DNA from: Mesoaciditoga lauensis cd-1655R = DSM 25116
GTDB lineage: Bacteria; Thermotogota; Thermotogae; Mesoaciditogales; Mesoaciditogaceae
Reading direction: 5' to 3'
NCBI RefSeq assembly: GCF_000745455.1
Contig: NZ_JQJI01000012.1
Coordinates: forward strand, 1 to 60,823
Length of the DNA: 60,823 nucleotides
A program made the translations under genes and the position numbers. Positions 1 through 60,823 of the stretch are shown here, piece after piece. Below the pieces are notes generated by a model. That model saw nothing but the letters and a program-made list of their open reading frames with translations. It was not told the origin of the DNA and ran no database searches. Positions within the stretch are counted from its first letter, which is position 1; each line of letters begins with the position of its first letter.

Positions 1-557
1 AACCTTATTCCATCCATGTACATGATGGCATACACATCTTCTAAAGGCCTGTTTCTCCATGATTCAACAAGAGGCAATATCCTATCTGTAAAACGGCTTA
101 TCGTTTCAGGTGATAGATTCATCCCGTATATCTCTTTCATATGCTCATGTATGTCAGCTAAACTCATCCCTTTGGCATACATGGATAGAATCTGGCCTTC
201 TATTTGAGAAGATACCTCTTTCGAATATTTGGGAACTACCCTTGGTTCAAATTCTGATTTCCTGTCTCTGGGAATGGATATATCCATATCTCCCATGGTC
301 GTCCTTATCCTCTTGGAAGAATAACCATTTCGAGCGTTGTCGGTCATTTTGTGATTGTAATCGTACTTTGAATATCCAAGAGAATCTTCCATCTCAGCTT
401 CAAGGAGTTCTTGAAGTATGTCTGCAAACATTCCTTTGAGCAATTCTTCTACGTCGCTTACACCTTTTATTTCTCCTGATTTGATCATTTCTCTAAGTAT
501 CTTTTTGTCAAGAAAAACGTTTCTGGAATTCTCGGAATCTTTTCTTTTCATTTTCAT
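1..557 (-). CDS. IS256 (mutator) family transposase, N-terminal 185 residues
   Basis: Translating the minus strand from an ATG at 557 gives an open frame to the window edge. A good ribosome site (AAAGGAGG) lies just upstream. The protein has the features of mutator transposases: an N-terminal segment around LLKGMFADILQELLEAEMED, then GYSSKRIRTTMGDMDISIPRD, then the start of the DDE domain at VYAIMYMDGIR, whose Asp is the likely first catalytic residue. Full-length members have about 400 residues, so roughly 55% lies outside the window. No internal stop or frameshift is seen, so the gene may be intact. A second ATG two codons downstream is an alternative start. Confidence 0.9.
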   Translation of the reverse strand, partial: MKMKRKDSENSRNVFLDKKILREMIKSGEIKGVSDVEELLKGMFADILQELLEAEMEDSLGYSKYDYNHKMTDNARNGYSSKRIRTTMGDMDISIPRDRKSEFEPRVVPKYSKEVSSQIEGQILSMYAKGMSLADIHEHMKEIYGMNLSPETISRFTDRILPLVESWRNRPLEDVYAIMYMDGIR

Positions 558-629
558 TGGTCCTCCTTTGCTTTGTCTTCTTATTTTATCTCAGGACCAA
601 CTTTACACAAACTTTGAGAGAGACTCGAC
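1..629 (-). mobile_element. IS256-family insertion sequence, one end only
   Basis: The transposase gene runs off the left edge of the window, so only the 5' end of the element is present. Between the transposase start (557) and the neighbouring gene (630), the minus strand carries CAAAGTTTGTGTAAAGTTGG at about 592-611, which looks like an IS256-type terminal inverted repeat; this is an inference because the other end is not visible. The element abuts the stop codon of the DapA-like gene, so the insertion probably landed at or within the 3' end of that operon. Confidence 0.7.
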
Positions 630-1523
630 TCAAATTCTCAACTTAAAAAGATCATTATGGCTTTCAAGTATTTTCTCTATTCTTTTGATTGATTCTATTG
701 ATGGTTTTGAAGATATAACTGAGAAATATGAGTCTATAATACCTAAAACATGTAAAGCAATTTTTATGGAAGATACCCATGATAGATCTTTATATATATC
801 CATCAATTCTATAATTCTTTTTTGTATCTCAATGGACTGAGGATTCTCATAACTATTTGCTAGAAAACAACAAGCTTCAGGGACTACATTTCCTATTCCT
901 GGAACCAATCCATTAGAACCGATAGTCATACTTGCATACATATACTCTTCAGCCCCTTGATAAACTAGGAATTTATTATTTTTTGAAAATACGATATCTT
1001 GATAGTACAAAAAATTCTTGCTGCTCTCTTTTATCCCAATTATATTTTGATGGTTCGACAGTTCTTTTAGCAAACTTAAGGGTATATATGTTTCATTTGT
1101 GAACTGAGGTATGTTATATAATATCAATGGTTTATCAACGGAATTTGCAATTGTTAAGAAAAACTCTCTAAGATCATTATAGCTGTATCTAAAATAAAAT
1201 GGGGCAGAACAAACATAAGCATCTATTCTTTGCTTTAGAGAAAATGGAATGCTCGTTACTAATTCCAACACTTTTTGAAAACTGGTGCTGCTTATTCCTA
1301 AATAAAGTTTCAACCTTTCAGGTATATTTTCAACAAATGCTTCCAAAACTTTTATTTGATTTTTTGTACTTAGTGCCACAAATTCACCTGTACTTCCACC
1401 TACAAATATGCCAGTAATTCGAGAATTAGATAAATACCTTACAAGGGTTGAAATATCACTTTTGTTTACTTTGTTTTCTGAATTAAGAGGTGTTATTATT
1501 GGCACAATAACTTCTTTGGACAT
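630..1523 (-). CDS. DapA-family aldolase/lyase, probably acting on 2-keto-3-deoxy sugar acids
   Basis: At 297 residues this is a normal-length class I TIM-barrel aldolase of the dihydrodipicolinate synthase/N-acetylneuraminate lyase family. Visible signatures are GGSTGEF (residues 42-48, the family GTTGE loop), LYNIP with the catalytic Tyr at 136, and IGIKESS with the Schiff-base Lys at 165. Family members include DapA, NanA and 2-keto-3-deoxygluconate aldolase, which sequence alone does not separate. Being last in an operon with GH88, sugar ABC transporter and IclR regulator genes, cleavage of a keto-deoxy-uronate product is the best inference; a biosynthetic DapA role is unlikely. The stop codon touches the end of the IS256 element. 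Confidence 0.85.
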   Translation of the reverse strand: MSKEVIVPIITPLNSENKVNKSDISTLVRYLSNSRITGIFVGGSTGEFVALSTKNQIKVLEAFVENIPERLKLYLGISSTSFQKVLELVTSIPFSLKQRIDAYVCSAPFYFRYSYNDLREFFLTIANSVDKPLILYNIPQFTNETYIPLSLLKELSNHQNIIGIKESSKNFLYYQDIVFSKNNKFLVYQGAEEYMYASMTIGSNGLVPGIGNVVPEACCFLANSYENPQSIEIQKRIIELMDIYKDLSWVSSIKIALHVLGIIDSYFSVISSKPSIESIKRIEKILESHNDLFKLRI

Positions 1524-1537
1524 ATACGCTCACTCCT

Positions 1538-2620
1538 TCAATTTATACCATTTAATTTTTTCAAAGATTCCATTAAATAATAATCTCCCCATATTGTTTC
1601 ACTATCAATAAAGTACCTTTGAGGATAATGGTAGCAACAATGTACTAATCTGCTTTTTTCATCCATTGCCTGCAAAAAAATGGTCTTGAGCAATTTTTTA
1701 GCCTCCTTTAGCATGAACTTATCATTTGTTAACTCGTAGAAACTACTTAATGAAAAAAGAATTATAGCAGCTGCTGAGGCATCTTTGGGAACTTTTTTTC
1801 TAGGATCGTCTATATCATATTTAGGAATATCATGAAAGCCAACAGCATTCTTATAGTAATTTAGAATTTCATAAAAAACTTTTCTAAAGTACAAATCTCC
1901 TGTTTCACGATAAAAGTTTTCATTCCCGCAAAGTGCCCATCCAATTCCTCTGCTCCACGAACTGCCTGGTTTATATCCTTGATTTCTCCACTCTTTGAAT
2001 TTTCCTGGAGCAATCTCAATAAATGCTGGTATTACGCTCCCGTTTTTTTTGATAAATATCTTATCAATTTTCATTCCTATCTCTTTAACAAAGCTCAAAA
2101 GTTTGGAATTTTTTGATTCTTTTGAATACCAAAGCAAAACCTCAAGATTCATGAAAGTGTCTATTAAGAACACGTTTTTCCCTTGGTATTTCCATGCTGG
2201 TATTAGTCCCACTTCACGCTCATATGAAGAAATAAGAGTTCGAACAGCGCATTCCAAATCATTGTAAAAATAATCATACAACTCAGAATCAATTTTTTTA
2301 TTTTTTAAAACTTGAATTCCTTTTAATGCAGAAAGTGAAAAAAGAAATCCTATATCATGAGTCGAGGCATCCTGGCATCTATTCTTAATGCTTTTTTCAT
2401 ATTTTGTTGCTCTCTTCAAAAAATAATCGTCCCCAGTCAATTCGTAAGCATCCCATATCATTCCAATCCAAAAACCTTCCGTCCAATTTTTCCCATGAGT
2501 AAGTGTCCAACTTGAATCCTCCAAATTTTTTGCGAAAGGAAAATCATTATTTGACAATTTAGTAAGTTCCTGTCGGATATTTTTGATCATAATATTTAAT
2601 CTCTTACTTATATTATTCAC
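1538..2620 (-). CDS. GH88 unsaturated glucuronyl hydrolase
   Basis: This 360-residue protein has no signal peptide and matches glycoside hydrolase family 88. These cytoplasmic enzymes release 4-deoxy-5-keto-uronate from unsaturated disaccharides left by polysaccharide lyases. Diagnostic motifs are WTEGFWIGMIWDAYELTGD (46-64), HDIGFLF with the family Asp at 89, IDTFMNLE with the second key Asp at 154, SSWSRGIGWALCG, PKDASAAAII and the C-terminal WGDYYLMESL. Its start overlaps the upstream permease stop (ATGA). The transporter before it should supply the disaccharide and the aldolase after it may use the product. No kduI, kduD or kdgK is in the window, so the pathway is incomplete here. GH105 is a less likely alternative. 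Confidence 0.9.
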   Translation of the reverse strand: MNNISKRLNIMIKNIRQELTKLSNNDFPFAKNLEDSSWTLTHGKNWTEGFWIGMIWDAYELTGDDYFLKRATKYEKSIKNRCQDASTHDIGFLFSLSALKGIQVLKNKKIDSELYDYFYNDLECAVRTLISSYEREVGLIPAWKYQGKNVFLIDTFMNLEVLLWYSKESKNSKLLSFVKEIGMKIDKIFIKKNGSVIPAFIEIAPGKFKEWRNQGYKPGSSWSRGIGWALCGNENFYRETGDLYFRKVFYEILNYYKNAVGFHDIPKYDIDDPRKKVPKDASAAAIILFSLSSFYELTNDKFMLKEAKKLLKTIFLQAMDEKSRLVHCCYHYPQRYFIDSETIWGDYYLMESLKKLNGIN

Positions 2621-3471
2621 CCTTTAACAGCTCCAGAACTTAATCCTTTCACAAGATACTTTTGAAAATACATAAATAACAATACTGGTGGCAGAGTAGC
2701 TACAACGCCACCTGCCATCAACCCTCCCCATTGTGTTTGTGAGAAGAATGATAGTAAATTTGACAAACCTATTTGTATTGTTTGAGATTGTGGAGTTTGG
2801 GTGAGTATTAATGCATACAAGTAATCGTTCCATGCTTGAACAAAAGCATATAAAGAAAGAGCAACTAACCCTGGTAATGAAATAGGAAGTATGATCTTTA
2901 AGAAGGTTGTTTTGTAGTTGCATCCGTCTATAAGTGCTGCATCTTCCATCTCTTTGGGCAATTGAGACATAAAACCAGCCATTAGCCAAATTATAAATGG
3001 TAAATTTATAGCTGTATACGCAATTGCTAACGCATAATATGTATCAAGTAACCCAACTTGCCATGCAAATTTGTACCAGAAAACTATTACAAGAGGTCCT
3101 TGTAGCATTTGAAGAAGTAGTATTCCTATTCCTAGTAGTTCTCTTCCTGGAAATTTAAAACGCCCCATTGCATATCCCGCCGGAGTCCCTAGGATCATTA
3201 TTAAACCTGTTGCAAGCCCACAAGCTATTAAACTATTTTTTAAATATGTCCACATGTTTCCACCGCTAGATTTGAAGGCCCATATATAGTTACTAAGAGT
3301 TGGGTGATGTGGAATCCAATGAGGAACAAGAGTAAATATTTCATTAGTGGGTTTGAATGATGACGAAATTAGCCAAACAAATGGCCCTAAGGTAAAAACA
3401 AGCAGAATAAAAACTCCTATATAAACGAACAGTGCTTTCAAATTTACTCTCATTTCTGTCAACCTTCCCAA
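2617..3471 (-). CDS. Carbohydrate ABC transporter permease, MalG type
   Basis: This is a 284-residue inner-membrane permease with about six membrane segments, the first at residues 12-32 (LFVYIGVFILLVFTLGPFVW). The EAA loop that contacts the ATPase reads MEDAALIDGCNYKTTFLKII, matching EAAxxDGA-x8-I-x-LP. The C-terminus (YLVKGLSSGAVKG) is the classic MalG/UgpE ending. It overlaps the MalF-type gene by 13 bp and the GH88 gene by 4 bp, consistent with translational coupling. No dedicated ATPase is in the operon; such importers often share an MsmX/UgpC-type ATPase encoded elsewhere. Confidence 0.93.
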   Translation of the reverse strand: MGRLTEMRVNLKALFVYIGVFILLVFTLGPFVWLISSSFKPTNEIFTLVPHWIPHHPTLSNYIWAFKSSGGNMWTYLKNSLIACGLATGLIMILGTPAGYAMGRFKFPGRELLGIGILLLQMLQGPLVIVFWYKFAWQVGLLDTYYALAIAYTAINLPFIIWLMAGFMSQLPKEMEDAALIDGCNYKTTFLKIILPISLPGLVALSLYAFVQAWNDYLYALILTQTPQSQTIQIGLSNLLSFFSQTQWGGLMAGGVVATLPPVLLFMYFQKYLVKGLSSGAVKG

Positions 3472-4358
3472 TTCAATTTGTAAGCTTTGCTAATATAAAG
3501 ATAAAAGGCAGCTATAGTCAAGACCACGACAAAAGATAAAGTAGCAAGTGCCGCAGCTTTGCCAAATTTAAAGAATCCAAAGGCTGTTGTGTAAGTATAC
3601 ACACTTAGAACGCTCGTACTATATCCTGGTCCTCCCTGAGTCAAAACCCATATCATTCTAAAATTATTCCAAGTTGAGATAGAAGATATCAGAGAAACTA
3701 ATACTATGACTGGTTTCATAAGTGGAATCGTAACATATCTGAATAATTTTCCTCCGGATGCTCCATCCACTTTTGCAGCTTCATATAATTCTGGAGGTAT
3801 ACTCTGCAGTCCAGCTAAAAACATAACAGCTGTATAAGGAAAGCCTTTCCATGTACTTGCTAATAGTAAAACCCACCACACTGTATTTTTGTTTCCAAGC
3901 CAATTTATATAATTTTTTATTATATGAAAATAATTCATATAATAATTCATTACTCCCCAATCGCCATTTAAAAACCATCTCCATGTTATTCCTACTGTTA
4001 TTACTGGCATAACCCATGAGACCATCATTAACCCACGGAACAATCCCTTTAACTTTAGAAACTTGCTATCAAGTAAAAGAGCTGCCCCTATTCCCAAAGT
4101 GATTTGAAACAGAGTTGAACCAAACACCCAAATGACAGTGTGCCACAATATACCATAGAAATTTGGATCAGAAAATAGTATTTCCTTAAAATTTCCTAAT
4201 CCTATAAAGTGGGGAGCCTTATCCATTAAGAGAAAATACTTGGTAAAGCTCAAATAAATAACGTATCCTAAGGGGTATATGCCAAATCCTATCAGAAACA
4301 GCAATGCGGGTAAAATAAAGAAAAATGCAACGCGTCTTCTCCTTGACAATTTTGCCAC
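3459..4358 (-). CDS. Carbohydrate ABC transporter permease, MalF/UgpA type
   Basis: This 299-residue partner permease has an N-terminal basic RRRR stretch, a first membrane segment at about residues 10-32 and the EAA loop ELYEAAKVDGASGGKLFRYV. GGPGYSTSVLSVYTY near residue 240 is typical of UgpA/MalF proteins of CUT1 importers. Its start lies 83 bp below the binding-protein gene, and it overlaps the next permease. With the neighbouring genes it forms a CUT1 importer, probably for unsaturated uronate disaccharides or short uronate oligomers; that substrate is inferred from context. Confidence 0.93.
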   Translation of the reverse strand: MAKLSRRRRVAFFFILPALLFLIGFGIYPLGYVIYLSFTKYFLLMDKAPHFIGLGNFKEILFSDPNFYGILWHTVIWVFGSTLFQITLGIGAALLLDSKFLKLKGLFRGLMMVSWVMPVITVGITWRWFLNGDWGVMNYYMNYFHIIKNYINWLGNKNTVWWVLLLASTWKGFPYTAVMFLAGLQSIPPELYEAAKVDGASGGKLFRYVTIPLMKPVIVLVSLISSISTWNNFRMIWVLTQGGPGYSTSVLSVYTYTTAFGFFKFGKAAALATLSFVVVLTIAAFYLYISKAYKLNWEG

Positions 4359-4441
4359 ATCATCACCTCATTTTTAATCTTACGAGAACGGAGAGGAGGA
4401 TGGCAAAGAAAGACAAAAGCTCATCCTCCCCATATATTATA

Positions 4442-5749
4442 TTATTTAAATTGTGCTTTTACTTGATCTAACCCTGTTTTTATTTGCTCATAAACGCTTT
4501 GAACTGACGCTCCATTTAAAAGAGAAGCCATGGCTGTTGTGAATATTTTTTCCATTTCCACTCTGCCAGGTATTTTTTCCATTGGCTTTCCATATTCTTT
4601 CACCATATTGGCGAAGTCATTTGTAATTCTACTATTTCCTTCCAAAGCATTTGATTTAGGATACATGTTCATATTTTTCTGTAGTGACTTAATTTCAGAA
4701 ATTTTTTCATCTGTCCTAGCAGGAAGATTTATGAATGCTACGTATTTACTTCCCCATTCTTTCGATGTTATGTATGTAAGGACTTTCCAAGCTGCTTCTT
4801 TGTTTTTGGACTTTGCAAACATACCCCAGCCGGCGTTACTAACAGGAACCCAAGGTTTATTTACATCTGGCCCGTGTGGAAAAGGAATCGCACGTACATG
4901 TTGAATAACATCTGGATTTATGGGATAAACATTTGCTGTGAAAAAGCTCCCTGTAATCATCATGGCACATTTGCCCATTGCGAAAGCCTGAAACGCTTCT
5001 TTAAGCCCCCAAGTATTTGCTGATGGTGGCATGTATGGTTTAAGTTCCTTAATAAAATTTAATAGATTTATATATCTTTCTTTGTTATTAATGCTAGTAT
5101 CAGTCAAAGAAAAGCCATCACTATATCCCATTATGTAAGCCTGTCTCCATGCATATCGATGTAGTCCTGTTGGATAAACAATTCCATAGCGTACTATTTT
5201 CCCATTAGAATCCTTAATGGTTAATTTTTTAGCAGCTTCTAACAAATCATTCCAAGTTTTTATGTCAGAAGGTTGAATGCCAGCTTCTTCAAGGTAATCT
5301 GTTCTAACAAGCAATCCATATCCTATAGCAACCCAGGGTAAAGTGTATATTTTGCCATCATACTTAGAAAAATCCAATACACTTGGGATGAAACTATTCA
5401 TATCAACACCGTTCATGGGTCGATTTTTCAAATAAGAATCCAAAGGTTCAAGCGCTCCCATCTTTGCGAATGTTGTGAAATCCTGTTGCTGTACTATATC
5501 TGGAACATTTCCTGCCATTATCATAGTAAGAAGTTTATTCTGGAGATCCGGCCAACCTATGTAAAGCATCTGGACGTTAATATTAGGATAAGCTTTTTCA
5601 ATACTTGCTGCCATCTGTTCAGCAAAAGCTTTTTCAGTAGATGACGTTCCAGCATAAACCACTCTTACATTTGTTTTAGCAAGTACTATACTTGCACTCA
5701 TTAACAATATTAAACTTATAGACAAAGTTACCAAAAGCTTTCTTTTCAT
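4442..5749 (-). CDS. Extracellular sugar-binding protein of the ABC importer
   Basis: This is a 435-residue CUT1 solute-binding protein. Residues 1-24 form a signal peptide ending in VLA-K with no lipobox Cys, so it is probably periplasmic rather than a lipoprotein. Family features include VPDIVQQQDFTTFAKMGALEPLD, KIYTLPWVAIGYGLLVRTDYLEEAGI and the lid segment around FAMGKCAMMITGSFF. It is the first transport gene, 87 bp below the regulator. A good ribosome site (AAGGAGGGGG) precedes the ATG. The start was chosen because it gives a complete signal peptide. Confidence 0.93.
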   Translation of the reverse strand: MKRKLLVTLSISLILLMSASIVLAKTNVRVVYAGTSSTEKAFAEQMAASIEKAYPNINVQMLYIGWPDLQNKLLTMIMAGNVPDIVQQQDFTTFAKMGALEPLDSYLKNRPMNGVDMNSFIPSVLDFSKYDGKIYTLPWVAIGYGLLVRTDYLEEAGIQPSDIKTWNDLLEAAKKLTIKDSNGKIVRYGIVYPTGLHRYAWRQAYIMGYSDGFSLTDTSINNKERYINLLNFIKELKPYMPPSANTWGLKEAFQAFAMGKCAMMITGSFFTANVYPINPDVIQHVRAIPFPHGPDVNKPWVPVSNAGWGMFAKSKNKEAAWKVLTYITSKEWGSKYVAFINLPARTDEKISEIKSLQKNMNMYPKSNALEGNSRITNDFANMVKEYGKPMEKIPGRVEMEKIFTTAMASLLNGASVQSVYEQIKTGLDQVKAQFK

Positions 5750-5836
5750 AAATATTCCCCCTCCTTAAGACGCAAGTTAGATGTTACGTAAATGGTATTT
5801 CAGAATATCTCTACTACGACTCTGGGAATCACCTCC

Positions 5837-6586
5837 TCAAATAATTTTAGAGGTTATTTTTTCAGCTGTGCGTTTTAACATATTGACATACTCGTTAATT
5901 TTTCCAAGTTCTATCAACGATTTTGGTCCAGAAACGCTAAGTGCGCCTCTTATTTCACTTTTGTTATGATCAAAAATTGGCACCGCACAGCAAAAAATAC
6001 CTCTTTCAGATTCTTCATCATCAACGGCAAACTCATTCTTCTTAACCTTCTGAATCTCATTAAACAATCTTTCTGGATTTGTTATTGTATTAGGCCCTTC
6101 TTTAGTTAAGTTTAAGCTTTTTACCACATTTCTAAGCTCTAAGTCTTCTAAACCGCTTAATAAAACCTTGCCAAGAGCTGTACAATGTGATGGAGAAACT
6201 TTACCTATTCTTGTATACATACGTCTTGTATCAGGACCAATTACTGTGTAAAGATATAAAACTTTGTAATTCTCGGTAAGTTCTGCTAAGTGGACAGCAA
6301 GACCGCTTTCTTTCATTAGTTTTTCCATAAAAGGAATGGATGCTCTCACTATACCTATATTCTCCACACCGTTAATTTTCATTTTTACCAAATTAATACC
6401 TATTTTATAAGTTCTTCCATTTTTGTCATGATCAAGAAGCCCTATTTTTACTAATGTAGAAAGAATTCTATGCACTGTAGAAGCAGGATAATTTACCTTT
6501 TTAACGATATTAGTAAAAGTAGTTTCTGTTGTAGGCATATTTGCAATAATCTGCAAGACTTTAAAAGATTTTTTGACAGAATTCAT
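5837..6586 (-). CDS. IclR-family transcriptional regulator, KdgR-like
   Basis: The 249-residue protein has the IclR layout: an N-terminal winged helix (residues 1-68, including NYPASTVHRILSTLVKIGLL) and an effector-binding domain with the family segments RIGKVSPSHCTALGKVLLSG and FAVDDEESERGIFCCAVPIFD. IclR/KdgR proteins commonly sense keto-deoxygluconate and control uronate catabolism, which fits the downstream genes. It is the first gene of the operon, so it probably controls its own transcription. The ribosome site AAAGGAG precedes ATG at 6586. Confidence 0.92.
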   Translation of the reverse strand: MNSVKKSFKVLQIIANMPTTETTFTNIVKKVNYPASTVHRILSTLVKIGLLDHDKNGRTYKIGINLVKMKINGVENIGIVRASIPFMEKLMKESGLAVHLAELTENYKVLYLYTVIGPDTRRMYTRIGKVSPSHCTALGKVLLSGLEDLELRNVVKSLNLTKEGPNTITNPERLFNEIQKVKKNEFAVDDEESERGIFCCAVPIFDHNKSEIRGALSVSGPKSLIELGKINEYVNMLKRTAEKITSKII

Positions 6587-6601
6587 ATTTGTTTTCTCCT
6601 T

Positions 6602-6618
6602 TTTCCAGTATACGGAAA
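6602..6618. promoter_or_regulatory. Candidate IclR operator upstream of the regulator
   Basis: TTTCC-7-GGAAA is a 5-7-5 inverted repeat 16 bp before the regulator start. It has the size and position expected of an autoregulatory IclR-type operator. No identical site was found in the 87 bp before the binding-protein gene, so the whole operon may be read from this promoter region. Assignment to this regulator is an inference. Confidence 0.4.
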
Positions 6619-6730
6619 TTAATCCATTTTATGGAACAATATAAAGTATACAACTTAAAAATTAATTTGTCAAGTTTTGTATGCATGCAATAGAAAGTGT
6701 AATGAAAAAACATCCGAAAAAACCAGGATT

Positions 6731-6922
6731 TTTTCACCACGTGCGTGGGCTGTGGCGAAGGCGAGCCGAGCGAAAAGCTTGCTTTGAGCCGCTGCGAGAC
6801 AAGCCAATGGACGCGCTGTGTGGTGAAAGAATGAGAGGCGGAGTGTTCGCGAGCTGGATTTGCGAAAGATGTGTTTCTTTTTCTTGAGCTGATACGTGCG
6901 AGCGATGCACGGAGCGTACCTC
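6731..6922 (-). repeat. 192-bp structured repeat, copy A (inverted relative to 18428-18620)
   Basis: About 90% identical in inverted orientation to 18428-18620. By eye nearly all differences are transitions, which keep G-C/G-U pairing possible. Internal symmetry includes TTTCACCAC (6732-6740) against GTGGTGAAA about 90 bp later, the small palindrome AAAGCTTGCTTT, and a GTGC...GCAC hairpin near 6897-6911. Short open frames across it are not conserved as protein and are not annotated. It is noticeably more GC-rich than its surroundings. Possible roles are a REP/BIME-like element or a structured RNA. Confidence 0.85.
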
Positions 6923-7019
6923 AAATGTAACCTCTTCTTTCTATTTTTTAATTCATACCACATATAGTCATGGCAAAAAGTTGTACCTATATATGGAGGC
7001 CTCACATCCAGGGAAGGGA

Positions 7020-7103
7020 ATGGTCGCTTTGAATGAAACGATCGTTATTCTCTTCATCATTTTAATCTTCATCATTATCTTCATAGAAAACAAAGGGGGA
7101 TGA
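7020..7103 (+). CDS. 27-residue single-pass membrane peptide
   Basis: A short frame starts at ATG 7020 after a purine-rich AGGGAAGGG. It reads MVALNETIVILFIILIFIII followed by FIENKGG and a stop, 6 bp before the DUF1659 gene. About 18 consecutive residues are strongly hydrophobic, flanked by an acidic N-side and a charged C-side. In Firmicutes, DUF1659/DUF2922 gene pairs usually neighbour a tiny YvrJ-like membrane peptide, and this frame occupies an equivalent place, although I see no clear YvrJ motif. The RBS spacing is short, so expression is uncertain. Confidence 0.5.
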   Translation: MVALNETIVILFIILIFIIIFIENKGG

Positions 7104-7109
7104 TAACCA

Positions 7110-7352
7110 ATGGCAGCGGGAGATGCTGTAACTGAACTGGGGAAAGCTCAATCGATAGTTATTTATCTTAACACCGGAAGTACGGACGCAGACGGAAAGC
7201 CAATCATAGACAGGGTAACTGTGAACAACGTTAACCCATCGGCGCAAGAACAAGCCAAATACGATTTCGCTTACGCTTTGGCAGGCTTAACTTCCAAGAC
7301 TGTGGAAGGCATAGACGTTAGAACCACGACTGAACTCGGTCCAGTGGGCTGA
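7110..7352 (+). CDS. DUF1659-family small protein
   Basis: The 80-residue protein resembles DUF1659 proteins, small acidic beta-rich proteins of unknown role: AQSIVIYLNTGSTDADGKPI, then VNNVNPSAQEQAKYDFAYAL and ALAGLTSKTVEGIDVRTTTEL. The ribosome site is strong (AAAGGGGG). A DUF2922 gene follows 18 bp later, the invariable partner in other genomes. Function is unknown; the pair recurs with YvrJ-like peptides and phage-like genes in Firmicutes, and its presence here suggests an exchanged cassette. Confidence 0.8.
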   Translation: MAAGDAVTELGKAQSIVIYLNTGSTDADGKPIIDRVTVNNVNPSAQEQAKYDFAYALAGLTSKTVEGIDVRTTTELGPVG

Positions 7353-7370
7353 TAGGGGGGTGAATGATAT

Positions 7371-7613
7371 ATGGCAGTAACGACTACCAAATATTTGGCG
7401 ATGAAATTCATAGCTTCATCTGACGGCTCATCTAAGATAATAAGGCTTGCCGACCCAAGAGACGATTTAACGGATACGGACGTGCAAAACTTCATGAGCT
7501 CGGTTGTCTCATCCAACATGCTTTACACTTCAAAAGGCGCATTGTGCGACACCGTAGACAGTGCTAACATAATAGATAGGAACGACAACGAGCTGTTCAA
7601 CCTTGTTCAATGA
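7371..7613 (+). CDS. DUF2922-family small protein
   Basis: The 80-residue protein fits DUF2922: a strand-rich N-terminus, the central IIRLADPRDDLTDTDVQNFM (equivalent to DPKEDLT..EV) and the ending ANIIDRNDNELFNLV. No membrane segment or catalytic motif is visible. It follows the DUF1659 gene closely with its own strong ribosome site (GGGGGGTGA). A terminator-like hairpin just after it may make the first three genes more abundant than the last two. Function is unknown. Confidence 0.8.
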   Translation: MAVTTTKYLAMKFIASSDGSSKIIRLADPRDDLTDTDVQNFMSSVVSSNMLYTSKGALCDTVDSANIIDRNDNELFNLVQ

Positions 7614-7618
7614 TCAAC

Positions 7619-7638
7619 GGGGGCAAATGCCCCCTTTT
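7619..7638 (+). terminator. Intrinsic terminator or attenuator inside the small-gene cassette
   Basis: GGGGGC-AAAT-GCCCCC followed by TTTT lies 5 bp after the DUF2922 stop. It is a compact GC stem with a U-tract, so it should stop or attenuate transcription between DUF2922 and the next gene. Confidence 0.75.
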
Positions 7639-7665
7639 GTTTATCTTTAATGTGGAGGTGAATGA

Positions 7666-7923
7666 ATGGAAGAAGCTTTGAGCGTATTGAAAGACGTTAA
7701 ATTGGTCATAGACTCCGCGGTTGTGTTGGTTGAACACGATGGAGACGGAGCCAACAAAAAGAAAAAGGTATTGGAATTGGTGAACGAATTCATGAAGTCC
7801 AACAACATAACACCGCCCGTGCCCATTTCCATATTCAATTGGTTGGTTGGCGAAGCGGTTGACATAACGGTAAAATGGCTTAATGATAATTTGTGGAAAA
7901 AGGAAACCGGCAAAAAGAAATAA
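7666..7923 (+). CDS. Small charged protein, weakly similar to the soluble part of LL-H-type holins
   Basis: The 85-residue protein has an acidic N-terminus (MEEALSVLKDVKLVIDSAVV), a Lys cluster GANKKKKVLELVNEF and a C-terminal amphipathic helix ending WLNDNLWKKETGKKK. The arrangement GxxKKxxVLEWV...aliEAAV is reminiscent of the C-terminal region of phage holins of the LL-H superfamily, but no clear membrane segment is present; the assignment is tentative. The ribosome site is good (GGAGGTGA). Its 3' end overlaps the sigma-like gene by 41 bp. Confidence 0.6.
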   Translation: MEEALSVLKDVKLVIDSAVVLVEHDGDGANKKKKVLELVNEFMKSNNITPPVPISIFNWLVGEAVDITVKWLNDNLWKKETGKKK

Positions 7924-8230
7924 AGGAGTTGTTCCCCTCTTAAACGAAAAAGAATTCAAATCTCTTGAAAGGGTTGTATCGTCGTTAATGAAGAAATACA
8001 CTTATTCAGTTTACGAACATGAGCTGCAAGATTTAAAACAGACGATATGGTATTTGGTGATAATCTCAAAGGCGAAGTACGACCCAAAGCGAGGGATACC
8101 GTTTGAAGCGTGGGCATATTACTACGCGAAGATGAAATTGAGAGACCATTTCTGGAGGGGAACGAACTTTCCACAGACTAAAGGGGCATTTACCCTTTTG
8201 CATACAAAAGCGAAGAAATTATATGAATGA
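7883..8230 (+). CDS. Orphan sigma-70 region-2-like protein
   Basis: The 115-residue protein resembles sigma-70 region 2 without regions 3 or 4. The stretch LERVVSSLMKKY...YEHELQDLKQTIW corresponds to the core-binding 2.1/2.2 helices, and KYDPKRGIPFEAWAYYYAKMKLRDHFWR mirrors the F-DPxRGxxFxTYAxxxIRxxIxR promoter-melting helix. Split sigma factors exist (for example RsoA with SigO in Bacillus), so it may need a partner or act as a co-sigma or decoy. The start is uncertain: ATG 7883 overlaps the previous gene, and a later ATG at 7988 would cut the first helix. No other start follows the GGAG at 7923-7926. Confidence 0.7.
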   Translation: MIICGKRKPAKRNKGVVPLLNEKEFKSLERVVSSLMKKYTYSVYEHELQDLKQTIWYLVIISKAKYDPKRGIPFEAWAYYYAKMKLRDHFWRGTNFPQTKGAFTLLHTKAKKLYE

Positions 8231-8232
8231 TT

Positions 8233-8256
8233 GGCGCCAGAGATGGCGCCTTTTTT
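8233..8256 (+). terminator. Intrinsic terminator of the small-gene cassette
   Basis: GGCGCC-AGAGAT-GGCGCC followed by six T residues, starting 3 bp after the sigma-like gene stop. It separates the cassette from addB. Confidence 0.9.
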
Positions 8257-8335
8257 GTTGGAACGCGTTTCATTGTGGAAATTAGAGAAAAGCGAGATAT
8301 TCAAACGCATATGAAAAGATAAATCAAGATGTTAG

Positions 8336-11296
8336 GTGTATAATTGTTCGAAAGTGCTTCAATTTCTGGAGTTTAAACATTCAAACGGTGGGGGGAAGTT
8401 TGACTTGGCAGATGTCACTCTTTTTTTAGGGCCGCCTTCTTCTGGCAAAACAAAGGCGATGATAGCTGAGCTTTCAAAAATCGAACCGTTTAGTTATACT
8501 TTCATTGGAAGCCAGGGTGAATTCGTTAAATTCGTAGCACAAATGGCATCGAAAGAGATTGGAATTATAAACAGATCCGCTTTTAAAACTCTTGATCAAT
8601 TCGCAGTAGATTTGGTTGTGGAACAAAAAGGCCTTGTATTTGCCGATGAAGCGTTAAAGCTTTCGGTTTTATCTTCGGTTATTGAGGATATGTCTTCTAA
8701 AAATTTGGATTTCCCAGATGAAATCGTAAAGCTTAAACATCGCTCCACGGTGGAAAAGCTTCTTTCTTTGATAGACGACATAAAATCTTACATGAAGGAA
8801 GATGAGTTTAAAGAGCCACAAACGCGAATGGATTTCTTCATATCAAGTGTTATGGAGCTTTTCAAAAAAGCCTTGAATTCAAAGAATCTGTTTGATACTT
8901 ACGACGCTTACGCCATGATTGCCAACGGTGAAATTGAATTAAACGGAAAGTATCTTTTTGTAGATGGTTTTTACGATTTCACGCCGGTGGTTTCCAAACT
9001 TTTAAAAACCCTCATTTCTCATTCGAAAAAGACGTTCATAACCGCCACACAAGGAGAAATATTCAAAAGAGGAACATCCACGATTTTAAAAACCGTTGAG
9101 GAATTCAATCCAAGAAAAGTTAATTTCCAATTCAAAGGCTCTCAGGTTGCAAGGGGATTGTTTTTTGGAAATGGCGAAAATCTTCACGTCCATGCTTTTG
9201 AGAAGATAACCGATGAGATCAACTGGGTTTGCGGAAAGGTAAAGCGCCTACTTTTAAACGGAAGAAGCCCAGATGATTTTGAAATAGTCGTCAACTCTTC
9301 AAGCAGCGATTACGTGGAAGCTTTAAAAGAAAAGCTTGAAGAATATTCGATAGAAGTTTCTTATCTTGGCAAGAAAAGCCTGTCTCAAAATGTGGTTGTT
9401 CAGCAGCTCATGCTCCCAATAAGAGTTGTGACGAATGGTTATCCTCCCGATCTTCTAAACAGCATGATGATGGTGGGATATGGTGGGAAAGAAAAAGGTT
9501 TTTCCCTCATTTACGACCTTGCAAGGTTGAACAGAGGGCCCATAAGGCTTTCGCACGATATGAGATTGAAAAATTGGATGGAAAAGATAGACAGGTTCAC
9601 CGATTTTCTGCGCAAAAAGAAGTCGTTTGTTGAAAACTCTGATGAAGAGTACAACCAAAAGGCCACCCTTGAAGAGATTGAAAGGCTCCTTTCTTTTGCC
9701 GATGAATCGAGAAAAACCGTGGAGTCACTCTTTGATTTTTTGCTTGATTTTGAAAACGCCAAAGGCATTTCCGAATACACGAAAGCGTTTGAAAAAGCGA
9801 TTGAAGTGGTAAAAAAGAGGGAATTATCTCAAGATGATATGGAAGCCATTAAATCTTTCAAAGAGCTCTTGTGGGAAGTAGAAGGAATATGGTCATTTAC
9901 AGGAGTAAGTGAAATAACCAGTTTGGATTACAGATATTATTTGGAGCTTCAATTGAAAGAAAGATTTTATATTCCCGAAGAAAACGAACTCTCAGTTCGC
10001 ATATCAGATGTGTTAACCTCACGCTTCAGCCATAAACCTTTGAAAATATTCGTTGGCTTCAACGACGGCAATTACCCACAATTTCACCAAAACTATTTTT
10101 ACACCACGATAGAGGAAGAAAATCACTTCGGCGAAAACAGGATTCTTAAAAGCCTTTTTGATAACAGGCTTGATCTTTACACCGCTATGTCGCATGCAAG
10201 CGAAGTTTATTTGACAATGCCAACTTCAACGGTGAGCGGAATAAAAATTCTTCCCTCTATTTATCTCACGGAATTGGAAGAAAAATTCGACACGGCAATA
10301 GATGAGGCGGAAGAAATTCCTCCCATGAGCGCTCAAGAGGCGGTTATCGCGTACGCAAAGTGGGCAAGAGAGAACGGCAGATCACCTGAGATCGAAAAAA
10401 AGCTTGGAGTGGAAATGCCAAGAGTTCAAGAATACAACTTGAAAGATGAAGCCAATTTGTCTTTTTGTGGAAAAATGTCAGAAAAACCTGTGAGCTTTTA
10501 CAAGTTTTCATATTATGACAAATGCCCGCTCATGTTTTTCTTCGCTTACGTTCTTAAAATTCCTCAGGAGATCGCGTACACGTTCGATTTAGACGCGCTT
10601 GAAATTGGAACGATTTACCACAACGTTTTGAAAAAAATGATGAAACGCGGTAGAGATGCCTTGATGAGGAAAACATACGATGAAGTTTATGCCATGACAA
10701 AAGAATTTGTCAAAGAAGAACTGGAAAAAATAACGTTTCTTGAGGAAGAGCTTTTCAAAATAAACCTTGCAAGAATAAGCGCGGTGATAACCGAATACCT
10801 TTTCAACGTGGAATTAAGAGACCCTCAAGAACTGAAAAGCAACATGAAAAAATACATGATCTACCAAAACAAAGCAAAAAAGACGGAAGAATTTTTTGTG
10901 CCGTACAGATTTGAATTTTCAATCGATGGCGCAAACGGTGAACTTGGCGGCATAAAGTTTGTTGGCAGAATAGACAGAATAGACACGTGCCCCTCTGGGT
11001 TGATGATCGTGGATTACAAACGTAAAAATCAGGGAGAAAAGGAACAGCTTTGCATTTATTCGGCCATTGCCCAAAAAATGTTGAATAGGCCGGTATTGCA
11101 GGCCACCTTTTCTTTGATAGAAGCGCAAAAAATTTCGAGTCTCATTTCTTCAGAGAAAATTCAAAAAGAAACGGAACGCACACTTTCCAAAGTGAAAGAG
11201 TTCTTAGAAAGCGTTCAAAAAGGGAAGTTCAATTCAAAAAATGCGTGCAAGAGGTGCCCTTACAGCATGATATGTCCAGAAAGGCGAGAAAAATGA
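8336..11296 (+). CDS. addB: AddB-like helicase-nuclease subunit with Fe-S nuclease domain
   Basis: This is an AddB-type subunit of an AddAB/RexAB recombinational repair complex, which resects double-strand ends. It has an N-terminal P-loop GPPSSGKT (32-39) and a C-terminal RecB-like nuclease domain with GRIDRID...IVDYKRK. A likely 4Fe-4S cluster is formed by Cys in YYDKCPLMFFF plus NACKRCPYSMICPER, as in AddB. At up to 986 residues it is shorter than Bacillus AddB (about 1,160). The start is uncertain: the GTG at 8336 overlaps a TATAAT (8339-8344). If that is the promoter -10, translation may begin later, for example TTG 8405 after GGGGGGAAG. addA overlaps it by 4 bp. Confidence 0.9.
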   Translation: MYNCSKVLQFLEFKHSNGGGKFDLADVTLFLGPPSSGKTKAMIAELSKIEPFSYTFIGSQGEFVKFVAQMASKEIGIINRSAFKTLDQFAVDLVVEQKGLVFADEALKLSVLSSVIEDMSSKNLDFPDEIVKLKHRSTVEKLLSLIDDIKSYMKEDEFKEPQTRMDFFISSVMELFKKALNSKNLFDTYDAYAMIANGEIELNGKYLFVDGFYDFTPVVSKLLKTLISHSKKTFITATQGEIFKRGTSTILKTVEEFNPRKVNFQFKGSQVARGLFFGNGENLHVHAFEKITDEINWVCGKVKRLLLNGRSPDDFEIVVNSSSSDYVEALKEKLEEYSIEVSYLGKKSLSQNVVVQQLMLPIRVVTNGYPPDLLNSMMMVGYGGKEKGFSLIYDLARLNRGPIRLSHDMRLKNWMEKIDRFTDFLRKKKSFVENSDEEYNQKATLEEIERLLSFADESRKTVESLFDFLLDFENAKGISEYTKAFEKAIEVVKKRELSQDDMEAIKSFKELLWEVEGIWSFTGVSEITSLDYRYYLELQLKERFYIPEENELSVRISDVLTSRFSHKPLKIFVGFNDGNYPQFHQNYFYTTIEEENHFGENRILKSLFDNRLDLYTAMSHASEVYLTMPTSTVSGIKILPSIYLTELEEKFDTAIDEAEEIPPMSAQEAVIAYAKWARENGRSPEIEKKLGVEMPRVQEYNLKDEANLSFCGKMSEKPVSFYKFSYYDKCPLMFFFAYVLKIPQEIAYTFDLDALEIGTIYHNVLKKMMKRGRDALMRKTYDEVYAMTKEFVKEELEKITFLEEELFKINLARISAVITEYLFNVELRDPQELKSNMKKYMIYQNKAKKTEEFFVPYRFEFSIDGANGELGGIKFVGRIDRIDTCPSGLMIVDYKRKNQGEKEQLCIYSAIAQKMLNRPVLQATFSLIEAQKISSLISSEKIQKETERTLSKVKEFLESVQKGKFNSKNACKRCPYSMICPERREK

Positions 11297-13965
11297 ATTT
11301 TTCCAAAATACAAAACGAAATATTGAATTCACAAAGCAACCTCATCGTCAGCGCCGGTGCCGGCAGCGGCAAAACTCGTGTACTCGTTGAAAAGTATTTG
11401 AAAGTTTTTGAAAATTGGCCAGATTTGAAAACAGATCAAGTTGTGGCCATAACGTTCACAGAAAAAGCTGCCCAAGAGATGAAAAACAGAATCATGCAAA
11501 GTGTGGAAGAACGTTTGAAAAGCGGCGATGGAAAATTCGAACTTTACACACGCTTGAAAAGAGAGCTTCCGCTCGCCAGAATATCTACAATCCATTCTTT
11601 TTGTTCGCGCTTGATAAAGGAAAGCACGCTTTACGCAAAAGTTGATCCCGATTTTAGAATCGTAAACGGCATATCTTCAACAAAGAGAACTTCGTGGTTT
11701 GTGGAATCTTACGTTTCTGAAAACCTAAACGATATGAAAGAGTTCTTCGATATCATTCCAACCTTGAGTTTTTCAAAGATAATTGAATGGCTTAAAGAAG
11801 GAATATCTTTAAGGGCAAGCGGTAAAATTCCTTCGGATGTTGACGAAAAAATCAGAGAGGTTTACCTTAAGCATTTAGACAGGGCATGTGAAGAATACAA
11901 AAAGTTATCCATTGAAGAATCTGCCCTTGACTTTGAAGATTTACTCATCATGGCAAGGGATTTGCTCAAAGAAAACGAAGAACTGAGGCAAAAATACGGA
12001 AATTACTTCAAATACATATTCGTTGACGAATTTCAAGACACCAACACGGTGCAGAGTGAGATAATTGAACTTTTGAGAACAAAAGATAACCGTGTGTGGT
12101 ACATAGGGGATCCCAAACAATCCATATACGCGTTTCGTGGGGCCGACGTGGAAGTTTTTCTCAATATGAAAGAAAACATCGCTGAGAAAAACTTAGAACT
12201 CAAAGAGATGAACGAAAACTACAGATCCTCACCAAATCTCGTTGAATTTTACAACCTCTTCTTTCCCAAACTTTTCTCCGGAAAAATTTCTTACACTTCG
12301 CAGATAAAGAAAAACGAAAGCGATAACGAAAAACGCGTGATCTTCCTTGAAAATCCAGAGAAAGAAAAAGCCGAAGACGCGCGAGCGGCGGAGGCTGAAT
12401 CTATTTCCGCGCTGATAAGCGATTTCATAGCCAAAGGCTACAAATTCAAAGACATAGCCGTATTGGTAAGGAGCGGCGGGGCGATTTGGCAGATAGAAAA
12501 GGCGTTACTCGACAAAGGCATACCATCTTACGTGATTGGCGGAAAAGAATTTTTTACCAAAGAGGAAGTACGCGCGATTTACAACCTCATAAGGGTTGTG
12601 TTAGATCCGTACGACACAGGCGCGATGAGCGGATTTTTGCTTTCGCCATTCGTTAGATTGAGCATAGATGAACTGCTTAAATTAAAACTCACCGACGCGA
12701 ATTTGTACGATGGGCTGGGCGAAAAATATCCCCATGTAAAAGAGCTGATTCGACGCTTGATGGCTTTAAAAAACACGGTTAACGCTTCCAAAATAATAAA
12801 GATCGCCATAAGAGAAACCAACTACTTGGGAAAATTAGCGATTGAAAGGGATGGAGACAAAAAGGTTGCAAACGTCATGAAATTCCTCGAAATGATGGAT
12901 TCTTTGGATGCACCATTGTGGGATGTAAATGGGGCTCAACGAATTATGAAAAAAGGCTTTGATGGGAACGAAGAGGAAGCCCCCGCCTTGGCTGAAGATG
13001 CCGATGTTGTGAAGATAATGAACGTTCACCGGTCTAAGGGATTGGAATTTCCAATTGTCATAATCGCGCAAATGGCAAAGGAAACGGTTAACAAAAAGAA
13101 AAAAGATGAGGAAATCGAAGAAGAAAAAAGAATACTCTACGTTGCGATGACAAGGGCAAAAGAGTATTTGATACTGAGTAAGGAAAATTCTCGAAACCGC
13201 AATAATAAAAAAAGTGAGTGGCTTCGTTTTTTAAAAGAGACAGGCTTACTTCAGGACAACCGTTGGACAATTCCAGAAGAAATGCAAAACCTTGTGGAGA
13301 TAGTGAAAGAACCGGAATTCAAACCTTTTGAAAAAATTGGGAAGATATCATCCTTTGAGCTAAACGATGAATATTTTGAGACTCCAAAATTGGAGACAAA
13401 AAGAAAATTTTTCAGCACAACAGAACTTTTCGAAAAAGCCGAAATCGATCCAGCCCCCGAAATAGTAGCTTACGGAAACATAGCGCACGCAATCCTTGAA
13501 AAAGTTGGGAAGATGAAGCTAACGGAAGCGCTGAACGAAAAAACGTTTCTTAAATATCCAGGTTATATGGTGGAAACTGTGAAAAAAACTCTTATATCGC
13601 GTGCCAATGACCTTTTGATAAAAGAAATAGAGAATTCTGATGAAACGAAAAGCGAATTTGCCGTTCAAGGAAGCATACCACTACTGGATTTTCAACTGCT
13701 GGGGAAAATCGACAAAATAATAAAAACGCCAGATGGTTACAAGATAATAGACTTCAAGTACTCGAATTACAACCGTGCAAAGATAAAAGACTACGAATTT
13801 CAAATATCGCTTTACATGTTTTTGTATCGAAAGCTCACCGGCAGGAAGACAACCGGCGTGGTTTATTTTCTTAAAGATGGAAAAGAATTGCGCGTTGAAG
13901 AACCCAACGAAGATAAAATGGTTGAAGAAATAGAAAAACGTGTTAAAAGCTTTCAGGAAAGCTGA
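11293..13965 (+). CDS. addA: AddA-like UvrD-family helicase-nuclease
   Basis: I start at ATG 11293, which overlaps the addB stop (ATGA). The product (about 890 residues) carries the complete superfamily 1 helicase set: SAGAGSGKT, VVAITFTEKAAQEM, IFVDEFQDTNTVQ, IGDPKQSIYAFRGAD, MNENYRSSPN, MNVHRSKGLEFPIVI and YVAMTRAKEYL. The C-terminal nuclease follows: GNIAHAILE, then GKIDKIIKT and IIDFKYS with the Asp and DxK residues. Bacillus AddA has about 1,230 residues, so this is a compact form, short mainly between helicase and nuclease. With AddB it should process DNA ends for RecA; Chi recognition cannot be judged. Confidence 0.95.
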   Translation: MNFSKIQNEILNSQSNLIVSAGAGSGKTRVLVEKYLKVFENWPDLKTDQVVAITFTEKAAQEMKNRIMQSVEERLKSGDGKFELYTRLKRELPLARISTIHSFCSRLIKESTLYAKVDPDFRIVNGISSTKRTSWFVESYVSENLNDMKEFFDIIPTLSFSKIIEWLKEGISLRASGKIPSDVDEKIREVYLKHLDRACEEYKKLSIEESALDFEDLLIMARDLLKENEELRQKYGNYFKYIFVDEFQDTNTVQSEIIELLRTKDNRVWYIGDPKQSIYAFRGADVEVFLNMKENIAEKNLELKEMNENYRSSPNLVEFYNLFFPKLFSGKISYTSQIKKNESDNEKRVIFLENPEKEKAEDARAAEAESISALISDFIAKGYKFKDIAVLVRSGGAIWQIEKALLDKGIPSYVIGGKEFFTKEEVRAIYNLIRVVLDPYDTGAMSGFLLSPFVRLSIDELLKLKLTDANLYDGLGEKYPHVKELIRRLMALKNTVNASKIIKIAIRETNYLGKLAIERDGDKKVANVMKFLEMMDSLDAPLWDVNGAQRIMKKGFDGNEEEAPALAEDADVVKIMNVHRSKGLEFPIVIIAQMAKETVNKKKKDEEIEEEKRILYVAMTRAKEYLILSKENSRNRNNKKSEWLRFLKETGLLQDNRWTIPEEMQNLVEIVKEPEFKPFEKIGKISSFELNDEYFETPKLETKRKFFSTTELFEKAEIDPAPEIVAYGNIAHAILEKVGKMKLTEALNEKTFLKYPGYMVETVKKTLISRANDLLIKEIENSDETKSEFAVQGSIPLLDFQLLGKIDKIIKTPDGYKIIDFKYSNYNRAKIKDYEFQISLYMFLYRKLTGRKTTGVVYFLKDGKELRVEEPNEDKMVEEIEKRVKSFQES

Positions 13966-14118
13966 GAAAAACTGGAAACTCAAAATTTATAGTTGAAAAG
14001 CCTTTGATAAAAGCCATTTGAAAAGCATATGGTGATATAATTATTGCGTCCTTCAGCATTCAAACTCTCGGATCATTCTTCTTTTTACCGTTAAAGTCTT
14101 CAAAAAGGGGGAAACAAT

Positions 14119-14604
14119 TTGAAAATCCAAGAAGCCATAATGGAAAAGAACGCTTTGAAGTCAAAACTCAAAAGCGTGGTGAATTCTTTTGAGTTCATTC
14201 TTGACACGAGCAATCCAGAAGCCGCCGAAAAAGACCTCAAAGACATAACCTCCAAAATCTTCGGGATACTTTCTCAGTACACAAATCTTCAATCAAAAAT
14301 AGCTTTGAAAAATTCACAAGTAAAAGTCGAGTTCAATTCAAAAACCATGACCCTGATTGAACTCATACTTCATATGCAGATGCTAAAAGAAAAGGTTGAC
14401 GCTTTGAAATTGATCAAAGGAAAAATTCAAGACACTTACAGAGCTTCACACTACGGTACCAGTTCCGAAGAGCCAAGCGCGTCTCTTCTTTATGAAAAGA
14501 GGAAGCTCATAGAAAAAGTGGATGAGCAAATAGAATCTGTAAGAAAAGAATTAAAAGACGCGCAAGTCGTTTTAGAAAAGACGAATTGGACTGAAGATAT
14601 TTAA
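14119..14604 (+). CDS. DIP1984-family protein
   Basis: The 161-residue, mostly alpha-helical protein begins at TTG 14119 after a strong GGGGG ribosome site. It matches the DIP1984 family (once called septicolysin): an N-terminal KIQEAIMEKNALKSKL, a central helix with MTLIELILHMQMLKEKVDAL, and the characteristic C-terminal LLYEKRKLIEKVDEQIESV...LEKTNWTEDI, where the final NWT is a family mark. These proteins are widespread but uncharacterised, often encoded near mobile elements. No signal peptide is present. It opens the second half of the segment enclosed by the inverted repeats. Confidence 0.8.
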   Translation: MKIQEAIMEKNALKSKLKSVVNSFEFILDTSNPEAAEKDLKDITSKIFGILSQYTNLQSKIALKNSQVKVEFNSKTMTLIELILHMQMLKEKVDALKLIKGKIQDTYRASHYGTSSEEPSASLLYEKRKLIEKVDEQIESVRKELKDAQVVLEKTNWTEDI

Positions 14605-14618
14605 GCTCTGCGGAAAAA

Positions 14619-14805
14619 GGAAGAAGCGCGCCAATATTTGAATGTAAAAGTCAATTATTGGGACGGAGCTCTATTCAGCCCAGGCGTATTCCCAAGCTGT
14701 TTTGCATTAAGACTTATTAAAAAATAGGGAGCAAAAAAGCTGGGAATTAAAAAAGGAAGTTAAGCTTTAAGATTAAAGACTTACATTTGGGCTCTGGCTT
14801 CTTCC
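14619..14805 (+). other. 187-nt nested palindrome, structured RNA or mobile hairpin element
   Basis: The 232-bp gap between two plus-strand genes is almost filled by nested inverted repeats. The outer stem is GGAAGAAGC (14619-14627) with GCTTCTTCC (14797-14805). The middle is AATGTAAAAGTC (14641-14652) with GACTTACATT (14778-14787). The inner is TTCCCAAGCTGTTTTGC (14689-14705) with GCAAAAAAGCTGGGAA (14731-14746). The apical part holds an AAGACTTATT motif. No T-tract follows the outer stem, so it is not a terminator. A leader RNA or a MITE-like unit are both possible. Confidence 0.65.
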
Positions 14806-14836
14806 AATTCCACTTTTTAAAAAGGGGGCATGAAAA

Positions 14837-15028
14837 ATGATAAGTTTGGCAACTCAACAAAGCGGTGAAACTGTGTTTGTCTACGATGAAACTGGGAAAA
14901 TGATATTCGCCAGACAAGGAAAGCTGCTTGGATGGACTTCAAGTACCGTCACAATTAAAGTTGGAAACATGGCACATGTATACGATGAAAGAGGACAGTT
15001 GAAGTTTGTCCGTCAAGTGAATCAGTAG
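14837..15028 (+). CDS. 63-residue protein with two beta-hairpin-like repeats
   Basis: The small protein begins after a strong GGGGG ribosome site. It contains two related segments: VFVYDETGKMIFARQGK (about 17-33) and AHVYDERGQLKFVRQVN (about 46-62), each built as VYDE-x-G-x-hydrophobic-FxRQ. This suggests a duplicated beta-hairpin or small SH3-like fold. There is no signal peptide or catalytic motif. It is directly preceded by the 187-nt palindrome, which could act on its mRNA. I do not recognise the family. Confidence 0.65.
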   Translation: MISLATQQSGETVFVYDETGKMIFARQGKLLGWTSSTVTIKVGNMAHVYDERGQLKFVRQVNQ

Positions 15029-15135
15029 AAAGGCTGAAATGAACTAAAAAAGTTTGCAAGATTCCAAGGTAGATAATGCCTTTTCTTGTATTTTCTATAA
15101 GAGTGATAAAAAGCGTAAAAAAGGAGGAATGAATC

Positions 15136-15822
15136 ATGTGTGATGTTAAATGTACAAAAAAGTGCATAGAAAAAAGTATGGAAAAGTTTTTGAGTGAGAG
15201 GACGCCAACAAAAAGATACGCTTCTTTTGATTACTGTTATAACTATTTCTATTCGTTTTATCCAAACAATATAAGCAATATAGCCTCGAAAGATAACATC
15301 CAAACGAGCTGCTTTCAATTGGGTTTCTATTTGGCGAGTTGGGGGATGTTTAGGGGCAGCAGTAAGCTTCTCCAAAAAAGCGTGAAGTACTTTAAACCAC
15401 TGATAAGATGGATATCTAATGCTGATGAAGAATTATGGAAAATAGACGTTGACTCATATGAAGACAATTTCCAAAAAATTATAAATGCGGCTCATGGAAT
15501 AAGAGAAGCGTTAAAAGAGAATGATAATTCTTTCAATCCAACCGAGACTTTAGTCACAAAGATAATGCTTGGGGTTTTTGGAAATATTCCCGCTTTGGAC
15601 ACTTACTTTTCCAATAGCTTTGGTGTTAGAACGGTGAATGAAAAAGGATTGAAGAGAATTTATAAATTTTATTCTCAAAACAAAGAAGTGATAGACAGCT
15701 TTGAAATTCACACTCTTGATCTCGCTACTGGTGGAAAAACAAACATAAAATACAAAAAAGCCAAAATAATAGATATGGTGGGATTTACTCAAGGGCTTAA
15801 CGGCCAAAAAGTGTTTAAGTGA
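15136..15822 (+). CDS. Uncharacterised 228-residue protein
   Basis: The frame starts at ATG 15136 after a strong AAGGAGGAATG site. The N-terminus is Cys-rich (MCDVKCTKKCIEK). The middle has an aromatic segment FDYCYNYFYSFYP and QLGFYLASWGMFRGSSKLLQ, which looks like the core of a conserved hypothetical family; the C-terminal third is mixed alpha/beta. No membrane segment or known catalytic motif is visible. It stands alone between two short AT-rich intergenic regions, suggesting its own promoter. The gene is real by its RBS, length and codon use, but no function can be given. Confidence 0.75.
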   Translation: MCDVKCTKKCIEKSMEKFLSERTPTKRYASFDYCYNYFYSFYPNNISNIASKDNIQTSCFQLGFYLASWGMFRGSSKLLQKSVKYFKPLIRWISNADEELWKIDVDSYEDNFQKIINAAHGIREALKENDNSFNPTETLVTKIMLGVFGNIPALDTYFSNSFGVRTVNEKGLKRIYKFYSQNKEVIDSFEIHTLDLATGGKTNIKYKKAKIIDMVGFTQGLNGQKVFK

Positions 15823-15924
15823 TGAATTAAAAATCGTTCGTTTTTATCATGATTAGGGGCAAGATTTGAATTTGCTAAGTGTTTTTGTGCATATTTTCAA
15901 GAGTAAAAAGCGGAGGCAAAACGG

Positions 15925-16734
15925 ATGACCAACCCGTGCGAAACTCTTCGAATAAGCAAAGACGCTTCTATGGAAGAAATAAAAGACGCCTACCGCACCA
16001 TGATAAAACTTTACCATCCAGATCGTTACGTCAACGTCCCTGAAATGAAGAAAATAGCGGAAGAAAAAACGAGAGAAATAATAGAAGCATACCATTATCT
16101 TATGGAACATTTTGAAGACAATCCATTCCGTACAGAAACTGCCACGGCCGAAAGCGCCACCAACACTTCGGATGAACGAACTTACAACGGATATGATGGA
16201 AATCAAGACTACACATACCATTCAACGAACGAAAAAACGTATGATGAAAATTACCAGAAATCCACCAGAGCTAATGAAAATGTGAAACTACTAAACGGTC
16301 AAGCCATAACCGCCTTCGTTTTTGGAATGATAAGCGTATTCTTAATACTTTTATCGCCTGTCTTTTTCTCCATATCTCTAACGCTAGAAACATCTAAAAG
16401 CATACCAATGGGCATGATTTTCTACGTCATACTTCCAATTCTTGTGATCATCTTCTTTGTCGGTGTAAAAAGAGGGGAAAATTACGCTGGCAGCTTAACC
16501 ATCGCGTTTTTCTCCTCATTTATTTTGCTTCTCCTCGCGCCCATTTTGAAATTGATATTGGTTTCTTCCATCTTGCTAACTGCACCAATTTTTTCAATCA
16601 TTTACGGTGTAAAAGGTTGGTCTGAAGTGAAATGGATAGGAAGTGGAATGATTCTTTCAACGATTGGATTTTTCAGTGGAATGGCCGTATTCGTTCTTTT
16701 TGTATTGCACTTCACAACCGGTATAACCTTGTGA
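15925..16734 (+). CDS. J-domain membrane protein
   Basis: Residues 1-66 form a J-domain: NPCETLRISKDASMEEIKDA, then the invariant HPD in KLYHPDRYVNV and the last helix REIIEAYHYLME. An acidic, polar linker (about 70-125, rich in Asn, Thr, Tyr and Glu) leads to a C-terminal membrane domain with four to five hydrophobic segments (about 127-155, 165-185, 190-220, 225-262). No G/F-rich or zinc-finger region is present, so it is not canonical DnaJ. It probably recruits DnaK to the membrane; the client is unknown. Confidence 0.85.
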   Translation: MTNPCETLRISKDASMEEIKDAYRTMIKLYHPDRYVNVPEMKKIAEEKTREIIEAYHYLMEHFEDNPFRTETATAESATNTSDERTYNGYDGNQDYTYHSTNEKTYDENYQKSTRANENVKLLNGQAITAFVFGMISVFLILLSPVFFSISLTLETSKSIPMGMIFYVILPILVIIFFVGVKRGENYAGSLTIAFFSSFILLLLAPILKLILVSSILLTAPIFSIIYGVKGWSEVKWIGSGMILSTIGFFSGMAVFVLFVLHFTTGITL

Positions 16735-16774
16735 GCTTGACGATATCACAAGAATTTTGATTTTGAATGGAACG

Positions 16775-17473
16775 CTATTTTTCCACTTTCATTTTGAGAA
16801 AATAAAAATCATTCTTACCTCTTTTGCCAACTTCCCATTCAAAGATTCGGCTCTTTGTGAATGTAAAAGCTCCATATTTTTCATAAAATCTTTTACCAGT
16901 TTTTGTTTCTTCGTGTTTATATTCCTTACCACTTTCAATTTTATGGCCATTAGAAGTATTGAAGGTATATCTTAAATTCCCTTCTCTTGAATTGTTAATG
17001 GCATATAGACGATCATCGGTTATCATAAAAAAATAAGCGAATTTAGTTTTTTTATCCATGTTGACGATCTTTTCTAAATCGTATATATCTTTGTAGATCT
17101 GCATTGCTCCTTCGTCTTCAGCAGATTGTTTCTTTGTCTTGAATTTCAACTCTATTGGAACTCTTTTTTCTTCACCATTTTCGATGAAACCGCAAGTTAT
17201 ATCGACATAATCGTTTACTTCACCAAGTTGGTACTTCGATTCCAAATCAACAAAGAACACTTCTCCCTTTTTGAGACAGTACAATTCCCCAACGAGCTTT
17301 AGAACGCTTGCAAAATGTAATTGGAAAGGAGCCTCCAATTCTACTTTATATTTCTCATTCAAAAATTGGTTTACGAATATCTTCCAGCCCTCTTTAACCA
17401 CGAGGTCTAACCTTTCACTAACATCACCCGGTATCTCTGGAACTGCTTTTATTCCATCTGGCTTTTTGCTCAT
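16775..17473 (-). CDS. Possible PD-(D/E)XK-fold nuclease
   Basis: The 232-residue protein has the pattern of a restriction-endonuclease-like core: an acidic helix around LEAPFQLHFASVLKLVGELY, then NDYVDITCGF with the candidate Asp, and KRVPIELKFKTKKQ with the E-x-K pair. The Asp-to-ExK spacing (about 17 residues) is plausible for this fold. The C-terminus has many aromatic and basic residues, as in a DNA-binding part. No methyltransferase is nearby, so a classical restriction system is unlikely. It lies 38 bp below the UDG-like gene and is probably co-transcribed with it. Assignment rests on motif shape only. Confidence 0.6.
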   Translation of the reverse strand: MSKKPDGIKAVPEIPGDVSERLDLVVKEGWKIFVNQFLNEKYKVELEAPFQLHFASVLKLVGELYCLKKGEVFFVDLESKYQLGEVNDYVDITCGFIENGEEKRVPIELKFKTKKQSAEDEGAMQIYKDIYDLEKIVNMDKKTKFAYFFMITDDRLYAINNSREGNLRYTFNTSNGHKIESGKEYKHEETKTGKRFYEKYGAFTFTKSRIFEWEVGKRGKNDFYFLKMKVEK

Positions 17474-17511
17474 TTTTTAACCCCTTTTAGTTTGCAACGT
17501 TATTTTGAAAT

Positions 17512-18243
17512 TCAACCGTGCAAAACTTTTTTCATGTGCCATATCAATCTTTCTTTTGAAAAAAGATCAAGCGCCCTTTGCCCGCTAATCATTCCAGAAA
17601 AGAAAACAGGACAGTTAATATTCATGGTCAATACGTACGTCCCGATTTCTTCTTTCCATTTTAAAGATGATGAAAGTTCATTTTTGAAAATTTTTGAAGC
17701 AAGAGCGTTCGCCACAAGTATGATCTTTGAATTTATCGTTTGAATTATTTCCACGAGAAGATCGAATTGCCTTTTTCCAAAATCGTTTAATTCTGGCGAA
17801 TCACTACCACATTTATGAGCACATATATATTTCACCAATTTTTTGTGATCTGTTTCCCTTAGTAAAAACATATCAACAAATTCGTAATTGCCTTTAAAAC
17901 CTATTTCATCAGTAATTTTAATAAGAGGACGATAAAAGGCATACGCTTTTGACTTATTTCCCTTCGAATTTTTCGCCATTTCATCTATTTCCAAAGATTT
18001 TTTTATAAATTCATCTAAGTGCTTTTTTACGTCATCCCATTTAAAAAATTCTTCGGCATCTATGCTATCTCCTGTAACTTCTTTAATAGCATTGTTTAGA
18101 AATCTTTCCTTGCTAAAAGACGGATTCAGCCCAATTGATAAAAATTCCTTCTCGCTGAAATCCCCATAAAACAAAGGAGCCCTTCCATTGTGAGAATCTG
18201 GGAAATCGTTCCAAATTTTTACTATCCTTTCATTGATGTTCAT
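17512..18243 (-). CDS. Uncharacterised protein, weakly UDG-superfamily-like
   Basis: I start at ATG 18243, downstream of a G-rich stretch, instead of the upstream frame extension at 18309, whose Cys-rich N-terminus looks non-coding. The 243-residue protein carries GDFSEKEFLSIGLNPSFSKE near the N-terminus, like the uracil-DNA glycosylase superfamily motif I (GxNPS), a central IILVANALASKIF and the ending FFSGMISGQRALDLFSKERL. The last segment could be the family's motif II region, but the usual His is absent, so function is uncertain. Together with the neighbouring nuclease-like gene it may be a DNA-directed defence or repair pair (inference). Confidence 0.65.
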   Translation of the reverse strand: MNINERIVKIWNDFPDSHNGRAPLFYGDFSEKEFLSIGLNPSFSKERFLNNAIKEVTGDSIDAEEFFKWDDVKKHLDEFIKKSLEIDEMAKNSKGNKSKAYAFYRPLIKITDEIGFKGNYEFVDMFLLRETDHKKLVKYICAHKCGSDSPELNDFGKRQFDLLVEIIQTINSKIILVANALASKIFKNELSSSLKWKEEIGTYVLTMNINCPVFFSGMISGQRALDLFSKERLIWHMKKVLHG

Positions 18244-18427
18244 ACCCTCTACCCCCATTCTTTTTTGTCTATTGTCTGTGGCAATTATACACCTACAACA
18301 TTTTTTCATCTGACCGCTTTATTCCACTTATGACATTTTCATTGCCAAAAGACCAAGTACTCAATAAAGTTTCTACATGAAAGACTACAAAGTGCATGTA
18401 GACTTTTCACGCCTTTTAATCAAATCA

Positions 18428-18620
18428 GAGGTACGCTCCGTGCATCGCTCGCACATATCAGCTCAAGAAAAAGAGACGCATCTTTCGCAAATCTAGCTCG
18501 CGAACACTCCGCCTCTCATTCTTTCACCACGCAGCGTGTTCACTGGCTTGTCTCGCAACGGCTCAAAGCAAACTTTTCGCTCGGCTTGCCTTCGCCACAG
18601 TCCACGCACGTGGTGAAAAG
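18428..18620 (+). repeat. 192-bp structured repeat, copy B (inverted relative to 6731-6922)
   Basis: Inverted partner of copy A, about 90% identical along its full length and ending at homologous positions. Copy A and copy B enclose 7.0-18.3 kb. The stem CACCACG...CGTGGTG (about 18527 and 18607) is retained. The last bases run into a separate terminator. Confidence 0.85.
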
Positions 18621-18648
18621 AAAAAAGAGCCCTATTTTACAGGGCTCT
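18621..18648 (-). terminator. Intrinsic terminator of the tRNA-Cys transcript
   Basis: On the minus strand AGAGCCCT-GTAAAAT-AGGGCTCT is followed directly by TTTTTT. It is an 8-bp perfect stem with a U-tract, ending a transcript that contains tRNA-Cys. Confidence 0.9.
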
Positions 18649-18802
18649 CCTATTAAAATATAGGTTGTTAAATGAAACATCTAAGATAATGGAGAAGCTC
18701 ATTACTCTCCTAGGCATAAAAGCCTGCTCCCTGAATTGGAACTCTACATTTTTGGATGCGGTCTTTAATTACTTACCGAATCCCCCAATACGTTTATAAC
18801 TC
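18649..18802 (-). ncRNA. Candidate small RNA between tRNA-Cys and its terminator
   Basis: About 150 nt separate the CCA end of tRNA-Cys from the terminator, with no coding frame. On the minus strand this spacer can form at least three hairpins: GGAT-x-CGGT...ACCG-x-ATCC (about 18743-18786), AGGC-TTTTAT-GCCT (about 18707-18720) and GGAGA...TCTCC next to it. The order of stems resembles a stand-alone small RNA, possibly 6S-like, but I see no decisive conserved motif. The alternative is an untranslated trailer. Confidence 0.35.
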
Positions 18803-18879
18803 TGGAGGCGACGGTGGGATTTGAACCCACGAATAAGGATTTTGCAGACCCTCGCCTTTGACCCCTTGGCTACGTCGCC
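18803..18879 (-). tRNA. tRNA-Cys (GCA anticodon)
   Basis: The minus strand folds as a complete cloverleaf: acceptor GGCGACG.../...CGTCGCC, the T-arm GTGGGTTCGAATCCCAC and an anticodon loop CTGCAAA giving GCA. The discriminator is U, as required for tRNA-Cys, and CCA is encoded. The gene is 77 nt including CCA. Confidence 0.95.
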
Positions 18880-18916
18880 TGAACCGGTAAGATTCTACCA
18901 TTTTAAAGCTTTTTCG

Positions 18917-19195
18917 TCAAGCTCTGGTGTCCAATCTGTTTCCAACAAACAATTCTGGCAAAGTTTGAGTTAAAGTGCTTTTGACTTGTGCTTTTTCGTT
19001 GTATGCAATTGAGACCAGTTTCATGGCCGTGGCTGTTTTCGAGTTAACCATGTTTTTCAACAAGTTGTTCAGGTCTTGAGGCCTTATGCCACTGCGTGGT
19101 GCTTCGGTTACGTTTTTTACCGGTTTCACATTTGCGGGAAACGTTACGTAATTCACCGGTTGGATGTTAACGGGCTCTACTCTCATACTCATCAT
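18917..19195 (-). CDS. Small uncharacterised protein
   Basis: The frame overlaps the previous gene's stop. ATG 19195 gives 92 residues; ATG 19186, with GGGGAG nine bases upstream, gives 89 and is perhaps the real start. The N-terminus is Pro/Val-rich (RVEPVNIQPVNYVTFPANVK) and the C-terminus is probably helical (LNNLLKNMVNSKTATAMKLVSIA). There is no signal or membrane segment. It is the last protein gene of the feoAB unit, before tRNA-Cys. I do not recognise the family. Confidence 0.6.
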   Translation of the reverse strand: MMSMRVEPVNIQPVNYVTFPANVKPVKNVTEAPRSGIRPQDLNNLLKNMVNSKTATAMKLVSIAYNEKAQVKSTLTQTLPELFVGNRLDTRA

Positions 19196-19572
19196 CTCCC
19201 CGTCTTTATTTTAGCATTTTTAAACACTTTTTTGGAGATGTAATATGAAAATACCCCTCCAATTCCAAGTATCACTATGCCTATAACGCTTATGGTTCCA
19301 CTCCATGTCCACTTTCCATTTGTTATGAGAAAGTCAAAATCATTTGCAAAATATTCGATTATGAAATAGGCACTGAATATCATGCTCAATATTCCACCTG
19401 TAAGCACATGAGCAGCGCCTCTTTTTTGGGCTGAAAAAATATCCAGTAGCCCAAAGGCAAAAACGAATGAAACCGTAAAGGCCACAAAAGCGTCCATGTA
19501 ATTGGCGTCGACAATTAAATTTATTCCAAGCAAACTGTATCCTGTTGCCATTATCACCGCAAGTGCGCTCAT
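19192..19572 (-). CDS. Four-helix membrane protein in the feo operon
   Basis: This 126-residue protein has four predicted membrane segments (about 1-20, 27-46, 55-76, 90-112) and a basic C-terminus (KKVFKNAKIKTGR), so it should lie in the inner membrane. It starts 4 bp inside the feoB stop, implying coupled expression. No known FeoC motif is present: FeoC is a small soluble winged helix, unlike this protein. A role as an accessory part of the iron transporter is inferred from position only. Confidence 0.7.
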   Translation of the reverse strand: MSALAVIMATGYSLLGINLIVDANYMDAFVAFTVSFVFAFGLLDIFSAQKRGAAHVLTGGILSMIFSAYFIIEYFANDFDFLITNGKWTWSGTISVIGIVILGIGGVFSYYISKKVFKNAKIKTGR

Positions 19573-21515
19573 ATTATCACCACCAGGTGCCCTATCGTTT
19601 CAAAGAGCAAGGCTATAACATACGCGCTTGACAAACTCCAAAGCACGGATAATATCGGCCATTTATAACTTCCCGTTTCCATGCGCATAACAGCCTGCGT
19701 TGCAACGCAAGGAATGTATATGAGAACGAAGAGCATTAGAGCGTATGCGTTTATGGGGTCAAGCACCGTTTTGAGAAATGCCGTAAGATTTCCGCCAGCG
19801 AAGGTGCCGAGCGTGGTGACAGTTACTTCTTTTGCTATTCCTCCGAAGAGCAACGCAAGGGTTATGTGCCAATCGAAGTGTAAAGGGGCGAATATCGGTG
19901 CCAGCACCTTTCCAATGTCCGCAGCCCAGGAATTTTGTATATTTGCCCCCCACGGCATGTTGGACAAAAACCAAACCGTAACCGTTGCTCCCAAGATTAT
20001 GCCTCCGGCTTTTTTCAAGAAATGTTTTCCTCTCGACCACATGTAAATCCACAATCCCCTTCCCGTTGGGAGTTGGTATCGTGGCAATTCCATGGTTAAA
20101 GGAGAGGATTCTTTGCTTTTAAGCAAGAAACTGAAAACGACTGCCATCGTAAGCGCGAAGACTATGCTTACGATATAAATGGAGAAGATAGCAAGGCCTG
20201 CAAACTTCCCAAAGAAAGCCCCAGCTATCACGGCGTACACTACAAGACGCGCGCTGCAACTTATAAAGGGATTTATAAGTATTGATATTATTCTTTCTTT
20301 TTCGCTTTCTATCGTTCTTGTGGTCATTATCGCCGATGCGTTGCAGCCAAAACCAAGTATCATTGGAATGAACGCTTTTCCACTCAATTTGAACTTGTGC
20401 ATCAGTCGATCTATTAAAAATGCAGCTCTTGACATGTATCCGGTATCTTCCAAAACGCCCATTGCAAAGAACATGAAGAATATGAGCGGGACGAAGACAA
20501 GTACCGATCCCACACCAGATATTATTCCATCTCCTATAAGCGAACCAACCCATCCAGGAATTGCATGGGCGTAATCTGCAAGCGCCTGAAATCCCAAATC
20601 TATGAGATCGCTCAAAGGTGTAGAGGCGGAAAACGCAAATTGGAACATCATCCATAAGATCGATACGAATATCGGTATACCGAGAATTTTATGAGTAAAA
20701 ACGTGATCAAGGGCGTCGCTTATCGTCCAGGATTCTTTTGGCCTAACTTCAACTTGTTTTAAGGTGGAAGATATGAAGTTGTATCTGGAACGCGCTATAA
20801 CAAGAGAAGCGTTTTGATATCCGTTTTCTGACAGGAGCTTTTCGGCTTCTTCCAACAGATTGTTATCTTCAAGGATTTTTCTTGCCAGTTCATCGCCTTC
20901 ACTGAAGGATACCGCAAGCCATCGCAAGGGAATGCTCTTATCTTTCAGAACACCCTTGGACAAAGTTTCTATTTTCTTGATCAACTCTTCAAATTGAGGC
21001 GGATATATTTCATATTTTACCGATGGTGAAGCATCAAGCGCCACTTTCATTATTTCGTCTATATTCACGCCTTTGGTGGCAACAGTCTCGATAACTCTTA
21101 TTCCAAGACGTTTTTCAAGCTCAGATGTGTTTATCTTTATGTTCATGTTTTTGACTTGATCCATTTGGTTTAAAATGAGAACGGTTTTCAGACCCATTTC
21201 CGACAGTTGAATGGTAAGATAAAGATTTCTGTTCAAATTCGTGGCATCCACCACGTTGAAAACAACGTCAGGCCGCTCTTGAATGAGATAATCCCTTGAA
21301 ACTTTTTCATCTATCGATCGTGCTCGAAGCGTGTATATGCCCGGCAAGTCTATAACGTCAATCTCGTAATCTTTCCATGTGAACTTTCCCGTCTTCTTTT
21401 CAACTGTAACTCCAGGCCAATTCGCCACGTACTGATGTGCCCCTGTAAGGGCGTTGAAAAGTGCTGTTTTTCCAACGTTGGGATTTCCAACGAGCGCCAC
21501 TTTCATCTTCTTCAT
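19569..21515 (-). CDS. feoB: Ferrous iron transporter FeoB
   Basis: The 648-residue protein combines an N-terminal GTPase and a membrane channel. The G motifs are clear: GNPNVGKT (G1), the switch Thr in WPGVTVEK (G2), DLPGIY (G3) and NQMD (G4). A helical spacer follows, then gate domains with GCNASAIMTTRTIESEKERI and FGGIAKEVTVTTLG, and the ending PCVATQAVMRME. Length is near that of compact bacterial FeoB. It imports Fe(II) under anaerobic conditions with FeoA, whose gene overlaps its start by 4 bp. Confidence 0.97.
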   Translation of the reverse strand: MKKMKVALVGNPNVGKTALFNALTGAHQYVANWPGVTVEKKTGKFTWKDYEIDVIDLPGIYTLRARSIDEKVSRDYLIQERPDVVFNVVDATNLNRNLYLTIQLSEMGLKTVLILNQMDQVKNMNIKINTSELEKRLGIRVIETVATKGVNIDEIMKVALDASPSVKYEIYPPQFEELIKKIETLSKGVLKDKSIPLRWLAVSFSEGDELARKILEDNNLLEEAEKLLSENGYQNASLVIARSRYNFISSTLKQVEVRPKESWTISDALDHVFTHKILGIPIFVSILWMMFQFAFSASTPLSDLIDLGFQALADYAHAIPGWVGSLIGDGIISGVGSVLVFVPLIFFMFFAMGVLEDTGYMSRAAFLIDRLMHKFKLSGKAFIPMILGFGCNASAIMTTRTIESEKERIISILINPFISCSARLVVYAVIAGAFFGKFAGLAIFSIYIVSIVFALTMAVVFSFLLKSKESSPLTMELPRYQLPTGRGLWIYMWSRGKHFLKKAGGIILGATVTVWFLSNMPWGANIQNSWAADIGKVLAPIFAPLHFDWHITLALLFGGIAKEVTVTTLGTFAGGNLTAFLKTVLDPINAYALMLFVLIYIPCVATQAVMRMETGSYKWPILSVLWSLSSAYVIALLFETIGHLVVII

Positions 21516-21973
21516 TGTCTCACCGGCTCCACAAAAACTTTTTCAGAAAAGCCTCTGCCTATTGCCACTTCACCATTCTTTGTGGCGATCATTATTTTAC
21601 CCTTTAAAGGATTGGAAATAACTTCGATAATCCCACCAACGAATAATCCACTACTTCTCGCGCGCTCTACGAAACGAGGCCCTCCTCCTAAAAAGCCGGT
21701 AATCTTGTAAATTCCTTTTCCAGCCACGGCAAGAGGAGCAGGATAAATGGGTTTAACCTTTATCATGCTGGATTCTTCTTCACGCAGGAAAATCTTGGTT
21801 GAGTCTACCAAGAATATCGTTGGATCGCCCATTGGAGCACGCCTTACAACCCGGATCGTCTTTCCCGGCAGCCATCCCAATCCCATAAGGCGGCTTTTTA
21901 ACGAATCAGGAATATCTGAATCTATCAGTTCACACGTGGTGTTTTCCGGGCAGTCTCTAAGTGTAACGATCAT
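21512..21973 (-). CDS. feoA: FeoA with two SH3-like domains
   Basis: At 153 residues this is twice the usual FeoA length. Residues 1-72 form one FeoA domain (LKSRLMGLGWLPGKTIRVVRRAPMGDP), and residues 80-153 form a second (ARSSGLFVGGIIEVISNPLKGKIMI, then GEVAIGRGFSEKVFV). A fused double-FeoA is known in some anaerobes. It should regulate the FeoB GTPase from the cytoplasm. The gene is first in the operon, directly after a palindrome and a strong promoter, with ribosome site AAGGAGATGAGG. Confidence 0.93.
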   Translation of the reverse strand: MIVTLRDCPENTTCELIDSDIPDSLKSRLMGLGWLPGKTIRVVRRAPMGDPTIFLVDSTKIFLREEESSMIKVKPIYPAPLAVAGKGIYKITGFLGGGPRFVERARSSGLFVGGIIEVISNPLKGKIMIATKNGEVAIGRGFSEKVFVEPVRQ

Positions 21974-21987
21974 AACCTCATCTCCTT

Positions 21988-22006
21988 ATTGAGAATGTTT
22001 CTCAAT
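21988..22006. promoter_or_regulatory. Fur-like operator before feoA
   Basis: ATTGAGAA-TGT-TTCTCAAT is a perfect 8-3-8 palindrome. Its core TGAGAATGTTTCTCA has the 7-1-7 layout of Fur-family boxes with one mismatch. It lies between the -10 element and the ribosome site, where a bound iron repressor would block transcription. MntR/DtxR-type regulators remain possible. Confidence 0.75.
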
Positions 22007-22015
22007 AACCATATG

Positions 22016-22044
22016 ATTCTACCATCAAAATTATACTTTTTCAA
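22016..22044 (-). promoter_or_regulatory. Sigma-70 promoter of the feo operon
   Basis: On the minus strand TTGAAA (22039-22044) and TAGAAT (22016-22021) are separated by exactly 17 bp, a strong vegetative promoter 43 bp above the feoA start. Confidence 0.8.
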
Positions 22045-22085
22045 TCTGCATTTTGCATATATGTTAGTTTTCCGAATCTTTTATT

Positions 22086-22637
22086 CTATTCAACGTTTAG
22101 CTTCTTTATTTCCCACCATACCCTCGAAATTGGGAGGCCAACGACGGTAAAAAAGTCTCCTTCTATTTTCTCAACAAGGATCATTCCCAGATCTTCTTGA
22201 ATTCCGTAAGCTCCCGCCTTATCCAATGGGGAACCTGTTTTAACGTACATATCTATCGTTTCTTCGTCTAAATCGTAAAATTTAACACGTGTCGAGCTTA
22301 CAAAAGATATCTCTTTATCTTCTTTTTTTATGCACACGCCTGTGTGCACCGTGTGCCACTTTCCAGAGAGATTTCGTAGCATTTCTTTTGCCTCTTCTAC
22401 GTTAGAAGGTTTACCGAAGATCTTCCCTTCCAATTCGACAACCGTATCAGCTGCAACGACGATGGATGAGCTTTTTATAGAATGAGCTTTTAACATCGCA
22501 AGCCTTTTAACCATTTCTTTTGGGCTTTCCCCACTTATTCGACTTTCGTCCACTTTAGGATGGGTTATCATTATCTCTCCAAAAAGATCTTCCATGAGTT
22601 TTTTCCTTCGTGGTGAAGAAGAAGCCAAAGCTATCAT
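22086..22637 (-). CDS. maf: Maf-family nucleotide pyrophosphatase
   Basis: The 183-residue protein has the Maf signatures: LASSSPRRKKLMEDLF at the N-terminus, the acidic and lysine-rich PKVDESR, AADTVVELEGKIFGKP, WHTVHTGVCI and the C-terminal YGIQEDLGMILVEKIEGDFFTVVGLP. These enzymes hydrolyse dTTP, UTP or modified nucleotides (house cleaning) and influence septum formation. It is the last gene of a long minus-strand operon; its ATG immediately follows the Gx-transporter stop. Confidence 0.93.
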   Translation of the reverse strand: MIALASSSPRRKKLMEDLFGEIMITHPKVDESRISGESPKEMVKRLAMLKAHSIKSSSIVVAADTVVELEGKIFGKPSNVEEAKEMLRNLSGKWHTVHTGVCIKKEDKEISFVSSTRVKFYDLDEETIDMYVKTGSPLDKAGAYGIQEDLGMILVEKIEGDFFTVVGLPISRVWWEIKKLNVE

Positions 22638-23138
22638 TTACAACACCTTCATCCTTTTTAACATTACCCCGGCTATCACGCCGTTCACACTTCCGGAGAT
22701 GACGGCAAGTATCTCCATATACGGCAAATAGCCGAATATCATCCAACTGGATATTATTTGAGCGCCTACGAACACCTGAACCACGTTGTTCGTCAGCGCA
22801 CCCAAAACGCTATGAAAAACTATTCCTGCTCTTTTTAACGCCTTATACGAAGCAAACATGGTCAATGCAGCGGCTGTAGAGCCTGAAATACCCATAAAAA
22901 AAGCGGGGGTGAAGATCTTTCCGCTGATGAGAGCTCCTATCAAAGCTTTTCCTATTACCAGTGCCAAAAGCCATTCAAGGTTGGTAAATGGCAGGGCATA
23001 AACCACTATTACGTTGGAAAATCCCCATCTTGCGCCTGGCAATGGAAGAGGAAATGGGACGAGACTTTCAAAGACGTATATTGCGCTTCCCACTGCCACA
23101 AGCATGCCGTAAGTGGATATTTTCTTACTTAAACTCAT
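22638..23138 (-). CDS. Gx-transporter / heptaprenyl diphosphate synthase component I family membrane protein
   Basis: I start at ATG 23138, which overlaps the previous stop (ATGA); the longer frame would run through the upstream gene. The 166-residue protein has five or six membrane segments and the family motif PLPLPGARWGFSNVIVVYALP, plus GISGSTAAALTMF. Family members are annotated as HepI, but the fold is that of small membrane transport subunits (ECF S-like). In anaerobes they neighbour NusG-II and ApbE genes, as here, suggesting a part in flavin- or quinone-based electron transfer (inference). Confidence 0.85.
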   Translation of the reverse strand: MSLSKKISTYGMLVAVGSAIYVFESLVPFPLPLPGARWGFSNVIVVYALPFTNLEWLLALVIGKALIGALISGKIFTPAFFMGISGSTAAALTMFASYKALKRAGIVFHSVLGALTNNVVQVFVGAQIISSWMIFGYLPYMEILAVISGSVNGVIAGVMLKRMKVL

Positions 23139-23518
23139 TGAGTAGTCATCAGGTCGTATGATGCCGGTTTCGCTCCCTCTGTGTAAATTATTATACGGTT
23201 TGGAACGCAGACTATGGACTGACCATCTTTTGAAATCCATCCAGTGTGCACGCATATCTTGTTTTTACACGTTGAATCTTTTGCCCTTATCGCACCGTCT
23301 TTTACCTGGACTGTCATCAAATACTTGCCGTTCCACTTTATCTTAAAAGTTTTGTCTTCGTTTAAACTCACAACTTTGTACACTTTCGAATGGACGATTA
23401 TGACCGCTTTCGCGGCTTTTTTCGAATGGTTTGTCATCACCGCCCACCCTATTAGGCCAGCGAAGATCATAAATAAGATCAAAATATCCCTTTTTGTGAT
23501 TATCTCATGGCTCTTCAT
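23135..23518 (-). CDS. NusG domain II-containing membrane-anchored protein
   Basis: The 127-residue protein has an N-terminal membrane anchor (about 10-29, RDILILFMIFAGLIGWAVM) and a small beta domain ending with the family hallmark DSTCKNKICVHTGWISKDGQ and SIVCVPNRIII, which holds three Cys and one His that could bind a metal or heme. It overlaps apbE upstream and the Gx transporter downstream. The trio is conserved in anaerobes; the protein is probably exposed on the outer face, but its role is not established. Confidence 0.88.
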   Translation of the reverse strand: MKSHEIITKRDILILFMIFAGLIGWAVMTNHSKKAAKAVIIVHSKVYKVVSLNEDKTFKIKWNGKYLMTVQVKDGAIRAKDSTCKNKICVHTGWISKDGQSIVCVPNRIIIYTEGAKPASYDLMTTQ

Positions 23519-24530
23519 AATCTTTCCAAAGATCGTTTTTTATGATCTTGCCTTTTTCGTTGACGATCAAATAGGCAGCACCAAGTTCGTTGGCCCATTT
23601 TTCAGTTTTGCTCAAACCACCAACCATTGCGGCCGTGCCAAAGGCATCTGAGAAAATTCCAGACGAGGATATGGTTGTTATGGCTTCAAAATTGTCCGGA
23701 GAATACCCCGTCTTTGGATTGAATATGTGATAATATCTCTTACCGTTCCTGATTATGAACCGTTCGTAATCTCCTGATGTGGCTATCGTTCCTTTATACA
23801 GATAAACGTAAGCTATGGAATCGTTCATGTTTCCTCTGGGATCACGCACGCCTATCTTCCACGGCTGATTTCCGTATTTTGGTCCTATTATTCCTATATC
23901 GCCGCCTATGTCAACGTAACCTGTGGAATTTGGATCGTTCAACTTTGCCATTTTCAACAGCACATCTACCGCATATCCTTTGGCTATGGCACCCAGATCT
24001 ATCCACACGTCGTTTAAAAGCCTTACTTCGTCGTCTTTTATCTCCACGTTTTTGTAACCGCTATGTTCGAGAGCGTTAGAAATCTCTTGGGGAGATGGTA
24101 ATCTCCATTTGTTTGGATCATCGGTGTTGAAGCCCCAGAGCACCACGACTTTTCCAAGAGTGGGATCGAAATCCCCATCCGTTAATTGGGCGAATTTCAT
24201 GGAATATTTCAGGACGTTCAGTAAACGTGGACTGACCTTTACCCATTCTCCATTGGAATGGTTGAGCTTGTAAAGCTCTGAGGTTGGGCGGTATGCGTTG
24301 AAGATATCGTCCAGCTTTTTAAGCTCATCGAACATGGCATCGACAACCGTTTTCGCGTTGCCTTTTTTTGTCGCGTAAGCTATCTGGACATTTGTTCCGA
24401 AAGCGACATCGCGCCTTATATAATATTGTGGCGGTTTCTTGGAAATCGCCACAAACAAAACCACTCCAACCGCCGCAAAAGTGAAAAGAGAGAGAATTAT
24501 GATTTTCAACTTCGTCACAGACATTTTCAT
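23505..24530 (-). CDS. apbE: ApbE, FAD:protein FMN transferase
   Basis: The 341-residue protein has an N-terminal membrane or lipid-free anchor (about 8-28) and the ApbE fold: TLGKVVVLWGF, YKNVEIKDDEV, DLGAIAKGYAVD (flavin site), YVDIGGDIGIIG and FGTAAMVGG with the Mg-binding region. It covalently attaches FMN to Thr in target flavoproteins outside the cytoplasmic membrane. No target gene (RnfG, NqrC or FMN-bind protein) is in the window. It overlaps its upstream neighbour by 4 bp and the next gene by 14 bp. Confidence 0.93.
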   Translation of the reverse strand: MKMSVTKLKIIILSLFTFAAVGVVLFVAISKKPPQYYIRRDVAFGTNVQIAYATKKGNAKTVVDAMFDELKKLDDIFNAYRPTSELYKLNHSNGEWVKVSPRLLNVLKYSMKFAQLTDGDFDPTLGKVVVLWGFNTDDPNKWRLPSPQEISNALEHSGYKNVEIKDDEVRLLNDVWIDLGAIAKGYAVDVLLKMAKLNDPNSTGYVDIGGDIGIIGPKYGNQPWKIGVRDPRGNMNDSIAYVYLYKGTIATSGDYERFIIRNGKRYYHIFNPKTGYSPDNFEAITTISSSGIFSDAFGTAAMVGGLSKTEKWANELGAAYLIVNEKGKIIKNDLWKDYEEP

Positions 24531-25510
24531 CTTATCGCTATTTTATGCCCACAATTGGTGCAATTTCCATTCTCGTCCAAGCCAACTACTTCTACGTTGT
24601 ACCCATCTCTTTTGATGACGGTTTGTCCACATTCCGGGCACACGGTATCTTCGTGCATGCCAGGAACATTCCCAACGTAAACGTAATCCAGATGGGATTT
24701 CGCTATCTGGTAAAGTTCTTCCATTTTATCCAACGGTGTTGGAGGCTTATCGTATTTGTAATTCGGATAATATCTGGAAAGGTGCAAAGGAATAGAACGA
24801 TCGACATTTGCCAACCACCTTGCAAGTTCTTCCATTTCCTCCGGAGAATCGTTATCCCCAGGAACAACCAGATTTGTAACTTCTACGTGCACTCCAGCTT
24901 CGTGTGCGAATTGAATGTTCTTCATAACGACGTCCCTTTCTCCGCCAAGCACCTTTCGGTAATAATCTGGGTTGAAAGATTTCAAGTCTATGTTCATCGC
25001 GGAAAAGTATTGCGTTAAGAGTTTAAAAGGTTGTTCTTCTATAAAGCCGTTTGTCACTATCACGTTGGCAAGCCCTTCTTTGAGCGCGTTGCGGGCGCAA
25101 TCCAAAACATACTCAAACCACACGACGGGTTCAGAATATGTGTAGGCTATGCCAAAAGAATTGTTACCCTCCGCTATTGAAACGAGTTGTGTGGAGGAGA
25201 AAGTTCTCACGTGCGGTTTTTGTTGAGATATTTCCCAATTTTGGCAGAAGGGGCATCGCATGTTGCATCCCCAGCTTCCAACTGAAAAGATCTCTTCGCC
25301 TGGATGAAAGTGAAAAAGTGGTTTTTTCTCTATGGGATCCATGGAAGCCGATGAAATCATTCCGTAATTCAAAGAATAAAGCACCCCATGAACGTTTTTT
25401 CTTACCTTGCATATTCCAACTTCGCCAGGTTTCAAAACACAATGATGAGGGCATAACTCACATCTGACCTTGTCATCGTCTAATTCATCAAAAAACAAAG
25501 CCTCTCTCAT
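24527..25510 (-). CDS. AmmeMemoRadiSam-type radical SAM enzyme (PflA-like)
   Basis: I start at ATG 25510 after GGTGGGTGA, one base below the folE2 stop; the longer frame runs into folE2. The protein begins with a Cys region (CELCPHHCVLKPGEVGICKV), then the radical SAM site GCNMRCPFCQNWEISQQKP, IAYTYSEPVVWFEY and IDLKSF. The C-terminus carries a zinc-ribbon-like CPECGQTV...CTNCGHKIA. The family is usually linked to Memo and AMMECR1 proteins, which are absent here. Substrate unknown. Confidence 0.9.
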   Translation of the reverse strand: MREALFFDELDDDKVRCELCPHHCVLKPGEVGICKVRKNVHGVLYSLNYGMISSASMDPIEKKPLFHFHPGEEIFSVGSWGCNMRCPFCQNWEISQQKPHVRTFSSTQLVSIAEGNNSFGIAYTYSEPVVWFEYVLDCARNALKEGLANVIVTNGFIEEQPFKLLTQYFSAMNIDLKSFNPDYYRKVLGGERDVVMKNIQFAHEAGVHVEVTNLVVPGDNDSPEEMEELARWLANVDRSIPLHLSRYYPNYKYDKPPTPLDKMEELYQIAKSHLDYVYVGNVPGMHEDTVCPECGQTVIKRDGYNVEVVGLDENGNCTNCGHKIAIR

Positions 25511-25512
25511 TT

Positions 25513-26301
25513 TCACCCACCTTTTTTCTTTGATAGACATGCATAAGCGTTATGTGTGTGAATGGATTCGTGACTTGTAACTTTTATCGTGTACCATGTT
25601 ATCCTCTCGTCCTTCTCAAGTTGAACCGCTATGTCTCTCACAACATCTTCCACGAATTTTGGATTATCGTAAGCATGTTCTGTCACGTATTTTTCGTCTT
25701 CCCTTTTTAGCAGTGTGTATAACGGTGATGAAGCAGCTTTTTCAGCAAAATTTATGATTTCCTCTATCCACACAAGCTTTTTCATTCTTATCGATATATC
25801 TGCCAGCGCACGTTGGTTGTGTGCACCTCTCTCGCTTATCTCTTTTGAACAGGGACACAGAGTTTGAATCGGCACTTTTACTTGTAGAATGAAGTCGAAT
25901 TCTTCATCCTTTTTGGCTATGAACTTCGCCTTGTAAGGCGTGTAACTTTCTATCTTTGAAACAGGCGCTTTTCTCAAAACGAAATAATCGAATTCTACTT
26001 CGATGTGCGCCACACGCGCGTTAAGGCGCTTACGCATATCCTCAAGTATGTTTTCCATGTTCCTTACGGTCATCTTTCCGCGATGTACGTTCAACACTTC
26101 CACGAATCTGCTCATATGCGTGCCACGAAAATCTTCTGGCAGATCGACGTACATGTTTATATTTCCAACGGTATGCTGAATTTTATTTGCCTTATCCAGC
26201 ACAACTATCGGGTAGACGACATCGCTTACTCCGACCTTGTCTATGGAAACATGACGTTCATCTTTTTCATTTTGAATGTCTGGAAGTTCATGTTGAAACA
26301 A
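25513..26301 (-). CDS. folE2: GTP cyclohydrolase FolE2 (type IB)
   Basis: The product makes 7,8-dihydroneopterin triphosphate for folate or queuosine precursors. Motifs include DKVGVSDVVYPIVV, RGTHMSRFVEVL, the catalytic metal Cys region QTLCPCSKEISERGAHNQRA and the C-terminal SHESIHTHNAYACL. I prefer TTG 26301 because AAAGGAAG sits seven bases upstream; the frame can be extended to TTG 26319. Type IB enzymes work with metals other than zinc. It leads the minus-strand operon that ends with maf. Confidence 0.94.
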   Translation of the reverse strand: MFQHELPDIQNEKDERHVSIDKVGVSDVVYPIVVLDKANKIQHTVGNINMYVDLPEDFRGTHMSRFVEVLNVHRGKMTVRNMENILEDMRKRLNARVAHIEVEFDYFVLRKAPVSKIESYTPYKAKFIAKKDEEFDFILQVKVPIQTLCPCSKEISERGAHNQRALADISIRMKKLVWIEEIINFAEKAASSPLYTLLKREDEKYVTEHAYDNPKFVEDVVRDIAVQLEKDERITWYTIKVTSHESIHTHNAYACLSKKKGG

Positions 26302-26359
26302 TTTTTTACTTCCTTTCAACGGTAACTACGATACAATTGTAAACGTTTCAAATCGCTTA

Positions 26360-26368
26360 ATTATACCA
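26360..26368 (-). promoter_or_regulatory. Extended -10 promoter of the folE2 operon
   Basis: On the minus strand TGG-TATAAT (26360-26368) forms an extended -10 element about 60 bp above the folE2 start. The matching -35 (TTCTTT) is weak, as expected with an extended -10. Confidence 0.55.
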
Positions 26369-26509
26369 TTATCATCCTTTCTAAAGAAGAAGTTTGCTGT
26401 AGGGATGGTGAATGATGATTCGAGAGTAATAAAGAGTGAAGGGTAAATAGTAAGCGGTGAACGGTGAGGAGTAAGATTAGCGGTGAGTGATGATAAGCTA
26501 AAGAACCAT

Positions 26510-26713
26510 CTCACATTGTGCGTCAATGTTACAAAGCATTTCAAAAAGGGATTAAATCCGTTCTGACAGGACTTCGAAAAAATAGCCTTGACCGCTTGGA
26601 AAGCGAGTTTTAAATCAAAAAGGATTGTATTCCAATGTGTTGCTCACATGTTCTCATAGAGAATTTTTGTAATGTCTCTTGTAATACCTTTTGTAATGTT
26701 TGCGCACAACATA
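26510..26713 (-). repeat. MITE-like palindromic repeat, deleted copy (R1)
   Basis: Element in minus orientation with terminal inverted repeats CTCACATTGTGCGTCAATG and TATGTTGTGCGCAAACATTA. An 8-bp direct repeat AGAACCAT flanks it at 26502-26509 and 26714-26721. Relative to full copies it lacks the centre: sequence jumps from GGATTAAATC to TCCGTTCTGACAG, at a short ATC homology. Short reading frames here are not genes. The 26370-26500 stretch next to it is low-complexity GTGA-rich sequence with nothing recognised. Confidence 0.85.
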
Positions 26714-26753
26714 AGAACCATTTATCTAATGAAAAATTCAACTTTGATGCACT

Positions 26754-27812
26754 TTAATCCTTATTGGAGTTAAATTCCTTCGCGAAGTTCATGAGTTTTT
26801 CTCTTTCATTTGCGATGTTAGAAGTCAAAACCTCTTTCCAAATCCTTTCCATAACGATGGGAATATTTTTTCCAACAATTCCAAGATTTTGAAGATCGTA
26901 CGATGAGATGTTGAGTGAAATTTTTTCGTACTTTTCCACGATATCTGTTGGGAATTTAAAGGCCCTCAGAAGTTCTATCAAGCAATGTACTTCATCCTTT
27001 TTTATCTTAACGGTCCAAATGAAACTTCCCTTTTCCACCTCTGACGCAAGATACGTGATTCTTTTTATTTGGTATATGACGCGGTTGGGAGGAAGAACAC
27101 GTTCCACAAAATCTTCAAGGCATGAAGTTTTGTAAAAGATGACGGGCCATCTGCATATTGGCTCAACCATTTTTGCTCTTCCAAAATTCATCGTGGGAAG
27201 AGAAAGATATCTTTCAACGTCGATTTTCATTGCCACTTCGCAGGCTTTCAAAAAATACTTTCCTCTGATGAACTTTTCAATAGGTGGAAAGAGCCTCTCG
27301 CGAGCAACGCGGGAAATCTCCACAATTGCATCTTTCATGGCTTTCAACGTGGAATCTTCCACATCAAAGCCTTTTTCTGAAATGAAACGCAAGCCTCTTA
27401 CGACCCTAACTGGATCTTGAAAGAGATTTTCGCGTTTGAACGTTCTCAACAATCTTTTTTCCAAATCATCCTTACCGTTGCATGGATCTATGACTTTTTT
27501 TACGTTTAACGTTCCGTCTTTTTCCACTGGGATGGCCATTGAGTTCACGGTGAAGTCCCTTCTTTTCAAATCTTCTTCAAGATCTTCGTATCGTGTGATG
27601 TCGTATTTTACGCCTTTGTAATACACTCCAACCGTTTTACCGTTGTTGGAAGGGGCAAAAGTGCGAAAAGGGATCTTCTCGAAAGACGATGTGGTTATAA
27701 GATCGTACTCAGCAGGTTTTTCACCTAAAAGCATATCTCTCACCGCCCCGCCAACCACGTAAAGGTTGTCCAGCGAATTGGCAAGCGGTTTTGGAATATC
27801 TCGCCGAATCAA
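26754..27812 (-). CDS. cca: CCA tRNA nucleotidyltransferase / poly(A) polymerase family
   Basis: The 352-residue enzyme adds or repairs the 3' CCA of tRNA. N-terminal nucleotidyltransferase motifs are clear: LYVVGGAVRDMLLG, the catalytic Asp pair in EYDLITTS, RRDFTVNSMAI and DPVRVVRGLRFISEKGF; the rest is the helical tRNA-binding part. No HD domain is visible, so it is a class II CCA enzyme or an A-adding type; the encoded CCA in both tRNAs here makes a repair role enough. It overlaps mgsA by 4 bp. Confidence 0.93.
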   Translation of the reverse strand: MIRRDIPKPLANSLDNLYVVGGAVRDMLLGEKPAEYDLITTSSFEKIPFRTFAPSNNGKTVGVYYKGVKYDITRYEDLEEDLKRRDFTVNSMAIPVEKDGTLNVKKVIDPCNGKDDLEKRLLRTFKRENLFQDPVRVVRGLRFISEKGFDVEDSTLKAMKDAIVEISRVARERLFPPIEKFIRGKYFLKACEVAMKIDVERYLSLPTMNFGRAKMVEPICRWPVIFYKTSCLEDFVERVLPPNRVIYQIKRITYLASEVEKGSFIWTVKIKKDEVHCLIELLRAFKFPTDIVEKYEKISLNISSYDLQNLGIVGKNIPIVMERIWKEVLTSNIANEREKLMNFAKEFNSNKD

Positions 27813-28198
27813 CTTTCAAGCTCCAGCGATATCTCTTTTATAAGGGCGTCAGCGCTGGCAAGATTGGTGGCGAGGGGAACGTTGTGAACGTCGCAAACCC
27901 TCAAAAGTGCCGAAACATCCGGCTCGTGAGGTTGGGCGGTAAGGGGATCTCTTAAAAAGATCACGTAGTCTATCTGCGAAGAGGCGATAAGAGAACCAAT
28001 TTGGAGGTCACCACCCATAGGGCCAGAAAGCATCTTGTTGATGTTTAGCTTCACCTTGTCTTCTATTATGCTGCCCGTCGTATGAGTGGCGTATAATTCA
28101 CATTTGGAAAGGATTTCCATGTTTTCCCTCACGAACATGATCATATCGACTTTCTTTTTATCGTGCGCTATAAGGGCAACTCTTGGTTTTGCTGACAT
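27809..28198 (-). CDS. mgsA: Methylglyoxal synthase
   Basis: I start at ATG 28198 after AAGGAGATGG; the upstream frame (to 28294) would be non-standard. The 129-residue enzyme converts dihydroxyacetone phosphate to methylglyoxal. Motifs: RVALIAHDKKK, the phosphate-binding THTTGSII, catalytic MGGDLQIGSLIA with the key Asp, and FLRDPLTAQPHEPDV...LLRVCDVHNVPLATN. The gene is first in an operon with cca. Confidence 0.94.
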   Translation of the reverse strand: MSAKPRVALIAHDKKKVDMIMFVRENMEILSKCELYATHTTGSIIEDKVKLNINKMLSGPMGGDLQIGSLIASSQIDYVIFLRDPLTAQPHEPDVSALLRVCDVHNVPLATNLASADALIKEISLELES

Positions 28199-28241
28199 GC
28201 AGACCATCTCCTTCGACTGTTTACAACGTTTGACATTAATG

Positions 28242-28266
28242 ATACTTTGTAACATCGACGCATAAG
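28242..28266 (-). repeat. Remnant of the MITE-like repeat end
   Basis: ATACTTTGTAACATCGACGCATA matches the 3' terminus of the full repeats (ATGCTTTGTAACATTGACGCACA) at most positions. It lies in the divergent mgsA/glf intergenic region without the remaining element, so it is a solo end. Confidence 0.55.
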
Positions 28267-28377
28267 GTGTGTCGACACGTATAGATTTTAACATCTTTCA
28301 GATTTCAAAAAGACTTTCATGTGATACACTATCATCAGAAGAGAAAATGCTTAAAAATTCATTCAGGAGGAAAAAGC

Positions 28378-29487
28378 ATGAAAGATGTATGCGTTGTGGT
28401 GGGAGCTGGATTGGCAGGTGCGACGGCTGCGAGGATTTTAGCAGAGGCTGGTGAAAGGGTGTTCGTGATAGAAAGACTGAATCACATCGCCGGTCATGCC
28501 TATGATGAGTTCGATGAAAATGGAATATTGATTCACAAATATGGACCGCATATATTTCATACCAACGAAAAAAAGGTTTTTGACTTTGTCAGTAAGTTTA
28601 CTTCATGGCATTATTACCAACATCGTGTTTTGAGTTACGTTGATGGAATGCTCGTTCCTTTTCCGATAAACCGGGATACGATAAATTCACTTTTTGGCGT
28701 GAACATATCAACCTCCGAAGTCGAGGATTTTTTGAAAGAAGAAGTCAAGAATTCCGATTTCAACAACCCTCCCCAGAACTTCGAAGATATGGTGATATCT
28801 CAGGTGGGAAGAAGGTTGTACGAAAAGTTTTTCAAAAACTACACCATAAAGCAGTGGAACAGGGATCCAAAAGAGCTCTCTGCCGATGTGGCAAGAAGAA
28901 TTCCCACGCGTTCGAACAGAGATGGCAGATATTTTTCGGACAAGTATCAAGGGCTTCCGAAATTCGGATATACCAAAATGGTTGAAAGGATGTTGGAGCA
29001 TCCAAAAATTTCCCTTGTAACCAATTGCGATTATTCCGAAATAAAAGATGAATTCAAAGCGAAGCTTACGGTATACACGGGAGAACTAGATGATTTCTTT
29101 GAAGAAAGTAGTGGAAAACTGGAATATCGTTCGTTAGATCTCGTCTTTGAAACTTTAGAAGAAAAGCAACATCAACAAGCCGCTGTGGTAAACTATCCGA
29201 ACGATTACGATTGGACGAGAATAACGGAATTCAAGCTCATGACAGGGCAAAAGTCTGACAAAACGGTATTGTGTTACGAATATCCAAAAGATGAAGGAGA
29301 ACCGTATTACATCGTGATGTCCGAAGAAAACATGAAAAAGCGCGAAAAGTATATGAAAAAAGTTGAAAAACTGGAGAAAAGCGGGAAATACATCTTTGTG
29401 GGAAGATTGGCTGAATACAAATATTACAACATGGATCAGGTTATCCTTGCATCCATGGAAAAAATCTACAATTGGTTGAAGAGATGA
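28378..29487 (+). CDS. glf: UDP-galactopyranose mutase
   Basis: The start at ATG 28378 follows AGGAGGAAAAAGC; the longer frame is rejected. The 369-residue flavoenzyme converts UDP-galactopyranose to UDP-galactofuranose for glycan surface polymers. Visible motifs: VVGAGLAGATAARILAEAG (FAD), GHAYDEFDENGILIHKYGPH, YTIKQWNRDPKELSADVARR, PTRSNRDGRYFSDKYQGLP and the C-terminal FVGRLAEYKYYNMDQVI. It implies Galf-containing envelope polysaccharide or glycolipid. A hydrolase gene overlaps its stop. Confidence 0.96.
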   Translation: MKDVCVVVGAGLAGATAARILAEAGERVFVIERLNHIAGHAYDEFDENGILIHKYGPHIFHTNEKKVFDFVSKFTSWHYYQHRVLSYVDGMLVPFPINRDTINSLFGVNISTSEVEDFLKEEVKNSDFNNPPQNFEDMVISQVGRRLYEKFFKNYTIKQWNRDPKELSADVARRIPTRSNRDGRYFSDKYQGLPKFGYTKMVERMLEHPKISLVTNCDYSEIKDEFKAKLTVYTGELDDFFEESSGKLEYRSLDLVFETLEEKQHQQAAVVNYPNDYDWTRITEFKLMTGQKSDKTVLCYEYPKDEGEPYYIVMSEENMKKREKYMKKVEKLEKSGKYIFVGRLAEYKYYNMDQVILASMEKIYNWLKR

Positions 29488-30221
29488 AAAACATGGAAAG
29501 CGTACTCCTGGAAAATGAAGGTCAAGAGATATTTGCGGTGGTTCACGATGCTGGAAAAGATACACCTGTTGTCGTCATGTTTCATGGGTTTACAGGAAAT
29601 CACATAGAAAATCGATTTATATTCGCAAGACTGTCAAGAGAATTGGAAAAAGCTGGAATATCCTCTATAAGGTTTGATTTTAGAGGATCCGGCGATAGTG
29701 AAGGCACGTTCAAGGAAATGACGCTTTCAAGTGAGATGTCTGATGCGAAAGTTGTGGCAGCGTACGCGAGAGAAAGATTCTCAAAGAAATTGGGCGTGCT
29801 TGGTCTATCAATGGGAGGAACGGTGGCGCTTTTAACGGCAAAAGATATCGCCCCGGATGCTTTATGTTTGTGGGCACCGGCAGCCAAAAATGGGGAAGTT
29901 TTCAGAAAGAATGGAATGCCGCCATCGTCTAAGGTGCCTTTGGACGTGGGGGGATTGGAAATTTCTCCGGAATTCATAGAGGAAGTAATGAACTTCGATG
30001 CCTTTTCGCAGGCAGAGCTCTATGAAGGCCCTGTTATCATTTTGCACGGCACGGATGATCCAACTGTTCCGTTTGAGCACAGTGAAGCGTTGGTAAAAGA
30101 GTTCAAAAACGCTGAACTTGTACCAGTTGAAGGGGCAAATCATACCTTCACTTCCGTTCCAGCGTCAAATTTCGTTATAGACAAGACGAAGGAATTCTTT
30201 TTTAAACATATGAGGACTTAA
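29484..30221 (+). CDS. Alpha/beta hydrolase, serine esterase/aminopeptidase type
   Basis: The start at ATG 29484 overlaps the glf stop (ATGA). The 245-residue protein has the full triad: nucleophile in GLSMGGT, Asp in ILHGTDDPTVP and His in VEGANHTF, with oxyanion HGFTGNHIEN and RFDFRGSGDSEGTF. No signal peptide is present, so it is cytoplasmic. Substrate cannot be deduced; members hydrolyse esters, lipids or peptides. Confidence 0.9.
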   Translation: MKNMESVLLENEGQEIFAVVHDAGKDTPVVVMFHGFTGNHIENRFIFARLSRELEKAGISSIRFDFRGSGDSEGTFKEMTLSSEMSDAKVVAAYARERFSKKLGVLGLSMGGTVALLTAKDIAPDALCLWAPAAKNGEVFRKNGMPPSSKVPLDVGGLEISPEFIEEVMNFDAFSQAELYEGPVIILHGTDDPTVPFEHSEALVKEFKNAELVPVEGANHTFTSVPASNFVIDKTKEFFFKHMRT

Positions 30222-30299
30222 CTTGAATTCGGCCGGAACAAGATTTTTGCTTCAGTTCTTATTCGCAACAAAAAATGAAGAAAAATACCGGAGATGTTG

Positions 30300-30329
30300 T
30301 TGAAGAATTTTTGATCTCTGTGTTATAAT
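30300..30329 (+). promoter_or_regulatory. Sigma-70 promoter of the TPR-prepilin peptidase operon
   Basis: TTGAAG (30300-30305) and TATAAT (30324-30329) are separated by 18 bp, about 50 bp above the first gene of the operon. Confidence 0.7.
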
Positions 30330-30382
30330 GGTAACGATCAATTAAATACGTCGCAACATTATTAAGGAGGCGAATACGCTAG

Positions 30383-31456
30383 ATGAACAATCCCATTCTT
30401 TTGATGATAGGGGATAAGAAATTTTCGATAGATGAACAAGATCCGTTTTTCTTCATGATAAGGGATCTACTCTACGATGGAACGTGGGAGGTTTTCGCTG
30501 CCGATGTGCATGATCACGTGGATTATCTCGAAAGGATTCATAAGTTAAAAGAATTGGAAAGCGAGGTTGGGGGTGTTTCAGGCTCACTCTTTTTACCCAT
30601 CTCCGTTGAGGAGATGGAATCGTATTTTGAGGAAATGGGACTGAAACCGTCCGAACTCTGGCATGGAGTACCGGACGGTTTTTATGAATTGGCACAGGAC
30701 AAGTCTGAAAATGAAAGTCTGGACGAAGCCATAAAGCTACTCGATTTGGTTATAAAGAATTGGCCGGATTACGCCAAGGCTTACGAATTAAAAGGTTCGT
30801 TCTTGACGGAAAAAGGTATGATGGAAGAGGGGATAAAGCTCTTACTGCATGCCATAGAACTTGATCCAACGCTTGTTGAAGCCTATGCGGAGTTAGGGCA
30901 ATCTTACTACAGCCTTGAAGATTACGAGAAGGCTATTGAGTATTGGAAAAAAGAGCTGGAGTACACGCCACATGACAAATTCGCGTATTTCATGATCGCT
31001 GACGCTTACCAGAAGATGGGAAAATTGGGAAGCGCATTGGAAGCGCTGAAGAAATTTGCGGAAGATGACAAGAAAAACCTTCTTGTGAGATATGAGATCA
31101 TGGAACTTTACGAAAAACTTGGCGACTACGATAGCGCAAAGGAATACGAAGAAGAGATTTTGAATTCAGTTCCATATTATCCCGGTGATATAGAACCATG
31201 GGCGAAAGTCCTATTTAAAAATGGAAAGTATGACGAAGTGGTAAGGGTTGTCGAAGATCATATCAAGAAATATCCAATAGACAGCCACTTCAAGCTGTTG
31301 CTTGTAATTCCTTACGTCAAGCTTGGAAAGTACGATGAGGCGAAAAAAATACTTGAAGAGTTCAAGCATCAAAAAGATTGGTATCTTTACGGCAAGAAAG
31401 AACTCTTCGAATCTAATTTGAACGAGGAAGAAATGTCCCTGTGTGGGATAAAATAA
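30383..31456 (+). CDS. TPR-repeat protein
   Basis: The 357-residue acidic protein has an N-terminal domain (residues 1-105) and at least six TPR-like helical pairs after it; examples are PDYAKAYELKGSFLTEKGMM, PTLVEAYAELGQSYYSLEDY and DKFAYFMIADAYQKMGKLGS. No signal peptide. It should be a scaffold; its position before the prepilin peptidase (overlap 16 bp) suggests pilus-related work but does not prove it. AAGGAGG lies 13 bases before the ATG, rather far. Confidence 0.9.
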   Translation: MNNPILLMIGDKKFSIDEQDPFFFMIRDLLYDGTWEVFAADVHDHVDYLERIHKLKELESEVGGVSGSLFLPISVEEMESYFEEMGLKPSELWHGVPDGFYELAQDKSENESLDEAIKLLDLVIKNWPDYAKAYELKGSFLTEKGMMEEGIKLLLHAIELDPTLVEAYAELGQSYYSLEDYEKAIEYWKKELEYTPHDKFAYFMIADAYQKMGKLGSALEALKKFAEDDKKNLLVRYEIMELYEKLGDYDSAKEYEEEILNSVPYYPGDIEPWAKVLFKNGKYDEVVRVVEDHIKKYPIDSHFKLLLVIPYVKLGKYDEAKKILEEFKHQKDWYLYGKKELFESNLNEEEMSLCGIK

Positions 31457-32187
31457 TATATGTTCCCATCGCCGCCGTTATCGGTTTGGTGATGGGAAGT
31501 TTTTACAACGTTTTGATATACAGGCTTCCAAGGAAAATCTCTTTGATTAATCCTTCACGTTCTTTTTGTCCAAAATGCCATCATACGTTAGCATGGAAAG
31601 ATAACATTCCCGTGGTGAGTTATTTGCTCTTAAAAGGAAAGTGTCGTTATTGCGGCGCACATATATCAGTACGTTATCCCATTGTTGAAGGAGTAACCGC
31701 CACTTTGTTCATTTTAGCGGTTTATCTTTCAAGCAATCCATGGGAAATGATAGCTCTCTGGTTTTTTTATTCTGGAGCGATTGTGGCGTCCGCGATAGAT
31801 TTCGAACACATGTTGATACCAGATTCGGCCGTGGTTGCCACCATCATTGGCGGAATAATTTGGGCATGGCAGGCGTCTCATCTTTTGCTTTCTCTGGAAA
31901 CAGCTGGAGGGGCTTTTTTGGTTTTCCTTTTGATTTATTTCATTTCTCGTGGTGGGCTTGGATTTGGTGATGTGGAATATTTCGGTGCTCTCGCACTTTT
32001 CTTAACGCCATTTTCGGCGGTTTTCGCGATTTTAATAGCATCCGTGGTTGCGCTCATTTGGGCAGTTCCGCAACTTCTATCTCACAAGGCCAACAAAAAA
32101 ACCAAAGTGCCATTTGGGCCTTTTTTGGCCATTGGAACAGCGGTGGCAATGTTTTTGAATTTCAGCACATTTATGTTCAAGGGGTGA
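31441..32187 (+). CDS. pilD: Prepilin peptidase (type IV leader peptidase)
   Basis: The 248-residue membrane enzyme cleaves and methylates prepilins. Eight hydrophobic segments are visible. The N-terminal methylase part has the two CxxC pairs (CPKCHH and CRYCGA), and the aspartyl protease sites are [12 protein letters not shown] and [13 protein letters not shown]. It starts at GTG 31441 inside the TPR gene. No pilin genes are in the window. It may also serve a competence-type or type II secretion system. Confidence 0.95.
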
Positions 32188-32194
32188 TAACACT

Positions 32195-32686
32195 ATGGAC
32201 GTCAAATTCGAAGTGGTTCAGCTTGAGGTTCCAGAAGGTTCAAATATCGTAGTCGGACAGACACATTTCATAAAAACGATAGAAGATCTTTACGAGGTGA
32301 TGGCAACTTCTTCACCAAGTGCAAAATTCGGCATAGCGTTCAACGAAGCCTCAGGACCTTGTCTTATAAGGCATGATGGCAATGACGAAGCGCTTGAAAA
32401 ACAAGCGATAGAAAATGCGAAAAGAATAGGGGCAGGCCACGTTTTCGTTATGCTCATGAAGGAAATTTACCCGATAAGCGTTTTGAACTCCGTTAAGCTA
32501 ACCCAGGAGATATGCACTATCTACGCCGCCACGGCTAACCCTCTTCAGGCTATCGTAGCCGTGACGGAACAAGGGCGCGGCATCATAGGCGTAGTTGATG
32601 GCTTCCCTCCAAAAGGTGTGGAAGGCGAAAAAGATATCAAAGACAGAAAATCGCTTTTGCGTGATGTCATAGGATATAAGAGATGA
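32195..32686 (+). CDS. Adenosine-specific kinase family protein
   Basis: The 163-residue protein fits the family of archaeal and thermophile adenosine-specific kinases: [75 protein letters not shown] and [19 protein letters not shown]. No P-loop is expected in this fold. It starts 8 bp below pilD and ends 4 bp before the convergent DUF2207 gene. Confidence 0.92.
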
Positions 32687-32690
32687 GCTG

Positions 32691-34454
32691 TTAGAATCCA
32701 CCTCTTCCACCGCCACCGAATCCGCCACCAACGCCTCCGCCAAAACCACCAGAAGATCCATTGTTTGATTGAACGGAGTTGGTGGTCGCATACATTGGCA
32801 GTCTGTAAATAGATGAATACCAGTACATATCTATCCAAGCTGGATAAAGGGGAGAGGATTCAACGATTTTCGGATCTATTTCCTTTATGGCTCGCGTAAC
32901 TTTTTTGGCAACGCCAAGGGCTGTGCCGTATATGAGGTATTTATCCCATAGCACCACCGATTCCGGTGGTTTTTCTTTTATAAGAGAATAGTCCGTTAGG
33001 TATTTTTCAAAATTCTTCCATCGTAGATAGTATTCTCTCCCATTCTTCGTCCATTTTCCAAAGATGTCTTTTGGAAGCACTAACATTATCCACGCTACCG
33101 TCCAATCGACGAATGCAAACCACGCGGAGTATTGAGCGATCATCGGATACGCTTTTGTGGAGACAACGTATGCCAAAAAGGCCAAAGGTATTACGATGAG
33201 AACGCCAACTGCTAAAAGCTTTGCAAGGGTGTTCCCATAAGTTACTATGTAGTTTCTTCCTTCCACTTCCAAGGAAATTTGGTTTTTCCAATTGTTGTAA
33301 GCAGATAGGAATTCTTTTGAAAAACTTACATTTCCTTTCATCGAATCTCTCAGGCTTTCGGGATCGAAAATACCTTCAATGGCGTAAGGTTTTATGACGA
33401 GTTTTAGAAGAAGGTTTTCGCTTTCATCCAACGGTTTTTTCCCCTTGCTTATCTTAAAAGCGCTCTTGCCGGCGAATTCTAGATATCCCTTTTCAACGAG
33501 ACTCAAAATAGTGGCAGCAAAGGCGTCACCATCTGGATCGGAAACTATTCTTTTCACGATGGAATTCACCACGGCTGGCGGATCGTCATACGGTGTGTCC
33601 CTTTCGTATTCTGAATGCAACTCAACCTGTGGTTCTCTTCCGAAGAAGTAGAACGATGCAAAGGGAATTACCGCCGCCAGGGCCAACAGGATCATCCAGG
33701 TAATCCATATCATCTTCGCGCGCGATACGTAAGAGTTTTCGATCTTCAAGATGTCAGAATAGCTTTTATCCAGCGTCGAAGCATACAGGGTTTTCGTTTT
33801 AGGAAAGATAAACCTGGCTTCCGCGTAAGCGTTGGGTGGAAGGTTCACGTACGTTATGGCGTATTCGTTCCCGCTATGGCTGATAACGTGCGGAACATCC
33901 ATTGGGTGAACGAAGATGTTTTTGACGTCGAACTTCGGATCGAACTTGTAAACAACCGTTAGATTGTGAACCCATGAAGGTGTGTTATCCCCCCAAAACT
34001 TATGGAAGAACTGAGAAAAGTCTTTCCCATTTTGAAAAGCGTTGTAAACATCGTAGGAAAGGTTCATCACAACCTTATCTCCACCGGGCTTTGGAACGTT
34101 GTAACCTTTGTTTAGGTATATTTTTAGATCAAATCCCTGTGGTGTTACCCTTCCCGTTTTTTTCAATATTTTCGCACCCTCAACGGATACTTTGAAGTTT
34201 TCAAGTCGGACTCCTTTTGGAAGCATCATGTAAGGGGCTAAGCCGTGATATGCCTTTTTAAAAGTGTAAAATTCATGTTCTTGAATATGGGCAACGCCTT
34301 GAGAATCAAGATCAACTTCTATTAAGGCTTTATCGACGTTCAAAACGGATTTAGATACTGCCAGGTAGCCGTTGGCGTATATGACAAGAAATATTCCAAA
34401 GCCGGCGGCAAGCACAACTATCAACACACGTAAAAATATTCCCGCTTTGCTCAT
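32691..34454 (-). CDS. DUF2207 membrane protein with Gly-rich tail
   Basis: The 587-residue protein has an N-terminal signal/anchor (about 7-28), an extracytoplasmic beta domain (about 30-235), a membrane segment (about 249-270), a cytoplasmic middle part, two adjacent membrane segments (about 410-450) and a C-terminal tail GGFGGGVGGGFGGGGRGGF. This is the usual architecture of DUF2207 (YciQ-like) proteins, whose function is unknown. It overlaps recN by 4 bp. The Gly tail may be a flexible surface or binding element. Confidence 0.9.
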   Translation of the reverse strand: MSKAGIFLRVLIVVLAAGFGIFLVIYANGYLAVSKSVLNVDKALIEVDLDSQGVAHIQEHEFYTFKKAYHGLAPYMMLPKGVRLENFKVSVEGAKILKKTGRVTPQGFDLKIYLNKGYNVPKPGGDKVVMNLSYDVYNAFQNGKDFSQFFHKFWGDNTPSWVHNLTVVYKFDPKFDVKNIFVHPMDVPHVISHSGNEYAITYVNLPPNAYAEARFIFPKTKTLYASTLDKSYSDILKIENSYVSRAKMIWITWMILLALAAVIPFASFYFFGREPQVELHSEYERDTPYDDPPAVVNSIVKRIVSDPDGDAFAATILSLVEKGYLEFAGKSAFKISKGKKPLDESENLLLKLVIKPYAIEGIFDPESLRDSMKGNVSFSKEFLSAYNNWKNQISLEVEGRNYIVTYGNTLAKLLAVGVLIVIPLAFLAYVVSTKAYPMIAQYSAWFAFVDWTVAWIMLVLPKDIFGKWTKNGREYYLRWKNFEKYLTDYSLIKEKPPESVVLWDKYLIYGTALGVAKKVTRAIKEIDPKIVESSPLYPAWIDMYWYSSIYRLPMYATTNSVQSNNGSSGGFGGGVGGGFGGGGRGGF

Positions 34455-35998
34455 TTTTTGACTCCTTTCGGAATTTTACCGAACATTTCCTTTATCTCTT
34501 CTTTTCTCATTTTGCCGTTGAGTTCCTTTATAACAGAATAAGTTTTTCCGTCTTTCACGTGTTTTTCCACTTTAAAATGTTTGTCGGCAATGGCCGCTAT
34601 TTGTGGCATATGTGTTATGACTATGAGCTGGGTATCTTTTGAAATCTCTTTGAGTTTTTCAGCCACCACGTCCGCTGTTCTCACTCCAACACCTGATGCA
34701 ACTTCATCAAAGACAACAGTCTCAACGGGAAGTTTTCTTCCAAGCGCCGCTTCTAACGCCAGGTAAAATCTTGCCGTTTCTCCACCAGAGGCTATTTTTG
34801 AGAGCGGAAGGGAACCGAGGCCGGGATTAAGCAAGCCAACGAATTCTATGAAATCCATCCCGCTTTCGGTAAAATCGGTCTTCTCGTAAATGTAATCTAT
34901 TTTCGCTTCTTTCATTCCAAGATCTCGAAGGTTCTTTTCGGCATTTTTCAACAAATTTCTGGCGGATTCCTTTCTCAACTCACTTATTTTTAACGCGAGC
35001 GGAAGCATCTCGTTTTCCAATTCTTTCAAGCGTCTGTTTGCCTTTCTAAGAACGTTGGCTTTTTTATGGAGCTCTGCCAGATGAGAATGAAACTCTTCGA
35101 GTTTTTCTTGCACATCTTTCAATGTGGGACCATATCTCCTTTTGATTCTTTCCACTTGCGATATCTTTTTTTCAAGCTCTACGATTTTTTCTTCATCAAT
35201 TTCCTGTTCCATGCCGTAACTTTCTAGTTCACGTTCCAAATCGGATATCTCATCCTGTATGGATTGCGCGCTCTCCAAAAAGCGCTCCGATTTTTCATCA
35301 AGAATGCGGAGTTCTTTGGCTTTCTTTACCAAATTGAGCGTTGCGTCTTCCATGCCACCCTCGCCGTTCATTATGTAAAGCATCCCTTGAACGTTTTGAA
35401 TGATTTGCTGCGCGTTTGAGAGTCGCTTGTAATCGGAAAGCATTTCTTCGTATTCTTCTTCACTTACAAAACTACTTTCTATCTTTTCAATTTCTCTTTC
35501 GGTGATTTTCGCCTCTTCTTCTATTTCTTCGAGGTTCTCTTTCTGAATCGTCTTTTTGATGTGAGTGTATTCTTTGAACAATTTTCTGTACTCTTTAAGT
35601 AAGGCATTTATCTTTGAATCGAAAAGATCAACGAATGCCATGTGTGTTTTCGGATCTCGTATGATTCCAGATGCACCCTGGCTATGAATGATGAGAAGAG
35701 ACTCCACAAAACGTTTCAAATGGGAAAGTGTCGTTAAAGAGCCGTTTATTTTTGCACTTGTTCGAGATGGATTGAATTTGATCGAGACGATCTTTTCATC
35801 GTTGTCAACGACAAATCGCCCTTCTACTTCGCTTTTTTCAGCCAGAGACGGCCTCTCGCCAAATAAAGCTTTTAATGCGGATAAAAACAACGACTTTCCC
35901 GCACCAGTTTCTCCTGTTACAACGTTTAAGCCTTCGGAGAATTCGAGGTTTATCTCGTCAAAAAGCACGAAATTCTTTACGTGTATTTCCGCTAACAT
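34451..35998 (-). CDS. recN: DNA repair protein RecN
   Basis: The 515-residue SMC-like ATPase acts early in double-strand break repair. The N-terminal Walker A is GETGAGKS (29-36), a long coiled coil follows (about 160-370), and the C-terminus has the signature LPLSKIASGGETARFYLALE, Walker B ETVVFDEVASGVG and the switch VITHMPQIAAIADKHF. It is slightly shorter than typical (about 550), mainly in the coiled coil. It directly follows the HhH/DUF2087 gene. Confidence 0.96.
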   Translation of the reverse strand: MLAEIHVKNFVLFDEINLEFSEGLNVVTGETGAGKSLFLSALKALFGERPSLAEKSEVEGRFVVDNDEKIVSIKFNPSRTSAKINGSLTTLSHLKRFVESLLIIHSQGASGIIRDPKTHMAFVDLFDSKINALLKEYRKLFKEYTHIKKTIQKENLEEIEEEAKITEREIEKIESSFVSEEEYEEMLSDYKRLSNAQQIIQNVQGMLYIMNGEGGMEDATLNLVKKAKELRILDEKSERFLESAQSIQDEISDLERELESYGMEQEIDEEKIVELEKKISQVERIKRRYGPTLKDVQEKLEEFHSHLAELHKKANVLRKANRRLKELENEMLPLALKISELRKESARNLLKNAEKNLRDLGMKEAKIDYIYEKTDFTESGMDFIEFVGLLNPGLGSLPLSKIASGGETARFYLALEAALGRKLPVETVVFDEVASGVGVRTADVVAEKLKEISKDTQLIVITHMPQIAAIADKHFKVEKHVKDGKTYSVIKELNGKMRKEEIKEMFGKIPKGVKK

Positions 35999-36550
35999 TC
36001 ACATACCCCTCTTATAGCTCGAACCATCTTTTGTTCTTTTTATAAAACCATAATCCACAAGATACCTTCTTATGGCTATGTAATCATCATAAATTGGCGC
36101 CAAAATGGTGTTTACTTCACTTTCGTCGTACAATTGCCCTTTCTTGAATTCTCGTGAAATTTCTTTTAAAACGTAAAATTTGAAGGAATATTTTGAGGGC
36201 ATCGTTTTGAGAGAACCATCTTCGTTGAAAAATCTCTTTTTCACTTCTTCTTGCCATATTTTCCCCAACGCCTTTGCGTCTTGGTTGAAGATCTTGTTTT
36301 TGTATTTTGCCGGAATGAGCTCCAAGAGCTGCGTGTGTTTCCTTATCTTCCCATTTTTCATGAACTCCTCTGTTTTCTCTACCACGGCTTTTCCAATTCC
36401 TTTTATCTCTTTAAGTTTTTCAACATCCAATCCAATTTTTTCTATCGTTTCAGCTGCAAAACGATAAGTGCGAGCTTTAAAAGGCTCTCCCAGGAAATCC
36501 TCCATATCTGCCATTTCTTTGAAAATTTTTGCAAGCTCTAACTTTTCCAT
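35999..36550 (-). CDS. Fusion of a PolX-type HhH domain and DUF2087
   Basis: I choose ATG 36550 because GGAGGG lies about eight bases upstream; the longer GTG start is too close to that site. Residues 1-75 look like the N-terminal domain of DNA polymerase X (AKIFKEMADMEDFLGEPFKA, then ETIEKIGLDVEKL and the HhH hairpin LKEIKGIGKAVVEKTEEFM). Residues 100-180 match DUF2087: RFFNEDGSLKTMPSKYSFKF, KGQLYDESEVNTIL and IAIRRYLVDYGFIKRTKDGS. No polymerase palm is present. A DNA-binding repair or regulatory role with recN is inferred. Confidence 0.8.
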   Translation of the reverse strand: MEKLELAKIFKEMADMEDFLGEPFKARTYRFAAETIEKIGLDVEKLKEIKGIGKAVVEKTEEFMKNGKIRKHTQLLELIPAKYKNKIFNQDAKALGKIWQEEVKKRFFNEDGSLKTMPSKYSFKFYVLKEISREFKKGQLYDESEVNTILAPIYDDYIAIRRYLVDYGFIKRTKDGSSYKRGM

Positions 36551-36685
36551 GTTTTTCACCCTCCGATGAGATTATATCATCGAAGGTGATTTCTTTTTTA
36601 TTCTAAAGGATTTTTTAGCTTGTTCGAAAATTCAAAGTTCAAAAAGCGACTATCAACTTTTTATTTTTAGCAAGATCATTAGAAA

Positions 36686-37027
36686 CTCATGTTGTGCATG
36701 AACATTACGAAAGGTATTACAAGGAGAAGATATGGACAACATTTGAATACAACGCTTTTTACTTACAATCCGCTTTCCAAGCGGCCAAGGCAATTTTTTT
36801 CGAAGTCCTGTCAGAACGGATTCGCTCTTCTTTCCGCCTTCCAATTCAAAATATGAGGCACGCTCAGACACTCGTCCGTGAGTGTTTCGCTTTCTCGGCA
36901 CGTCCTGTGCCTCTCAACCTCATATTTTGAATCTCCAGATGGAACGCTCACATGTTCTGACAAGTACTTCGAGGGTGAGATTTAATCCCTTTTTGAAATG
37001 CTTTGTAACATTGACGCACAATGTGAG
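36686..37027 (+). repeat. MITE-like palindromic repeat, complete copy (R2)
   Basis: 342 bp with imperfect terminal inverted repeats (CTCATGTTGTGCATGAACAT...ACATTGACGCACAATGTGAG) and a perfect 8-bp target duplication ATTAGAAA at 36678-36685 and 37028-37035. Internal modules in order: hairpin CCGCTTTCCAAGCGG, stem CGAAGTCCTGTCAGAAC with GTTCTGACAAGTACTTCG, and a central three-way palindrome closed by TTCAAAATATGAGG/CCTCATATTTTGAA. Reading frames through it are shadows. Confidence 0.92.
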
Positions 37028-37075
37028 ATTAGAAATATTGGATAAGGTCACAAGATTATAAGCTAATAGCTTTGT

Positions 37076-37099
37076 CTTGTGCATGAGCATTACGAAAGA
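37076..37099 (+). repeat. Fragment of the MITE-like repeat end
   Basis: CTTGTGCATGAGCATTACGAAAG repeats the left terminus of the 36686 copy. A weaker CTCACGTTGCGTGAA lies at about 37148-37162. The rest of the element is missing or decayed. Confidence 0.6.
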
Positions 37100-37224
37100 C
37101 ATCACTAGGAACAAAAGTTTTCCATAAGAATATGCAAGTCGAGTTGAGCTCACGTTGCGTGAAGATTAAGAAATCAATTGGAAAGCCGTTGACGTTGAAA
37201 CCAAAAAAAGATGAACCCTCCTCT

Positions 37225-37263
37225 CCAACTTCGTTGGCCATCTCCTCCCGGTTTCGGGAGGAG
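37225..37263. other. Pair of extragenic hairpins
   Basis: CCAAC-TTC-GTTGG (37225-37237) and CTCCTCCCGGTTTCGGGAGGAG (37242-37263) are perfect hairpins with no T-tract and no gene ending nearby. They are part of the repeat-rich 36.6-37.5 kb island. Confidence 0.6.
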
Positions 37264-37327
37264 AATCAACGTGATTGTTTTTCAAATAGCTCTGCTCCTA
37301 GAAATTAAAGCGTTCTATGTTTAACAT

Positions 37328-37488
37328 AAGTCTGTCCCCATTTATGGCGGAAGTATCGGCGGAGCCATTTTAAAATAAGAAGTCTACCCCCGTGTGCGGG
37401 GGAAGTGTCGACGGAGCCATTTTATATAAGAAGTCTGCCCCCACTTGTGGGGGAAGTGTCGGCAGAGCCGACGTAGGGGGCTGAGACT
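37328..37488. repeat. Three tandem ~52-bp hairpin units
   Basis: Units begin at 37328, 37380 and 37431, each starting AAGTCTG or AAGTCTA. They share a hairpin with CCCC/GGGG arms whose arms and loops vary (CCCCATTTATGGCGG, CCCCCGTGTGCGGGGG, CCCCCACTTGTGGGGG), followed by GAAGTGTCG(G/A)C-x-GAGCC. Unit three is complete: hairpin GTCGGC-AGA-GCCGAC and a closing arm AGTCTGCCCCC with GGGGGCTGAGACT. It thus folds as a three-way junction; units one and two appear truncated. Confidence 0.85.
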
Positions 37489-37724
37489 AACTCTTCACGC
37501 TCTGAATGATTTCTCAATTCTGGTTGGATGTCAAAGTTTGGATGAGTACATGAACGACGACTTGAAATCTGAATTTATTCTTTCTATTTTCTATCTTTTC
37601 CTGTAAAGATATGGAGGTGATATTTTAATTGTAACTATTATCTGAATTATCGCGAGTTATTTGGTTGTTAACGATCTTCGATTTTTCCATTGATTATGCG
37701 CTTTATTTTCAAATAAGCTAAAAC
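37489..37724. other. Intergenic stretch with nothing recognised
   Basis: AT-rich sequence between the tandem hairpins and the promoter of the next gene. It has stop codons in all frames and no clear hairpin or tRNA. Probably non-functional spacer or decayed sequence. Confidence 0.5.
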
Positions 37725-37753
37725 TTGCATAATTTGAGAATTGTTGGTATAAT
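37725..37753 (+). promoter_or_regulatory. Strong sigma-70 promoter of the 161-residue secreted protein
   Basis: TTGCAT (37725-37730) and TATAAT (37748-37753) are spaced 17 bp, with a TG two bases before the -10 (TGGTATAAT). The 5' leader to the ATG is about 80 nt. Confidence 0.75.
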
Positions 37754-37840
37754 TTATATTTAATATTCATATGTTAGAAATAGATTTGCCTCCTGACTGT
37801 TTGAGGCTTTTAAAAAATCAAAGAGAAAGGAGAGGTAAGG

Positions 37841-38326
37841 ATGGAGACGAAGAAAGTACTGATTTTGGTGGTAGTGGGCTTACTCGTGATGGTTTCAATT
37901 TCATTCGCAGATTTTTTTGCTGGCATTGAAGTTGGAACTGGAGGCTTTTCCATCGCTGGAGGAATGGATACCGGTTCATCTCTGATAGAATTAACTATTA
38001 CCCCAATGAGTGGAACGATTGGCTTTGGAGGGGGATACACCCAACTGATTGGGAAAATTTATGATGGGAAAGTGGGGGATAGCGGAACGATTGTAGTCCA
38101 TTGGGGAGCTGGAGGATCGGTGTATTTCGCATCTGTTTATGGTTATAGTGTTTTTGGCATCGGTGTGGGTCCGGCTTTAATAGAGCACCTTGTGATAAAC
38201 AAAATCAAGCTCCTCTCCACACAAATGGCAGGTATTACTTATACCCCCGGGATTAGAACGGAATATGGAACTTACGGTGGAGGCATAAGTTTCGGGATTA
38301 GTGGTGGGGTTTTCTACGAATTTTAA
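37841..38326 (+). CDS. Secreted or outer-membrane beta-rich protein
   Basis: The 161-residue protein has a signal peptide (about 1-23, ending ISFA-D) and then glycine-rich alternating beta strands (GTIGFGGGYTQLI, YGTYGGGISFGISGGVFYEF). The C-terminal Phe and alternating pattern look like a small beta-barrel or sheath-associated protein. It stands alone with a strong promoter and a good AAAGGAGAGG site, so it may be abundant. No family recognised. Confidence 0.75.
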   Translation: METKKVLILVVVGLLVMVSISFADFFAGIEVGTGGFSIAGGMDTGSSLIELTITPMSGTIGFGGGYTQLIGKIYDGKVGDSGTIVVHWGAGGSVYFASVYGYSVFGIGVGPALIEHLVINKIKLLSTQMAGITYTPGIRTEYGTYGGGISFGISGGVFYEF

Positions 38327-38350
38327 AATAAGTCCTACATAAATTGAAAA

Positions 38351-38376
38351 GGCGCTTCCCTTTTTAGGGGAGCGTC
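38351..38376. terminator. Terminator-like hairpin between convergent genes
   Basis: GGCGCTTCCC-TTTTTA-GGGGAGCGTC forms a 10-bp stem with minor mismatches between the secreted-protein gene and the convergent permease gene. There is only an A-run on the left (T-run on the minus strand), so it probably acts on the ABC operon. Confidence 0.5.
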
Positions 38377-38402
38377 GCTCTATTATCTTAGAAATTCAAG
38401 AA

Positions 38403-39428
38403 TTATTCCACTTTGAAGAGTTTCCCAAATCCTATTAAGATCAAAACAAACCCTGCAAACATGAGAAATATCATGCCGTAAAAGCTTACACTTGACATGG
38501 GTCTCAGACCAAATACGTATTTCATCGCATTCACGATGTAAATCACAGGAAGAGAATAGGCTATTTTTTGCATGGATTTCGGCATGATTTCCACTGGAAA
38601 GTACACGCCCGAAAAGAACATGACGATTGTGTAGATTACACTTGATATTTCACTTGCAATTTTTGCGCTAGGCGAAAAGAGCAGAATTATCATCCCTATG
38701 CCCATCATTCCGAATGTGGATGATAGCAATAGAATGGAAAAATTTACCCATTGAATGTGGTAATGAACTCCAAAAGTTATAACCGCCACCAAAAGAAGAA
38801 GGAGTATGGATATGTAAGTTTTCACGACGCTTTCTAGTATGAAAGCACCGTAGAAATGCCATTTGAACAACGGAGTAGTCCAAAGTTTTCTGATTATCTT
38901 TTTATCCCTTAAATGCGCAAGCGACGCGGTCATCGAAAATATCCCGGCCGAAAAGATGCTCAATGCGAGTATTCCAGGAATAAGGGTATCAAGATAGGAG
39001 AGCTTTTGTTCGGAAAAGCTCACTTCTCTCTTAGTAACTTTTATCACCGGTGTGGTACCTTTTTCTTTGTTTAAGATCGCGGCGATCTTTTTCCCGAGCG
39101 AGATGTAATATTCGTTCGATTGTGCATTGGAGGGATTCAAATACACGTTCAACAATGTTGAAGAAAGCGACACACCAAAATCCACGTCATGTTTTGCCAC
39201 GGCTTTTTTCAACATGGATATGTTTTCAAAGCTCTTAAAAGACACACCTTCTATTTTAGGGACGTTCCCCGTTATTCCCACTTTTACGGTAGGAGCGTTG
39301 TATATTCCGGAAAAAACGAAGCCGAGCACGATTAACGTCATCGCCGGAAAGAACAAGTTAAAGAATATGTCCATTTTATCTCTTAAAGAGTGGATAGCCA
39401 GAGCCGTGAAATTAGACCAAAATTTCAT
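38403..39428 (-). CDS. ABC-2 type exporter permease (second)
   Basis: The 341-residue permease has an N-terminal membrane helix (about 21-44), a large extracytoplasmic domain and five C-terminal helices with the ABC-2 signature region FFSGVYFPVEIMPKSMQKIA. It is 4 bp below its partner and last in the operon. With the other permease it forms a heterodimer driven by the ATPase. Substrate (drug, lipid or polymer) is not known; DrrB/NatB-like. Confidence 0.9.
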   Translation of the reverse strand: MKFWSNFTALAIHSLRDKMDIFFNLFFPAMTLIVLGFVFSGIYNAPTVKVGITGNVPKIEGVSFKSFENISMLKKAVAKHDVDFGVSLSSTLLNVYLNPSNAQSNEYYISLGKKIAAILNKEKGTTPVIKVTKREVSFSEQKLSYLDTLIPGILALSIFSAGIFSMTASLAHLRDKKIIRKLWTTPLFKWHFYGAFILESVVKTYISILLLLLVAVITFGVHYHIQWVNFSILLLSSTFGMMGIGMIILLFSPSAKIASEISSVIYTIVMFFSGVYFPVEIMPKSMQKIAYSLPVIYIVNAMKYVFGLRPMSSVSFYGMIFLMFAGFVLILIGFGKLFKVE

Positions 39429-39432
39429 CTAG

Positions 39433-40605
39433 TTAAACCTCCCATTTGAATTTCCTAACGCTGTAAAGAGTCATGAATCCAGCCCAGATCAATGGAACAA
39501 GAATATTTAAAAAAACAGAAGTGGTTGAATGGCTAACACCCATGAAAGCTCTCAGCCCATTGGCCAGATACGTTGTTGGAATAGAATAGGCAATGACTTT
39601 CACCACAGTGGGAACGTTGTTTATAGGAAAGAAAAGCCCTCCTAGAAACATGAAAAGGAAGTTGAAAAGATTGGCAAGGGCATTTCCGGAATTCGCACTT
39701 TTCGAAATGGATGAGATAAAGAATCCCAAAGGCAACAAAACAATAAGGGCATACAACATGAATGAAACTGATGCCGCATTGATTTGAATGTGAGCGCCTA
39801 ACATTTTTGCAACTATTAGTAACAACGTCAATTGCAAAATTTCAAGTACAACGTTTGAAAGGGACATTCCAAGAATGTAATTACTCTTCGTCATGGGAGA
39901 GACGAAAAATCTCTTCAAGATTTTTCTTTCCCTTTGAACCAGTAGATCGTCTGTTATGCCAAAAAGTGACACGGACATGAAAGCCATGACGATTATGCCG
40001 CCTGTCAAAAAGTCGATGTACGAAAAAGTTTTGCGGTTTTCCGTAACGTACTCCACTTTAGGTGATATGAATTTCTTTTTAGCCTTTTCCCAGAAGGTTC
40101 TGTTAAATGAAGATATGACGGAATCCAGTATGGAGAAAGCGATATCAGAACTTTGGCTGTTTCTTCGCGTGTATATCGTTATGTTTGGTTTGTAAACGTT
40201 TAACGGAGTTTTTAGCATTTGAAAATAAACGGAGGAATTGAAATTTTTTGGTATAAGCATCACGGCGTCTATTTTTTCTTCTTTTAGATCCTTTATGAAT
40301 CCATCAATTGATTTTTCGTTCGTTGCTATTTTCAACGATAAGATCGGATTTTTTCCTTTTTTGGCCTCTGACATACCTTTCAAAGCTTGAATTATGTAAG
40401 ATGAAAAATCAACATTCGTGTTTTTTAAAGTCGAATTTTCATTCACAACGGCAACTCTAACCGTAATGGAACTTTGAATGTTGGAAAGTATGCTGGACAG
40501 TATGAACAAAAGCAGCACCGGAAAGATCATTATCCAAAAGAGAGCGGAAGGGCTTTTTAAGCTTGCCAAGGTCAAAGCTTTGAAGACTGTTAGCGTTCTC
40601 TTCAT
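39433..40605 (-). CDS. ABC-2 type exporter permease (first)
   Basis: The 390-residue permease has the same layout: an N-terminal helix (about 19-40), an external domain (50-190) and C-terminal helices, with FMFLGGLFFPINNVPTVVKV as the conserved loop. It overlaps the ATPase stop by one base. The two permeases share about the same structure but little sequence, so the exporter is a heterodimer. Confidence 0.9.
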   Translation of the reverse strand: MKRTLTVFKALTLASLKSPSALFWIMIFPVLLLFILSSILSNIQSSITVRVAVVNENSTLKNTNVDFSSYIIQALKGMSEAKKGKNPILSLKIATNEKSIDGFIKDLKEEKIDAVMLIPKNFNSSVYFQMLKTPLNVYKPNITIYTRRNSQSSDIAFSILDSVISSFNRTFWEKAKKKFISPKVEYVTENRKTFSYIDFLTGGIIVMAFMSVSLFGITDDLLVQRERKILKRFFVSPMTKSNYILGMSLSNVVLEILQLTLLLIVAKMLGAHIQINAASVSFMLYALIVLLPLGFFISSISKSANSGNALANLFNFLFMFLGGLFFPINNVPTVVKVIAYSIPTTYLANGLRAFMGVSHSTTSVFLNILVPLIWAGFMTLYSVRKFKWEV

Positions 40606-41564
40606 CAGTCTCTTAATCTCCTTCCAGTCAGTTTTAAGAAGACGTCTTCAAGGTTGGACTGTCTTACGATCAGATCTTCGATTTTAAGTTGCTTATTTTC
40701 CGTCCAATCAAGGAATTTCTTCATGATTGAAGGAAGTTCAAACGTTTTCAAGATCACTTTGGAATCTTCGAACTCTACAGAATCATGGAACAACTCTCTA
40801 AGTTCTGTTTTTTTCCCTTCATCGAGTTTTAAGTGTGCCTCTATTACCCTTTTTCCTCCGAAAGAAGAGATAAGCTTCTGGACAGTTCCCTTCGCTATTA
40901 TCTTTCCATGATCCATGATGTAAATGTAGTCAGATAGAAACTCAGCTTCTTCCATGTAATGAGTTGTCAAAAATATGGTCTTTCCCAATTTTTTCAAATT
41001 CACGATCATATCCCAGATGTTTCTTCTGGATTGTGGATCCAACCCTGTTGTTGGTTCATCCATGAAGATGAGTTGCGGATCGCCTATAATTGCAACCCCT
41101 ATTGCAAGACGCTGACGCTGACCACCTGAAAGTTTTTCCACTTTGGCATTTTTCTTTTCGGTCAAGCTCACGATTTTTAGAACTTCTTCTATTTCTAATC
41201 CCTTCGAATAGAAGTTTTTAAACGTTTTCAATATTTCAACAACGCTGAGATGGTCTATGAAGTTGTTCTCTTGCAGCACAACTCCTATTTTCTCTTTCAG
41301 ACGTATGGGAAGACCGTTCTTTATTTTTGTTCCAAAAAGGGTTATCGTGCCTTCATCGTGTTTTTTCAGCCCTTCTAGGATTTCCAACGTGGTCGTTTTT
41401 CCGGCTCCATTTGGTCCTAGGAGTGTGAAAACTTCTCCTTTAAGTACTTTGAAGGATGTACCATCAACCGCTTTCACGTCATTGTAGTATTTTTTAAGTC
41501 CTTCCACTTCTAAAATGCTCTCTTTTTCCACCTTTTTCTCTCCCTTTTCGTTGTTTATCATCAT
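40605..41564 (-). CDS. ABC exporter ATPase
   Basis: The 319-residue ATPase has Walker A GPNGAGKT (near 50), Q-loop VLQENNFIDHL, signature KLSGGQRQRLAIG, Walker B LIFMDEPTTGLD and the switch His in FLTTHYMEEAEFLSDY. A C-terminal extension of about 80 residues is typical of DrrA/NatA subunits. The likely start is ATG 41564 or ATG 41561. It is first in the three-gene operon, divergent from the ZapA cluster. Confidence 0.94.
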   Translation of the reverse strand: MMINNEKGEKKVEKESILEVEGLKKYYNDVKAVDGTSFKVLKGEVFTLLGPNGAGKTTTLEILEGLKKHDEGTITLFGTKIKNGLPIRLKEKIGVVLQENNFIDHLSVVEILKTFKNFYSKGLEIEEVLKIVSLTEKKNAKVEKLSGGQRQRLAIGVAIIGDPQLIFMDEPTTGLDPQSRRNIWDMIVNLKKLGKTIFLTTHYMEEAEFLSDYIYIMDHGKIIAKGTVQKLISSFGGKRVIEAHLKLDEGKKTELRELFHDSVEFEDSKVILKTFELPSIMKKFLDWTENKQLKIEDLIVRQSNLEDVFLKLTGRRLRD

Positions 41565-41675
41565 TATACATTAGAGGCATCGTATTTCAAGAACAAATGA
41601 CCTTTTTCCAGTTTTTAATCCTCAATTTTAAAAAATACGTCAAAAATATAGTAAAATCATTAAAAGGGGTGAAAA

Positions 41676-41891
41676 ATGGGAGAAGAATTCGATCTGCTCG
41701 AAGAAAAGATAAATGCTATTTTGAAAAAAAACAAAGAAATGCGACAAAAGCTGAAAGAGTATGAAGAAGAACTCAGCCGGTTGAAAGAGGAGAACTCTGA
41801 ACTAAGTTCCATGCTTGAAACTCAAAGCGTGAGGGTTGATGCGCTTTTGAAAAAGTTGGAAGAAGCTCTTAAAGATAAAAAAATGAAGTGA
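41676..41891 (+). CDS. Small coiled-coil protein upstream of zapA
   Basis: The 71-residue protein is almost entirely a heptad-type coiled coil (residues 5-68; LEEKINAILKKNKEMRQKLK, EELSRLKEENSELSSMLETQ). It starts after AAAAGGGGTG. It directly precedes the ZapA-like gene and may be a ZapB-like partner for it (inference). No other motif. Confidence 0.75.
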   Translation: MGEEFDLLEEKINAILKKNKEMRQKLKEYEEELSRLKEENSELSSMLETQSVRVDALLKKLEEALKDKKMK

Positions 41892-41905
41892 GAGGGGTGT
41901 GTTAG

Positions 41906-42154
41906 ATGAAAAGAACGGTAACTTTTGAACTGGGAAGCAGAAAGTACAAGTTCGTGACAACAGATCCTCAAAAAGAGGTGGACGAAACTCTAAACACTAT
42001 AAAAGAAGAATTTGAAAATTACGCCAATGTGGTGGATAAGTATGGATACGACAAAGTTCTTTTGATGATGCTTCTGAACAACGTACACGAAAACATAGTT
42101 TTGAAGGAAAAAGTAAACGCTCTTATGAAAAAACTAGATGAAGCAGAAGAATAA
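41906..42154 (+). CDS. zapA: ZapA-like cell division protein
   Basis: The 82-residue protein fits ZapA: an N-terminal beta part (TVTFELGSRKYKFVTTDPQK), VDETLNTIKEEFENYANVVD and a C-terminal coiled coil with VLLMMLLNNVHENIVLKEKV. ZapA cross-links FtsZ filaments at the ring. It is placed in the yvcK-whiA operon where rapZ is common in Firmicutes. Confidence 0.8.
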   Translation: MKRTVTFELGSRKYKFVTTDPQKEVDETLNTIKEEFENYANVVDKYGYDKVLLMMLLNNVHENIVLKEKVNALMKKLDEAEE

Positions 42155-42172
42155 AAGCAAGAGGTGAGATGA

Positions 42173-43123
42173 TTGAACATCGTTGCGTTGGGAGGAGGAA
42201 CAGGCCTTTCAACGTTGTTAAAAGGTTTGAAACTCTTTTCGGATGTGGATATCACAGCAGTGGTAACCGTAACGGATGAAGGTGGAAGCTCAGGTGTGAT
42301 AAGGGAAGAGCTTGGCATTCTTCCACCCGGAGATATAAGAAACAACATAGTTGCCCTTGCAGAGGATGAGTCGTTGATGGCCAAGGTGATGAGTTACCGT
42401 TTCAGCGAAGGTCAAACTTTTAAAAATCACAGTTTGGGAAATTTGATCATCGCGGCCTTAACAAAGATAACAGGGGGATTCGCAAACGCCATAGAAAAAC
42501 TTTCAAACACGCTAGCCATAAAAGGAACTGTTTTACCCGTTACCGAAGATACGATTAGACTCATCGCGAAAATGGAAAATGGCCAAGAGATAACGGGAGA
42601 GATGAACATAGTCAACGCTAAGGGAAAGATAGTAGATCTGCGATTGGATAAGGAAGCCAAAGCGTATCCGAAAGTTATAGACGCTGTTCTAAAGAGTGAT
42701 GTGGTTGTGTTGGGGCCAGGCAGCCTTTACACAAGCATTATTCCAAATATATTGGTAGAAGAAGTGAGAAAAGAAATAAACAAGAAACCGCGAATTCTCG
42801 TGGCAAACCTCATGACACAGCCGGGGGAAACTGATGGCTATACCCTTGAGGATCACGTGGTTACGGTGGAAAGATACCTTAAAGCCACGTTGGATAAAAT
42901 AATAGTTAACACTGATACGATCCCAGAAGAGATATTGAAAAGATATAAATCAGAGGGGTCAATCCCTGTTTTGGCAAAAGAGATGACGGATGAAAGAATT
43001 GTGGGGTCTCCCTTGATAAAATTAGAAACAGATCCACGAGATGGTAAGCAAAAGGTTAGGCATGATTCCGTAAAGCTTGCCGATCTCGTTAGAAAAACTT
43101 CGATGGAATTGATGGGAGAATGA
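42173..43123 (+). CDS. yvcK: YvcK/CofD-like gluconeogenesis factor
   Basis: The start is TTG 42173, with GAGGTGAGA upstream and the frame beginning at the conserved motif NIVALGGGTGLSTLLKGLK. The 316-residue protein continues with TVTDEGGSSGVIREELGILP, PGDIRNNIVAL and NHSLGNLIIAAL, all near-identical to YvcK proteins. These bind UDP-GlcNAc-type sugars and are needed for carbon flux to the cell wall on gluconeogenic sources. It overlaps none of its neighbours; whiA follows after 1 bp. Confidence 0.96.
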   Translation: MNIVALGGGTGLSTLLKGLKLFSDVDITAVVTVTDEGGSSGVIREELGILPPGDIRNNIVALAEDESLMAKVMSYRFSEGQTFKNHSLGNLIIAALTKITGGFANAIEKLSNTLAIKGTVLPVTEDTIRLIAKMENGQEITGEMNIVNAKGKIVDLRLDKEAKAYPKVIDAVLKSDVVVLGPGSLYTSIIPNILVEEVRKEINKKPRILVANLMTQPGETDGYTLEDHVVTVERYLKATLDKIIVNTDTIPEEILKRYKSEGSIPVLAKEMTDERIVGSPLIKLETDPRDGKQKVRHDSVKLADLVRKTSMELMGE

Positions 43124-43124
43124 T

Positions 43125-44042
43125 ATGTCTTTTACATCGGAAGTACGAGAGGAACTGTGCGATCTTAAAATAGAGAAAAGTTTGGCTCGAGCTGAGTTTG
43201 CAGGATTTTTGAAATTCAAAGGGATGCTTGAAATAGGGAAAGATACACATTTCGAACTCTCAGTGAAAAACGTTTGCGCTGCGAGAAGGGTGAAAAACCT
43301 TTTAAGGATGATGGAAGAAAAAAGCGTGAACGTTTTTTATCACGAGGAAAAAAAGCTGAAACGTGGTAGGATATTTCTTTTTAGAATAAAAGTGAAAGAC
43401 GCAACTAACTTTATGAAAGAACTACATTTGAACACGCTTGGAGAGGTTCAGAAAGATTTGTTTGAAGATCCAACCGTTTTTGGAGCGTTTCTAAGAGGAG
43501 CATTTATATCTTCTGGCTCTGTGGTTGATCCGGCGAGGCATCACCATCTCGAGCTTTATCATAACAAGGTGGAAATACTTAAAAAGATAATGGAAAAATT
43601 GGAAGAATTTTTTGGTATCTTTGGCCACATCGCACACGTGAAGTACGGTTACAGATTTTACATAAAGAACGGTGAAATGATAGAAGAATTTTTGAATTTC
43701 ATAGGCGCTGTAAAATCGGCAAAAAAGGTGCATAACATAATGATGGAAAGCCGAATACGCTCGGATGTTACGCGCAGTTTGAACTTCATCGAGGCGAATT
43801 CAAAGAGAAGCGGAAGTGCTGCCCTTAAGCATATAAGGGCTATAATTGAGGTGGATAAAGAGCTCGGTTTGGATTCCCTTGAACCGCAATTGCGCGAAAT
43901 TGCCAGGGCTCGTTTGGAAAATCCGGAGCTTTCTTTGAGGGAATTGGGGAATCTTTTCACCCCACCTCTTTCAAAGTCAATGGTTCATAGAAGGCTGAAG
44001 AAGATATTGGATATCTCTGAGAAAAGAAGGGTTAAAAAATGA
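43125..44042 (+). CDS. whiA: WhiA sporulation-type DNA-binding protein
   Basis: The 305-residue protein has an N-terminal degenerate LAGLIDADG fold (AEFAGFLKFKGMLE, FGAFLRGAFISSGSVVDP) and a C-terminal HTH (LSLRELGNLFTPPLSKSMVHRRLKKILDI). WhiA proteins affect division and development in Gram-positives; in this organism the role is unknown. It overlaps nrdR by 4 bp. Confidence 0.96.
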   Translation: MSFTSEVREELCDLKIEKSLARAEFAGFLKFKGMLEIGKDTHFELSVKNVCAARRVKNLLRMMEEKSVNVFYHEEKKLKRGRIFLFRIKVKDATNFMKELHLNTLGEVQKDLFEDPTVFGAFLRGAFISSGSVVDPARHHHLELYHNKVEILKKIMEKLEEFFGIFGHIAHVKYGYRFYIKNGEMIEEFLNFIGAVKSAKKVHNIMMESRIRSDVTRSLNFIEANSKRSGSAALKHIRAIIEVDKELGLDSLEPQLREIARARLENPELSLRELGNLFTPPLSKSMVHRRLKKILDISEKRRVKK

Positions 44043-44500
44043 AGTGCCCATTTTGTGGCTATCCTAACACAAAGGTACAAGATTCTCGTTCTATAGAAAA
44101 TGGATTGGTCATACGAAGGAGAAGAATGTGCCCGAAGTGCGGGGCAAAGTTCACCACTTATGAAAGATTCGAAGGCGGAACGCTCATGGTGATAAAAAAA
44201 GATGGGCGAAGAGAAAAGTTTTCACGAGAAAAGCTCATGGGTGGAATTGTTAAAGCTTGTGAAAAAAGACCTATTTCTATGGACAAGATTGAGGAGATCA
44301 CGAATGCCTTAGAAGCGCGTGCTCGGAAGGTGGGAACTGAAATAAGCACAAAAGAAATAGGCGAAATGATAATGAAGGAGCTCAGAAAAATAGATCAAGT
44401 TGCTTACGTACGATTTGCATCGGTTTACAGGGATTTCCGAGACATAGATCAGTTCATCGAAGAGATAGGAAAATTAAAAGGGGACAAAGACAATGGATGA
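44039..44500 (+). CDS. nrdR: NrdR ribonucleotide reductase regulator
   Basis: The 153-residue repressor has an N-terminal zinc ribbon (CPFCGYPNTKVQDSR...CPKCGAKFTTYERF) and an ATP-cone (VIKKDGRREKFSREKLMGGI). It binds NrdR boxes and represses nrd genes when dATP is high. No nrd gene is in the window. It overlaps the NUDIX gene by 8 bp. Confidence 0.96.
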   Translation: MKCPFCGYPNTKVQDSRSIENGLVIRRRRMCPKCGAKFTTYERFEGGTLMVIKKDGRREKFSREKLMGGIVKACEKRPISMDKIEEITNALEARARKVGTEISTKEIGEMIMKELRKIDQVAYVRFASVYRDFRDIDQFIEEIGKLKGDKDNG

Positions 44501-45086
44501 AATGGTTTTGGTGGTGGAGGATTCGGATGTAGATGCATTGCTGAAAGGGTATGGATTTATCAAAATTCCATTGGAAGAGATAAAAGATTTGGTTGAAAAA
44601 AGGGGCTTTTTTGTGAGGAGAGGAAAAGCTGAGCAAGATGAATCGTTGCGCCAGCTTATTCCTTATGTGGTGATAAAAAACAAAGATGGGCTGTATCTTA
44701 TGGTGAGGAGGCTCAAAGCACAAACAGAATCCCGTCTCCATGGATTTTACAGTTTGGGAATAGGTGGCCATATCAACGATACGGATGAAGGGGAATCTCC
44801 CTGGCTGAAGTTCCTCTCGGGAATGGAAAGGGAAGTTAACGAAGAAGTGGATATAGAGACCTACGATTGGCCAAAATACGTGGGAACGATAAGGGAAAAT
44901 ACCACGGATGTCAACAAAGTGCATCTCGGAATAGTTTTCACCATCACGACAAATATAAAAGGAATAAAAGAAAAAGAGAAATTCACCTGGGAACTGATCA
45001 ATTCCTATGATATCATGAAGAGGTATGAAGAGTTAGAATCTTGGTCGCGCCTTGCATTTGAAGCTGTTGAAGAATTGAAGGATTGA
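44493..45086 (+). CDS. Predicted NUDIX-like phosphoesterase
   Basis: The 197-residue protein has a NUDIX-like core: PYVVIKNKDGLYLMVRRLKA, then LHGFYSLGIGGHINDTD and the box MEREVNEEVDIETYDWPKYV with REVNEE. The canonical box has Gx5Ex7REUXEEXGU; here the G and first E are replaced by a longer insert (GIGGHIND...KFLSGMEREVNEE), as in the COG4112-type predicted phosphoesterases. Substrate unknown. It starts after GGGGACAAAGAC and ends 3 bp before the convergent fliH. Confidence 0.82.
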   Translation: MDEMVLVVEDSDVDALLKGYGFIKIPLEEIKDLVEKRGFFVRRGKAEQDESLRQLIPYVVIKNKDGLYLMVRRLKAQTESRLHGFYSLGIGGHINDTDEGESPWLKFLSGMEREVNEEVDIETYDWPKYVGTIRENTTDVNKVHLGIVFTITTNIKGIKEKEKFTWELINSYDIMKRYEELESWSRLAFEAVEELKD

Positions 45087-45089
45087 ATC

Positions 45090-45764
45090 TTACGTTTTAC
45101 TTCCAAAGGATTTTTTCACAAGTCTTTCAAAAAGTTCGATTTGGGAATCAACTCTTAAATCAAGCGTTCCGTAATCCGCTTCTATCTGAACGTCCATTTT
45201 TTTGAATGTGGGAACGGAGATCACTTGAACTTTTTCCATAGATGTTAACTTTTCCATAAGAGACTCTGGTAAATCAGAAGACACCTTGATAACTATCTTT
45301 TTGGACGATTTAACCATGTCGAGGGCTCTGTCTATTTTCTTTTCCACATCCCCTTTTTCAATTTCAGACAGCAGTACTTCTTTCACCATTGCTATTGAGA
45401 GATCTATTAAAGAGATCCTGATTTCATCTAGTGATTCGTCAATTTGCTTGCTGAAATGTTCAACAAGGGATTTGATGCTTTCAATCTGATCGTGTAACTC
45501 TTTTTCACCCGCTTTTAAGCCTTTGGCATAACCTTCTTTTTTAGCTGTTTCTTCAATTGTTTTTGCCTTTATCTTCGCATCGGTGATCGCTTTTTCAGCC
45601 TCTTTTTTTGCTTTGTTTACAATTTCTTCAGCTTGCTTTTTCGCAGCTTCTATGGGATCTTCTTTCGGCTTTTCTTCTTTCTTTTCAACTTTGAAATTAG
45701 CTTTTTTAGGACCCACGACTACCGTTTCGTCCAGAAGATTGGCTTTTTTTATAACATCAGACAA
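45090..45764 (-). CDS. fliH: Flagellar export protein FliH
   Basis: The 224-residue protein has a Lys/Glu-rich, highly charged N-terminal half (EEKPKEDPIEAAKKQAEEIV) and a C-terminal FliH/V-ATPase E-subunit-like domain (SLIDLSIAMVKEVLLSEIEK, KIVIKVSSDLPESLMEKL, YGTLDLRVDSQIELFERLVK). It links the FliI ATPase to the export gate. It overlaps fliG by 8 bp. fliI, normally next, is not downstream: a convergent gene begins 3 bp away. Confidence 0.88.
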   Translation of the reverse strand: MSDVIKKANLLDETVVVGPKKANFKVEKKEEKPKEDPIEAAKKQAEEIVNKAKKEAEKAITDAKIKAKTIEETAKKEGYAKGLKAGEKELHDQIESIKSLVEHFSKQIDESLDEIRISLIDLSIAMVKEVLLSEIEKGDVEKKIDRALDMVKSSKKIVIKVSSDLPESLMEKLTSMEKVQVISVPTFKKMDVQIEADYGTLDLRVDSQIELFERLVKKSFGSKT

Positions 45765-46773
45765 TTAGATCTTCCCCCCCACCGCGGCTTATGACTATTT
45801 CGCCAGCATCTTCCAATTTTCTTATTATGGCGACGATCTTCTGTTGTGCCGTTTCTACATCTTTAACCCTTACAGGGCCCATGTATTTCAATTCATCTTC
45901 AAGAAGGCTGGCAGCTCTCTTGGACATGTTCTTCATTATTTTGTCTTTCACATCATCTGATGAGCCTTTCATCGCCAAAGCCAAATCGTGAGTATCCACT
46001 TCTCTCAATATCATCTGTATGGAACGATCATCCAAATTTATTATATCTTCGAAGACGAACATTCTGTTCTTTATTTCGTCTGCAAGATCTGGTTCAGTTT
46101 TTTCCAAAGATTCTATTATTTTCTTTTCGGCCGATCTGTCCAAAGAATTCATGATCTCCACGGCTACGTCTATACCGCCAACATTGCTGAAGTCCTGACT
46201 GACAAAAGTTGACATCTTCTTTTCCAAAATTTTTTCCACTTGTTTAACTATTTCAGGAGAAGTACTTTTCAACAAGGCAAGTCTTTTTATCACTTCAGAT
46301 TGAAGTTCTTCTGGAAGGGACATCAAAACCTGTGAAGATTGTTTTGGCTCAAGATATGCCAAAACCAAAGCTATCGTTTGTGGATGTTCATTTCTCAAAA
46401 AGTTAACGAGTTGAACTACGTCTGCCTTTTTCATAAAATCGAAAGGCTTTACTTGGAGGTTAGAAGTCAAGTTCTCTATTATTTCCAACGCTTTCTCTGG
46501 GCCCAAGGCCTTCTCTAAAAGCTCCCTGGCGTATTCTATGCCCCCTTCGTTTATGAACTCTCTTGCTCTCATAAGTTGAGAAAATTCCTCAAATGCTTTT
46601 TTTCTTTCTTCACTGCTGACATTGCGAAGGTTGGCTATTTCCAGAGTTAATTCTTCAATCTCTTCCTCTGGAAGGTTTTTTAATATTTTCGCCGCCTTTT
46701 CAGCTCCTAATGTTAAAAGAAATATGGCGGCCTTTCTTTTAGAAGGTATATTCTCTTTTTTCTTCTCTGGCAT
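45757..46773 (-). CDS. fliG: Flagellar motor switch protein FliG
   Basis: The 338-residue protein has normal length and the FliG pattern: RKAAIFLLTLGAEKAAKILK, the EHPQ site in FLRNEHPQTIALVLAYLEPK, and the C-terminal torque helix AMKGSSDDVKDKIMKNMSKR with its charged residues, then RAASLLEDELKYMGPVRVKD. It joins the MS ring to the C ring. The gene starts 3 bp below fliF. Confidence 0.97.
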   Translation of the reverse strand: MPEKKKENIPSKRKAAIFLLTLGAEKAAKILKNLPEEEIEELTLEIANLRNVSSEERKKAFEEFSQLMRAREFINEGGIEYARELLEKALGPEKALEIIENLTSNLQVKPFDFMKKADVVQLVNFLRNEHPQTIALVLAYLEPKQSSQVLMSLPEELQSEVIKRLALLKSTSPEIVKQVEKILEKKMSTFVSQDFSNVGGIDVAVEIMNSLDRSAEKKIIESLEKTEPDLADEIKNRMFVFEDIINLDDRSIQMILREVDTHDLALAMKGSSDDVKDKIMKNMSKRAASLLEDELKYMGPVRVKDVETAQQKIVAIIRKLEDAGEIVISRGGGEDLIV

Positions 46774-46776
46774 AAT

Positions 46777-48348
46777 TCATTCCTTTGACATCCATATTTT
46801 TATTATGTTGGCCACTTCACTTGGATCTTCTTCAACCCACTTAAGTGCTTCAGATTTCAAGCTTGCCAATTCTTCTTCTTCCGGCGTGCCTTGATTCTTT
46901 TTTGCAATTTCTAAAACTTCCTCTTCTATTTTTCTTCTCTTTTCTTCTATTTCTTTCAACTTTTTCTTCTTTTTCCCTTTTATTCGCATGTAGTAAAAAG
47001 CTACCGTCATGAGAATGGAAAGCAAAATACTGTAAATTACTAAATTTTTAAACCTGCGCTCTGATTCAAGTTTGGCCTCGATCTGAGCGGCGGCTTGCTC
47101 CGCACTTCTGTCAAAAGTCATTGGTATTACCTGAACCTCACTCGCGTTAACACCTATGGAATTAGCAACGGCGGTTTTTATCGTTGATTCATCCTTGACA
47201 TCTGTGGAATTTAAGAAAACTGTCATTCTTAAATCCTTTATCTCACCGGATTTATCCTCTATGATCTGATTGTACGTTTGAGATACATCGTAATTTCTGA
47301 TGCTTTTCGAATAAGTGGATATTTGCGAAGAGGGCGATGTGGTGACATACGTTGGTGGAATGTTGGAGTTAACTCCCGGCGCTCCTTGAGCAGCTCCATT
47401 CGTTGATAAACTGTTCTCTTCTTGTTGGCTTGCCAGAACGCCGGTGTTGTTTTTCGAATCAGCTGGTGTGTATGTTTTGCTTTCCTGTGTTATCTTCTGC
47501 CAATTCAAAATAGCGTTAGCTGCAACTGCAACGTTGCCGTATCCAAAGACGTTGTAGAGCATTTTCTTAACTTTTTCAACGTAATATTTTTCTACCGATT
47601 GTTTGAGTTTGAGCTTTGATGCACCGGAAATAGCAGAAGCAGAGAGATTAACCTCATCGCTTAGCACGTTGGAATATTGATCGACCACTTTTACGTCTTT
47701 CGCTGACATGTTACCCACTGCTCCAGCGACCAAATTCATTATTCCCATGACCTGTTCGGGTGTCAGCGTCATAGATGGCTTTAAAATCACCAAGACGGAA
47801 GCGGTTGGCTTTTGCTCTTCACCCGGAACGTAATATGTGTACTTCGGCAATGCTAAAAACACCTTGGAGTATTGGACTGCGTTTATCATGTCTATACTGC
47901 GTTCAAGTTCACCTGCAAGGGCTATCTGGAAGTTGACCTGTCTGTCGAAGCTTGTCATTCCCATGGAACTGAGAGAGCCATTTTGAAGAAGACCATATCC
48001 TTTTACACCTGCGTCTGGCCCTAACGCTCCCAACGTTGCGAGTTTCATTCTAACGTTGTAAACGTTAACAGAAGAGGGAATGTATATGGTTCCATTTTTT
48101 CCAGCTTGATAAGGAATGTTAAGACTATCCAATTTTTGCGCGATATATCCCGCACTCGATTCGCTTAAATTGGACACCAAAGCAACATAATGAGGCGCTG
48201 AATTTATCTTTATCAGCACCCCTAATCCAATGAAAACACTTGTGATTACCAACAGCCAGACGAGCTTTTTCTCCAAGCTCAATGTTTTAAAACGTTTTTC
48301 ATAAAAATCCTTCAGTTGATCTTTAAGATCACTGAACTTAAATGCCAT
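46777..48348 (-). CDS. fliF: Flagellar MS-ring protein FliF
   Basis: The 523-residue protein has two membrane helices (about 28-46 and 443-463) with the ring-building domain between: YVALVSNLSESSAGYIAQKL, KGYGLLQNGSLSSMGMTSFD, QVNFQIALAGELERSIDMIN and PKYTYYVPGEEQKPTASVLV. The C-terminal cytoplasmic tail ends EDPSEVANIIKIWMSKE, which binds FliG. Length near the family norm. Confidence 0.97.
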   Translation of the reverse strand: MAFKFSDLKDQLKDFYEKRFKTLSLEKKLVWLLVITSVFIGLGVLIKINSAPHYVALVSNLSESSAGYIAQKLDSLNIPYQAGKNGTIYIPSSVNVYNVRMKLATLGALGPDAGVKGYGLLQNGSLSSMGMTSFDRQVNFQIALAGELERSIDMINAVQYSKVFLALPKYTYYVPGEEQKPTASVLVILKPSMTLTPEQVMGIMNLVAGAVGNMSAKDVKVVDQYSNVLSDEVNLSASAISGASKLKLKQSVEKYYVEKVKKMLYNVFGYGNVAVAANAILNWQKITQESKTYTPADSKNNTGVLASQQEENSLSTNGAAQGAPGVNSNIPPTYVTTSPSSQISTYSKSIRNYDVSQTYNQIIEDKSGEIKDLRMTVFLNSTDVKDESTIKTAVANSIGVNASEVQVIPMTFDRSAEQAAAQIEAKLESERRFKNLVIYSILLSILMTVAFYYMRIKGKKKKKLKEIEEKRRKIEEEVLEIAKKNQGTPEEEELASLKSEALKWVEEDPSEVANIIKIWMSKE

Positions 48349-48357
48349 CTAAATTCA

Positions 48358-49638
48358 TCACACCTTAGAAAGTATCTTTTCCCTTATTTCCTGAATTTTC
48401 TCCTCTATTTCGTCTCCATCATCTTTTCTTGCGTCATAAGCTATCTTTCCGTTTACAAATGTTAGCTGAACACGCGCATCTCTTACGAAATCAAAGAGCA
48501 GATTTCGTAAAATTGGTTTCTTGCCCCTTCCAAGGGGTCCTCTATAATTATACAACGCAAAATCGGCAGAATAACCTGGTATCAGTTTTCCAATTGGTTT
48601 ATCCAGCAGTTTTGAAGCGAAATGATAATTGTTATCCAACAAGATCTTCTTCGTTTGGTATATTGAGTCAAAATCGCTGCCGCCTTTTAACATTCTTCTC
48701 AGCAGAAAAGCTATTTGTGACTCCATTAAAACCGAAAAATCGTGAACTTCTCCACTTCCTATGGAAAGGTTCACTCCTCTTCCCATCATGCCATCTACAT
48801 CTGGGAACATCATGTTTTTTATCATCATTTCTCGCGGGCAGTAGACTGCCATCGTATCGGTTGAAGCCATTATATCCAGATCGGTTTCGGTAAAATGTTG
48901 AGCATTCACTATAACCTCATGATCCCCTAACATGCTTATATGTCTGAGCCTTTCCAAATTCGACATACCGTACTTGAAGAAAGCTTCTTTTTCTTCCGTT
49001 AGTTCATCTGATAGCAGTATAACTATGAAAGCTCCCGTCGAGTCCGCGAATTGTTTTAATTCTCTTAAATCGCTGTCATCAAATGAAGTTATCGAATTCA
49101 AGGGAATGTATTTTGGATGCTCTCCAGATTTTAAAAGTCTTTGAAGATCTTCGGGAGTTTTTATGCCTTCTCCAACCGCAAAATGAAAAGGGCGAGTGCT
49201 CACGACAGATTCTATCGTTTTTTCAACTTCTATTTTATGAAGATATCTATCTATGGAACCGGCTATAGCGGTTACACCTTGTTTGAGTGAATCATGCGCA
49301 ATTTTTTCAGCAATCGTGAAGAATATTTCTTCGTTTAGCACGTTTTGCAGTACTTCTGAGATTTTATGATACAGTTCCTCTGAAGGTATGCCTGAACGTT
49401 CCTCAATTCCAAACGCTGGAAAGATGGCTGATTCCATCTTGACGTAAGCATTGACAAATCCTGGAAGTACCGTCATACCATTTCCATCTATCACATCATT
49501 AACGTTCGAATACTTCTTTTCCAGCGCTTCGCTGGGCCCTACCTCTACTATTTCCCCTTCTTCTATGTACAAGGCAGCTTTTTCTATGATCCCTATTTCT
49601 GAATCGTTGCTTACGAGTCTGACGTTTTTTATCAACAT
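48358..49638 (-). CDS. Amidohydrolase-fold protein with lost metal ligands
   Basis: The 426-residue protein follows the SsnA/atrazine chlorohydrolase layout: an N-terminal beta part, then MTVLPGFVNAYVKMESAIFP, VIVNAQHFTETDLDIMASTD and YCPREMMIKNMMFPDVDGMM, and the C-terminal LIPGYSADFALYNYRGPLGR. The expected PGFVNxHxH is replaced by PGFVNAYVK, the next His (VHxxHLT) is replaced by Asn with only the second His left, and the catalytic Asp of G(T/S)D is missing (IGSGEVHD). Metal-dependent hydrolysis is therefore unlikely. It sits 9 bp above fliF. Confidence 0.88.
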   Translation of the reverse strand: MLIKNVRLVSNDSEIGIIEKAALYIEEGEIVEVGPSEALEKKYSNVNDVIDGNGMTVLPGFVNAYVKMESAIFPAFGIEERSGIPSEELYHKISEVLQNVLNEEIFFTIAEKIAHDSLKQGVTAIAGSIDRYLHKIEVEKTIESVVSTRPFHFAVGEGIKTPEDLQRLLKSGEHPKYIPLNSITSFDDSDLRELKQFADSTGAFIVILLSDELTEEKEAFFKYGMSNLERLRHISMLGDHEVIVNAQHFTETDLDIMASTDTMAVYCPREMMIKNMMFPDVDGMMGRGVNLSIGSGEVHDFSVLMESQIAFLLRRMLKGGSDFDSIYQTKKILLDNNYHFASKLLDKPIGKLIPGYSADFALYNYRGPLGRGKKPILRNLLFDFVRDARVQLTFVNGKIAYDARKDDGDEIEEKIQEIREKILSKV

Positions 49639-49747
49639 TATTTCTCACCTCATTTGATAGCTTCACTTCAACTAATTTTACCACTTTGGAGTCATAAAAG
49701 ATACATATTTTTAACTAGAAATATATTATTAACCTTTTTTTAGTTTT

Positions 49748-49773
49748 AAAAAGCGGTCTTTTATAAGACCGCT
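49748..49773 (-). terminator. Intrinsic terminator of tRNA-Leu
   Basis: On the minus strand AGCGGTCTT-ATAA-AAGACCGCT is followed by TTTTTAAAA. It begins 2 bp after the encoded CCA end of tRNA-Leu. Confidence 0.9.
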
Positions 49774-49775
49774 GT

Positions 49776-49864
49776 TGGTGCCGAGGGCGGGACTTGAACC
49801 CGCACGAGCTTTTCAGCCCACTGGATTTTGAATCCAGCGCGTCTGCCGATTCCGCCACCTCGGC
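49776..49864 (-). tRNA. tRNA-Leu (CAA anticodon)
   Basis: The minus strand gives GCCGAGG...CCTCGGC as acceptor stem, an anticodon loop TTCAAAA with CAA, a long variable arm (GGGCTGAAAAGCTC), T-arm GCGGGTTCAAGTCCCGC, discriminator A and encoded CCA. The long variable arm and anticodon make it a class II leucine tRNA. Confidence 0.95.
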
Positions 49865-49965
49865 GTTACGTATTGGATTATATACGTTTGAGTTCTATCT
49901 GTCAAGAGGCTAACGACAAAAAATCATCAGAATTTAAAAAAACGTTGAAATATCAAGTATGATAA

Positions 49966-50386
49966 CTCATCTTGTGCACGAACATTACGAAAAGTATTAC
50001 AAGGGAAAATATAAACAATATTTGGCAACGCTTTTTTTGATTTAGCACCCGCTTTCCAAGGGGAGAAGGCAATTTTTTCGAAGTCCTGTCAGAACGGATT
50101 CGCTCTTTTTTCCATCTTACAATTCACAAATATGAGGCACGCTCAGACACTCGTCCGTGAGTGCTTCGCTTTATCAGCACGTCCTGTGCCTCTCAACCTC
50201 ATATTTGTGAATCTTCAGATGGAGAGCTCATATGTTCTGACAAGTACTTCGAGGGGAGATTTAATTTCTTTTTGTTTGGCTTTGCGCTTTGTAGTTGCTT
50301 TTCGCACATTTTTAGTCTCATTTTAGTTAATTTGGTTATTCACTTTGGCATTAACAATGCTTTGTAACGTTGATGCACACAATGAT
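49966..50386 (+). repeat. MITE-like palindromic repeat, longest copy (R3)
   Basis: Same family as 36686-37027 but 421 bp, with an extra AT-rich ~85 bp near the right end. Central stem TTCACAAATATGAGG/CCTCATATTTGTGAA differs from the 36686 copy by matched changes on both arms. The flanks TATGATAA (49958-49965) and TATGGTAA (50387-50394) agree in 7 of 8 positions, a decayed target duplication. Frames through it are not genes. Confidence 0.9.
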
Positions 50387-50456
50387 TATGGTAAGATGGC
50401 GAAGGAGTTAGAATGGAAAACAAGAAATCAGTTGATTTCCTGATATTGACGTTCAT

Positions 50457-50491
50457 CGAAAAAATAATGCCGGCCATGGGCCGGTATTATT
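50457..50491 (-). terminator. Intrinsic terminator of the serS-rsmE operon
   Basis: AATAATGCCGGCC-ATG-GGCCGGTATTATT is a 13-bp near-perfect stem; on the minus strand it is followed by TTTTTTCG. It lies about 50 bp below the last gene of the minus-strand operon. Confidence 0.85.
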
Positions 50492-50540
50492 TTGGCAATC
50501 AGCTGAATTCAAGAAAAATTATATGAACGGTGAATATGGA

Positions 50541-50894
50541 TTACACCGGATGTTTTTTGAACATACTGGTTCTATCATCATCGTGAATCAGATGAAGATA
50601 TCTGTTTTTGGCCTCTTCGGCAAACCTTTCAAGAATGGCTTTAAGGTCGCTATTGTTCAATGCATTTTCCACATCAGGATCTGATCCTATCTTTCCTAAA
50701 GAGAAAATTCTATTATCTTCTGGAGTGAATTTCACCTCTTCTTCAAAATCAAAAGTTTTGTCACAAATGGATGATATGATCCTTTCCACCGCCCTTACAA
50801 AAGCTTCTCTAACTTCTTCCGGTTTCTTTGCCAGGTTTAACTCTTCACGATAAGTCTTGGACACTTCTTTTTCCAAATTTACATAGCTGTCCAT
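50541..50894 (-). CDS. Small uncharacterised acidic protein
   Basis: The 117-residue protein begins after GGAGGGATTCAA. It is helical and acidic (MDSYVNLEKEVSKTYREELN, VRAVERIISSICDKTFDFEE, LKAILERFAEEAKNRYLHLI), with no signal, membrane segment or known motif. It follows rsmE by about 48 bp and likely shares its transcript. The codon use and RBS support a real gene; function unknown. Confidence 0.7.
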   Translation of the reverse strand: MDSYVNLEKEVSKTYREELNLAKKPEEVREAFVRAVERIISSICDKTFDFEEEVKFTPEDNRIFSLGKIGSDPDVENALNNSDLKAILERFAEEAKNRYLHLIHDDDRTSMFKKHPV

Positions 50895-50942
50895 TTGAAT
50901 CCCTCCTTCACCATGAAGTGGAATAAAACCGACGAAGTTCTT

Positions 50943-51616
50943 TTAAAAATTCCCAAGCAAGTAATTCACCAACGTTAGAGATGCTATCACGGCAGTTTCT
51001 GTTCTAAGAATTCTTTTACCCATTTTCACACTTTCAAAGCCATTTGCTTTGAAGAAATCATTTTCCCTTTCGCTGAATCCGCCCTCTGGTCCTACGGCAA
51101 TTATCACGTTGTTTGAAAACTGCAAGTCTTTAAAAGTTCTATATGTCTTTGTGTCTAAGAGGATTTTCGTTGCGTCTTTTGAAAATTCTTGATACTGTGC
51201 ATCTTTTATTTCAGGCAAATAGAAAGAACCACATTGCTTCATTGCATCGCGGGCAACGAATTTCATTTTCATTAATTTTGACTCCGTTTTCTTCCTTGTG
51301 GTTCGTTCCATATTCATAAACCATAGTCGATTTGCCCCTAACTCAACCGCTTTTTCAATTGCAAATTTTGTTCTTTCCCATCTTACGGGTGAAAGCACAA
51401 TCGTTATGTTAGTGGTGGAAGGAGGTTGGAAATCCAATTTTTGGAGTATTTCGGCGGTACTTGAAGATGCAAGTTTTCCAAGGTAAAGGGTGCCTTTGCC
51501 ATCCGTGAACTTTATTTCAGAATTTTTTGAATACCTCAGAACCTTAATATGGCGCATTTCGTGCTCATCAAAATGCGCCATTTTTCCATCTATTTGAGCG
51601 AAGAAGAAAGAAGACA

Positions 51617-51617
<1 letters not shown>
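50943..51617 (-). CDS. rsmE: 16S rRNA m3U1498 methyltransferase RsmE
   Basis: The 224-residue SPOUT methyltransferase has an N-terminal PUA-like part (EMRHIKVLRYSKNSEIKFTD) and the SPOUT knot: FAIEKAVELGANRLWFMNME, IIAVGPEGGFSERENDFF and MGKRILRTETAVIASLTLV. It methylates U1498 in 16S rRNA. Its start is one base below the serS stop. Confidence 0.95.
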
Positions 51618-52933
<1,316 letters not shown>

Positions 52934-52995
52934 TTAAGGCAAGAACGAGTGATATAATCTCCTTGAAATTTTAAAAAACAGAAGGGAGAAGAAAA

Positions 52996-53424
52996 ATGGA
53001 GAAATTAAAAGTTTGCATTCCAACAAAGGACGAAAAAACCATCTACAAAGGCCATTTGGGAGATGCGGATCTTTTCATGATCTACGAATGGGATGGAAAA
53101 GACTACAAATTGGTGGAAAAGAAGAAGAACATACCATTTGAGGAGAAAAAGCATGGCGATCAAAAGAAAATGCAGCATATTTTGAGCATAGTTGGAAACT
53201 GTGAACTGTTCGTCGGTAGCATGCTGAGCCCTAATTTCCTGAACCTGCGGGATAAAACTAAAATTCAGCCCGTTGTTTCAAAAATAGAAGATATTGAGAA
53301 AACCTTTGAAGTGTTAAACAAAAATGTTGAAACGATTGAAGAGCTCACTCAAAAGAGAAAAAACGGTGAACATCCACGCGTTATTCCTCAAATTTCTGAA
53401 GACGAAACGCGTTTGCTTTCATGA
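52996..53424 (+). CDS. NifX/NifB-C-terminal family (Fe-Mo cofactor-binding fold) protein
   Basis: The 142-residue protein has the fold-typical start VCIPTKDEKTIYKGHLGDAD followed by a small acidic core (FMIYEWDGKDYKLVE) and HILSIVGNCELFVGSML. These domains bind metal clusters in nitrogenase and in many unrelated anaerobe proteins. The usual Cys/His pattern is reduced to one Cys (NCELF), so its cluster role is unclear. A stand-alone gene, after GAAGGGAGAAG. A second, more standard copy lies at 58693-59019. Confidence 0.75.
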   Translation: MEKLKVCIPTKDEKTIYKGHLGDADLFMIYEWDGKDYKLVEKKKNIPFEEKKHGDQKKMQHILSIVGNCELFVGSMLSPNFLNLRDKTKIQPVVSKIEDIEKTFEVLNKNVETIEELTQKRKNGEHPRVIPQISEDETRLLS

Positions 53425-53493
53425 TTGATACAGAAAAAGTAAATTTTCGGCACATTTTAGCCGATATAAGAGTATTAGAAAGGGGGAATGTAA

Positions 53494-54567
53494 ATGAGAA
53501 AGGCAAAGATTTTTTTGTTACTTGTAACAATAATCGTGTTGGCGCTAGTGCTTTCTTCTTGTGCTATAAATGTATTTAAAGGCATTGACAAGCCAAGCAA
53601 CTTATCAGATGCTGCAAACAGCGCCCTTGAATCGGCAAATAACGGTGATGCTCAAAGTGCTGTTAATCTTTCTACTCAAGTGATAACTGAAGTTGCAAGC
53701 TCTTCATCTGAAAGTCCTGATCTTTATTCCGCTCTTACAACGTCCGCCACGTCAAGTCAGTCCAAAGAAATTATCGACGAAGTGGCTTCCAATGTGAGTG
53801 AAATAAAAGAAAAAATTCTGAGTGGGAATATCTCAAAATCAAGCACTGAAGGTGTGGCAGTTAAAAATGCAGCTGTGGCAATGGTGAGATCCGTCGCAAA
53901 AGTGAAAAAGATTGAGATTTCAGATGTTATAAACAACATTTTGAAGGTCTTAGCTTCTACTTCTCAAAATGCCAACTATCAAACAAAAAGTAACGCACTT
54001 CTTGCCACTACACCTTCCGCCACGCAGATCTCGCAGACGATGCTCATGTTGTTATCCGTCACGAAAGATATGCCAACCATGAATTTAATGAGTGAACTCA
54101 CCTCGTTGGTGGCAGTTTACGGCGGAAACGACGCATTTAATTGGGATGCTGCCACCATTTTGTACGATGCGCTTTACTCATCGACAGCCTTTTTTGATTC
54201 AAACGGAGACGGAATTTTGACAAAGCAAGACGAAATTTTCGAGTACATATGGGATTCGAATAAAGATGAGTTTAAAAATGTGAACGATGTAGATTGGAAA
54301 GGCGTATTAAAATTACAGCTTCCAACCTATGGCAATCAAACACTTTGTGAAAGATTCATGGAAAAATTTTATCAGGCCATATCGTGCTCAAGGGATGCTT
54401 TAAACCACCTCCCATCAAGCCTTAGCAACATGAACACGAGTGAAGCAAACTCATTTTTGAACGCTATGGAAAATATCTACAACAATCTTGATGCTGATAA
54501 GTTGGCGTCGTTTAAAACTTTTGGTGATTTCGTGTCGTTTATAGCGTCGAATTTTAATGGGATGTGA
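53494..54567 (+). CDS. Lipoprotein with EF-hand-like calcium site
   Basis: The 357-residue protein has a lipoprotein signal peptide with lipobox LSSC (Cys at residue 22) and is otherwise Ser/Ala/Asn-rich and helical. Near residue 235 it has DSNGDGILTKQDE, a canonical EF-hand loop, followed by DSNKDEFKNVNDVD, a degenerate second one. It should be anchored to the membrane or sheath and may bind Ca2+. It is translationally coupled to the outer-membrane protein gene behind it. No family recognised. Confidence 0.8.
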   Translation: MRKAKIFLLLVTIIVLALVLSSCAINVFKGIDKPSNLSDAANSALESANNGDAQSAVNLSTQVITEVASSSSESPDLYSALTTSATSSQSKEIIDEVASNVSEIKEKILSGNISKSSTEGVAVKNAAVAMVRSVAKVKKIEISDVINNILKVLASTSQNANYQTKSNALLATTPSATQISQTMLMLLSVTKDMPTMNLMSELTSLVAVYGGNDAFNWDAATILYDALYSSTAFFDSNGDGILTKQDEIFEYIWDSNKDEFKNVNDVDWKGVLKLQLPTYGNQTLCERFMEKFYQAISCSRDALNHLPSSLSNMNTSEANSFLNAMENIYNNLDADKLASFKTFGDFVSFIASNFNGM

Positions 54568-54575
54568 TGGGTGCA

Positions 54576-55628
54576 ATGAAAAGAACGCTACTTATAACGG
54601 CTGTTTTGATAATGTTAATCTCGCTTCTTTCATTTGCACTCGATTTAAGCTTTTACAATTCTTTTGAAACGCTGTGCATGGGAGAAACTTTTACAGGTAT
54701 AGCCAATGACGAGAACGCTTTGTTTTACAATCCAGCCGGTCTTGCAAATGGTAATGGATGGGTGTTGAAACTTCCCAGCATGGATACAGATATGAGCTAC
54801 GGCGCCGCAAGCGCCACCGTAAAAGCCTTAACGCATATCGATGAGATAAAATCCGTTCTTAACAGCGGAGATAACGTAAAGATAGGTACTTACTTTCTCA
54901 ACAATTATTCCAAAACTTTGAGTGGAAGAAATGATCTTCTTCTCAGAAGCAACGCGTATTTGGGATATGAAGGAGACAATTTTGCTGGCGTGATTTCAGC
55001 AATTGGTCAGGGATATGGTACCTCTTTTGTCTCTGGAGATATAATCCCATTTATTTCGCTTCACGCCAAGGCTGCAGCATACGTTCAAGTATCGGCAGCA
55101 GCTGCATTTGGCATGCAAAATTTTAAAATTTCATTTGGTGGAACTTACAGATATGGTTATGTTATGCCCCATATATATTCGATAGATAACCTATCTGTAC
55201 TTATGGTAAATTCTTCAACATTCGATCCAGATCTAACTTACGAAGCAACTTCTGATGCCGATTTAGGCGTGAAAATTTCTTTGAAAAACGTAACCTTTGG
55301 TGGACTGTGGCATGGAATCTTGAATTCACAGGATTCAAATGTGAGAATCGGGGTTGGATACGCATCTAAGGTTTTTTCAATTGGAATGGACTTTGAAAAA
55401 GTTTTTGACAACAGGTACTCATTTTTCAGAAGACTGCATATGGGGTTACAGTACACTCCATTTGATTTTGTCCATTTTTACGGCGGACTTTCCGCTGGAT
55501 GGTTCACCGGTGGCGTGAAGTTGAATTTTGGAAGTTTAGGATTTTATGTAGGCACATACGTTTTGAATTATGGATATCACGCAGGATACGATTACCAAAG
55601 AATGTATACGATTGGGTTTGAACTGTAA
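54576..55628 (+). CDS. Outer-membrane beta-barrel protein (UPF0164/PorV-like)
   Basis: I favour ATG 54576 (MKRTLLITAVLIMLISLLSF, a signal peptide) over the GTG at 54564 that overlaps the lipoprotein stop. The 350-residue protein has the family mark FETLCMGETFTGIANDENAL, FYNPAGLANGNGW, then alternating beta strands to the aromatic C-terminus (YDYQRMYTIGFEL). It probably sits in the outer sheath with the upstream lipoprotein. The fold resembles FadL/PorV-type barrels; substrate unknown. Confidence 0.82.
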   Translation: MKRTLLITAVLIMLISLLSFALDLSFYNSFETLCMGETFTGIANDENALFYNPAGLANGNGWVLKLPSMDTDMSYGAASATVKALTHIDEIKSVLNSGDNVKIGTYFLNNYSKTLSGRNDLLLRSNAYLGYEGDNFAGVISAIGQGYGTSFVSGDIIPFISLHAKAAAYVQVSAAAAFGMQNFKISFGGTYRYGYVMPHIYSIDNLSVLMVNSSTFDPDLTYEATSDADLGVKISLKNVTFGGLWHGILNSQDSNVRIGVGYASKVFSIGMDFEKVFDNRYSFFRRLHMGLQYTPFDFVHFYGGLSAGWFTGGVKLNFGSLGFYVGTYVLNYGYHAGYDYQRMYTIGFEL

Positions 55629-55651
55629 GTAAATTCGGCAAAGCGTTCATA

Positions 55652-55684
55652 AAAAAGCTTCCCTACGTAGGGAAGCTTTTTTTA
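55652..55684. terminator. Bidirectional intrinsic terminator
   Basis: AAAAAAGCTTCCCTACGTAG then GGAAGCTTTTTTT: a perfect palindrome (55655-55678) with A-tract left and T-tract right, between the convergent outer-membrane and radical SAM genes. Confidence 0.92.
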
Positions 55685-55728
55685 AGTGATAGTGAGAAAG
55701 TAGCGTCATTTTCTCTCACAAAAACGCT

Positions 55729-56667
55729 TTACTCCTGCTTTGGTTTTACAAGAAAGAAGCGCTTTCCATGGTACTCTATGATTTTAACTGCTGGGTTGTT
55801 TTGGACTTTTAAAATCATCTCTTCCTCAGAGAACCCAAACTTTTCTGCCAGCTCTTTGATCTGCTCTTCTCTCATTGGATGGCGTTCACAGATTTTGATT
55901 ATCTCATCGTAAAGCTTGCTTGGATCGTCTATATGGAATTCTCCTTCTTCGTAACCGCTTATAACATAGCTGTGAAGGATTTCGTGAGCTTTTACAAGGG
56001 ATTCTTCATCTGGAATTTCCACCCATTTTTCTGCAGGTGGTCGAATTGGGACATTGACGTAAACACGATCTGAACTAATTTCTTTTAAAATTCCTGCAAT
56101 TCCTTTAAGATGTTTTTCATCATCGTTTATGCCCTTCACAAGCATCACTTCAACCCACAATTGTCCATTCCGAATTTTCGAGAAAACTTTTAATCCTTCC
56201 ACCATTTTATTAAAATCTATTTCTCCGTGCGGTCTGTTTATCTTTTTGAACGTTTCTTCATCGTCCGCATCTAAAGAAGGCAACACAACGTCAGCATCTT
56301 TTAAATCATTTCTTACATCTTCCATGTACAAAAGAGATCCATTTGTGATAACTGCAACCGGAAGTTTTGTTCTTAGCTTCGTCTCTCTTATGAGATAATC
56401 CAATGATTTGCAAAGAGTCGGTTCTCCTTCGCCGACAAAGGTCACGTAGTCTATACCGTTGGGATTGTTTTTAACCGCATCTAAGATCTCGTTTAGTATT
56501 TCTTGCGGATCGTAAAAATCTTGACGAAGGTTTGTCATGTGATCGGTTCTTCCAAGCTGGCAGTAAACGCAGGAATAATTACAAGTCTTTGAGGGTATTG
56601 GACTTACCCCCAAAGACTTTCCCAACCTTCTAGATGGAACAGGGCCGTAAACGTGCTTGTATTCCAT
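55729..56667 (-). CDS. Radical SAM protein with C-terminal winged-helix-like tail
   Basis: I start at ATG 56667, which overlaps the ferredoxin stop. The 312-residue protein has KHVYGPVPSRRLGKSLGVSP, the cluster motif CNYSCVYCQLGR, then VTFVGEGEPTLCKSLDYLI, VITNGSLLYMEDVR and VEVMLVKGINDDEKHLKGIA. The C-terminus (MREEQIKELAEKFGFSEEEM then YHGKRFFLVKP) is a small helical, winged-helix-like extension. The COG0731-type family has no agreed function. It ends the NifX-MinD operon. Confidence 0.9.
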   Translation of the reverse strand: MEYKHVYGPVPSRRLGKSLGVSPIPSKTCNYSCVYCQLGRTDHMTNLRQDFYDPQEILNEILDAVKNNPNGIDYVTFVGEGEPTLCKSLDYLIRETKLRTKLPVAVITNGSLLYMEDVRNDLKDADVVLPSLDADDEETFKKINRPHGEIDFNKMVEGLKVFSKIRNGQLWVEVMLVKGINDDEKHLKGIAGILKEISSDRVYVNVPIRPPAEKWVEIPDEESLVKAHEILHSYVISGYEEGEFHIDDPSKLYDEIIKICERHPMREEQIKELAEKFGFSEEEMILKVQNNPAVKIIEYHGKRFFLVKPKQE

Positions 56668-56963
56668 CACCAATCGCCTTGCCCAAAACCACGGCCACGT
56701 CCCATGCCACGGCCCTGTCCACGCCCCATTCCTCTACCCATTCCGCTCATTCCGCGTCCTCCTCCTATACCACGTAAGGAAGGATTTTCAGAATTTGGGC
56801 GTATGGCGTTGGTAGGACATGCTTCCATACATTTGCCACATCTGGTACATATGGAGTTGTTTATTTGAGCCTTTCCATTTACCATTTTTATGGCTCCGTC
56901 TACTGGGCACACATTCACACATATGCCACAGCCTTTGCATAAATCTTCTCTAACCCATGGCAT
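56667..56963 (-). CDS. Two-cluster ferredoxin with Gly/Arg/Met-rich tail
   Basis: Residues 1-60 are a 2x[4Fe-4S] ferredoxin: CKGCGICVNVCPVDGAIKM and CTRCGKCMEACPTNAIRP. The remaining 35 residues are an extreme low-complexity tail of GRGMG-type repeats ending FGQGDW. Such tails accompany MinD-NifX clusters in anaerobes. It should pass electrons within the cluster; the tail may bind metal, RNA or protein (unknown). Confidence 0.92.
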   Translation of the reverse strand: MPWVREDLCKGCGICVNVCPVDGAIKMVNGKAQINNSICTRCGKCMEACPTNAIRPNSENPSLRGIGGGRGMSGMGRGMGRGQGRGMGRGRGFGQGDW

Positions 56964-56969
56964 ATCTCA

Positions 56970-57845
56970 TCACCCTTTCATCACTTTATTTTCAACCTTG
57001 TTCCATATTTTCTTTATTTCATTTGCTGAAGGGCAATCGTACGAAATAACGGGTTTAGCCTGTTCGGTGGCGGTTTTTACCATCGTATCGTAAGGTATCT
57101 TCCCAAGTATTTCCAACGAGCTCTCTTCACAATACTTTTCTATTTTCCGGGTTTGTTCTTCGTTGATATCGTATTTGTTTATCACAATTCCCATTGGTAT
57201 TCTGAAATGTTCAACGGTTTTAACGATACGCTTTAAATCGTGCAGGCCACTCATCGTTGGTTCGGCGACGATAACGACGTAACTTGTGGAAGTTATAGAA
57301 GACGTTGCAGGGCACCCTATACCTGGAGCACCATCTATGATGATGAGATGGATATCTTCTTCATGTGCCACGCTTACAGCCTTCTTTCTAACTTCCGCTA
57401 TAAGCCCTCCTGTCGTTTCTTCGCCGGGCCTCAAAAGTGCGTGGATCATAGGTCCTTTTTCCGTTTGGGAAGAGTAATATTCTCCACTCAAGCTGTCTTC
57501 AAGTCTCAAAGCACCAGTTGGACACTTCATGACGCAGGCGTTGCATCCTTCACATGCATATTCTTTTACAAAATACTTTTCTCCATCAAATCCTATCGCT
57601 TCAAACCTGCACGTTTCTTGACATATTCCACATTTTGTACATTTATTTTGGTCTAAAACGGCTTTTTTCGATCCTACGTATTGCTGAGTTTCCTTTATTT
57701 CCGGTTTCAAAATTATATGGAGATTTGGGGCATCAACATCGCAATCGGCCATTACCCTTGAATCGGCTAGATAAGAAAATGAAGCCGACAACGTTGTTTT
57801 ACCCGTTCCGCCTTTTCCACTTACTATCGCTATTTGCTTCAACAT
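56970..57845 (-). CDS. MinD/Mrp-type ATPase with inserted ferredoxin domain (second)
   Basis: The 291-residue protein has the deviant Walker A SGKGGTGKTTLSASF at the start and inserted cluster sites NKCTKCGICQETCRFEAIGF and YACEGCNACVMKCPTGALRL. Switch motifs follow (IIIDGAPGIGCPATSSI, VIVAEPTMSGLHDLKRIVK, GIVINKYDINEEQTRKIEKY). It overlaps its twin by 7 bp; the two ATPases probably form a heterodimer handling Fe-S or metal clusters. Confidence 0.93.
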   Translation of the reverse strand: MLKQIAIVSGKGGTGKTTLSASFSYLADSRVMADCDVDAPNLHIILKPEIKETQQYVGSKKAVLDQNKCTKCGICQETCRFEAIGFDGEKYFVKEYACEGCNACVMKCPTGALRLEDSLSGEYYSSQTEKGPMIHALLRPGEETTGGLIAEVRKKAVSVAHEEDIHLIIIDGAPGIGCPATSSITSTSYVVIVAEPTMSGLHDLKRIVKTVEHFRIPMGIVINKYDINEEQTRKIEKYCEESSLEILGKIPYDTMVKTATEQAKPVISYDCPSANEIKKIWNKVENKVMKG

Positions 57846-58696
57846 TTGACGTTCGCCTCGACTTTCTCATACAAGTCGGTGAATTTTTTTACATATTCAT
57901 TTTTGTCTTTCGAAAAAAGCCTACCATTCGAATAGCTTCTCGCTATTTCTACATCGTAAGGTATTTTCATCATAAGAGGAATGTTTTCGCTCTCAAGATA
58001 TTTTTCAACTTCGGTGTAAACTCCATCGTATCTGTTTATGATTACTCCCATTGGGATATCAAGTTCTCTTATGGCTTCCACCGATAGCTGTAAATCGTGT
58101 AGTCCAAAGGGCGTCGGTTCGGTAACCAAGAGTGCAAAATCCATATCTTGCAGCGTTTCAACCACCGGGCATGACGTGCCTGGAGGAGAATCTATAACGA
58201 TTACATCTGCGTTTTCATCCATATGCTTTTTCATCTGTCTTATTATTCTTACCGCTGAGGGCTCTCCTATGTTAAGTATTCCTTCGCCAAACGAAATTCC
58301 ATCTTTTGTCTTGCCAAGTTTTACTTTTCCTATTGGTTTTGGCTCTTCTGAAATAGCGTTGACAGGGCATACCATAGAGCAAACTCCACAACCGTGACAC
58401 AGGTATTCAAATACCATTATATGTTTTGGTGAAACACTTATAGCCGAGAACTCGCACGCCTTGGCACATGCACCACAATGAGTGCATACGTTCCTATCAA
58501 TTTTTGGAATCAAGATGTCGACAGATTCTTCTTGAGTGTACTCAACTTCAAAGAAGATATGAGAGTTTGGCTCTTCTGCATCTGCATCCAAAAGCTGAAC
58601 TTTCTTCCCCATTTTGCGAAGGGAATAAGCCAAGTTCGTCGCGACAGTTGTTTTTCCGGTTCCACCTTTTCCAGACAGGACAGCTATTTTCCTCAT
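57839..58696 (-). CDS. MinD/Mrp-type ATPase with inserted ferredoxin domain (first)
   Basis: The 285-residue twin has Walker A SGKGGTGKTTVATNL, cluster sites NVCTHCGACAKACEFSAISV and YLCHGCGVCSMVCPVNAISE, then VIDSPPGTSCPVVETLQDMD and LLVTEPTPFGLHDLQLSVEA. It overlaps the NifX-like gene by 4 bp. These paired ATPases are conserved in anaerobic bacteria and archaea next to NifX-like proteins; their client is unknown. Confidence 0.93.
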   Translation of the reverse strand: MRKIAVLSGKGGTGKTTVATNLAYSLRKMGKKVQLLDADAEEPNSHIFFEVEYTQEESVDILIPKIDRNVCTHCGACAKACEFSAISVSPKHIMVFEYLCHGCGVCSMVCPVNAISEEPKPIGKVKLGKTKDGISFGEGILNIGEPSAVRIIRQMKKHMDENADVIVIDSPPGTSCPVVETLQDMDFALLVTEPTPFGLHDLQLSVEAIRELDIPMGVIINRYDGVYTEVEKYLESENIPLMMKIPYDVEIARSYSNGRLFSKDKNEYVKKFTDLYEKVEANVKC

Positions 58697-59019
58697 ACTT
58701 TTTTCAATTCTCCATTTTCAAATTTTTCTATCGCTTCCGATGCCTTTAAGCCTCTTCCATCGTACACGGCTATTTCAGCGCTTTTCAAGGCTTCCATAGC
58801 ATTTCCGCCTGGTAAAGCGGATATCAAAACTTCAGCACCGTTGTCTATAGTAATTTGAACTGCCTTAGGCCCCATACCATGTGCCATGTCAGCATCGTTG
58901 CTTATGGACTCAAATTTCTTGTTTTCCGTATCGTAAATCAAAAAATAGGGGGCCCTTGCAAATCTATCCGCTATTGCGCTTTCCAACGTTGGTTCATTTG
59001 TTGCGAGCATGATCTTCAT
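58693..59019 (-). CDS. NifX-like dinitrogenase cofactor-binding family protein
   Basis: I start at ATG 59019 after GGAGGTGTTTTT; the longer frame is upstream non-coding sequence. The 108-residue protein reads MKIMLATNEPTLESAIADRF, ARAPYFLIYDTENKKFESIS, then GMGPKAVQITIDNGAEVLIS and GGNAMEALKSAEIAVYDGRG. This is the standard NifX/NafY-type fold. First gene of the cluster. Confidence 0.92.
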   Translation of the reverse strand: MKIMLATNEPTLESAIADRFARAPYFLIYDTENKKFESISNDADMAHGMGPKAVQITIDNGAEVLISALPGGNAMEALKSAEIAVYDGRGLKASEAIEKFENGELKKV

Positions 59020-59176
59020 AAAAACACCTCCAAAAATTTTATGTATTTTGCATATATATGATATATGCTTGATTTTTCGTATGCTTTTCAAAAAGATGAA
59101 TAATGATGAATGGTTAGTAGCAATTCTTGACGTGTACCAAGTCTACAAACAAATGGTAAGTGGTAAGAAGTTATGA

Positions 59177-59412
59177 CTCATCATGTGCACGAACATTGCG
59201 AAAGGTATTATGAGGAGAACATGTGAGCAACATTTGACGACACTTTTGAATTTAAAGCCTGCTTTCCAAGCGGTCAAAGCATTTTTCGAAGTCCTGTCAG
59301 AACGGATCCGCTCTTCTTTCCGTCTGAGAGCTCATATGTTCTGACAAGTAACTTCGAGAGTGAGGTTTAATTCTTTTTTGAAATACCTTGTAACATTGAC
59401 ACACCATGCGAG
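59177..59412 (+). repeat. MITE-like palindromic repeat lacking the central palindrome (R4)
   Basis: 236 bp. It keeps both ends, the CCAAGCGG hairpin remnant and the GAAGTCCTGTCAGAACGG...GTTCTGACAAG stem, but the ~125-bp central module present at 36686 and 49966 is absent: TTTCCGTCT joins GAGAGCTC directly. The short flanks show no clear target duplication. The 59092-59176 stretch before it is AT-rich spacer. Confidence 0.88.
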
Positions 59413-59426
59413 TACTCTAGAGAAAA

Positions 59427-60446
59427 TCAAGAAAACGTGATGGAAGCTTCCACAATGCCGTTATTAGCTTTTATTTCAAAATTCCAATTGTATGATTCAC
59501 AAAATCTCTTCACGAAGTTCAAACCATCTCTGAATTCTATTTCTTTTGGCGTTGGATCTGACGTGTTCAAAATTTTCAATTCTTTTGAATCTAAATGAAA
59601 TTCAACTTTTCCTCCACTTGGAGTGTATTTAAGCGCATTGGATAAAAGATTGAAAATTGCTTGCCTGAATCTCTGCTCATCTGATGTTATTTCAGCTTCA
59701 CTCAACGAACAGCTGAATTTTATGTTTCTCGTTGAAAAGACGTTTTTAAAAGTTCTGCAGAGTTCACCACAAATTATGGCTGAATTGAATTTTTCTCTTG
59801 TGTATTTTATCTCTCCGCCCTCTATATTTTTTATGTCTTTCAACACTCGAGAAATATGATCTAGGTTTTTTATCATATTTGAAGGCAATGTCTCGTTGTA
59901 TTCAATCATTCCGTCTTTCAAAGCTTCTAACTGCATTCTTATCACGCTCAAAGGGGTCATAAGTTCATGGTAAACACTTGAGGTTATTCGACGGCGCGCT
60001 GAGGATTTTTCTTTGAGCTGTTTGGAAAGAGTTTCTATACTTTTTGTCAGTTTCTCGAATTCCACGGAAAAGGATTTGTTTTTTATCTTGATCTCTTCGC
60101 CGTTGGCCATCTTTTCCGTCGCCTCGGATATTTCATCTACAAGATTTGAAACACGTCTTTGAAATATTTCAGCCAAGACAAGCGCAGTTCCAACTGAAAC
60201 GGTCAAAGAAAAGATGAAATAGATCGTTACCTTTTCTGAGATCTCTCTTTTTGCTACTTCCAGCTCTTTGATACGTTTTCTTAAGAGATATGGATGAAGC
60301 TCGTAAAACATCCTTATTACCGGCCTTCCCCTCACAAAACGATTAAGTTGCCACCTGAAGGCCTGGCGATATCCAAAAAGCATGAATATGCCCATCATCA
60401 AAACGGGAAGGATAACGTAGAACAAGAATTTTTGTGAAAGCTTCAT
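59427..60446 (-). CDS. Sensor histidine kinase
   Basis: The 339-residue protein has an N-terminal helix (about 8-24), an external loop of only about 48 residues, a second helix (about 73-94), HAMP (about 95-145), HisKA with the phosphoacceptor His 160 (SSVYHELMTPLSVIRMQLEA) and a HATPase with the N-box RFRQAIFNLLSNALKYTPSG. The lid is short and unusual: LNTSDPTPKEIEFRDGLNFV replaces D-x-G-x-G and the F-box, although GLxFVKRFCE still resembles the G2 helix. No response regulator is downstream; it may lie upstream, beyond the window. Confidence 0.9.
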   Translation of the reverse strand: MKLSQKFLFYVILPVLMMGIFMLFGYRQAFRWQLNRFVRGRPVIRMFYELHPYLLRKRIKELEVAKREISEKVTIYFIFSLTVSVGTALVLAEIFQRRVSNLVDEISEATEKMANGEEIKIKNKSFSVEFEKLTKSIETLSKQLKEKSSARRRITSSVYHELMTPLSVIRMQLEALKDGMIEYNETLPSNMIKNLDHISRVLKDIKNIEGGEIKYTREKFNSAIICGELCRTFKNVFSTRNIKFSCSLSEAEITSDEQRFRQAIFNLLSNALKYTPSGGKVEFHLDSKELKILNTSDPTPKEIEFRDGLNFVKRFCESYNWNFEIKANNGIVEASITFS

Positions 60447-60503
60447 TCAAAATCTCTTCTTTCCTTTTTTAGAAATCTCATTCTCAAATTATGCAAGTTT
60501 GAA

Positions 60504-60823
60504 CTCATGTTGTGTGTGAACATTACGAAAAGTATTACAAGAGACACTACAAAAATTTCTATGAGAACACGAGCAACATAGTGGAATACAATTCTTTTTT
60601 AAATGCCCGCTTTTCAGGCGGCCCAGACATTTTTTTTCGAAGTCCTGTCAGAACGGATTCGCTCTTCTTTCCTTCTTTCAATTCAAAATATGAGGCACGC
60701 TCAGACACTCATCCGTGAGTGCTTCGCTTTCTCAGCACGTCCTGTGCCTCTCAACCTCATATTTGTGAATCTTCAGATGGAGAGCTCATATGTTCTGACA
60801 AGTACTTCGAGGGTGAGATTTAA
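60504..60823 (+). repeat. MITE-like palindromic repeat, truncated by the window end (R5)
   Basis: 320 bp of the same family, matching the 36686 copy to its GGTGAGATTTAA and continuing beyond the window. It has the central palindrome with one mismatched arm (TTCAAAATATGAGG against CCTCATATTTGTGAA). It lies upstream of the histidine kinase gene, probably within or near its promoter region. Confidence 0.88.

What the first reader, a model, noticed from the sequence alone, without database searches (positions are those of the whole stretch)
7020..8230. Five-gene cassette with an orphan sigma-70 region 2
A 27-aa membrane peptide, DUF1659, DUF2922, a weakly holin-LLH-like protein and a 115-aa sigma region-2-like protein are tightly packed, with an internal terminator after DUF2922 and a final terminator. 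DUF1659/DUF2922/YvrJ cassettes are widespread in Firmicutes and have no known function. A lone region 2 resembles RsoA of the split SigO-RsoA sigma of Bacillus. The set could be a self-contained regulatory or phage-derived membrane system, and is the best candidate in this window for an undescribed system.
Basis: partly seen in the sequence, partly recalled or inferred. Interest (0 to 1): 0.72.

Follow-up and report, generated by a model that had tools for sequence, protein, structure and literature searches.

The report
Sigma-region-2 gene inside holin/lysin-like cassette
A compact five-gene cluster in a heat-loving bacterium turns out to be one copy of a gene set conserved across its whole phylum and beyond, in which two unexplained proteins sit with a small membrane-type protein, half of a transcription factor and, in other species, a cell-wall-cutting enzyme, so it is probably a domesticated, self-regulated module that opens the cell envelope.

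Summary
The window (a Mesoaciditoga-type Thermotogota) carries a 24-aa TM peptide, DUF1659, DUF2922, a weakly LLH-holin-like protein and a sigma-70 region-2-only protein, with two terminators. The linkage is widespread: of 85 DUF2922 loci in 11 Thermotogota families, 82 have DUF1659 beside it on the same strand, 65 the holin-like gene, 44 the region-2 gene. The region-2-only form is the majority form and is under purifying selection (dN/dS about 0.1). Some Mesoaciditogaceae, including a second copy in this genome, have region 2 plus a region-4-like HTH. No lone region-4 partner was found, so an RsoA/SigO pair is not supported. DUF1659 and DUF2922 are homologous, with the same predicted fold. 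In other lineages the pair is followed by YvrJ and unrelated peptidoglycan hydrolases (GH73, GH108, M15, amidases), sometimes behind a ComK-like gene on plasmids; in Thermotoga a GH73 enzyme closes the cassette. Best reading: a self-regulated, chromosomal holin/lysin-type envelope module, with the DUF pair as abundant, attenuator-separated effectors or feedback regulators, as S. aureus SigS-SroAB suggests. Function is inferred, not shown, and the window copy has no lysin. The window unit also lies at several unrelated sites in sister genomes.

The parts
6981..6987 (+). promoter-like core TTGTACC, followed by TATATATGG; counterpart of a conserved element upstream of DUF1659 in other Mesoaciditogaceae cassettes
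   Evidence: conserved although the surrounding intergenic DNA is not
6996..7003 (.). short dyad GAGGCCTC just downstream of the promoter-like core; many other cassettes have longer perfect palindromes of different sequence at this place
   Evidence: 23 of 59 cassette leaders against 20 of 645 control leaders have a GC-rich perfect palindrome of 12 bp or more
7029..7103 (+).
   Evidence: frame kept in L033-L036
7110..7352 (+). DUF1659 protein, 80 aa, predicted beta-beta-alpha-beta
7371..7613 (+). DUF2922 protein, 80 aa, predicted beta-beta-alpha-beta, homologous to DUF1659
7619..7634 (+). internal intrinsic terminator (attenuator) 5 nt after the DUF2922 stop
   Evidence: present 4-6 nt after the stop in all Mesoaciditogaceae loci printed, with different but self-consistent stems
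7666..7923 (+). holin_LLH-like small protein, 85 aa, with a VExxGxGxxKKK-type motif
   Evidence: below Pfam cut-off; relatives in 65 of 85 loci
7883..8230 (+). sigma-70 region-2-only protein, 115 aa, overlapping the holin-like gene by 41 bp
8233..8250 (+). final intrinsic terminator; similarity to other copies ends just after its T run (about 8259)
6975..8259 (+). whole duplicated unit, 94-98% identical at unrelated sites in sister genomes

Best explanation
The cassette is a chromosomal holin/lysin-type envelope module under its own small sigma-like regulator. Shown: the set DUF1659 - DUF2922 - small membrane-type protein is an ancient conserved unit; in Thermotogota it usually ends with a region-2-only sigma-like gene; in Thermotoga, in other phyla and on Bacillota plasmids it includes a peptidoglycan hydrolase, of several unrelated families. 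Inferred: (1) the region-2 protein binds core RNA polymerase and, alone or with region 4 from another sigma, raises transcription of the cassette from the conserved promoter-like element; (2) the terminator after DUF2922 keeps the membrane protein and the regulator low while the DUF1659/DUF2922 pair is made in excess; (3) DUF1659 and DUF2922, two related beta-beta-alpha-beta proteins, form a heterodimer that restrains the system or feeds back on it (as SroA and SroB do on sigS in S. aureus), or is its cargo; (4) the holin-like protein and the TM peptide open or depolarise the inner membrane so that a wall hydrolase, encoded in cis in other lineages and presumably in trans here, can act.
For: Conserved order and strand in 11 families. 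Peptidoglycan hydrolase beside the pair in L126-L129 and L131-L133 (GH108, M15, amidase_2, GH73), in Thermotoga and a relative L135-L141 (GH73; full-length match to PDB 4QDN; T. maritima TM0633 is reported as an N-acetylglucosaminidase, PMC8943055; that 4QDN is TM0633 is my own knowledge), and on Geobacillus (M15) and Peribacillus (amidase_3) plasmids, with YvrJ. Lysin families swap while DUF1659/DUF2922 and the small membrane protein stay. YvrJ and the LLH-like protein take the same place in the order. Region-2-only protein above the Pfam cut-off and under purifying selection. Terminator-like hairpin after DUF2922 in 63 of 98 loci against 9 of 85 after DUF1659. Precedents: SigS directly activates sroAB and SroA raises sigS mRNA (PMC13192611); SigO-RsoA activates yvrJ (PMC8103513); sigma + holin + endolysin loci recur in clostridia (PMC9527704).
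Against: No lysin in the window cassette nor in most non-Thermotoga Thermotogota cassettes looked at. The LLH-like protein is below the Pfam cut-off and only moderately hydrophobic (family median KD19 1.69), so 'holin' is weak. Marinitoga- and Mesotoga-type loci lack the sigma-like gene. No significant structural relative of DUF1659 or DUF2922. The link to SroA is weak (12.6 bits, cut-off 80; 3 of 50 members, best E 0.034).
Confidence: 0.45

Rival explanations
1. Purely regulatory circuit of the SigS-SroAB kind: the sigma-like protein activates DUF1659/DUF2922, which feed back on its mRNA and on metabolism; the membrane protein and the lysins are only regulated passengers.
For: S. aureus SigS directly activates sroAB, and SroA and SroB act in opposite directions on sigS (PMC13192611). 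SroA is the named family that DUF1659 members match most often, though weakly. Regulators differ between lineages (sigma r2, ComK-like).
Against: The membrane-type gene is more constant than the regulator (65 against 44 of 85), and unrelated wall hydrolases recur at the same place. SroA membership is not established at the curated cut-off.
Confidence: 0.2
2. Split sigma factor of the RsoA/SigO type: the region-2 protein works only with a separate region-4 protein.
For: The region-2-only form is conserved and under selection; SigO-RsoA controls yvrJ in B. subtilis (PMC8103513).
Against: No region-4-only protein in this genome with PF04545; relatives fuse region 2 to an HTH. The C65 paralogue could lend its HTH, but cassettes of Thermotoga-type genomes show no such paralogue.
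Confidence: 0.12
3. A small mobile cassette (satellite-like element) whose spread, not a cellular function, explains its distribution.
For: Window unit at four or more unrelated sites in sister genomes with abrupt ends; repeated copies in Mesotoga- and Marinitoga-type genomes; plasmid copies next to an integrase.
Against: The copy beside tdh/kbl is syntenic across genera; no transposase or target duplication seen; copies in one MAG differ by dS 0.13-0.22 with almost no protein change, so dispersal is old and the proteins are kept by selection. No empty site was demonstrated.
Confidence: 0.1
4. Decaying prophage lysis remnant without function.
For: LLH-like and YvrJ small proteins and lysins recall phage lysis cassettes; one apparently decaying copy exists (G016 C45, L172).
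Against: No relative of the DUF2922 or DUF1659 queries in 50,697 phage records; purifying selection; DUF2922 in 82 of 103 Thermotogota genomes.
Confidence: 0.04

Closest known systems
S. aureus SigS-sroAB circuit (SroA family NF049869)
   Same: A small sigma factor functionally tied to a pair of small proteins; the SroA model aligns over nearly its whole length with DUF1659, weakly
   Different: Full sigma factor there; no holin-like gene or lysin described; the sequence match is far below the curated cut-off
B. subtilis SigO-RsoA (YvrI-YvrHa) with target yvrJ
   Same: Region-2-only protein; YvrJ is the membrane protein that stands in place of the LLH-like one in non-Thermotogota cassettes
   Different: No region-4 partner found here; DUF1659/DUF2922 are not part of the SigO regulon as described in PMC8103513
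Clostridial sigma-holin-endolysin loci (UviA/UviB with Bcn5; TcdR/TcdE) and type 10 secretion
   Same: Small sigma, small holin-type protein and wall hydrolase in one locus; a works-like comparison
   Different: The sigma there has regions 2 and 4; holin families differ; the constant partners here are DUF1659/DUF2922, not a toxin or bacteriocin
DUF1659-DUF2922-YvrJ cassettes of Bacillota plasmids (e.g. Geobacillus kaustophilus pHTA426)
   Same: Same core pair and order, small membrane protein, then a peptidoglycan hydrolase
   Different: Preceded by a ComK-family gene instead of followed by a sigma region-2 gene; YvrJ instead of the LLH-like protein

Membership tests
Sigma-70 family (region 2 domain) | PF04542 above gathering score | tested here: met
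   29.1-29.8 bits against 24; three short relatives 24.0-27.5, two more distant ones below
Complete ECF-type sigma factor | Regions 2 and 4 in one protein | tested here: not met
   Window protein ends after region 2 at a terminator; the C65 paralogue has both (PF04545 24.1 bits in the genome search)
RsoA of the SigO-RsoA split sigma | Region-2-only protein | tested here: met
RsoA of the SigO-RsoA split sigma | Separate region-4-only partner in the genome | tested here: not met
   PF04545 search of the own genome, weak candidates read; PF08281 was not searched
Holin_LLH (PF09682) | Score above curated cut-off | tested here: not met
   13.5 bits against 24.9; TIGR01673 14.3 against 34.75; PHROG holin 6918 E=0.0025, 7.9e-5 for the C65 copy
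Holin_LLH (PF09682) | Membrane-spanning segment; pore or depolarising activity | tested here: inconclusive
   Hydropathy borderline; activity cannot be tested here
DUF1659 / DUF2922 | Pfam gathering score | tested here: met
   61.1 and 60.7 bits
SroA/SroB pair | NF049869 above curated cut-off; SroB homologous to DUF2922 | tested here: inconclusive
   12.6 bits against 80; no SroB sequence at hand
Holin/endolysin (type 10-like) module | Peptidoglycan hydrolase in the same gene cluster | tested here: not met
   None in the window cassette; met in Thermotoga, seven non-Thermotogota loci and four plasmids
SigS-like autoregulation | The sigma transcribes its own cassette | not testable with these tools
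   Only a conserved promoter-like element is visible

The most novel reading that the evidence does not exclude
DUF1659/DUF2922 define a previously undescribed, widespread bacterial envelope-opening system (secretion, release or controlled lysis) whose constant core is a homologous heterodimer, whose membrane protein (YvrJ or LLH-like) and wall hydrolase are exchangeable, and which in Thermotogota is driven by a sigma factor reduced to region 2 that works without a region-4 partner.
Probability: 0.3. Interest if true: 0.85.

Novelty: new variant of a known kind. Interest (0 to 1): 0.62.

Why it matters
DUF1659, DUF2922 and YvrJ are annotated in many Bacillota and Thermotogota genomes with no function. 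Tying them to exchangeable peptidoglycan hydrolases, a small membrane-type protein and a dedicated regulator gives them a testable function, may put the S. aureus SigS targets SroA/SroB in a new light, and supplies a natural series of sigma proteins with and without the region-4-like part, including thermostable ones from Thermotoga, to ask whether region 2 alone can direct transcription.

Tried and rejected
Single-protein tblastn of the window DUF2922 against plasmids and of the window DUF1659 against phages found nothing; a Bacillota-like DUF2922 query was needed to reach plasmids. Foldseek of both models gave no hit below E 0.001. PADLOC: no credible defence match. Searching 160 genomes for NF049869 found nothing, and the controls did not ring. 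The RNA fold of the window leader is no better than shuffles and the only Rfam hits in the window are two tRNAs, so a structured leader RNA in the window copy is not supported. A link to type IV pilin genes (next to two dispersed copies) was tested over all loci and dropped: 2 of 1640 ORFs. The promoter-core pattern used on the family found only cassette sites in five genomes and missed both copies in G000 because it was too strict. Empty insertion sites were looked for and not demonstrated. The primary SigO-RsoA and sroAB papers are not held; for sroAB I rely on the later preprint.

Full report
What is there. DUF1659 and DUF2922 are strong Pfam members; region 2 of sigma-70 is above its curated cut-off; the fourth gene resembles LLH holins only below cut-off (PHROG holin 6918 at E 0.0025). 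Two intrinsic terminators are present. The membrane peptide probably starts at TTG 7029, because the diverged copy in L036 has ATG at that codon and is out of frame upstream of it.

Where it is. The window is one whole contig of a 2.17-Mb Thermotogota genome; the closest named relatives in the collections are Mesoaciditoga MAGs. A second cassette lies on contig C65 beside threonine dehydrogenase/kbl genes. That neighbourhood is kept in other genera of the family, so that cassette is vertically inherited. In the C65 copy the last gene encodes 160 aa with region 2 and a C-terminal HTH that scores on Sigma70_r4 and HTH_28. The window copy ends directly after region 2.

The short form is not a broken gene. 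Between dispersed copies the region-2-only gene has dN/dS of about 0.00-0.10, and 0.10-0.14 against the diverged G016 copy. Across the phylum the short form is the rule: several families (unnamed handles f7-f10; judging from neighbours and the T. maritima control they include Thermotoga, and the other generic names used here are my inference) have proteins of about 110-145 aa with region 2, mostly a conserved tail of the type P-x-C-x-x-x-P-F-T-x-L, and no HTH.

Conserved linkage. DUF2922 occurs in 82 of 103 Thermotogota genomes and DUF1659 in 61 by Pfam search. In 85 DUF2922 loci from 11 families, a DUF1659 or DUF1659-like gene is next to it on the same strand in 82, the holin-like gene in 65 and the region-2 gene in 44, often with nearly constant spacing; 10 loci are cut short downstream by contig ends. 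In the Petrotoga-like family the holin-like gene often stands in front. Marinitoga- and Mesotoga-like loci lack the region-2 gene.

Lysin connection. Outside the phylum, 9 loci with the pair were read; 7 have, directly downstream, a YvrJ protein (four checked with Pfam: 50-59 bits, cut-off 29.5) and a peptidoglycan hydrolase: GH108, M15 (three), amidase_2, GH73 (two). Of the other two, one is cut 0.2 kb after the pair (L130) and one has neither gene (L125). In Thermotoga and a relative a GH73 enzyme follows the pair, the holin-like gene and usually the region-2 gene in 7 of 7 loci; one matches PDB 4QDN over its whole length, and T. maritima TM0633 is reported as an N-acetylglucosaminidase in PMC8943055. 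Plasmids of Geobacillus and Peribacillus carry ComK-family gene - DUF1659 - DUF2922 - YvrJ - M15 or amidase_3 - integrase. Nothing was found in 50,697 phage records with the queries used. That unrelated hydrolases take the same place is, in my view, the strongest hint of function. It is circumstantial, and the window copy has no such gene.

The DUF pair. Profile-profile comparison gives 95.8% probability (E 6.5e-9) that DUF1659 and DUF2922 are homologous. AlphaFold2 predicts the same beta-beta-alpha-beta order for both (mean pLDDT 82 and 84). No solved or viral structure matches significantly. A terminator-like hairpin follows DUF2922 in 63 of 98 loci, against 9 of 85 after DUF1659; in all Mesoaciditogaceae loci printed it lies 4-6 nt after the stop, with stems of different but self-consistent sequence. 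The pair is therefore probably made in excess over the membrane protein and the regulator in these genomes; Thermotoga-type loci lack the hairpin. The named curated family that most DUF1659 members match is SroA, the S. aureus sigS mRNA-stabilising protein, but far below its cut-off. SigS directly activates sroAB, and SroA and SroB have opposite effects on sigS (PMC13192611). That SroA and SroB are themselves DUF1659 and DUF2922 proteins is my recollection and was not tested.

Control region. Upstream of DUF1659, family-specific promoter-like cores recur: TTGTACC followed by an A+T stretch in Mesoaciditogaceae, CGTATACTATATNNTGG in f8 and part of f10 and f11, CGTAGATATA in f9. A perfect GC-rich palindrome of 12 bp or more lies close downstream in 23 of 59 leaders, against 20 of 645 control leaders, some of which share the same element. 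The palindrome sequence changes between clades while symmetry is kept; the window has only an 8-bp version. The loci are related, so the p-value overstates the evidence. In one complete genome (G063) 14 intergenic repeats of about 205 bp carry the same core and palindromes.

Dispersal. The window unit (about 6975-8259) is 94-98% identical to copies in sister genomes that lie beside different genes: addB (window and G012), a chemoreceptor gene (G012, L035, G016), a prepilin gene (G012) and a transporter-like gene (G016); similarity ends sharply just before TTGTACC in the chemoreceptor-site copies, and within about 2 nt of position 8259 at the other end. Synonymous divergence of 0.09-0.22 between copies in one MAG says the spread is not recent. 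MAG binning could mix strains, and no empty site or target duplication was shown, so I make no claim on a transposition mechanism.

Interpretation. What it works like: sigma-holin-endolysin loci of clostridia and holin-dependent secretion (PMC9527704), combined with the feedback pair of SigS (PMC13192611). What it is a member of: the DUF1659/DUF2922 cassettes; not an RsoA/SigO pair by the test made here, and not a curated LLH holin. The shown part is the conserved architecture, the selection on the region-2-only gene and the lysin linkage in other lineages; the membrane-opening, core-binding and feedback steps are inferred.

Noticed in passing
window 6731-6922; copies at window 18428-18619 (-), G000 C7:4032-4212, C1:33008-33110; L033 2157-2351: A roughly 190-bp dispersed repeat, 89-94% identical, lies just upstream of the cassette and elsewhere in the genome; nature unknown.
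   Followed up: partly
L204, L212-L216, L219-L226 (genome G063): Fourteen dispersed intergenic repeats of about 205 bp carry the cassette-type promoter core CGTATACTATATAATGG and two palindromes, in two sequence variants; possibly a multi-copy small RNA or regulated repeat family.
   Followed up: partly
L201, L210 (genome G056): Same promoter core followed by GACTGCAGTC at two sites away from any DUF1659 gene; possible further targets of the regulator.
   Followed up: no
L003 5434-6120: The C65 cassette has an insert of nearly 700 bp with internal repeats between DUF2922 and the holin-like gene.
   Followed up: no
L046-L053 (Mesotoga-like genomes): DUF1659/DUF2922 loci occur in up to four related, mosaic multi-kilobase copies per genome.
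   Followed up: no
L240, L241, L243: ComK-family genes sit directly upstream of DUF1659 on Geobacillus and Peribacillus plasmids, hinting at a link to competence.
   Followed up: partly
L057 1168-3406 against L010: A 2.2-kb stretch with the cassette is 97% identical between genomes assigned to two different families (G041, G078): recent transfer or contamination.
   Followed up: no

Follow-up and report, generated by a model that had tools for sequence, protein, structure and literature searches.

To our knowledge, no function has been established for the TwoAYGGAY RNAs (RF01731) since 2010. When the family was described, its members came from gut metagenomes, Gammaproteobacteria and Clostridiales (PMC2864571). 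It has been predicted to bind CsrA, a protein for which sequestering RNAs had been established in Gammaproteobacteria alone (PMC4333381). In an ANGGAN hexaloop, CsrA/RsmE makes contact with the A and the GGA, the N positions being variable (PMC7652899, PMC3791407), and binding by RsmN is approximately 2-fold weaker for a 5-nt GGA loop (PMC3791407). Among bacterial MITEs, QMITE1/2 of Coxiella give rise to sRNAs (PMC5896051).

The window analysed here, a stretch of 60,823 nucleotides, is a single contig (C8) of the 2.17 Mb, 65-contig genome of Mesoaciditoga lauensis and contains five copies (R1 to R5) of a repeat. We put at roughly 60% the probability that the module at the centre of this repeat is a MITE-dispersed, TwoAYGGAY-type CsrA-binding RNA of the minus strand, which would be transcribed, bound by CsrA and act by titration; the module is called TwoAYGGAY-type on the basis of its structure, covariation, loop fingerprint and homology to RF01731. 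The features of copy R2 are as follows:

36686–37027, plus strand: MITE family 1 copy R2, 342 bp (ends aligned over 98 pairings)
36678–36685, no strand: left copy of the target-site duplication, ATTAGAAA (7–8 bp)
37028–37035, no strand: right copy of the target-site duplication, ATTAGAAA
36769–36977, minus strand: long-hairpin core of ~208 nt, also present between family 2 ends (low diversity)
36800–36819, minus strand: outer stem, left arm, partner 36954–36972 (fold and covariation)
36954–36972, minus strand: outer stem, right arm (fold and covariation)
36844–36858, minus strand: closing stem of the apical module, left arm, partner 36918–36932 (fold and covariation)
36918–36932, minus strand: closing stem, right arm (fold and covariation)
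36861–36868, minus strand: conserved UCUGAGCG strand
36869–36884, minus strand: hairpin b, RNA sense CACUC[ACGGAC]GAGUG with an ANGGAN hexaloop (plus strand CACTC-GTCCGT-GAGTG)
36886–36891, minus strand: conserved AGCGAA strand, predicted to form a tandem G·A stem with UCUGAGCG as in TwoAYGGAY
36897–36911, minus strand: hairpin a, RNA sense GGCAC[AGGAC]GUGCC with a GGA pentaloop (plus strand GGCAC-GTCCT-GTGCC)

The sequence-only reading had placed two inner hairpins beneath a closing stem in the centre of R2, and folding of either strand bore this arrangement out: the module gave z-scores of −5.5 (plus strand) and −6.0 (minus strand), and zero shuffled sequences were equally stable. Judged from its sequence, the structure is best read as an RNA of the window's minus strand. 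Departures from pairing were more often G·U on that strand (28 of 41 informative pairs, sign test p 0.03), an asymmetry also recovered from the cell spectrum (Fisher p 0.0008, the cells counted being non-independent). An RNA of the plus strand was rejected because of its less stable fold, the absence of a matching loop consensus and the wrong G·U asymmetry.

On the minus strand, hairpin b has the form C[ANGGAN]G and hairpin a the form C[AGGAN]G or C[ANGGAN]G, and paired C-ANGGAN-G hairpin loops of the kind expected of CsrA sites are accordingly present. The loops occur as ACGGAC, AUGGAC, ACGGAU and AUGGAU in hairpin b and as AGGAY, or ACGGAU in the B type, in hairpin a. In hairpin b of 97 own-genome copies the first A was retained in 96/97, the G, G and A in 97/97 each and the closing C-G in 94–95 of 97, and strong polymorphism was confined to the two N positions (diversity 0.47 and 0.49). 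The roughly 97 diverged copies in one genome constitute a natural experiment that isolates which bases matter: within the ANGGAN loop the two variable positions vary and the bases contacted by CsrA are fixed. Across 17 lineages with unrelated stems, the invariant letters were mainly CA.GGA.G in both loops, together with parts of AGCG/GAGCG.

As in TwoAYGGAY, two AYGGAY-type loops lie under a single closing stem, and tandem G·A pairs are predicted in one stem: the AGCGAA and UCUGAGCG linkers can form such a stem on the minus strand only. The strands AGCGAAG/UCUGAGCG hardly varied in alignments A4 and A5, and those of a B-type copy align with the RF01731 model; C-type copies show them less distinctly. 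By score, the window copy stands outside RF01731, giving no match at the gathering score (43 bits) or at E values up to 10. A B-type copy of the same genome aligned end to end with the RF01731 model (26.4 bits), and relatives from family f7/Marinitoga and from Granulosicoccaceae exceeded the gathering score (52.2, 50.6, 45.5 and 43.8 bits), in both cases in the sense of the window's minus strand. Judged by sequence and predicted fold, the module is a divergent member or a close relative of the TwoAYGGAY RNA, and this structural identification is very probably correct. The likeness comprises the closing stem, the two AYGGAY-type loops, the G·A stem beside hairpin b, the order of these parts and the strand. 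The differences are that the window copies score below the threshold, that hairpin a here usually carries a 5-nt AGGAY loop, and that the module here is MITE cargo in ~100 or more copies, Thermotogae not being among the listed taxa of the family. Searching the literature for sequence strings brought up nothing but unrelated papers.

Searches of the genome found 137 matches to the left arm, 98 to the centre and 135 to the right arm; 111 stretches (322 kb) were fetched, and 97 intact cores were aligned (mean pairwise identity 86%). The centre is not confined to the five repeats of the window and occurs in approximately 100 genomic copies. Within the window it is present in R2, R3 and R5 and absent from R1 and R4, as had been noted from the sequence:

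50126–50218, minus strand: apical module of R3, with its unique compensated left arm
60680–60774, minus strand: apical module of R5, arms mispaired, the element being cut by the contig end
26508–26715, minus strand: R1, family 1 MITE without the centre, flanking duplication ATGGTTC intact
59175–59412, plus strand: R4, family 1 MITE that has lost the centre by an internal deletion

Among 106 copies with both outer arms, the centre was of near full size (166–172 nt) or carried a small insert in 100, and the remaining copies had internal deletions; the centre is therefore part of the standard element and is sometimes lost. Copies without it are deletions with short junction overlaps at the hairpin base, and two of them have an identical 37-nt junction. 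From the proposed gain or loss of the module, the loss can be retained, R1 and R4 being deletion derivatives; gain found no support and was rejected, since the centre-less copies are such derivatives. At five own-genome positions (C2:156756, C1:164619, C11:48427, C29:8668 and C2:86041), chimeric modules were observed whose left half comes from one subfamily and whose right half comes from a second, the two being joined at the conserved TTCGCTTTC linker. Their closing arms are unable to pair, yet they persist, and they reflect either recombination at the module or misassembly.

The ends of R2 are CTCATG...TGAG, and its terminal inverted repeats are imperfect (CTCATGTTGTGC.. / reverse complement CTCACATTGTGC..; 36686–36702 at the left end). 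Across family 1 copies, the ends are CTCA..TGAG, and most of the direct repeats at the flanks measure 7 bp. Family 2 has unrelated ends, (A/G)GTTCTC...GAGAACC, and 8 bp target duplications; elements of both families are non-coding and bear terminal inverted repeats and target-site duplications, as MITEs do. About 20 further copies retain just the 208-nt core (window 36769–36977), framed by family 2 ends. In a tree, cores from families 1 and 2 were intermixed and one B-type core lay within a family 2 frame, which indicates that cores have been exchanged between the two MITE families. The suspicion of an element inside an element was in this way supported at another scale, that of the ~208-nt core common to two families with unrelated ends, and the apical module itself recurs under unrelated stems in other genomes. 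The module core is cargo of at least two MITE families and has been spread through intergenic DNA. Family 1 ends also enclose unrelated interiors (C64:58749) as well as C- and B'-type cores arranged in tandem. No clear autonomous parent transposon was found in the fetched DNA by terminal-repeat pattern and spacing, no candidate clearly bearing a transposase.

Several further arrangements were recorded. At loci L439–L457 of genome G000 (e.g., L441 1–620 and L442), C- and B'-type cores stand head to tail, with 2–3 modules ~210–300 bp apart; such arrays would put 4–6 GGA hairpins onto a single transcript. At C3:75554 and C3:103575 of G000, the core is split between stem and closing arm by other repeats of the GATCCTGAATCAAGTTCAGGATGACA type. 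Shortly downstream of R2 (window 37366–37490) there is another, unlike intergenic palindrome (GTCTGCCCCC..GGGGGAAGTGTCGGC..GCCGACGTAGGGGG), which is also present near other copies.

The many intergenic copies and the conserved tetranucleotide beside each hairpin would also suit single-stranded DNA hairpins of the REP/RAYT kind, moved by a Y1 transposase that recognises a CGCT-hairpin unit. REPs lack the terminal inverted repeats and the 7- or 8-bp duplications present here, and Y1_Tnp (PF01797) was found neither in the own genome nor in most module carriers, which places the repeat outside REP/RAYT. The missing transposase and the target duplications largely refute this explanation, which we consider extremely improbable.

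The sequence-only reading had rested its case for preserved pairing on R2 and R3, both arms of which do differ as claimed; as an instance of general compensation the pair fails, the R3 left arm occurring once genome-wide. In R5, the R2 left arm (TTCAAAATATGAGG) faces the R3 right arm (CCTCATATTTGTGAA), and the two mispair. Across the genome, the left arm TTCAAAATATGAGG pairs with CTCATATTTTGAA in 33 copies, and R2-type left arms face a mismatched right arm in 29 (...TTTGTGAA in 18 and ...TTTATGAA in 11). Because the R3 left arm was found once and 29 copies are mismatched, the paired change between R2 and R3 is a single event, and it was rejected as evidence of compensation.

Covariation over the collected copies was strong between subfamilies and genomes, at pairs other than those of R2 and R3. 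Double changes were found at 9/20 pairs in 13 module sequences (covariation score 0.328 vs 0.153 shuffled) and at 27/47 pairs in 13 whole cores from six genomes (0.416 vs 0.226 shuffled); for the cores, 0/500 shuffles reached the score and slid versions gave at most 0.09. When only the twin hairpins of 12 distant lineages were aligned, 96.8% of cells were paired (score 0.865 vs 0.216), and the closing C-G pair of each loop was the only invariant pair. RNAalifold alone gave double changes at 30/50 pairs. When 48 full-length family 1 copies were compared in blocks of 10 columns, diversity was ~0.01–0.09 where the core is paired and in the apical module vs 0.13–0.36 in most of the terminal inverted repeats and outer arms, and core divergence was 3-fold less at paired than at unpaired sites (0.024 vs 0.072). 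The low diversity of the core could derive partly from recent amplification and from recombination between copies; such recombination does not predict the loop pattern of hairpin b. Selection on structure, as originally proposed, is supported by the covariation between subfamilies and genomes, by the 3-fold lower divergence at paired sites and by the loop pattern. In G043, the near-identical elements L199 and L202 were seen to differ by a swap of a whole hairpin (HP1, CACTTC..GAAGTG vs TTCCCC..GGGGAA), their ANGGAN loops also differing (AUGGAC vs AGGGAA).

Complementary arms could alternatively be maintained at the DNA level, by template switching or quasi-palindrome correction together with recombination between copies, in a palindrome devoid of RNA function. 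Several observations would be in keeping with such an origin: the one-off perfect symmetrisation of R3 resembles a template-switch event, cores of one MITE family fall among those of the other in the tree, long palindromes typically give rise to deletion derivatives at the hairpin base, and the element has MITE ends and duplications at its borders. Unexplained by it are the fixed A, GGA and closing C-G beside freely varying N bases, the recurrence of the loops on entirely different stems in two phyla, the strand asymmetry and the tandem G·A stem available to one strand only; we regard a DNA palindrome without RNA function as unlikely.

With model R2, the module was detected in 18/103 Thermotogae genomes, at up to tens of copies each, as well as at 22 places in Marinitoga lauensis and at 36 and 44 places in two Gammaproteobacterial MAGs. 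A loose pattern scan of contigs gave mostly chance matches, and only those confirmed by a covariance model or, in Marinitoga, by the full grammar were kept. We infer that genus g10 of family f7 (including G043, G015 and G053) is Marinitoga, because the best places in G073 and in M. lauensis G105 coincide in coordinates. In G104 and G043, modules often form inverted pairs ~330–410 bp apart, like both ends of a larger element. In relatives from G004 (L220–L226) and G008 (L230–L257), the module is extended, its second hairpin being followed by additional structure (CTTCGCAGCTACCGCTTTGGTCG... with TTGCACACAGTGCAA). In an Oceanospirillaceae MAG (L343 3700–3860), the module is adjoined by short, directly repeated hairpins whose loops read CATCC(A)TG, with GGA on the opposite strand.

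The genome of M. lauensis (Mesoaciditoga) encodes a CsrA of 77 aa (PF02599 match) downstream of fliW, which aligns over residues 4–55 with the RsmE of solved RsmE-RNA complexes. CsrA was present in 17/18 module-bearing Thermotogae genomes vs 61/85 others (Fisher one-sided p 0.03, kinship ignored), a weak association; it was not seen in the module-rich genome G008 (87% complete), and neither CsrA (PF02599) nor a module match was found among the genomes listed for family f9. CsrA is probably the ligand in vivo.

According to the proposed mechanism, transcripts crossing the element would expose two GGA loops ~25–30 nt apart, and a CsrA dimer would clamp the two loops of one module. The ~100 or more copies would then represent a dispersed, titrating pool of CsrA-binding sites, and individual copies might also serve as local CsrA-dependent RNA elements when transcribed through. 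No shared promoter was found in the element, a promoter/terminator scan giving nothing convincing.

Single copies might instead act solely in cis, tuning the stability or translation of neighbouring mRNAs through CsrA or an RNase and without titration in trans. Rfam types TwoAYGGAY as cis-regulatory, whereas the table of Weinberg et al. (2010) scores it as probably not cis-regulatory (PMC2864571); the copies lie between genes, and MITEs of other bacteria change the expression of their neighbours (PMC3733652). The orientation of the copies to flanking genes was without bias (tandem 20 vs 21, divergent 30, convergent 20, by rough ORF calling) and thus gives no sign of a local regulatory role, and we hold a purely cis-acting element to be quite improbable.

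A broader view of the titrating RNA is offered tentatively, and we consider it doubtful rather than likely: a CsrA-titrating RNA may have turned transposon cargo when two unrelated MITE families each acquired, and exchanged, one TwoAYGGAY-type core, forming a genome-wide CsrA sponge in Thermotogae that can evolve by copy number, and perhaps independently in Gammaproteobacteria (36–44 copies). The module is common to Thermotogae and Gammaproteobacteria, and its carriage by two MITE families would mean that sites bound by a global RNA regulator can be dispersed by transposons.

The BOX elements of Streptococcus are modular, intergenic repeats with the potential to form structured RNA; the likeness to them is in these general traits, and the modules here are GGA twin hairpins. 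With CsrB, CsrC, RsmX, RsmY and RsmZ the module shares GGA in hairpin loops, repeated sites and the C[ANGGAN]G consensus. Those RNAs carry many sites each and are encoded by dedicated genes, one or a few in number, whereas here two predicted sites per module are distributed over ~100 transposable-element loci, some of them tandem arrays. Like the bacterial MITEs QMITE1/2 of Coxiella, ERIC, NEMIS, RUP and Nezha, the carriers are non-coding, intergenic elements of high copy number with terminal inverted repeats and target duplications; they differ from these in that a single structured core, belonging to a separately conserved RNA family, is common to two families with unrelated ends. The module is not a new kind of RNA, and what is new is its setting: two MITE families carry, and have exchanged, TwoAYGGAY-type modules with predicted CsrA sites at ~100 copies.
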